A stretch of 25,473 nt of DNA from a virus. This document shows positions 1-25,473 of this stretch, piece after piece (position 1 is the first letter of the stretch; each line of letters opens with the position of its first letter). The DNA lies in the IMG/VR virus record IMGVR_UViG_3300043119_000806, positions 1 to 25,473 of that record. One strand, given 5' to 3'. A program made the position numbers and the translations under genes. The notes below the pieces were generated by a model. The model did not search any database. It was not told the origin of the DNA and worked only from the letters and a program-made list of their open reading frames with translations.

Positions 1-455
1 GCCATCGCGGCCGCAGCTTCGAACCCGCCGTTCACTTCGCCGCCGTAACTGTCGACTTCGTAAGCCACGCCGCGCACCAGGTTGGACTGCCGGGCCATGG
101 CGACTTGAGCCTGCAGACCCTGATAGGATGTCTCGCCGGAGTTCGACCCGATCCATCCGCCCTTGTGCACCAGGCTGCCCTCGATCGGGATAATCGCGAC
201 ATTGTCGATCATGTCGAACGGCAGCATGTTGGCCCGCGAATAGGCCCGCTCCAGGCGATTGCCGATCTTTCCCGCGATCGGGCGCCCATTGCCGCCGGCC
301 TTGTGATCGACAGCCCCTTCCGGGTTGGTGATGACGATCGTGTCGCCGGCGATACGGCTGCCCAGCCCATGCAGGAAGGCCTCTGCCTTGCGCGGGTCGT
401 ACATCAGCGGCGTATCGAACAGCCGCTGGGCAATATGACCATATCGAAAGCTCAT
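1..455 (-). CDS. S49-family phage head maturation protease (gpC-like), partial
   Basis: N-terminal 151 residues of a serine peptidase of the SppA/lambda gpC type; the gene runs off the left edge. Such proteins cleave scaffold and portal during procapsid maturation. Visible signs are the strand segment NVAIIPIEGSLV (about residues 85-96), the SYQGL segment, and YEVDSYGGEVNG (about 132-143), which matches the D-S-P-G-G turn of the family with Tyr in place of Pro. The catalytic Ser/Lys region lies beyond the window. It starts at the ATG at 455, 13 nt after the gpW-like gene, and continues the order terminase-portal-joiner-protease. It could in principle also contain a C-terminal scaffold, which cannot be seen here. 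The family call is fairly secure; the length is unknown. Confidence 0.85.
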   Translation of the reverse strand, partial: MSFRYGHIAQRLFDTPLMYDPRKAEAFLHGLGSRIAGDTIVITNPEGAVDHKAGGNGRPIAGKIGNRLERAYSRANMLPFDMIDNVAIIPIEGSLVHKGGWIGSNSGETSYQGLQAQVAMARQSNLVRGVAYEVDSYGGEVNGGFEAAAAM

Positions 456-468
456 CGGCTCTTGTCCT

Positions 469-735
469 TCAGTACCGGAACTTCCAGCGGCGCGTGACGC
501 GCCGGCCGGTTGTTTTGAGCGTGCAGGCTTCCGACAGCCGCACCAGTTCCCTGTCCAGATCCGCCAGCCTGCCCGGTGAAAACACGACCGCTTCTCGCGT
601 CACCGGGGACTGGATCGACATTTCGCCGACCTGTTCGCCGGAGAGCATGCGCAACTTGACGGCATAGAGCGCCTGGTAGAGCGCGCACGGATCGTCCGCA
701 TCGACGCTGGCCCCGTTGATCGTCACCATCGCCAT
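469..735 (-). CDS. gpW-like head-to-tail joining protein
   Basis: 88-residue protein. In lambda, gpW (68 residues) plugs the portal after packaging and makes the platform for tail attachment. The middle of this protein follows the gpW pattern: a helix ALYQALYAVKLRMLSGEQV, a beta hairpin ending in VVFSPG, then a second helix RLADLDRELVRLSEAC and a basic C-terminus (RRVTRRWKF). The ATG at 735 overlaps the portal stop as TGATG, which decides the start over longer in-frame upstream codons and suggests translational coupling. It sits between portal and head protease exactly as W sits near B and C in lambda (lambda order is A-W-B-C; here it is A-B-W-C). The fold assignment rests on pattern and position, so is moderately strong. 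Confidence 0.75.
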   Translation of the reverse strand: MAMVTINGASVDADDPCALYQALYAVKLRMLSGEQVGEMSIQSPVTREAVVFSPGRLADLDRELVRLSEACTLKTTGRRVTRRWKFRY

Positions 736-2351
736 CAGGCATCCGCCTTCTGCTTGCCCGAGGCGGGCTTGTCCTCGTCCTCGCCGCCCCCGGAGGGATC
801 GCTTGGCAGCCCCCGTTCGAAGGGCGACGGCATGCCGGCATCCTTGTATCGCTTGTGCCAGCGCAGCCGGCTCTCGAAGACCTCTTCCGGATCCTTGCCG
901 AGTTCGGCGCATTCATCCTCGAGCGTCGAGGATCCATTGGCGATGCGCTCGCTGGCGGCCTTGGCGCGTTTCACGTCGTCGGCCGTCGGCTTGGACGGGC
1001 CAAGGCATATGGCCCACTGGATGGCGTCCCGGTTGGCGCGATAGACCTCGACGCCGGGCTTGAACGGGATCCGGCCTTCCTCGATCTCCTCGTCGAGCCA
1101 GCTGGCATAGGGAACCAGCACATGTGGCGCGGCGATCCGGTCGGTGCGGCGCTGCGCGATCGGCCAGAGCGCCGAATTCTCCATCATGGTCGAGGCGTAG
1201 GTCGCCTTGGTATAGTCGAGCGTGTAACCGCCATAGCTGATGCCGAGCGCCCGCGCCGTCTCCCGGTGAAGGGCGCTGATGAATTCCGGGTAATCCGTGC
1301 CCGGCGCATCCGGCGTCTGGAATTTCAGCTCCTCGCCGGGCGCCAGGTGCGACACGCCGGCGCCGGCGCCGAGCCGCACTTCGCTTTCGGCGGCGCGGTC
1401 GAGCTGCGCCTTGAAGTAGTCGACGAAATCGGTCGCGATGTCCGCGGCATTGTCCGCCCCGGTTTCCTTCAGCGCCTCAAGCGCCTCGAAAGCGTCAGCC
1501 GATGGCCGGTCGCTGGTCAGCGTCACGGCATAGATCGTCTGCAGGAATCGCACCTGCGCGGCCGCGTCGTCGACGTTCTCCGCCATCAGGTATTTGCGGA
1601 ACGTCGAGGCGAGAACCGAAATCCCACGCACATCGTCCGACGAGAACGGGTCGAAGGCGTGCATGACCAGCTGGCGTCCGTCGCGGTCGCGCGCCGGGTA
1701 ATCCCGCTTTCCGGTGATCCCGGCCCGCTTCTCCTCGAAGCGGTAGTGCGTCGGGCGGCCATAGGCATCATGGACGACGCCCTGGAACAGCCCTTCGAAC
1801 TCGTTGGTCTCCTGCACCAGCTTTTGCGGCTGCAGCATCAGGAACTTGGTGCCCGTCCGGCAGCCGGCAAGTCGCTGCGACCGCGGCAGATAATCGACGA
1901 CGCCGAGGCTTTCACCGAAGGCCAGCCAGTGCCGGATGCCGATGTCTGTCTGCTGCGGCAGGGTGAACTTGGCACGGAAGTCGCACTCGATTGGGTTCCA
2001 TGCCCAGGTCTTGAACCGCCCCTTGACCAGCCGCACCCACTCGATGGCTTCCCGGTCGCTGTAGCCGAACCGCGTCAGATCCGGCTTCGGGTTGAGCGCC
2101 AGCTCGACGCCGACCGTATCGGCAATGATCTGGTCGGTGGCGCCGCGAAGGCGTCCCGAATTCTGGATCAGATCCATGGCAAGCCCGGCCGCACGCCACC
2201 AGACGCGCCGAACCTCGTCGCGATGCTCGCGCAGCGAAGCCGGCCGGGACGCGATCACTCCCGAAGGCGTATCGCGCAGATAGGCGGCGGTCGGCCGGGC
2301 GTTGCGGGGAACCCCGACCGCCTTGACCCTGACCTTCGGCTTTTCCGTCAT
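735..2351 (-). CDS. Phage portal protein, lambda gpB family
   Basis: 538 residues, close to lambda gpB (533). It forms the dodecameric ring at one head vertex through which DNA enters and to which the tail joins. Family signs are the N-terminal helix with LAMDLIQNSGRLRGATDQI, the segment VGVELALNPKPD, the block CDFRAKFTLPQQTDIG, and the later ISYGGYTLDYTKATYAS, which corresponds to the conserved late core of phage_portal_2 proteins. The C-terminus is charged and low-complexity (GGGEDEDKPASGKQKADA). The ATG at 2351 overlaps the terminase stop as ATGA; a GTG at 2366 is in frame but less likely. Downstream it overlaps the gpW-like gene. No disruption is seen. Confidence 0.93.
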   Translation of the reverse strand: MTEKPKVRVKAVGVPRNARPTAAYLRDTPSGVIASRPASLREHRDEVRRVWWRAAGLAMDLIQNSGRLRGATDQIIADTVGVELALNPKPDLTRFGYSDREAIEWVRLVKGRFKTWAWNPIECDFRAKFTLPQQTDIGIRHWLAFGESLGVVDYLPRSQRLAGCRTGTKFLMLQPQKLVQETNEFEGLFQGVVHDAYGRPTHYRFEEKRAGITGKRDYPARDRDGRQLVMHAFDPFSSDDVRGISVLASTFRKYLMAENVDDAAAQVRFLQTIYAVTLTSDRPSADAFEALEALKETGADNAADIATDFVDYFKAQLDRAAESEVRLGAGAGVSHLAPGEELKFQTPDAPGTDYPEFISALHRETARALGISYGGYTLDYTKATYASTMMENSALWPIAQRRTDRIAAPHVLVPYASWLDEEIEEGRIPFKPGVEVYRANRDAIQWAICLGPSKPTADDVKRAKAASERIANGSSTLEDECAELGKDPEEVFESRLRWHKRYKDAGMPSPFERGLPSDPSGGGEDEDKPASGKQKADA

Positions 2352-4348
2352 TTGCGCTTTGCCCACCGGTTCGTCTTCGCCTTGTCAGGCGGTTTTGTCT
2401 CTGTTGCATCACGGCTCGCCTGGATCGGCGCCGCGGCTGTCTCCCTTGCCAAGACCATCTGGCTTGTGCTCGACAGCAGATCCGCGACCGTCTCCGGCTC
2501 CAGCTTCGCCCGAAGCGCCGCCCATTGGCTCTTGGTCAGCCGTGACAGGCCGAGATGCTCAGCCATGGCCATCGCGTAGATCCGGCAGTCGAGGAAGTGG
2601 TTGTGCTCGCGTCTGAGCGCCCATTCCTCGTGAAGCTTTCCTTTGGTCAGCTTCTGGTGGAAGTATTCCGCCGTCAGCTGCTGGAAGAACTCCTCGCCAA
2701 GTTCCATGTGGAAATGGCAGTAACCCGGCGGGTCAGAGGCCTCGCCGGAACGCAGACCAACCTTGTGCAGGTTGCCGTAGAGCTCGGCCTTCAGCGACCA
2801 TGTCCCGACATTCCAGTTCATCGCCGAGCCGAAGCGCTTGCGTTTGCCGCGCTTGGTGACGGACTTCCTGACCGGGGCACTGATGGCCGGGATGCCGCGG
2901 CCCGGCTGCCCCTTGAGCGCGTATGTGTCCGGTCGACGGCGGCAAAATTCCAGCACCTGGTTCGTGCGGTAACCGCTATCGACGCCCAGCGCCTCGATCT
3001 TCCGCAGTACACCGAAGGCGTCTGGAAACTCTTGCGAGCAATACTCGTCGAGCAGACGAAACGCGCCGGCCTGTGGATTGTCGGTCGGTCCTTCGAAGAA
3101 CTCGGCAAAGACGTTCCAGCTTTGCCGATCCTCGCCGAAAGCGACGCCCTCGCAATAGATGCCATAGGACTGCACGTCGGCGCCGGCGACGAAGATCAAG
3201 CCGCCGGAGGGGATCGTGCTGGCGAGATAGTTTTCCCGCCGCTCCATAAGGCGCTGGTGGTCCGGTGCGTTGCCCTTCATCTGGTAGGGCAGAGCCAGCA
3301 CCAGGTTGTGATAGTCCTTGGCCCCCGCCTCGCCCTTTGCCTCATAACTGATCTTGTCCTCGGCGATAGCCTCGTAGGACATCATCAGCGACATGAACGC
3401 ATCGACGTGGAAGCCCGGATGGCGGTCCGGTCCCGTCAGCGACGGTATGTAGCGGCCCGCCCGGACGGCCTGCACCCGCTCCATCTCCGAGATGTGATGC
3501 GTGCACTTGATGCAGGCCATCACCGTCTTGTGCGGGTGGCCGCGATCGATCAGCAGGTTTGCATCGACCTGAACCTGTTCCGTCCCGCATTCAGGGCACG
3601 CTATGTGCCAGAACCGTTGGTCGGAACGGCGGAACGACCGGTCGATTCGGCAATGTCCGGGGCCTTCGCCGAGCGCATCGCCGCTGTCGAGCTCGGGCGT
3701 CGACAGCTCGAGGATCTTGTAGCTCTTCTGCCTGCGAAACGCCGTGAAGCGGCCGAAGAAGAGGTTTTCCGGATCCGCACCATTCGGCAGCAGCTGCCAT
3801 TTGGACACCTCATCCTTGACGCCGTATCGTGTCGTCTTGGCCGAGAGATCCATGACAGTGTTGGCGTTGGCGAGATAGATCGCCCCGCCGGGGAATTTCT
3901 TCTCGTAGGTCGTCGAGCCGACACCCGAACGGCTCGTCGTCGGGAAGATGATCTGTTTTCCGGTCTTGCGCTGCCACTCGTCGATGAGCGGCTGCAGCTT
4001 GCCGGAGTTGATGTCCTGCAGCGCGTCGATACCCGGCACACCATACAGCACGTTGTCAGGGCAGTTTTCGGCGATGTAGATCGACCAGGCGAGCGCCAAA
4101 ATGGTCACGCCGGTCTGCTGCGCCTTGCGCACCGACACCAGATTGCAGGGGTGCTCCTGACTGAGGCACTGCGCAATCTCGACGAGATAGGGCCCGTCCT
4201 CAACCGACCAGAGCTCTCCCTTCTTCGGCCCGTCGACCAGCACGATATTCTGCGCCAGCCACCGGTCGAACGGCACCGGAGGCTGTGGCCGGATCGCCGA
4301 CGACAGCGCCGAGGCCGCAAGCCTGAGGGCTCCCGGATGGATTGTCAC
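2348..4348 (-). CDS. Terminase large subunit, lambda gpA family
   Basis: 666 residues (lambda gpA is 641). It is the ATP-driven motor and nuclease that cuts concatemers and packages DNA into the procapsid. Visible parts: an N-terminal ATPase with a deviant Walker A around residues 74-82 (RKAQQTGVT, as usual in this family) and Walker B YGVKDEVSKW (about 175-184); two CxxC pairs (CPECG and CIKC) making a zinc-binding insertion near the middle; and a C-terminal nuclease with GADVQ, GVDSGYR and LDCRIYAMAMAE. It starts with GTG at 4348, overlapping the small-subunit stop as GTGA. The gene looks intact. With the small subunit it should recognise the packaging site, proposed to lie just upstream at about 4936-5082. 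Confidence 0.95.
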   Translation of the reverse strand: MTIHPGALRLAASALSSAIRPQPPVPFDRWLAQNIVLVDGPKKGELWSVEDGPYLVEIAQCLSQEHPCNLVSVRKAQQTGVTILALAWSIYIAENCPDNVLYGVPGIDALQDINSGKLQPLIDEWQRKTGKQIIFPTTSRSGVGSTTYEKKFPGGAIYLANANTVMDLSAKTTRYGVKDEVSKWQLLPNGADPENLFFGRFTAFRRQKSYKILELSTPELDSGDALGEGPGHCRIDRSFRRSDQRFWHIACPECGTEQVQVDANLLIDRGHPHKTVMACIKCTHHISEMERVQAVRAGRYIPSLTGPDRHPGFHVDAFMSLMMSYEAIAEDKISYEAKGEAGAKDYHNLVLALPYQMKGNAPDHQRLMERRENYLASTIPSGGLIFVAGADVQSYGIYCEGVAFGEDRQSWNVFAEFFEGPTDNPQAGAFRLLDEYCSQEFPDAFGVLRKIEALGVDSGYRTNQVLEFCRRRPDTYALKGQPGRGIPAISAPVRKSVTKRGKRKRFGSAMNWNVGTWSLKAELYGNLHKVGLRSGEASDPPGYCHFHMELGEEFFQQLTAEYFHQKLTKGKLHEEWALRREHNHFLDCRIYAMAMAEHLGLSRLTKSQWAALRAKLEPETVADLLSSTSQMVLARETAAAPIQASRDATETKPPDKAKTNRWAKRK

Positions 4349-4935
4349 GCTTCCTCGTCCTCGATCATCGGATCGGTTTCCGGCGCTGCGTCTGCGAGCT
4401 CTGCCAGCTTGTCAGCCATCTGGTTGCCGATCTCGAACGCAATCTGACGCAACAGAACCCGAACGCCGTGTACGCCTTCCTTCGAAACTGCCAGCGCAAC
4501 GTCGTCGGCGCGGTTGGGCAGACGCCGAATGATCGACAGAAGCTCCGCGCCGATGGCCCTATGGCCGTCCTCGAGACGGTCGCGGCGCACCAGCTGGCCG
4601 CACTCCTCCTGGTGACGGATCTTCTCGCGACCAACCTTCAGCCATTCCGACTGGCGCCGGGCCTCGTCAAAGCTGTCGCTGGGGTTGATCGGCGGCACTG
4701 ATGCGGCCGGCACCACCGGCCTGATCGGAGCACTGGCTTTGGCCGGGTTCACAAACCGTTGGCGATAGTGATCATAGTGCGCGAGCGAGACCTTCATGAC
4801 CTGCCCCTGCCCGCCGCGCTCGACGGGCGTATCGGGCCGATCCTCGATCAGCTTTTTCACGGTCTTGGACACCGCCGGCTTTGAAACGCCGTCTCTCGCA
4901 GCAATCTGCGAGATCGACCACATCACATCCGTCAT
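4345..4935 (-). CDS. Terminase small subunit-like DNA-binding protein (Nu1 role)
   Basis: 196 residues. The N-terminus has a clear helix-turn-helix, WSISQIAARDGVSKPAVSKT (residues 6-25), then a linker and a helical C-terminal half rich in Arg/Glu (DEARRQSEWLKVGREKIRHQ onward), consistent with oligomerisation and binding to the large subunit. In lambda, Nu1 recognises repeated sites in cosB. This gene directly precedes gpA and overlaps it (GTGA), the standard place for Nu1. The ATG at 4935 is 2 nt from the first of five GTTAACC repeats, which are attractive candidate binding sites. Sequence similarity to Nu1 itself is not obvious beyond the HTH, so the role is inferred mainly from position. 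Confidence 0.8.
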   Translation of the reverse strand: MTDVMWSISQIAARDGVSKPAVSKTVKKLIEDRPDTPVERGGQGQVMKVSLAHYDHYRQRFVNPAKASAPIRPVVPAASVPPINPSDSFDEARRQSEWLKVGREKIRHQEECGQLVRRDRLEDGHRAIGAELLSIIRRLPNRADDVALAVSKEGVHGVRVLLRQIAFEIGNQMADKLAELADAAPETDPMIEDEEA

Positions 4936-4937
4936 CC

Positions 4938-4986
4938 GTTAACCTGACTGTTAACCCCCGCGTTAACCACGTTAACCCCGTTAACC
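4938..4986. repeat. Five GTTAACC repeats before the terminase genes
   Basis: GTTAACC occurs at 4938, 4950, 4962, 4971 and 4980, all in the same orientation, with steps of 12, 12, 9 and 9 nt (42 nt over four steps, a mean of 10.5). Each core GTTAAC is itself a palindrome. The array starts 2 nt upstream of the small-terminase start codon. It resembles a cosB-type recognition array, but could also be an operator for the late operon. Confidence 0.8.
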
Positions 4987-5082
4987 CAATTTTTTGACCC
5001 GTTTGTCTGCCCAGATATCGGGAGCAACTCCGCCCGCAGGGGGTGGGGGCCGGGTACGGTCCCTTGACCAGGGGGGGGTGGG
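4987..5082. other. Gene-free G-rich spacer, candidate packaging-cut region
   Basis: The stretch between the GTTAACC array and the tail-Z gene has a T6 run (4991-4996), then a strongly G-rich part including a G8 tract at 5071-5078 and several G4-G5 runs. No ORF with coding character is seen. Lambdoid cos sites combine repeats for Nu1 with a GC-rich nicking site, so the nicking site might lie here, but no known cosN sequence is recognised. Confidence 0.35.
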
Positions 5083-5712
5083 TCAGTCGAAGAAGCCGGG
5101 GACCAATGCCCCGATCTCGTGGATCGTGCGCTTAGGCAGCTCGGTCGACACGGTTTCGGTGAAGGCCTTGGCCGATGCTCCGGAGATCATCTCCGATGGG
5201 ATGACCACGCCCGAGTTCAACAGTTCAAGCGGCCCTCTGCCCCCGCCCGTCCTGCGATAGACGTGGCCATTCAGGCCCTTTGCCGTCACGCGGTTGGGGA
5301 AGCGGCCACCCTTCATGAAGGCCTGGTTGTAAAGCCTGCGAACGCCAAATGGTGAGGCCGTGACGCCCGCCCGCGTTTCGCGCGCCTTGAAGTATTTGAG
5401 CGAGATATCCCCGCCGGATGCCCGGATCGTATAGGAAAGGCTGGCATCCGTGCTGACCGAAACCGGCCCGCCGACGAACTCCTGCCGCGATCCATAAGCC
5501 CGATCTGTCTTGAGCGCCTTGCGGATCACCCCGTAAGGCAGGCCCGTCTGCTTCGACAGCACCCGCGCAACCTGTGTCCGCGCCTTGTCGCCCGTGTGAT
5601 TGACCGCGCGCTGCAGGACCAGCATCTTTTCCGGGCCATCGAGCCGCTTCATGGCGTTCTCGACACGAAGCATGCCCGCGACGTCCTGCCATTTGATGGT
5701 CAGATCGGCCAT
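5083..5712 (-). CDS. Prophage minor tail protein Z-like
   Basis: 209 residues. It matches the lambda gpZ/prophage minor tail Z pattern: VLQRAVNHTGDKARTQVARVLSKQTGLPYGVIRKAL near the N-terminus, then YTIRASGGDISLKYFKARETRAGVTASPFGVRR and a Gly/Arg-rich GHVYRRTGGGRGPLELLNSG. In lambda, gpZ helps complete the tail and its head joint. It starts with ATG at 5712 behind a TGTGGGG ribosome site. Its place is odd: gpZ-type genes normally follow the head genes, but here the gene stands upstream of the terminase with the putative cos region between them. It is separate from both neighbouring operons. The family call is good; the reason for its position is unknown. Confidence 0.82.
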   Translation of the reverse strand: MADLTIKWQDVAGMLRVENAMKRLDGPEKMLVLQRAVNHTGDKARTQVARVLSKQTGLPYGVIRKALKTDRAYGSRQEFVGGPVSVSTDASLSYTIRASGGDISLKYFKARETRAGVTASPFGVRRLYNQAFMKGGRFPNRVTAKGLNGHVYRRTGGGRGPLELLNSGVVIPSEMISGASAKAFTETVSTELPKRTIHEIGALVPGFFD

Positions 5713-5733
5713 GGCATAAGCCCCACAAATGCG

Positions 5734-5768
5734 AAACCCGCCGGGCTTTCGCCGAGCGGGTTTTTCGA
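5734..5768 (+). terminator. Hairpin with T-run, intrinsic terminator
   Basis: Stem AAACCCGC (5734-5741) pairs with GCGGGTTT (5756-5763), with partial pairing inside, and is followed on the plus strand by TTTTT and soon by a second T5 run. All genes nearby are on the minus strand, where the trailing T-run is weak (TTTCGCATTTG). It may therefore be bidirectional, ending early-operon transcripts before the tail-Z gene or blocking antisense transcription. Confidence 0.55.
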
Positions 5769-5856
5769 ACCTTTTTCACTGTGCTTACTCTATGTCAACC
5801 AACCGTCGCAGATCAAGAGCCAGAATGCCGCATGTTTGTTGATCTTTTTCAATGCC

Positions 5857-6633
5857 TTAGGCGGAGACTGCGCGCCGCGCCGACCGTCTCCACGGATGTC
5901 GATCGGGATAGAACGGCGCGATCCGGTGCGATTCGAGCCGCCCGTCGAGCCGTTCGGCCATGTCGGCCAGCGCATCCTGCCACAGTTCCCAGTCCAGCCG
6001 CGACAGGATCGCGCCGCGGATCGAGGACGACAGCTCGAACTTGCGATAGGCGCCGCGCTTCGGCCGGCGCTTCACCCGGTCGAGGCCATCCGCCTCGAAC
6101 TCATAGACCCGCCCGAAGGTGTCGCGCGTCTTCTTGAGGACGAACCATGCCGGCATGCCGCCGATCTCCACCATGCGGGTCTTCGGCTCGGCCACCTCCC
6201 AGTCCGGCCCACGCCCGAGGATGGCTGCGCTGGTGACCAGCGCGACGACGTGGCGCCCGGCCAGCCGCTCGCCTTTCAGCCTGACCTCGCCGACCACGCG
6301 CGCCACTTCCGCCGCGATCAGCCCGTGCTCATCCGGCCATTCGGGGAAAGGCCGCCAGCCCTCGGGAATGTCGAAGCCGCGACCGGCCAGCGCCCGCACC
6401 GCATCCCCGACCACCAGAGCGTCCGGATGGGGCTCGCCGTCCTCGATGAAGCCGGGGATGACACCATAGGCGTTGGGCGAGCGGTCGATCAGCGTGCCGA
6501 GCGCGGCAAAGTTGTCGACCATGGACCAGGACGAGGCCGCAACCCCGCTCAAGCCATCGCCGCCACCGCCCAACTTACAGAGTTCGGCCGTGAAAGCCCA
6601 GGTCAGCAAGGCCTCAATGGTCATCGTTTTCAT
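5857..6633 (-). CDS. Conserved hypothetical phage protein
   Basis: 258 residues, function unknown. It opens with a helical segment (MTIEALLTWAFTAELCK) and a Gly-rich loop, has a middle part with a helix-turn-helix-like LIAAEVARVVGEVRLKGERLAG, and a very basic C-terminus (RPKRGAYRKFELSSSIRGAILSRLDWELWQDALADMAERL, then RRSARRAVSA), which suggests nucleic-acid contact. I recall similar proteins in other rhizobial prophages but no established role. ATG at 6633 has the ribosome site AAAGGG. The iteron-like array lies immediately upstream (6648-6728), so its leader RNA contains those repeats. It is the last gene of the early minus-strand series. Confidence 0.75.
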   Translation of the reverse strand: MKTMTIEALLTWAFTAELCKLGGGGDGLSGVAASSWSMVDNFAALGTLIDRSPNAYGVIPGFIEDGEPHPDALVVGDAVRALAGRGFDIPEGWRPFPEWPDEHGLIAAEVARVVGEVRLKGERLAGRHVVALVTSAAILGRGPDWEVAEPKTRMVEIGGMPAWFVLKKTRDTFGRVYEFEADGLDRVKRRPKRGAYRKFELSSSIRGAILSRLDWELWQDALADMAERLDGRLESHRIAPFYPDRHPWRRSARRAVSA

Positions 6634-6647
6634 GGCAGAAACCCTTT

Positions 6648-6911
6648 CTGATAGTTCTGACAGTTATTCTGACAGTTTACGGATAGTTTTATTATTATAT
6701 TTCATAGACTTAGACAGTTCTGATAGTTGTCCCCCGCATAACATAGGCATTCCTCCACACCTCCCCACACCCTTTACGTATAGACCCGCCAAAACTATCC
6801 GAACTGTCAGCCGCCGTTGATTTCGCTCAACTTTTCCCCTTGAAACTATCCGGCGAACTATCCGGCCAACTGTCGGTACTGTCAGACAGTTTGAGGCGAT
6901 TTCTGACGGTT
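6648..6911. repeat. Iteron-like array in two opposed clusters, candidate replication origin
   Basis: A 9-mer close to CTGAYAGTT occurs about fourteen times. Left cluster, plus orientation, starts at 6648, 6657, 6669, 6680, 6711 and 6720. Right cluster, mostly inverted (AACTATCCG, AACTGTCAG), starts at 6793, 6802, 6844, 6856, 6868 and 6877, with further copies at 6883 and 6903 in the plus orientation. Steps inside clusters are 9, 11 or 12 nt. An AT-rich stretch (6686-6706) lies in the left cluster. The array adjoins the helicase/primase genes, as phage origins often do. Confidence 0.75.
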
Positions 6912-6943
6912 CGGACAAAGTCGCAAAGGGGTTGCGGGGTCAT
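6827..6943 (-). CDS. Possible small Ser/Asp-rich ORF overlapping the iterons
   Basis: 38-codon ORF whose ATG at 6943 overlaps the helicase stop as TGATG, the same coupling used elsewhere in the operon. The second half is low-complexity (SDSTDSWPDSSPDSF) because it reads through the inverted 9-mers. It has no recognisable domain. It may be a real coupled gene, or an accident of the iteron sequence; the 9/12-nt repeat steps keep the frame. No function can be proposed. Confidence 0.3.
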   Translation of the reverse strand: MTPQPLCDFVRTVRNRLKLSDSTDSWPDSSPDSFKGKS

Positions 6944-8732
6944 CAGAATGGCTCCGGGAAGGGTTCGTCGCGATCGAAGCGGCCGGGCGGCGGCTCCTGT
7001 CCGCGATCGACATGGGGCACGTTGACGAGGCGAATGCCGCGATAGAGCACCACGCCCGACGATCGGTCCTTTTCGAACTTCTTGCCCATGTCGCGCCCGA
7101 AGGCGGTGTTGTTCATCGGCTTGCCGCCCTGGTCGATGGTGAAGTCGCAGAAGGCCTGGTAAAGCACCTTGCCCTCGACAGGCGGCGCATTGTCGTCGCG
7201 CTGGATGCAGCGCGCGACGAAGGCCGCCGTGCGGTCCATGTCGTCGCGATAGGCCTGTGTTGCCTGCACCACGGCCTCGGGGATCACCAGCCCCTCGCGC
7301 AGGTAGATCTTCACGCCCTCGATCAGCCAGTTGAGGATGCCCGGATATTCCGGCTCGAAACTGGCGATCACGTCCTGGAATTCGCGCCGGTCTTCCTTGG
7401 CAATCTGGCGCGGCCAGTGGATGACGGCCATGCGCCGCCATATGCCGTCGTCGGTGCCGGAAATGCGCGGATAGCCGTTGCCGCTCATCATGGCGATGAA
7501 TTTCGGTTCGAAGTCCATGTATCCGGAAAACAGGTCGCGGGCCGTGACGGTCTCGCCGCCGGTCAGCTCCTTGACCAGGTTCTCGCGCAGATCCTCGCCC
7601 TCCGGCAGCTCCTTGACGCGCAGCAATCGCTTGCCGTAGAGGCGCCGCCCGAGGAGCCACCCTCGCCGATGATCGAGGTCGAGGGTAGCGTCACGGCCGC
7701 CTCGCCCAGCACCCGGCAGAGCGTTTCCATGTAGACCGACTTGCCGTTCGCCCCGTTTCCGTAGTGGAAGAACAGATATTGCACGGTGATCCCGAGCATG
7801 CTGAGACCCGAACTCACCTGAACCAGCCGGCGCACCGCCTCGTCGGGCAGCTTGCTCGATATGAAGGCGTCCCAGGTCGGGCACGTGGCCTTCGGATCGT
7901 AGGAGACGGCCGCGACGCTGGTGATCAGGTCCTTGCGGCGATGGCCGTCGATCACCTTGAGGCGGAAATCGGTGCAGACTTCGATGAGCTCCGGCGCGTC
8001 CGGCGTTTCCTCGAGGCTGACATGGCGCGGGTTTTTCCGCTTGGCCATGGTGCGCTCGAATCGAAGCGTGGCGTTCTTGACCGCGACCATCCACTTGTCG
8101 GCGTTGAAATCGTCGGGGCTGCGCATGATGTGCGGCGCGATGCTTTCGAGCATGGCGTTGATCTTGGCGACGTTCTTCGAGGTCACCGCATGGTCGAGCC
8201 GGCGTTTCACCCGCTTGCCATGGGCTTCCAGCGCCTTGTCGGCCTCGGCGATCAGTTTCCTTTCCAGCGCGCCGCGCTCGCCTTCCGGCTTCTTGCGAGC
8301 CTCTTCGGCCTGGTCGATCACCATCTGCTCGTAGGGATTGGGCTTGATGTAGAGAACCTCGGCCGCGATCCGGTCGCCGAGGCGCTGGCCGATCGCCTTG
8401 GCCTTCGGCCCGCCATTGGCGACATCCCAGTGCGAACCGGTCCAGACGGCGAAGGTCGGGTTCTTGCCCTTCTCCTGGGCGACCACCAGCAGGTCGTCGC
8501 CGAAGTGCAGCCTGAGGCGCTTGCCGTTGTCCGTGTCGGAATGGTCCATCTCGGCGCAGAATTCGACAATGGCCGGATCGGCATCGCTGTCTCCGGCCAC
8601 GGCCGCGACAGTCTCGCCCGCAGGGCCTTCAGGGGTTTCGGGGTTTTGGGTATATCCGGCCCGCTGGGCGGTCGCCTCGGCGAGGATGCGCGCGACGGCT
8701 TCCGGAATGCCCGGCTTCTGCTTGTCAGTCAT
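6943..8732 (-). pseudogene. D5-type SF3 helicase/primase C-terminal protein, frameshifted
   Basis: Virus-type replicative helicase read in two frames. The first part (ATG at 8732, about 363 codons) contains the D5 N-terminal region (WDAFISSKLPDEAVRRLVQ) and the SF3 Walker A GNGANGKS at about residues 325-332, ending sensibly at IIGEGGSSGG near 7644. The next sensible residues, RLYGKRLLRVKELPEGEDLREN and KELTGGETVTARDLFSGY with FIAMMSGN and DDGIWRRM, lie in another frame and run to the stop at 6943. One base (or 3n+1) appears missing; no slippery heptamer is seen. The start overlaps the primase stop by 8 nt. Either the gene is broken, or the sequence has an error; a few residues before RLYGKR may also be missing. 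Intact it would unwind DNA at the adjacent origin. Confidence 0.8.
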
Positions 8733-10014
8733 TCTCTGTCCCGTCCGCTTGCGCCATCGCGGCCACCATGGCGTCGGCAAAATCCTGTCCTTCCGGTGGC
8801 CACCAGGTGGTGACGCTTCGCCCTTCCCGGCCTAGCCGTGCCTCGGCGCGGGCCATGTCGGAGGCGGTCGCCACCGGCTCGCTGTCGCCGTCGGCGATCA
8901 GCACCAACTCGGTCACGTGATCGGGCACCTGGACGGCTTCGTCCGGGCCTTGGGCCCGCCGGGGCACCGGCCCCTTGACCTTCACCCGCTTCCACCGGCC
9001 GGCGGTGTCCTGCTTCTTCAGCGTCGGATGGAAGAATGCCGAATCGGGATCGGCGGGGCCAGCCAGATTGCCGATGTCGCCGGCGGCGAAATAGAAGGTG
9101 TCGGCGCGAAAACCCTCCGGGCCGGCAATGGCGACCACGCTTTCGATCCCCTCGCCGCCAACCCAGCGCCGGACTTCCGGATCGCCGTAGACCGGGATCA
9201 ACCCGCCCTTCTTGGCGCCGCGCATCTTCTTGGTCGGAAGCGGTTCGCCCTTGTCGTCGAGGCCGAGATCCGGCCTGTGCTTTGGCGCGCGTCCGAGGTC
9301 GATCCATGTCAGGTGGGAACCGACGATGTGGCCGGCCGGGTCGACGAAAGGCGCAACCATAGCAGGCCCGCTATGAATCGAGACCGGCCGACCGAAATCG
9401 TCCTGCCCATGCCAGTAGCTGCAGGCGGGAATGAAGCGCAGGTGATCGAACACGCCGCCCGGCACGTCGAAGCCGGTGCGGGCCTTGTGATAGCCGGCGA
9501 TCACTGTCGCGCCGCGGACGGCCTCTTTTCCGTCGGCGCCGCAATCGACGGCATGCAGCCACAGGCCGCGCGCCTTGCCGATCTCCTTGGCCCGATGCTC
9601 GTCCGCCGACTTTTCATTGTCGGCGCGGCGCTGTTCGGCGCGGGCCTTGGCCGCGGCGATGCGCTCCTCGCGGGCCTCGCGCTCCTCGTCCGTCTCGCGC
9701 TCGCCTTCCGACGGCACCGGCTCGCGGAGCACGGCGGCGCAGGCGAGCAGGAATTGCGCGCGGTTGCGCAGGTCGAGGCCTGCGACATGGGCGGCAAGCC
9801 CGATCCCGTCATGGCCGCCGGTCGAGCATCCACGGCAGTTCCAGACTCCCTTGCCACGATTGACGGAAAATCGATCCTTGCCGCCCTCGGCCGGGCAAGG
9901 CCCTTGATATTCCGTCTTGCCCTTCGGCGCGTCCGGGATCTTCAACCGGTCGCAGGCATCAGCAAAGGACAGGTCGCGAGCCCGGGCGATGAATTCGTCG
10001 AGGATGGTGCTCAC
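8725..10014 (-). CDS. Phage DNA primase: zinc ribbon plus Toprim
   Basis: 429 residues, starting with GTG at 10014 (GTGA overlap with the methyltransferase stop). It should make RNA primers for phage replication. The N-terminal P4-type zinc ribbon is YQGPCPAEGGKDRFSV ... GVWNCRGCSTGG (about residues 36-67), but the usual second Cys after CP is Glu43, leaving Cys40, Cys60 and Cys63, with His68 a possible fourth ligand. A long charged helix (about 100-160) links to a Toprim domain with GGEGIESVVAIAG and ADGDSEPV, followed by the typical TTWWPPEGQDFADAM. Family, pairing with the SF3 helicase and operon position agree. The missing Cys is the only oddity. Confidence 0.88.
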   Translation of the reverse strand: MSTILDEFIARARDLSFADACDRLKIPDAPKGKTEYQGPCPAEGGKDRFSVNRGKGVWNCRGCSTGGHDGIGLAAHVAGLDLRNRAQFLLACAAVLREPVPSEGERETDEEREAREERIAAAKARAEQRRADNEKSADEHRAKEIGKARGLWLHAVDCGADGKEAVRGATVIAGYHKARTGFDVPGGVFDHLRFIPACSYWHGQDDFGRPVSIHSGPAMVAPFVDPAGHIVGSHLTWIDLGRAPKHRPDLGLDDKGEPLPTKKMRGAKKGGLIPVYGDPEVRRWVGGEGIESVVAIAGPEGFRADTFYFAAGDIGNLAGPADPDSAFFHPTLKKQDTAGRWKRVKVKGPVPRRAQGPDEAVQVPDHVTELVLIADGDSEPVATASDMARAEARLGREGRSVTTWWPPEGQDFADAMVAAMAQADGTEND

Positions 10015-11927
10015 TCGGCCGCCTCCATGACAAGTTCGTGCCGCACGTTCAGTTCGGCCAGGAGGCGGATCATCTTCGGCGGCACGCTGTTTCCGACCAG
10101 GTGGTATTTCTGGGTCTTGGTGAGTTTCTGCATCTTGCCGTCGATCGTGATATGGTCCGGAAGCGCACCGGGCTTGAAGCCGTGGGCCGCTGCGCCTTCT
10201 TCCGGCTCCAGCATGCGCACGCCGATATCGGTGATGACATAGGTGTCGCGGCCGATCTTCACGGTCACAAGTCCGTGCCGTGCCTTCGAGGTCAAAGCGC
10301 CAAGGGGAACGTCCAGCGACTGGTCCTGTCCGCCGGTCCCATAATAGTGCTGCAGGAAACCGAGGATCAGGCCGGCATGGTTGCCGGATGCGCAGGTCGC
10401 TGCCAGCGGTTCGAGGATATCCCGACCGTGCTTGCTCGTCCCTCGCAACGCCAGCATGGACGCCGCGACGACACCCTGTTGCGATCCGGCGCTTGTGATC
10501 GTCGAGACCGGGTCGAGTGGGTCGCGAGCCGGCTGACCGGGATGCGAACCGGCACTGTGCTGCGCAAGGAACACGGAAGAGACGGCAACCTGCGGAGACG
10601 TCGTCAGGGCCGCAAGCGGTTCGTCGGCGCCCCTTCCCTTGCGGGCGGCCTTGGTCCCATCCGCGCGCGGATCGCTGTTGTGCTGTGCAAGGAAAGCCGA
10701 CACCAGCGCCGCCTTGCTGCCGCCACCGACCTGCGTGCCCAATGGCTGCATCAGGTCGAGCGTGCGAGGCGCCTGCCCTTCCCTCTCTCCGTACCCGGTC
10801 TGCACCATGGTCGCGGCCATGAGACCGAGCGGGATAGCGCCGCCAGGTCTGGTATCGAAGCTGTTCGCCGTAAAGGTGGCGAGAGGCTCGCGCATGTCGT
10901 TCCCGACCGACCCGGTGCGGAACTTGGCGATGGAAGGCACCGCCACCATGTTCTCGCCGCCCTTGGCGGTGGTGATCGCGCACAAAGGCTCGTCGGTGGA
11001 TCGCGCCTGGTTCGACCCCTTGGTGTGGGTGATCGGCACGATGAAGGGCTTTGCCGCCTCGACGACATAGCGCATGACCCCGCGCGCCGTGCGCCGCTTC
11101 GTCGCCTCGGCCAGTTCTTTCTTCCGCCCGAAGATGGATTTGACCGGCAGCGAGAAGTCGATGATCGTGTTTGCGCCGACCCATGGCTTGAGGCCGAGCT
11201 TCTTCGCCAGTTTGCGCGGTGCGTGGGTCCGCTCCGGCCAGACGATCGGGCTGCCGTCCGCCTTCCCGACGCCGAACAGGCGCTTGCGGATCGTCGCCAC
11301 GCCGTAGTCGGCGCAGACGAGCACCCGGTACTCGAAGTTGTAGCCGAGATGAACGCGCAGATGCCGCAGCCAGGCCTTCCAGATGCGCCCCCTGTGCTTC
11401 GGATCCGGGACGAGCCACTGTTCCTGCACCGGCACGCGCTCGCCCTTGGCAGCAACGCTTCCATCCAGCCGGAGCACCCGCCCGGTGGCCTTGTCGCGTT
11501 TCGCGATCAGCGGCCCCCATGTCTGGATCTCCGACACGTTCTCCAGCGTGATCGTCTCCGGGCGGACCTGCCCTGCCCAGCGGCAAACGACCCATGCCAG
11601 CGACCGGCGGCGCTTGCTCACCGGCTTGCCGCCCTTGGCGACCGAGAAATGCGTGCAGTCCGGCGAGGCGTGCAAGGCCCGTACGCCGCGCCCCTTGGTC
11701 GCTTCCTTCGGGCAGACGTCCAGAACGTCCGTCTTCAGGTGGCGAGTGTGGCGGTGGCGCACCTGGTGGACCGCGATCGCGACAGGATCGTGATTGATGG
11801 CGAGGTGCACATGAAATCCGGCTTCTTCCAGCCCGTCGCAGCCACCGCCCATACCGGCGAAGAGGACCACCGTCATGCGGTTGTCGAGAGCGAACGGCAG
11901 AGACTTCCCTTGGAGCGCGATATTCAT
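10011..11927 (-). CDS. C5-cytosine DNA methyltransferase with internal repeats
   Basis: 638 residues. It transfers methyl from SAM to cytosine C5 and probably shields phage DNA from host restriction. Motif I is VVLFAGMGGGCDGLEEAGF (residues 20-38), motif IV is HASPDCTHFS with catalytic Cys91, motif VI is LENV (128-131), motif VIII is YGVATIRKR (208-216), motif IX is GVRMLEPEEGAAAHGF (569-584) and motif X is GNSVPP (612-617). Between VIII and IX, where target recognition lies, are seven degenerate repeats of xPLxAiTt type beginning near 313, 347, 394, 436, 469, 506 and 540. ATG at 11927 has AAAAGGGGTGG upstream and overlaps the previous stop (ATGA); longer upstream reading is unlikely. No partner endonuclease is visible, so it is an orphan enzyme. 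Confidence 0.92.
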   Translation of the reverse strand: MNIALQGKSLPFALDNRMTVVLFAGMGGGCDGLEEAGFHVHLAINHDPVAIAVHQVRHRHTRHLKTDVLDVCPKEATKGRGVRALHASPDCTHFSVAKGGKPVSKRRRSLAWVVCRWAGQVRPETITLENVSEIQTWGPLIAKRDKATGRVLRLDGSVAAKGERVPVQEQWLVPDPKHRGRIWKAWLRHLRVHLGYNFEYRVLVCADYGVATIRKRLFGVGKADGSPIVWPERTHAPRKLAKKLGLKPWVGANTIIDFSLPVKSIFGRKKELAEATKRRTARGVMRYVVEAAKPFIVPITHTKGSNQARSTDEPLCAITTAKGGENMVAVPSIAKFRTGSVGNDMREPLATFTANSFDTRPGGAIPLGLMAATMVQTGYGEREGQAPRTLDLMQPLGTQVGGGSKAALVSAFLAQHNSDPRADGTKAARKGRGADEPLAALTTSPQVAVSSVFLAQHSAGSHPGQPARDPLDPVSTITSAGSQQGVVAASMLALRGTSKHGRDILEPLAATCASGNHAGLILGFLQHYYGTGGQDQSLDVPLGALTSKARHGLVTVKIGRDTYVITDIGVRMLEPEEGAAAHGFKPGALPDHITIDGKMQKLTKTQKYHLVGNSVPPKMIRLLAELNVRHELVMEAAE

Positions 11928-12136
11928 ACGCCACCCCTTTTCGCCACATGCCGCGCCGCGTGAAGCGTGCGGCAGACCGCGTCCTCCGGCTGGTCCAGTA
12001 CCTGGCCGATGTCGTAGGTGTCGAAGTGACCAGAATTCCACAGGATGATGGTGGCGAGCGCCTTCGTCTCTTCCATGGGACCGGCCATAGCGGACGAGCC
12101 TTTCAGTCGCGGGTCTGCAATGCCGAGTGGTTTCAT
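11924..12136 (-). CDS. Small protein with possible helix-turn-helix
   Basis: 70 residues, unknown. The second half, TYDIGQVLDQPEDAVCRTLHAARHVAKR, looks like a helix-turn-helix of the region-4/response-regulator kind, so DNA binding is possible. ATG at 12136 overlaps the upstream gene's stop (ATGA), and its own stop overlaps the methyltransferase start (ATGA), so it is firmly embedded in the operon. Internal Met codons at residues 17 and 21 are alternative starts. No family is recognised. Confidence 0.65.
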   Translation of the reverse strand: MKPLGIADPRLKGSSAMAGPMEETKALATIILWNSGHFDTYDIGQVLDQPEDAVCRTLHAARHVAKRGGV

Positions 12137-12441
12137 GCCCGCATCTCCCCTTTCAGTTCGCTGATATCGGCGTCGCCGGCCAGGCGCAGGCGGCCGGTGC
12201 GCAGATAGGCGTCGAGCGCCGTGTCGAGCGCCAGCGCTTCGGCGCTGCGGCCCCAGGTGGCGCGGTTGGTGAAGATGACCGGCGTGCCCTGGCTCCAGCC
12301 GCGCAGGCGGTGCGCCTGGGTGACGGTGCGAAGCAAGCCGGCACAGGCCTGCGGATCGATGCCATGGGCCTTTGCCGCCTTGTGCGCCTCGGTGATGGTC
12401 GGCGCGACCACCAGAAGGATCTTGGGCATCTTGTCACGCAT
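12133..12441 (-). CDS. Hypothetical phage protein
   Basis: 102 residues, function unknown. It begins MRDKMPKILLVVAPT, a buried strand followed by a helix (ITEAHKAAKAHGID), and later has GTPVIFTNRATWGRSAEALALDTAL, suggesting a small alpha/beta fold. The ATG at 12441 overlaps the regulator's stop by 8 nt; the second Met (12429) is an alternative. The stop overlaps the next gene as ATGA. Such proteins recur in alphaproteobacterial prophages between regulator and methylase genes as far as I recall, without a known role. Confidence 0.65.
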   Translation of the reverse strand: MRDKMPKILLVVAPTITEAHKAAKAHGIDPQACAGLLRTVTQAHRLRGWSQGTPVIFTNRATWGRSAEALALDTALDAYLRTGRLRLAGDADISELKGEMRA

Positions 12442-12976
12442 CGGCGCCGCCCTCGCCGTTCGTCTCCGGCGCCTGGGCCAGTGCATCGGCCAGTTCTCCG
12501 CCCTTGTCGGTCAGGACGAAGGTGGAGCGGCCGCGCGCATCGGTCGCGACGCGCTCGATCAGGTCGCGCTCCAGAAGCTTGCCGATCGCCACCTTGGCGG
12601 CCGAGGCCGACATGCCGGCGTCGAGTTCCAGCGCATGGAAACTGCGGGTGATCCGCCCGCCCGAGCGCGCGATCAGAAGCAACAGGCGCTCGGCCCGGGC
12701 GGAGAGCATGCCGCGCTTCGTCCGCCCCGGCTGGGCCGGAGCAAACTCCTCGCCAAGCGTCCGGTCGAACTCGACCGTGCGAAAGGCGGTCCGCAGGCGG
12801 TAAAGCCGGGTGAGGTGCTCCACCGGCTGGCCGAGGATCCTGACCAGCGCCGCCTTGCCATAGCCCCGCTCGGCCATCAGCCGCACCAGCTCGCCGCGCT
12901 GATGTGTCGCCAGCGCCTCGAACCGCGCCGGGTTCATGTCGAACGGCGTGTCGCCAAAGATCTGAATCGCGGTCAT
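12434..12976 (-). CDS. Winged-helix (MarR-like) regulatory protein
   Basis: 180 residues. An N-terminal helical part (FEALATHQRGELVRLMAERGYGKAALVRILGQP) looks like a helix-turn-helix, and the C-terminal half, LSARAERLLLLIARSGGRITRSFHALELDAGMSASAAKVAIGKLLERDLIERVATDARGRSTFVLTDKG, follows the winged-helix pattern of MarR/DtxR-like domains (recognition helix then beta wing). It therefore probably binds DNA or RNA as a regulator of the early genes. ATG at 12976 overlaps the upstream stop (ATGA). No ligand or target can be named. Confidence 0.7.
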   Translation of the reverse strand: MTAIQIFGDTPFDMNPARFEALATHQRGELVRLMAERGYGKAALVRILGQPVEHLTRLYRLRTAFRTVEFDRTLGEEFAPAQPGRTKRGMLSARAERLLLLIARSGGRITRSFHALELDAGMSASAAKVAIGKLLERDLIERVATDARGRSTFVLTDKGGELADALAQAPETNGEGGADA

Positions 12977-13461
12977 GACCACCTCGCGGCACGTTTCTGG
13001 GGGATGGAAGAAGGCACGGACGGCGGCGGTTCGACGCCCGCGGCGTCCGCCAGTCGGGCTTCACCCTTCACTGCAGCGATTGCGCCGCCGACCGATGGGA
13101 AATGGATTTGCGCCAGGACCGGCACGGCCTCGCCGCGCTCGGCGCAATATTCGGCGATCAGCGCCGCCTCGCGCGCGGCGGTCCGGGCCAGCCAGTCGGC
13201 GATCCGGTCGGCATGGCGGCCATAGTCGAGATCGAACACCCGTCCTTTGCGCACCCGCTCTTCGCGCCACAGCGCCTCGACCAGCGAGCCATCGGAAAAC
13301 CACAAGGACATGACCGGCGCGCCATTGGGGATCTGGCGCAGCCCCTCCGGCGAAGACACGACCGCCAGCCAGACCGGCGCAGCCTTCAGCGACAGGCCGA
13401 GCAGTCCACGCACGGCCTTCTCCGCATGGTCTGTGACGATGAACAGCATGGGGCCGGTCAT
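12973..13461 (-). CDS. Hypothetical phage protein
   Basis: 162 residues, unknown function. It starts with a hydrophobic strand (MTGPMLFIVTDHAEKAVRGLLG), has alternating hydrophobic strands (APVWLAVVSSPEGL, APVMSLWFSDGSLVEALW) and a helical section ending in a Pro-rich, basic tail (PPPSVPSSIPQKRAARW). Start and stop both overlap neighbours as ATGA, so it is translationally coupled between the MT-A70 methylase and the winged-helix regulator. No signal peptide or transmembrane segment is convincing. Confidence 0.65.
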   Translation of the reverse strand: MTGPMLFIVTDHAEKAVRGLLGLSLKAAPVWLAVVSSPEGLRQIPNGAPVMSLWFSDGSLVEALWREERVRKGRVFDLDYGRHADRIADWLARTAAREAALIAEYCAERGEAVPVLAQIHFPSVGGAIAAVKGEARLADAAGVEPPPSVPSSIPQKRAARWS

Positions 13462-14051
13462 TCGGCGGCCTCCAGCGAGAACTTGCCGACCTGGTTGCCG
13501 AAATGGCTCCAGTAGGGCCGCGGCGTCCGGCAGAACAGTTCCACCTTGCGCGCCTTCGGCCCCGTCAGTCGCTCGATTGCCTCGGCAAAATGGTCCGGCT
13601 TGCGGCTATGCTCCCGGATCGCCTCGAAATGCACCTGCGCCTCGCCCATCGTGGCGCGGCTGTAGCCCTTGCCGCGCGTGGCAAGCCAGCATTGCTCCAT
13701 GCCCGAGCGGGTGTGATAGCCAAGCCCCTTGCGCACGTCCTGGCTGTCGAGGAAGAGACGGCCCTGTCCGTAAGGCCCCTTGATCTTGACCCAGCAGAAG
13801 GCGACGGTCTTGAAGGTGAACCCCCAGGCGCCGAGAAGCTCGAGCGCTTCCGGCAACATCGGCTGGACGACCCACAGGAACAGCGCCGCATCCGGCGCGG
13901 CGATGTCGGCGATAGGCAAGGCTTTCAGCTCGTCCATGGTCATGCACGGATAGTGCTGGACCGCACCCCGGTCTTCGCCGCGATGCGACCAGCTGGCAAA
14001 CCGCCAAGGCGGATCGGCATAGAGAATGTCGAATGGTCCTTGCGGCAGCAT
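13458..14051 (-). CDS. MT-A70 family adenine methyltransferase
   Basis: 197 residues. It carries the hallmark catalytic DPPW in FDILYADPPWRFASW (about residues 7-21), followed by HYPCMTMDELKALPI, LFLWVVQPMLPEALELLGAWGF and HSRKPDHFAEAIERL, the usual MT-A70 blocks. These enzymes add a methyl group to adenine N6; phage members act on DNA and can defeat restriction. ATG at 14051 overlaps the zinc-ribbon stop as TGATG; longer upstream reading is a frame shadow of that gene. With the cytosine methylase 1.5 kb downstream the phage has two different base modifications in one operon. The family is certain; the target sequence is not known. Confidence 0.93.
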   Translation of the reverse strand: MLPQGPFDILYADPPWRFASWSHRGEDRGAVQHYPCMTMDELKALPIADIAAPDAALFLWVVQPMLPEALELLGAWGFTFKTVAFCWVKIKGPYGQGRLFLDSQDVRKGLGYHTRSGMEQCWLATRGKGYSRATMGEAQVHFEAIREHSRKPDHFAEAIERLTGPKARKVELFCRTPRPYWSHFGNQVGKFSLEAAE

Positions 14052-14263
14052 CACCCCTGCCCTCCGGCCGCGCGCCCATGGCCCCGCTCGAAACCGCGAA
14101 TCCGCTCGAAGGTGGTGAAACGGCCGCCGCAGCGCAGGCATTCGTGGCGGCGCATCTGGCCGCCATGTTCCGGGCGGCTATTGATCACCCGCGTCGATGG
14201 CAGGCCGCAGGCCGGGCAGAGAACGCCGCGTGGCAGAAGATGGGCCTCGCGCTTCGTGCTCAT
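14051..14263 (-). CDS. Stand-alone NrdR-like zinc ribbon protein
   Basis: 70 residues, essentially one zinc ribbon: LCPACGLPSTRVINSRPEHGG then CLRCGGRFTTFERI. The order CPxCG, tRVidSR, CxxCG, RFTTfER closely matches the N-terminus of NrdR, the repressor of ribonucleotide reductase genes, but the ATP-cone domain that senses nucleotides is absent. It could bind DNA at NrdR-like sites or serve as a transcription co-factor like phage Ogr. The ATG at 14263 overlaps the preceding stop (ATGA), and the stop overlaps the MT-A70 start. Confidence 0.8.
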   Translation of the reverse strand: MSTKREAHLLPRGVLCPACGLPSTRVINSRPEHGGQMRRHECLRCGGRFTTFERIRGFERGHGRAAGGQG

Positions 14264-14511
14264 CGGCGCGCCCTCGTCTTGGCATAGGATGTCTTGCCCG
14301 CCGTCTTCAGCTCCGGCCAGGCCTCGCTCAGCGTCCGGACCAGGATGGCCCGAAGCGGTCGCCAGTCGCGCGCCCCTTCGATCGAGACAAGCGCCGCCAC
14401 GTCCTTGACATCGCCGCGCGCGACGATCGAAAAGACCGCGCCGTCGCAGTCGATGACACACATGTCCGGGGTCGGCAGAAGGCCGGGTTCGATCGGCGAG
14501 CGCGCGGTCAT
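14260..14511 (-). CDS. Hypothetical phage protein
   Basis: 83 residues, unknown. The middle, MCVIDCDGAVFSIVARGDVKDVAALVSIEGARDWRPLRAILV, alternates strands and helices and suggests a small alpha/beta domain; the C-terminus is basic (KTSYAKTRARR). Both ends overlap neighbouring genes as ATGA, so it is an integral part of the early operon. No known family is recognised. Confidence 0.62.
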   Translation of the reverse strand: MTARSPIEPGLLPTPDMCVIDCDGAVFSIVARGDVKDVAALVSIEGARDWRPLRAILVRTLSEAWPELKTAGKTSYAKTRARR

Positions 14512-14972
14512 GCCCCACCCCCGATCTTTCCCTCGATCAACGCGATCGCCTTTTTCAGTTCGGAAAGTTCGCGGCCGATCCGGCGGCGCTCGGAAGCATC
14601 GGCATGGCCATCTTCCAGCGCGTCATGGGTCACCCGCACCACGTCGGAAAATTCGGCATGCAGCGCCGACAGGTCGCGATGCGACAGGCCATTGCCCTCC
14701 GGCTCGGCTTCCGCCTTGACCAGCCGATAGCCCTGCATGCGGGCCAGCTGTTCGGCGATGATCGGGCTGCCGGCTTCGAGATCCGCCTCGAGCGCGATGT
14801 CGAGCGGCATGAAGCTGTCCACGTGCTCCTCGGCCGGCGAGGCATATTTCGACAACTGGCCCTGGCGCACACGCGTCACATGCTGGAAGCTCTCCGGCCC
14901 GCCGGCCATGTCCAGCGATCGCCGCGTCGCGGCCTTGAGGGCCTTGCCGTCTCTGTCGGAAATGGAACGCAC
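14508..14972 (-). CDS. CII-like phage regulatory protein (CP76 type)
   Basis: 154 residues. It matches the phage regulatory CII/CP76 pattern: LKAATRRSLDMAGGPESFQHVTRVRQGQLSKYASPAEEHVDSFMPLDIALEAD, where the Q-LSKY segment is the recognition part of a helix-turn-helix, followed by a helical C-terminus for multimerisation. Such proteins activate or repress early promoters and shape the lysis-lysogeny choice. The GTG at 14972 is chosen because GGGGAGG lies at the right distance upstream; a TTG at 14993 is open but would place that site inside the gene. It is the first gene of the early minus operon, following the Cro-like gene by 125 nt. Confidence 0.75.
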   Translation of the reverse strand: MRSISDRDGKALKAATRRSLDMAGGPESFQHVTRVRQGQLSKYASPAEEHVDSFMPLDIALEADLEAGSPIIAEQLARMQGYRLVKAEAEPEGNGLSHRDLSALHAEFSDVVRVTHDALEDGHADASERRRIGRELSELKKAIALIEGKIGGGA

Positions 14973-15097
14973 GAAAACCTCCCCGGAAATCAAGGAATGG
15001 AAAGTCCAGAATCATTCGGTGATCGCGCCTCAGCCCGCGCGTAGGGTCAGCCCATCAGATCACGGGGGACCGCAACATGAGCACGACGGACAAGACA
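14973..15097. other. Gap between Cro-like and CII-like genes
   Basis: Apart from the strong GGGGAGG ribosome site serving the GTG at 14972, nothing definite is seen. A regulated start for the CII-headed operon could lie here, but no convincing promoter pair is found. Confidence 0.3.
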
Positions 15098-15331
15098 TCA
15101 TTCGGCAGCCTCCTTGCAGATGGATGCCGGATCGAAAATGTCCGGGCGCAGCACATGCCGCGCCAGACCGGTCGCACGTTCAACGTCGACAATGCGATCG
15201 ACGGGAACGCCATGACGCTCCCATCGCAAGACAGTCGACTTGTTCACTGGCGGGGTCAGCAAGAGACCAAGGGCCTCGAGGGTGAGGCCCTGTTCTTCCC
15301 GATAGCGCGTGAGCTGCGGTTTCGTATCCAT
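15098..15331 (-). CDS. Cro/YdaS-like repressor
   Basis: 77 residues. It follows the Cro/YdaS pattern: LTRYREEQGLTLEALGLLLTPPVNKSTVLRWERHGVPVDRIVDVERATGLARHVLRPDIFDP, with a helix-turn-helix (residues about 12-36) and the typical ending ErATG...LRPDIF. It should repress the cI promoter and help the lytic choice. It diverges from the CI-like gene across 95 nt containing the operators. The ATG at 15331 is only 7 nt from a plausible -10 element and has no ribosome site, so the mRNA may be leaderless. Upstream in-frame codons up to 15463 would cross the operators and are rejected. Confidence 0.82.
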   Translation of the reverse strand: MDTKPQLTRYREEQGLTLEALGLLLTPPVNKSTVLRWERHGVPVDRIVDVERATGLARHVLRPDIFDPASICKEAAE

Positions 15332-15337
15332 GCCGTC

Positions 15338-15367
15338 ATTAGTTGCACAAGTTGCAACTTGATGCAA
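15338..15367 (-). promoter_or_regulatory. Candidate promoter of the Cro-like/early operon
   Basis: On the minus strand TTGCAT (15367-15362) and ACTAAT (15343-15338) are 18 nt apart and resemble -35 and -10 elements. The operator at 15342-15358 covers the spacer and touches the -10, the expected arrangement for a CI-repressed promoter. Transcription would start close to the ATG at 15331. Confidence 0.5.
15342..15358. promoter_or_regulatory. Operator 1, GTTGC-N7-GCAAC
   Basis: Perfect 5-bp arms around ACAAGTT in the cI/cro intergenic space. It overlaps the candidate cro promoter. A degenerate neighbour (GTTGC-N8-GCAAG, 15351-15368) overlaps its right arm, and a lone half-site GTTGC is at 15376-15380. 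Confidence 0.75.
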
Positions 15368-15418
15368 GCCCCGAAGTTGCACGCTGGCCGAACGTCGAAA
15401 ACCACCCGATTTGGTAGA

Positions 15419-15435
15419 GTTGCAACATGAGCAAC
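15419..15435. promoter_or_regulatory. Operator 2, across the cI start codon
   Basis: GTTGC-AACATGA-GCAAC; the spacer contains the ATG (15427-15429) of the CI-like gene. Binding here would block initiation or early elongation of cI, a natural site for autoregulation or for Cro. A weak -10 (TAGAGT, 15415-15420) overlaps it. Confidence 0.7.
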
Positions 15436-15768
15436 ACGATCCAGATCCACGGCGACAAGACACCGCAGCGCATCCACTACATCGTCGAGTGGGCGGAGAA
15501 GCGGAACCTACGCCAGGCGGACATCGTCCGGGAGGTCGGCGCGGACAAGGGACTGGTCTCGCGCTGGTTTACAGGAACCCTGCCCAAGCAGGACTATCTC
15601 GAAAAACTGGCTGGCCTCTTCGGCACAGATGTGCCGGGTCTATTCCATCATCCTGATGATGACTGGCTAACGCGCTTCTTCCGCGACAAATCCGAAGAAC
15701 AGCGCGATCGGGCAATCGAAATGCTCAAACTGATGTTCAAGGAACAGAAAGACGGCACGACCGGCTGA
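15427..15768 (+). CDS. CI-like repressor, short XRE type
   Basis: 113 residues. An XRE-type helix-turn-helix, LRQADIVREVGADKGLVSRWFTGTLPKQDYLEKLAGLF (about residues 29-66), is followed by a short C-terminal helix (EEQRDRAIEMLKLMFKEQ) likely to form dimers. It lacks the S24 peptidase domain of lambda CI, so SOS cleavage is not expected and induction must work otherwise. It should bind the GTTGC-N7-GCAAC sites on both sides of the gene. The ATG lies inside operator 2 and just 7 nt after a weak -10, with no ribosome site, so the mRNA is perhaps leaderless. The divergent Cro-like partner supports the lysogeny role. Confidence 0.85.
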   Translation: MSNTIQIHGDKTPQRIHYIVEWAEKRNLRQADIVREVGADKGLVSRWFTGTLPKQDYLEKLAGLFGTDVPGLFHHPDDDWLTRFFRDKSEEQRDRAIEMLKLMFKEQKDGTTG

Positions 15769-15807
15769 CCGCCCGCCGTCCCTATCCATAAAAACTCACA
15801 GGCTACA

Positions 15808-15832
15808 GCGCGCCGAATCGCATCCGGCGCGC
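15808..15832. terminator. GC hairpin after cI
   Basis: GCGCGCCG (15808-15815) pairs perfectly with CGGCGCGC (15825-15832) around a 9-nt loop, 40 nt past the cI stop. No T-run follows, so termination may be inefficient or factor-dependent. Confidence 0.45.
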
Positions 15833-15868
15833 GGTTGCATGTCGTGCTGAAAGAACGTCGCGCGTCAA

Positions 15869-15885
15869 GTTGCACTTTGCGCAAC
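15869..15885. promoter_or_regulatory. Operator 3, downstream of cI
   Basis: GTTGC-ACTTTGC-GCAAC, a perfect match in arms and spacing to operators 1 and 2, in the convergent space between cI and the secreted-protein gene. Confidence 0.7.
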
Positions 15886-15902
15886 TTTGCCTCTTTACAC
15901 TA

Positions 15903-15919
15903 GTTGCACTTTATGCAAC
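15903..15919. promoter_or_regulatory. Operator 4, downstream of cI
   Basis: GTTGC-ACTTTAT-GCAAC, 34 nt from operator 3. The two share the spacer start ACTTT. A -10-like TACACT (15896-15901) lies between them but no good -35 is seen, so the promoter controlled here is not established. Confidence 0.7.
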
Positions 15920-16068
15920 CTTCTCTCTGTCCCGCCAACCCCGAAGCGGGATTTCTCCGCCAGTCCGTCGCCGCCGTCCACACCTCCAGGGCGGCGGCGA
16001 TGGGGTCCGGAGAGCCGGGCAAAGGCAGCGAGGCCATCATGCGACAGTCAGCATTCACGACCACACCC
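15920..16068. other. Remainder of convergent gap after cI
   Basis: With the hairpin and operators described separately, the gap between cI and the secreted-protein gene totals 300 nt. The rest has no ORF with coding character and no recognisable RNA. Confidence 0.4.
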
Positions 16069-16425
16069 TCACCGGGGCATGAGCATATCATCGGCGATCG
16101 TGCCGTCCGGTCCGTAGAGCGCCAGCGCCTCGGAACAGACCTCGCTCAGCGTTCGGGTTCTGAGCCGCGCTGCCGCCTGGCTGCGCCCGGCGGATATGGC
16201 GAGAAAGTCGCCGCCGGCCCGGGCGCGGATCTGGCCGATGTCGACGCCCTTGAGCGTCGCCCACAGCTCGACCGCCTGATAGTCTATCTCGACACTGGGG
16301 CAGGCGCTGCCATAGGCGAGGATTTCTCCGGCCAGTCGCGCCGCACGCTCGTCGGCAAAGGCATTGGGCACGAAAAGGATGCCCACCAGGGCGACGGCCA
16401 GAACGGCCATCTTGCTTTTCCGCAT
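16069..16425 (-). CDS. Small secreted (periplasmic) protein, possible moron
   Basis: 118 residues with a clear Sec signal peptide: basic MRKSK, hydrophobic AVLAVALVGILFV, then a probable AFA-D cleavage near residue 23. The mature part has two Cys (in GSACPSVEIDY and LSEVCSEAL) that could form a disulfide, and no known domain. ATG at 16425 follows GGGGGA. It is transcribed opposite to both flanking plus-strand genes and is isolated, as lysogenic-conversion (moron) genes often are. A role in host-surface change or superinfection exclusion is only a guess; a chromosomal-type housekeeping origin cannot be excluded. Confidence 0.75.
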   Translation of the reverse strand: MRKSKMAVLAVALVGILFVPNAFADERAARLAGEILAYGSACPSVEIDYQAVELWATLKGVDIGQIRARAGGDFLAISAGRSQAAARLRTRTLSEVCSEALALYGPDGTIADDMLMPR

Positions 16426-16519
16426 GTCGATCCCCCATACTACTTTCGCGCGCATCATGACGCCGAACCTGCCGACAGGCAAGCGGACCACCTGACCCCG
16501 TTCGGCGCGCGCGTGCCGC

Positions 16520-16551
16520 CGCCGATCGCCGTTCCTCCCCGGCGGTCGGCG
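16520..16551. other. Long stem-loop in divergent intergenic region
   Basis: CGCCGATCGCCG (16520-16531) pairs with CGGCGGTCGGCG (16540-16551): 12 pairs including one G-T, with an 8-nt loop. It lies between the divergent secreted-protein gene and the right operon. It has no T-run; it may be a leader structure, an attenuator or a protein site. Confidence 0.5.
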
Positions 16552-16611
16552 CGCTTACCCGATCTCACCGTCGCTTTTTGCCTCTCTCCGCAGATCCTGC
16601 GCAGCCGCGCG

Positions 16612-16677
16612 GTGGAACTGGCCGTGCTCGCCCCCCTCGTCTTTGCTTTGGCTTACGCCATCGCCGCGAGGATCTGA
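16612..16677 (+). CDS. Possible 21-residue membrane peptide
   Basis: A GTG at 16612 opens a 21-codon frame ending TGA 2 nt before the next ATG. It encodes a single hydrophobic helix (ELAVLAPLVFALAYAIAARI). There is no clear ribosome site, and the frame is open further upstream. Coupling to the next membrane-protein gene suggests it may be real, but evidence is thin. Confidence 0.25.
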   Translation: MELAVLAPLVFALAYAIAARI

Positions 16678-16679
16678 CG

Positions 16680-16949
16680 ATGGGCACGCTCCTCATCCTC
16701 TCACTGGCCGGCAATTTCGTCCTCGGCATTCTGTTCCTCGTCCGCATTGTCCGCGGCGACGATCGCTGCCAAGCCGCCGAACTGGCTGCTGCAATCGACT
16801 ATGCGCTCGACGTGCTGCTCTTCCTCGAGGCGCGCTGCTTCCTGCGCATGCTGCGCAATGGCCGCGCCCGCGAGATCGCCGAGCGCTTCCCCGGCTGGTC
16901 GGATTATCGCGACCGCCACATCGCCGCCAATCTGGATCTGACCGTATGA
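16680..16949 (+). CDS. Small membrane-anchored protein
   Basis: 89 residues. The N-terminus is one transmembrane helix (LLILSLAGNFVLGILFLVRI, residues 4-23), followed by a charged soluble part with AIDYALDVLLFLEARCFLRMLRNGRAREIAERFPGWSDYRDRHI. No known family. It is the first well-supported gene of the right-hand plus-strand operon; its stop overlaps the next start (ATGA). It could be an inner-membrane protein acting in exclusion or regulation, but nothing in it shows which. Confidence 0.65.
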   Translation: MGTLLILSLAGNFVLGILFLVRIVRGDDRCQAAELAAAIDYALDVLLFLEARCFLRMLRNGRAREIAERFPGWSDYRDRHIAANLDLTV

Positions 16950-17665
16950 CGCCGCGCCCGCTCTCCCCAGCCTCGGTCGATTGCTTCCGTGTCGACGGCA
17001 GCCTGATGGATCTCGCCCGGCCCGATCCGGCCGAGGTGGATTTCGCGGTTCTCGCCGGCGCTTTGTCGCGCATTGCCCGCTTCTCCGGCATGCCGGCGGG
17101 CGGCGCGCTGTCCGTTGCGCAGCACTCGGTCATGGGCGCGGAAGCGCTGCTGGCCGAGGGCGAGGACGAACTGACCGCAGCGCTCTTCCTGCTGCATGAC
17201 GGCCATGAATATCTGATCGGCGACAAGACGCGCCCCTTCCAGGCGCTGCTCGCCGCCGTGCTGTCCGACCGCCATGGCGCGGCCATAGGCCAGGCGCTGC
17301 ATCGCGCCGTGGGCGACATCAAGGCCGGCTGGGACGAGGCCATCTACACCGCAGCGAAGCTGCCGCCGCCGTCGGCCTGGACCAATCGTCAACGCATGGT
17401 GGTCGAGGCCATGGACGAACGCATGGTGGCGGCCGAGAGCCTCGCACTCTTCGGCCCGAAGGCCGCCGACGGCATCCCCCTACGGCGCCGGCTCCACCTT
17501 CCGAAACTCAAGGGCGCGATCCGCCCCTGGGGCCCCATGCTCGCCGAGGAGCGCTTCCTCGCGCTGTTCAAGAAGCTGCGCGGCTACCAGCTCTTCTGCG
17601 ACCAGAAGGCCATCCACGCCGCCCATGTGGCGGCCAGCACCCAAAAACCGACCAAGCGAGGCTGA
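16946..17665 (+). CDS. HD-domain phosphohydrolase (YfbR-like)
   Basis: 239 residues. The HD metal site is visible: SVAQHSVMGAEALL (His60), then LFLLHDGHEYLIGDKTRPFQ with His84-Asp85. This is the pattern of YfbR-type 5'-nucleotidases that remove phosphate from deoxynucleoside monophosphates; the HDxxEyxxGD segment is typical. Phage members adjust the nucleotide pool. The ATG overlaps the membrane-protein stop (ATGA) and its stop overlaps the next start (TGATG). With the MazG-like gene nearby it forms a nucleotide-metabolism pair. The substrate is inferred from family only. Confidence 0.85.
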   Translation: MTPRPLSPASVDCFRVDGSLMDLARPDPAEVDFAVLAGALSRIARFSGMPAGGALSVAQHSVMGAEALLAEGEDELTAALFLLHDGHEYLIGDKTRPFQALLAAVLSDRHGAAIGQALHRAVGDIKAGWDEAIYTAAKLPPPSAWTNRQRMVVEAMDERMVAAESLALFGPKAADGIPLRRRLHLPKLKGAIRPWGPMLAEERFLALFKKLRGYQLFCDQKAIHAAHVAASTQKPTKRG

Positions 17666-18012
17666 TGATGAAACCCGATCTTGTCCTGTGCGACACCCCG
17701 GCGCGGCCCTTTGCCAACGGCCACGCCCTGTTTGCAACCTTCACCGCGGGTGAAACCCGCGACGGAACCACAAAGGACGGCAGCCCGCGCATGGCCACCC
17801 ATGCCGCCGGCGCCGCCGTGCTTCTCGACGGCAATGGCAATCTCCTTGCCGGCCCGATCGATTGCGACGGCGCGGAAAACCTTGCCATCGCCATCGTCGA
17901 GGGCAATTCCCGCGCCCTCACCGAGCCCGCCGCCAATCTTCGCCTCGCCATCGCCTACCTCGCCCTGCTCGACGGCGCCGCCGCATTGCTGGGAGGCAAG
18001 GTCCATGGCTGA
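17665..18012 (+). CDS. Hypothetical phage protein
   Basis: 115 residues, unknown. Sequence such as HALFATFTAGETRDGTTKDGSPRMATHAAGAAVLLDGNGNLLAGPIDC suggests beta strands, and the C-terminal third is a helix (NLRLAIAYLALLDGAAALLGG). The ATG at 17665 overlaps the HD gene stop as TGATG; an ATG follows directly as an alternative start. It overlaps the MazG-like gene by 8 nt at its end. No family recognised. Confidence 0.65.
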   Translation: MMKPDLVLCDTPARPFANGHALFATFTAGETRDGTTKDGSPRMATHAAGAAVLLDGNGNLLAGPIDCDGAENLAIAIVEGNSRALTEPAANLRLAIAYLALLDGAAALLGGKVHG

Positions 18013-18322
18013 CATCACCCTCTGGCTTCCGGAATCGCGCACCGTCATTCACCAGGCGCTCGGCAAGGCGGCGGAAGAAGCCGCCGAACTGTCGAAGATC
18101 CTGTCGCGCTGCCTCATTCAGGGGCTTGATGCCTCCGATCCTAAGACGGGAATTCCCAATCGGGCAAGCCTCGCCGAAGAGCTCGCCGACATGGATGCCG
18201 CGATCGCATGGCTGTTCGAAGTCATCCCGATGGATGACGAGGCCCACAACGCCCGGGCCGACCGAAAGCTCGACGGCTTCCGCCGCTGGCAAGACATGCT
18301 GGAGGCCCACGCCCATGGCTAA
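18005..18322 (+). CDS. MazG-like nucleotide pyrophosphohydrolase
   Basis: 105 residues. It shows the all-alpha NTP-pyrophosphatase signature: KAAEEAAELSKILSR (acidic EExxE at residues 24-28) and, after a loop, SLAEELADMDAAIAWL (Glu58/Glu59, Asp62), which together bind Mg2+. Family members convert (d)NTPs to monophosphates; in phages they may lower ppGpp or clean damaged nucleotides. Next to the HD phosphohydrolase it could feed nucleoside monophosphates to that enzyme. The ATG at 18005 has GGAGG upstream inside the previous gene and overlaps it by 8 nt. Confidence 0.78.
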   Translation: MADITLWLPESRTVIHQALGKAAEEAAELSKILSRCLIQGLDASDPKTGIPNRASLAEELADMDAAIAWLFEVIPMDDEAHNARADRKLDGFRRWQDMLEAHAHG

Positions 18323-18494
18323 CCGCCCCTCGCGTCGCATCCGGGCCACCGGCACCGCCCTGCCCTTCCGCATCCATTTCAAGGACGGAACCACCCAGGA
18401 CGTCCGCGCAGAAACCGCCGACGAGGCGCGCAAATGCGCCCGCCCCGGTGAGATCGACAAGGTCAAGCTCAATCGGGAGAAGGTCCATGGCTGA
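18315..18494 (+). CDS. Small hypothetical protein
   Basis: 59 residues, basic at the N-terminus (MANRPSRRIRATG). The core, FRIHFKDGTTQDVRAETADEARKCA, looks like a beta hairpin plus helix. Start and stop overlap neighbours by 8 nt each (ATGGCTAA and ATGGCTGA). No family is recognised. Confidence 0.6.
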   Translation: MANRPSRRIRATGTALPFRIHFKDGTTQDVRAETADEARKCARPGEIDKVKLNREKVHG

Positions 18495-19764
18495 CAACAC
18501 CGATATCGAATGGACCGACGCCACCTGGAACCCGATCACCGGCTGTTCCATCGTCTCGCCGGGCTGCACCAACTGCTATGCGATGGCCCTCGCCGGCACC
18601 CGCCTCAAGAACCACGAAAGCCGCAAGGGCCTGACGAAACAGGTCAACGGCAAGCATGTCTGGACCGGCGAAGTTCGGTTCAACGCTGAGTGGCTCGACC
18701 AGCCGCTGCGCTGGACAAAGCCGCGCATGATCTTCGTCTGCGCCCATGGCGACCTCTTCGCCGAGGGCGTTCCGGACGAATGGATTGATCAGATCTTCGC
18801 CGTCATGGCGCTGGCGCCTCAGCATACGTTTCAGGTGCTGACCAAGCGGCCGGAGCGGATGCGGAAGTATCTGCAGTCAATCAGTAAAGCCGGATTATAC
18901 GGCAGGCAAATGGAGATGCGATCAGCAGTCAGGGCCATAAGTCCGGTCAAGAACTCTATTGCAGAGGCCGAGGCCGTGATGCGCGTTTCGGGAGCTCGAG
19001 AAAGCGGCACATGGGCCCCACTCCACAATGTCTGGCTCGGCGTCTCCGTCGAGGACCAGCGCCGCGCCGACGAGCGCATCCCGATCCTGCTCGACACGCC
19101 TGCCGCCATCCGCTGGATCAGCGCAGAGCCGCTGCTCGGGCCGGTGGATATCTCCCGCTGGACCGCCACAGCCCATGTCACCTGCAAAGCGTGCCGGAAC
19201 GCATTCTGGCTGCATAGCGCCGATCCGTGCCGTCACAAAGACGAGGGCGATGGCTGGACGCTCGCCTGCCCACATTGTGGCGGATGCCGCTGCAAGCCAG
19301 CCTGGAGCGAAATGGATGCCAGGTGCGGAACCGTAATGGAGCCGCCGCAGGACTGGATGGATCGCGAGATTGGTCGCTTCACCAAGGTGCACCCGACCAT
19401 TCAGGTCAAGTCCGGCCTCGACTGGGTCGTCGCCGGCGGCGAGAGCGGACCGGACGCCCGCCCCATGCATCCCGACTGGGCGCGCGTCCTGCGCGACCAG
19501 TGCGCCGCCGCCGGCGTGCCCTTCCTGTTGAAGCAGTGGGGCGAATGGGCGCCTCGCGGGCCGGAGAGCCTTGGCTATCCGCTCGTTGAGAACGTCCCAT
19601 GCCTACGGCTGACCGACCGAGGGGGGAATGGCAGCGATCTCGCGGCTGACGGAGGCAACCACGTGTGGATGCAGCGGTCTGGCAAACGTCTCGCTGGCCG
19701 CTTGTTCGACGGCGTCGAGCACAACGCCTTCCCCACCACTCCCCAACGAGAGGAGGCCAGGTAA
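18487..19764 (+). CDS. Gp37/Gp68-family protein, radical-SAM-like
   Basis: 425 residues. It begins [30 protein letters not shown], with Cys20, Cys27 and Cys30 in a CX6CX2C arrangement suggestive of a 4Fe-4S radical-SAM site, as in the Gp37/Gp68 (DUF5131) phage family. Later family blocks are [33 protein letters not shown] and QWGEWAP. A Cys-rich insert at residues 233-280 ([13 protein letters not shown]) may bind zinc. The reaction is not established. The part encoded by 18875-19015 (residues about 130-176) is noticeably richer in A/T than the rest and may be an inserted segment. The start is fixed by ATGGCTGA overlap; the stop overlaps ssb as TAATG. Confidence 0.85.
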
Positions 19765-20240
19765 TGGCCGGTTCCGTCAACAAGGTCATCCTGATCGGCC
19801 ATCTCGGCGCCGACCCGGAAATCCGCCGCACTCAGGACGGCCGGCCGATCGCCAGTTTTCGCCTCGCCACCTCCGAAAGCTGGCGCGACAAGAACACCGG
19901 CGAGCGCAAGGAAAGGACCGAGTGGCACTCGATCACCGTCTTTTCCGAAGGCCTTGCCAAGGTCGTCGAGCAGTACCTGAAGAAAGGCTCGCCGGTCTAT
20001 ATCGAGGGCCAGCTCCAGACCCGCAAATGGCAGGACCAGGCGGGACAGGACCGCTACTCGACCGAGGTCGTCCTGCAGGGCTTCAACGCCAACCTGACCC
20101 TGCTCGGCTCGCCCAGTGGCAACCGCCCGCCGCCGGCCGGAGGTCCGGAAGAATACGGGCGCGAAACCAGCCGGGCGCCCACAGGTGCCGCCTCGACTGG
20201 CAGCTTTTCGCGCGACCTCGACGACGACATTCCCTTCTGA
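19764..20240 (+). CDS. ssb: Single-stranded DNA-binding protein
   Basis: 158 residues. The OB-fold starts typically ([21 protein letters not shown]), followed by [51 protein letters not shown] and the Gly/Pro-rich tail ending DDDIPF, the acidic tip that contacts host replication proteins. It coats single strands during phage replication, recombination and repair. The start is fixed by the ribosome site GAGGAGG and a TAATG overlap with the Gp37/Gp68-like gene. It is probably intact and supplies the SSB function for the primase, helicase and clamp also encoded here. Confidence 0.96.
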
Positions 20241-20335
20241 CGACGCAACCCTACAGGCCGAACGGCCGTCGCGGATCGTTCCGCGCCCCGTCCGGAGGAC
20301 CAACAGTCCGTGAGGACAAGGAAAGGAGCCACACC

Positions 20336-20677
20336 ATGAAAATTATCCGCGAGGCCGACATGCTGGTCGGAGTTCTCGAGCAGGGCGAATTGAAGGCCGA
20401 TCTGTCGGCCAAGATCGCCGAGGTCCTGCGCGAACTCTATGCCATGTCCGACGAGGCGCCCAAGGGCACCTTCAAGGGTTCCCTGACGCTGAAGATGAAG
20501 TTCTCGGTGCAGAACAACATGGCGACCATCAACAACGACATCTCGACCACCGTGCCGAAACGCCCGCGCCGCGCCGACGTCTTCTGGGTCACCGAGGACG
20601 GCGGGCTTTCCACCGAACATCCCAACCAGCGCGACATGTTCGGCGGCCCGCGCGCCATCGAAACGTCGCGTCCGTAA
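20336..20677 (+). CDS. Conserved hypothetical phage protein
   Basis: 113 residues, unknown. Helical N-terminus (MLVGVLEQGELKADLSAKIAEVLRELYAM), then a strand-rich middle (GSLTLKMKFSVQNNMATINNDISTTVPKR) and a C-terminus FWVTEDGGLSTEHPNQRDMFGGP. It has a strong ribosome site, GGAAAGGAG. It lies between ssb and the DUF2303 gene; such a pair recurs in rhizobial prophages as far as I recall, suggesting a replication or recombination link without proof. Confidence 0.7.
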   Translation: MKIIREADMLVGVLEQGELKADLSAKIAEVLRELYAMSDEAPKGTFKGSLTLKMKFSVQNNMATINNDISTTVPKRPRRADVFWVTEDGGLSTEHPNQRDMFGGPRAIETSRP

Positions 20678-20710
20678 CCCCCGCCTCACCGCCAGAAAAG
20701 GACCAGGACC

Positions 20711-21697
20711 ATGACCGAGAAGACCTCCAACGCCGCCCCGGCCGGCGAACCGCTGCTTATCAACCCCGGCTTCACCTCCGGCACGCCGATCGACATCGAG
20801 GCCGTCCGCCGCCTGGCCGATGACGCCGGCACCGAACTCGTGACGATCTATTCACCCCATAACAGCCTGCCTGCGGAAATCCCGATCCTCATCAACCGCA
20901 AGAACGGTTCGGCCGCTTCGATCCGCAGCCTGATCGAGGAATACCGCCTTTATCCCGAGCGCAAGAAGGGCACGGCGACCGTCAACACGCTCGACAGCTT
21001 TGTCGATCTGACCAACCGCCACAAGACCGATGACAGCGCGATCTTCGCCGATACCGACTGGCGCAACCCCTCTCTGACCGCCGTCGTCGACTATCACAAG
21101 AACGAATCCGGCGGCCTGGCCGACAATGGCAAGCACCGCGTCCACTATCCCTTCCCGCTGTCCGAGGAATGGCAGGCCTGGATCAGGCAGGACGGCAAGC
21201 CCATGGACCAGGCGGACTTCGCCGAATGGATCGAGGACCACCTGCCCGAGCTCGCCGCCCCCGAACCGCGCGAGGCCGACCATTACCTAAATCTCTTCGG
21301 CCTCAAGGTCGCCGCCCCCAACGAGATGGTCAAGCTGTCGCGCGGCCTGCAGATCCATGTCGAGAGCCGGGTGAAGAACAATGTCACCCTCCAGAGCGGC
21401 GAAGGCGAGATCACCTGGGACGAGGAGCACAAGGACTCCGCCGGCAACCGGATCACGGTGCCCGGCCTGTTCATCCTCAGCATCCCGCCCTTCTTCATGG
21501 GCACGGCGACGCGCATCCCGGTGCGCCTGCGCTACCGCGCCTCGGGCGGCACGATCAAGTGGTTCTTCAAGCTCCACCGCCCCGACGTCGTCATCACCGG
21601 CCAGATCGAGGAAGACCTCGCCCGCGCCGCCGAGGCGACCGGCCTTCTCTGCTATCGCGGCAAGCCGGAAATGGCTGCGGCCAGCGGCGCGATCTGA
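20711..21697 (+). CDS. DUF2303 (YfdQ-like) protein
   Basis: 328 residues. The pattern fits the DUF2303/YfdQ phage family: VVDYHKNESGGLADNGKHRVHYPFPLSEEWQAWIRQDGKPMDQADFAEWIEDHLPEL, then a strand-rich C-terminal half with LILSIPPFFMGTATRIPVRLRYR and WFFKLHRPD. The function is unknown; it is usually found among early recombination/replication genes of prophages, as here beside ssb and dnaN. The ATG at 20711 follows AAAAGGA. The gene appears whole. Confidence 0.85.
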   Translation: MTEKTSNAAPAGEPLLINPGFTSGTPIDIEAVRRLADDAGTELVTIYSPHNSLPAEIPILINRKNGSAASIRSLIEEYRLYPERKKGTATVNTLDSFVDLTNRHKTDDSAIFADTDWRNPSLTAVVDYHKNESGGLADNGKHRVHYPFPLSEEWQAWIRQDGKPMDQADFAEWIEDHLPELAAPEPREADHYLNLFGLKVAAPNEMVKLSRGLQIHVESRVKNNVTLQSGEGEITWDEEHKDSAGNRITVPGLFILSIPPFFMGTATRIPVRLRYRASGGTIKWFFKLHRPDVVITGQIEEDLARAAEATGLLCYRGKPEMAAASGAI

Positions 21698-21707
21698 CGT
21701 CGACCAT

Positions 21708-21734
21708 CGCCAGAGACCGGCCTGGTCTCTGGCG
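21708..21734. other. Perfect 11-bp stem-loop before dnaN
   Basis: CGCCAGAGACC (21708-21718) and GGTCTCTGGCG (21724-21734) are exact inverted repeats with a 5-nt loop. It lies 10 nt after the DUF2303 stop and 23 nt before the dnaN start. No T-run follows, so it is more likely an RNA-processing, stability or translational-control element than a terminator. Confidence 0.65.
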
Positions 21735-21757
21735 ACCACCTCAAGGGAAGCCTCACC

Positions 21758-22870
21758 ATGTTCACCGCCGAGAAATCCGCCCTGCTCGCAGCGCTTTCGC
21801 TCACCGGCGCCATCGTCGAGCGCCGCAACACCATTCCGATCCTGAGCCATGTCTGCCTGTCGAAACCCGAGGGCGAAGGTCGCCTGAAGGCGCGCATGAC
21901 AGACCTCGACACCGAGGCCGAGATCGAGTTTGCAGCCGAGGTCGAAGGGCCGGTCAAGCCCTTCACCGTACCGGCCCATCTTCTGCTCGACATCGTCAAG
22001 AAATTGCCGGACGGCGCCGAGATCAGGGTCGAGGCCGCCGATGCTTCCGTCTCCGGCGTCAGGATCAAGGCCGGGCGCTCGCGCTTCTCGCTGCAGACGC
22101 TTGACGCTTCCGACTTTCCGACCATGGGCGCCGCCGACATGCCCTGCCGCTTCGAGCTGCCGGCCAAGGCGCTGGCTTCGGCGCTCGACGCCGTCTCGTT
22201 CGCCATCTCGACCGAGGAGACGCGCTACTACCTGAACGGCGTCTTTCTGCATGCCGTCGAGGGCGGCGTGATGCTGGTGGCAACCGACGGCCATCGCCTC
22301 GCCAAGCGTTTCATCGCGTTGCCCGACGGCATGACGGGCCCGCCCGGCATCATCATCCCGAGAAAGACGGTGAACGTGCTGGCGAAGATCCTGCCGAAGG
22401 ACGGCATGGTCGAGATCGCCGCCTCGGATGCCAAGATCATGGTGGTGACGCCCGACACGCGGCTGACCTCGAAGCTGATCGACGGCACCTTCCCCGACTA
22501 TCAGCGGGTGATCCCGCAGGCCGGCCCCATGCGCGTCGAGCTCGACGGACGTGCGCTCTCCGCCGCCGTCGATCGCGTCTCCACCGTCTCGACCGAGCGC
22601 GGCCGCGCCGCGCGCTTCGCCTTCAGGGACGGCCAGCTGACGCTCACCGTCACCAATCCCGACGCCGGCAATGCCGAGGAGGCCATCGCCTATGACGGCG
22701 AGGCCGAGATCGAGACAGGCTTCAACGCAAAATACGTGCTGGAGGCGCTTGGCCACCTGACCGAAGGCACGATCACCATGGCCATCCAGGACGTCGGTTC
22801 CCCCGCCATCCTGCGCGCCGACGGCGACCACACGGAAAACCTCGTCGTGCTGATGCCGATGCGGGTTTGA
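21758..22870 (+). CDS. dnaN: Phage-encoded DNA polymerase III beta clamp
   Basis: 370 residues, the normal length of bacterial beta clamps (about 366-380). It forms a ring that holds the polymerase on DNA. Three repeated clamp domains are visible; family landmarks include RNTIPILSHVCL near the N-terminus, SRFSLQTLDASDFPTM, TRYYLNGVFLH, MLVATDGHRLA, the ISDGTFPDY-like LIDGTFPDYQRVIP, and the C-terminal ILRADGDHTENLVVLMPMRV. It is embedded in prophage genes, so is a viral copy or a captured host gene rather than the chromosomal dnaN, which normally sits beside dnaA or recF. ATG at 21758 follows AAGGGAAG. Confidence 0.95.
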   Translation: MFTAEKSALLAALSLTGAIVERRNTIPILSHVCLSKPEGEGRLKARMTDLDTEAEIEFAAEVEGPVKPFTVPAHLLLDIVKKLPDGAEIRVEAADASVSGVRIKAGRSRFSLQTLDASDFPTMGAADMPCRFELPAKALASALDAVSFAISTEETRYYLNGVFLHAVEGGVMLVATDGHRLAKRFIALPDGMTGPPGIIIPRKTVNVLAKILPKDGMVEIAASDAKIMVVTPDTRLTSKLIDGTFPDYQRVIPQAGPMRVELDGRALSAAVDRVSTVSTERGRAARFAFRDGQLTLTVTNPDAGNAEEAIAYDGEAEIETGFNAKYVLEALGHLTEGTITMAIQDVGSPAILRADGDHTENLVVLMPMRV

Positions 22871-22883
22871 GCCCGCCCCCATC

Positions 22884-22906
22884 ATCCGCGGGCTTGTCCC
22901 GAGGAT
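22884..22906. repeat. REP-like palindrome of rhizobial type
   Basis: ATCCGCGGG-CTTGT-CCCGAGGAT forms a 9-bp stem with one mismatch, in the 66-nt spacer after dnaN. It closely resembles the extragenic palindrome (CCTCGGGCTTGTCCCGAGG type) that I recall as abundant in Hyphomicrobiales genomes. This recollection is the basis for the host hint. Confidence 0.5.
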
Positions 22907-22936
22907 CTGCCACCACCGACAAAAGGAACCGACGCC

Positions 22937-23176
22937 ATGAAGAACAAGCTTATCGACCTCAACAACCACCTGTTCGCCCAGCTCGAGCGCCTGAGCGACG
23001 AGGACATGACGCCGGAGCAGATCGAGAACGAGGTGAAGCGGACCGAGGCCGTGGTTTCCGTCAGCCAGCAGATCGTCCAGAACGCCGATCTCGCCTTGAA
23101 GGCGGCAAAGCTCGTCGCCGAACACGGCGCCTTCGTCGGCAAGTATCTGCCCACCTTCGAGGGTAAGCCGGAATGA
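22937..23176 (+). CDS. Small helical phage protein
   Basis: 79 residues, probably all-helical: LIDLNNHLFAQLERLSDEDMTPEQIENEVKRTEAVVSVSQQIVQNADLALKAAKLV, ending KYLPTFEGKPE. The heptad-like spacing of Leu/Val suggests a coiled coil. I recall similar short proteins next to HNH-type genes in alphaproteobacterial phages. Ribosome site AAAAGGA; stop overlaps the next start (ATGA), so the two are co-translated. Confidence 0.72.
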   Translation: MKNKLIDLNNHLFAQLERLSDEDMTPEQIENEVKRTEAVVSVSQQIVQNADLALKAAKLVAEHGAFVGKYLPTFEGKPE

Positions 23177-23877
23177 AGGGCGCGCGCATCATCTATTCCG
23201 CGGACGAGATGGCGTGGCTGGAGGCCAATCGCACCTTGGCGATCAGCGACTACCATCGGTGCTTCGTCGCGCGCTTCGGCCGGTCCGACATATCCGCCGC
23301 CAATCTACACGCCTTGCGCAAGCGCAGGGGTTGGAAAACAGGCCGCACCGGCCGGTTCGAGAACGGCGCGGACCCGTTCAACAAGGGCAAGACATGCCCG
23401 CCCGGAACCGGTGGCAGGCATCCGAACGCGCAAAAAACGCAGTTCAGGAAGGGGCAGCGCAGCGGCGTGGCGAAGCATGTCTACCAGCCGATCGGCGCGG
23501 AACGCATCAGCAAGGACGGCTATCGCGAGCGCAAGGTCAATGACGGCCTGCCGATGCAGGCCAGATGGCAGTCGGTACAGCGCATCGAATGGGAAAAGAT
23601 CAACGGTCCCGTGCCGGCCGGCATGTGCCTGAAATGCCGCGACGGGAACAAGCAGAACACCGACCCATCGAACTGGGAGGCGATCCCGCGCGGCGTCCTG
23701 CCTCTTCTCTCCGCCCGGTTCGGCATGCGCTACGACCAGGCGGAACCGGAAGTGAAGCCGGTCATCATGACGGTCGCCCGGCTGAAACATGCCGCCCGGA
23801 GCGCCAGGCAGCGCCGGAAGGATGCCTCGGAGGGCCTGAGCGCCGGGCGCACGATCGCGGAAGGGGCAAAGCCATGA
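23173..23877 (+). CDS. HNH endonuclease-like protein, apparently degenerate
   Basis: 234 residues. The N-terminus (SADEMAWLEANRTLAISDYHRCFVARFGRSDISAANLHALRKRRGW) is a DNA-binding helical region. The middle matches HNH_3-type phage proteins: QSVQRIEWEKINGPVPAGMCLKCRDGNKQNTDPSNWEAIPR. In active relatives the first block has His before Arg (here Gln) and the second has HH before the acidic turn (here LKC). Both catalytic His positions therefore seem replaced, so nuclease activity is doubtful; it may act as a DNA-binding protein. A basic C-terminus follows (RLKHAARSARQRRK). It overlaps both neighbours as ATGA. Confidence 0.78.
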   Translation: MKGARIIYSADEMAWLEANRTLAISDYHRCFVARFGRSDISAANLHALRKRRGWKTGRTGRFENGADPFNKGKTCPPGTGGRHPNAQKTQFRKGQRSGVAKHVYQPIGAERISKDGYRERKVNDGLPMQARWQSVQRIEWEKINGPVPAGMCLKCRDGNKQNTDPSNWEAIPRGVLPLLSARFGMRYDQAEPEVKPVIMTVARLKHAARSARQRRKDASEGLSAGRTIAEGAKP

Positions 23878-24113
23878 CCGCCGCACACGTTGCCAAGCTC
23901 GCCACCCTCGCCCGCTGCCCCGTCTGCGGCGATCCCTACAATGACGGCCTGATCTACTCCGTGCCTGACCTCTTCGCCCGCCGGGACTTCACCTGCGGCG
24001 CGGCCTTCGTCACCGCCAATGCCCGGATCGTCGTCGCCACGCCCTGCCCGGCCGGCTCGCAGGTCCAGGCCGATCTGCTCAATCGCGAAGTCGAGGAGGC
24101 GGGCCATGGCTAA
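23874..24113 (+). CDS. Small Cys-containing hypothetical protein
   Basis: 79 residues. A CPVCG pair near residue 15-19 and a single CG near residue 41 suggest an incomplete zinc site; a Cys at about 58 could be the fourth ligand. The rest is small-residue strands and a C-terminal helix (VQADLLNREVEEAG). Start overlaps the HNH-like stop (ATGA); end overlaps the next gene by 8 nt (ATGGCTAA). Function unknown. Confidence 0.6.
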   Translation: MTAAHVAKLATLARCPVCGDPYNDGLIYSVPDLFARRDFTCGAAFVTANARIVVATPCPAGSQVQADLLNREVEEAGHG

Positions 24114-24345
24114 GGAAGCCCTGATCCCGAGCGGATGCTGGCCCGCCGTATTGCGCGACGAGCTGGCAGCGGCCTATGCTGGCGAGAAGACGGTGGAGGC
24201 TTTCGTCAGCCGGGTCGGCACGATTTGGCCGCGACCCTTCATCGACACAGGCACCGGCAAGGGAAAGTTTCGCGCATGGCGGAAATCCGATCTGGACAGG
24301 GTCATCAACCCCGAGGCCGCAAGCGGTCTCCCGGAGGCCTGGTGA
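24106..24345 (+). CDS. Candidate excisionase / AlpA-like DNA-binding protein
   Basis: 79 residues. WPAVLRDELAAAYAGEKTVEAFVSRVGTIWPRPF then FRAWRKSDLDRVI follows the layout of small winged-helix excisionase-like proteins: a helix with AAAYaG, a recognition helix, a Pro-containing wing and a terminal W..sDLD helix. It is placed directly before the integrase and overlaps it as TGATG, the usual position of Xis. It likely directs the integrase towards excision, but it could also be a transcription activator of the integrase. Start fixed by an 8-nt overlap. Confidence 0.6.
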   Translation: MAKEALIPSGCWPAVLRDELAAAYAGEKTVEAFVSRVGTIWPRPFIDTGTGKGKFRAWRKSDLDRVINPEAASGLPEAW

Positions 24346-25473
24346 TGGTCCCGATGCACATGCCCCGCTATGTCTCGCACCGAAAGGGCAAGGACGGCGT
24401 CGTCACCTTCTACTGGACGGCGCCGACGGCCGATCGAAAGCAGGGCTGCCCCTATCGCGCGGTGACGCTGGGCAAGGATCTGACCCAGAAGGAACTGAAC
24501 GAGGAGGCGGGCGTCTGGAACGAACGGCTCCTCGGCTGGCGCTCCGAGCGCGGCGTCTCGCTGCTGCCCGATCTCTCCCGCTTCGGCACGGTCGAATGGC
24601 TGGTCAATGCCTATCTGCGTCACGACAGCTTCCTCGAGCGCGTCGGCGAGTACAGCCGGCCGGACTATCGCCGCATTCTCCAGCGCGTCTGCGATCTGGA
24701 AATATTGAGGAGCGACGGCCTGAAGGCGAGAATTGGTGATGCAAAGATCGCCCATGTCGGCGTAACGACGGCAGAGAAGGTCTACCACGCCTTCCACGAG
24801 GCTGGCGCGGCGCGCACCGCCGAAAAGGTCGTGACCTACTGCAAGGCCATGTGGGGCCGAATGCGCCCCCATCATCCCGACCTGTTTCGCCCCGACACGC
24901 CCAACCCCTGGGAGGGCGTCACCCTCAGGCGCCGCAAGAAGGCGGTGAAGGGCCATGTCGACCGAGACACGGTCTATGCCTTCGCCGAGGGCGCGATCGA
25001 AAACGGCCGCCCCGAGCTCGCCGCGGCGGCCGTGCTGGCCTTCGAGTTCCTGATGCGCCCTTCGTCGATTGGCGCGGGCTATGCCGCATGGTCCGGCTAT
25101 CGCGGTGCATCCGCCCCCGACAAGATCATCGTCAACCACCGCAAGAACGGCGAGCGGGCCGAGCATCCGCTGGAATACCGCGACGAGACGACCGGCGAGA
25201 TCGTCAGGACGTATCCACAGGCCGAATCGATCCTGGCCAGGGTGCCGCGCAACGGCCTGTCGATCGTCTGCCAGAGAAACGAAAAACTGTTCGGCAATGG
25301 CACGAGGCTTTCGCAGGACATCACCGCGCTCGCCAACAGGCTGGCAGAGGCCGGCTTGCCCGTCGAAGGCTTCACCCTCGACAAGGCCCGCCACGGCGGC
25401 ATGACCGAGCTGGAAGAACAGGGCCTGACGGAAGGCCAGGGCCGCGCCCTGTCGAAGCACCGCACCGGAACCG
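24345..25473 (+). CDS. Tyrosine-family phage integrase, partial
   Basis: First 376 residues; the gene runs off the right edge. An N-terminal arm-type domain (RYVSHRKGKDGVVTFYWTAP) precedes a core-binding region (about 80-200: LVNAYLRHDSFLERVGEYSRPDYRRIL) and the catalytic domain. The first Arg is in FEFLMRPSSI (Arg238), the Lys in NHRKNGE (Lys267), the second Arg in LDKARHGGMTEL (Arg349) and the next His in LSKHRT (His372); the usual His of HxxR is Asp346. The Tyr lies beyond the window. It should catalyse integration at the host attachment site, with the small gene before it as directionality partner. ATG at 24345 overlaps its stop. Confidence 0.92.
   Translation, partial: MVPMHMPRYVSHRKGKDGVVTFYWTAPTADRKQGCPYRAVTLGKDLTQKELNEEAGVWNERLLGWRSERGVSLLPDLSRFGTVEWLVNAYLRHDSFLERVGEYSRPDYRRILQRVCDLEILRSDGLKARIGDAKIAHVGVTTAEKVYHAFHEAGAARTAEKVVTYCKAMWGRMRPHHPDLFRPDTPNPWEGVTLRRRKKAVKGHVDRDTVYAFAEGAIENGRPELAAAAVLAFEFLMRPSSIGAGYAAWSGYRGASAPDKIIVNHRKNGERAEHPLEYRDETTGEIVRTYPQAESILARVPRNGLSIVCQRNEKLFGNGTRLSQDITALANRLAEAGLPVEGFTLDKARHGGMTELEEQGLTEGQGRALSKHRTGT

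Follow-up and report, generated by a model that had tools for sequence, protein, structure and literature searches.

The region between positions 4938 and 5082 of the window (i.e., the whole 25,473-nt stretch of viral DNA analyzed here) very probably serves a temperate rhizobial phage as its cos site, judging from comparisons with related sequences, and its elements are ordered cosQ-cosN-cosB when read toward the small terminase gene, terS. It appears to be a previously undescribed form of lambda-type site, in which cosB is a compact array of direct repeats. Also apparently new is a correspondence, across the sequences compared, between residue 20 in the recognition helix of the small terminase subunit (TerS) and base 5 of the cosB repeat.

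A repeat array directly before the small terminase gene

The putative cos region lies directly upstream of terS and then a GpA-type terL, as lambda-type sites do. A gene for a tail completion/Neck1 protein (5083–5712, minus strand; PHROG 27) ends directly before it, and it is followed by terS (4345–4935, minus strand; PHROG 57, E 3.6e-19), by terL (2348–4348, minus strand), which encodes a GpA-family ATPase and nuclease (Pfam PF05876 and PF20454), and, downstream of terL, by the gene for a lambda-family portal protein (735–2366, minus strand; Pfam PF05136). The initial annotation had placed the array just before an HTH-bearing small terminase gene, which agrees with both the PHROG assignment and the AlphaFold model of TerS (mean pLDDT 82.9, pTM 0.40). 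The model has an N-terminal winged HTH with its recognition helix at residues 19–32 and its wing at 38–50; residue 20, a proline in the window and the candidate specificity residue by covariation, is the second residue of this predicted helix. A Foldseek search of the PDB with the TerS model gave nothing significant (the top hit was ZitR, E 0.13), and the TerS sequence profile matched MarR-type HTHs only (best TcaR, E 0.0028). Of the solved HTHs, ZitR and AdcR are among the closest, with weak matches (E about 0.2); these MarR repressors bind TTAACYRGTTAA operators (PMC6372160), and ZitR has Ala at the position aligned to residue 20, a parallel to the TerS residue and repeat word that is suggestive only. 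Elsewhere in the window, the replication region encodes a large C5 cytosine methyltransferase (10011–12041, minus strand; Pfam DNA_methylase, 676 aa), and a relaxed-specificity type of this enzyme has been reported in related rhizobial phages (PMC5537653).

The candidate cosB (4938–4986, minus strand) comprises five GTTAACC units starting at 4938, 4950, 4962, 4971, and 4980 (steps of 12, 12, 9, and 9 nt; mean 10.5), exactly as first annotated. Counting on both strands found only these five copies in the whole 25-kb window, while dinucleotide shuffles (n = 100) gave a mean of 0.35 units and reached five in 0 of 100 cases. Read on the gene strand, the array is GGTTAAC five times (4980–4986, 4971–4977, 4962–4968, 4950–4956, and 4938–4944), with steps of 9, 9, 12, and 12 toward terS. 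All repeats are direct, with 2–5 bp between neighbors and the five 7-bp units within 49 bp, and just 2 bp separate the array from the TerS ATG (4935). When related phages were compared, as had been proposed with the original observation, GTTAAC arrays were found to be kept before TerS in related rhizobial phages and prophages.

The initial annotation also held that the units lie on one DNA face. In the window all repeats do cluster on one face, to within about 103 degrees, and for 18 distinct repeat spacings of relatives, whose arrays share ancestry, the mean resultant was 0.70 versus 0.55 by chance (random spacings that kept the first two steps unchanged; 0 of 5000 reached the observed value). 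However, some relatives' arrays are out of phase (e.g., steps of 9, 9, 12, and 17), so that one-face phasing describes the window and exceeds chance among its relatives, but does not extend to every array. Distance to cosN is more constrained than helical phasing.

A fixed module of cosQ, cosN, and spacer

Relatives of TerS were drawn from viral contigs and genomes, by DNA pattern, and from Rhizobiaceae genomes, and their sites are of types A, B, and C, with GGTT-type, CTAAAG, and TGCACG repeats, respectively. On the gene strand, the module upstream of terS consists of a C-rich tract, a cosQ-like GGTC(A/T)AGGGACCGTA, 28–29 bp, an 18-bp CGGG-N10-CCCG, 50 bp, and the array. The window's C-rich tract (5070–5081, minus strand; the plus-strand G-run) lies directly before cosQ and is retained in relatives with other upstream genes. 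The cosQ-like element GGTCAAGGGACCGTAC (5054–5069, minus strand) has the core GGGACC at 5058–5063, which puts it 29 nt ahead of the predicted nick. The putative cosN CGGGCGGAGTTGCTCCCG (5019–5036, minus strand) is conserved in types A, B, and C and coincides with the deposited genome ends of Rhizobium phage vB_RleM_PPF1 (hereafter PPF1). Between cosN and the array, the spacer (4987–5018, minus strand) is of fixed length, with a conserved CAG-type element near 5005–5012 and an A-rich run beside the first repeat. Of 41 distinct type A sites, 39 had 50 bp between CGGG of cosN and the first repeat, as did 10 of 14 type B sites; cosQ and cosN were 28–29 bp apart in all 41 type A sites, and the 14 nt before cosQ held a mean of 8.0–9.5 C in every site type. 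In L013–L018 the upstream gene has been replaced, yet the cos module persists, which argues that it is selected as a unit.

The G-rich block described initially is real (5040–5082, plus strand) and contains the cosQ-like element together with the C-tract. The cut had been tentatively placed in this block; it is instead predicted at 5023–5034, between the array and the block. A search of viral contigs for three GGTTAAC words with 2-nt gaps also recovered arrays away from any type A TerS (L039, L041, L043, L047, L054, and L055); the GGTTAAC word alone is therefore not diagnostic, whereas the fixed distance to cosN is. Likewise, GTCAAGGGACCGTA by itself also matches unrelated contigs. Neither Rfam nor tRNA searches gave a match in the window. 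The cosQ core is GGGTCC, as in lambda, in L038, L048, L196, L032, and Microcystis phage vB_MweS-yong2 (yong2; L214), and GGGACC in the window's group, a variation unlinked to the array word.

Short direct repeats about one turn apart resemble the iterons of replication origins, and pairs of TTAA recall the boxes bound by the host protein CtrA, but the interval between these arrays and cosN is constant and the repeat word varies along with TerS, and we consider the probability of an iteron array or host protein site to be practically negligible. CtrA boxes require TTAA-N7-TTAA; the TTAA gaps here are 5 and 8 (steps of 9 and 12, never 11), the N7 gap is absent, and a CtrA box was rejected.

Deposited genome ends of relatives

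Genome records of two phages bear on where a terminase would cut. The PPF1 record (KJ746502) has the left end GGCCGGGGCGAC... and the right end ...GCGGGCCGGGGCGAC, with 12 nt common to both at the cosN position; the deposited genome starts with GGCCGGGGCGACCCCG and finishes with CTGCGGGCCGGGGCGAC, and the 12 shared nt lie exactly at CGGG-N10-CCCG. The record of yong2 (OM681334), an independent phage whose TerS is 36% identical to that of the window, starts and finishes with the 12-nt ATGCGAAAGCGG, and its GGGTCC lies 29 nt from the nick. Both records have the first repeat starting at bp 49, and their 12-nt shared termini are placed 48 nt ahead of it. These ends are as given by the depositors, and the window itself is a 25-kb linear fragment whose own ends are not visible.

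Since the 12-nt termini of PPF1 and yong2, the lambda geometry, and the cosQ-nick distances agree, we predict that the cohesive end of the window phage is the 12-nt GGCGGAGTTGCT at 5023–5034 on the minus strand, for which the top strand would be nicked between 5035 and 5034, following CG. The overhang would be 5′, because GpA-type large subunits (TerL) are grouped with 5′ cohesive ends (PMC10127595) and by analogy to lambda. The PPF1 12-mer is off-center on the CGGG/CCCG dyad, and the exact limits of the predicted end may shift by 1–2 nt.

A pac site for headful packaging could also be considered here, as pac sites likewise lie in or near terS and contain repeats. The TerL of the window, however, belongs to the GpA class just mentioned, and the deposited ends of relatives have their 12-nt redundancy at the conserved cosN, which together make headful packaging from a pac site exceedingly unlikely.

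Covariation of TerS residue 20 and base 5 of the repeat

Residue 20 splits the repeat words perfectly among 41 TerS with arrays (mutual information 0.84 versus 0.48 for the next column): Pro20 or Ala20 occurs with GGTTAAC, and Gln20 with GGTTGAC or GGTTGTC; Met20, added subsequently, goes with GGTTTAC. In an extended set of 55 TerS, base 5 was A in 53 of 55 repeats with Pro20 and in 86 of 115 with Ala20 (G in 21), G in 72 of 79 with Gln20, and T in 8 of 8 with Met20 (the class found last, with GGTTTAC in two phages, L197 and L201), as counted by a simple word search, which may have picked up a few stray words from beyond the arrays. The TerS of L038 is 34% identical to that of the window, with Ala at the residue 20 position, and its array still reads GGTTAAC. 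Three Ala20 TerS have arrays in which GTTGAC outnumbers GTTAAC. L200, L182, and L207, whose TerS carry an SKAAISK helix, have arrays alternating GTTAAC and GTTGAC and form the sole group mixing words almost evenly.

A TerS tree from which the HTH had been left out showed 7–8 changes each in residue class and repeat word, and the independent pairs on its well-supported branches number 3–4, all concordant, but too few for significance alone. L080 and L020 are sisters in the rest of TerS, yet pair Pro with GTTAAC and Gln with GTTGAC, respectively, the pattern that joint transfer of array and HTH would produce. Because the two are physically adjacent DNA, co-inheritance or hitch-hiking could partially account for the covariation. 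The original suggestion of a cosB with an unfamiliar recognition word is supported by the covariation of repeat word and TerS helix, by the fixed cosN distance, and by an R3-like position (R3 being a cosB site of lambda and N15).

Modularity of the site and its occurrence in satellite-like elements

Type B phages have the same cosQ and cosN with a CTAAAG array and a different TerS, and type C phages (L077 and L135) have the same cosQ and cosN with TGCACG repeats and yet another TerS. Across the upstream genes, cosQ, and cosN, L085 is similar to L006, L007, and the window; just past cosN this similarity is lost, and a type B array and TerS follow. As array and TerS switch behind the same cosQ and cosN, TerS specificity probably resides in the array and the TerL-facing functions in cosQ and cosN.

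Cos modules also occur in satellite-like integrative elements. L072 (12.9 kb) and L102 (13.2 kb) encode an integrase, a primase/D5 protein, a short tape measure, and a PHROG 57 TerS, and comparison with the TerL, portal, and protease of the window gave no match. Each has two cos modules (2265–2400 and 4590–4715 in L072; 2980–3135 and 5055–5170 in L102), one of type A (GGTT-type array) without a following terS and one of type B (CTAAA-type). G016/L161 (also given as G016/L157) has a type A cos without an adjacent terS (L161/G016:C14:12434-12480), and L138 has a type B cos (8498–8514) without an adjacent terS and a type A TerS elsewhere (4747–5418). L138, L161/G016, and L025/L199 are similar to these in layout, with cos, a short tape measure, and, in part, TerS and an integrase. 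The presence of a tape measure where capsid genes are lacking suggests that a helper's tail is remodeled.

These elements bear on whether the array is instead an operator or leader of terS, serving autoregulation or a phage or host regulator. Such a role would suit an array that stops 2 bp before the terS start and a TerS whose weak HTH relatives, ZitR and AdcR, bind operators. However, L072, L102, and G016/L157 carry array, cosQ, and cosN without a following terS, and the module is therefore not merely a terS leader; moreover, the invariant distance is that to cosN rather than to terS, and the repeat word tracks the TerS recognition helix. We thus find an operator in place of a packaging element very unlikely, although the array could have a dual role in both.

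Beyond the cos site itself, we see about an even chance that residue 20 (Pro/Ala, Gln, or Met) dictates base 5 (A, G, or T), that array and TerS cassettes are swapped behind a constant cosQ-cosN, and that the two cos sites of satellites serve two unrelated helper terminases. If so, packaging by two helpers would answer why some satellites carry two cos sites, a question stated as open for the E. coli PICI EcCICFT073 (PMC6739421). Lambda-like packaging specificity has so far been known from few enterobacterial phages, and in vitro binding by lambda TerS is so weak that genetics was needed (PMC6739421). Here, dozens of natural variants link residue to base, which would amount to a simple recognition code that predicts which phage packages which DNA.

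Proposed mechanism and comparison with known cos systems

In the mechanism we propose, the winged-HTH domains of TerS would bind the GGTTAAC repeats of cosB through the recognition helix, with residue 20 reading the fifth base, and bound TerS would anchor the GpA-type TerL on cosN, exactly 50 bp away. TerL would then nick both strands 12 nt apart (5034/5023), generating cohesive ends, and packaging would proceed into terS-terL-portal. On reaching the next cos, the packaging motor would be able to stop and cut by virtue of cosQ (GGGACC) together with cosN.

The cosQ, cosN, cosB position, TerS fold, and TerL class all fit a lambda-type cos, with binding and cleavage putative. Shared with lambda are the order cosQ-cosN-cosB-terS-terL, a winged-HTH TerS, and a GpA TerL, and the 12-nt end predicted for the window would equal that of lambda in length (PMC9026076, PMC4669245). 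The lambda cosQ, GGGTCC, lies 30 nt before the nick, compared to 29 nt between GGGACC and the predicted nick in the window, and the first TerS repeat is at about bp 49–50 in lambda, PPF1, and yong2 alike. R3 occupies bp 50–65 in lambda and 48–60 in N15, and small deletions between cosN and cosB cripple packaging, those of 3 bp being severely defective (PMC9026076, PMC4669245). Specificity between recognition helix and R sequence is also known in lambda, where E24 is paired with bp 56 (PMC9026076). Unlike that of lambda, the window's cosB is compact and built of the word GGTTAAC; its repeats are too close together to admit IHF, and an inverted R2 is absent. The IHF site and inverted R2 of lambda are not obligatory, as N15 lacks them (PMC9026076); N15 resembles the window in having R3 at bp 48–60 and no IHF site, but has one critical site, whereas window-type arrays have four to six tandem sites.

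The closest comparison is PPF1, which shares TerS (64%), TerL (75%), the array, cosQ, cosN, and deposited ends at cosN, and differs in its cosN core (GGCCGGGGCGAC) and in extra degenerate repeats. No description of its cosB was found in the literature examined. The more distant yong2 shares the 12-nt terminal redundancy, GGGTCC at 29 nt, GGTTGAC at bp 49, and Gln at the residue 20 position, but its TerS is only 36% identical and it has one or two clear repeats. Finally, the satellite EcCICFT073, with its cos1 and cos2 and the protein Rpp (PMC6739421), parallels the rhizobial elements in having two cos sites that keep cosQ and cosN and differ in cosB; the rhizobial elements, in contrast, encode homologues of TerS (PHROG 57) and carry two cosB types that correspond to those of two local phage lineages.
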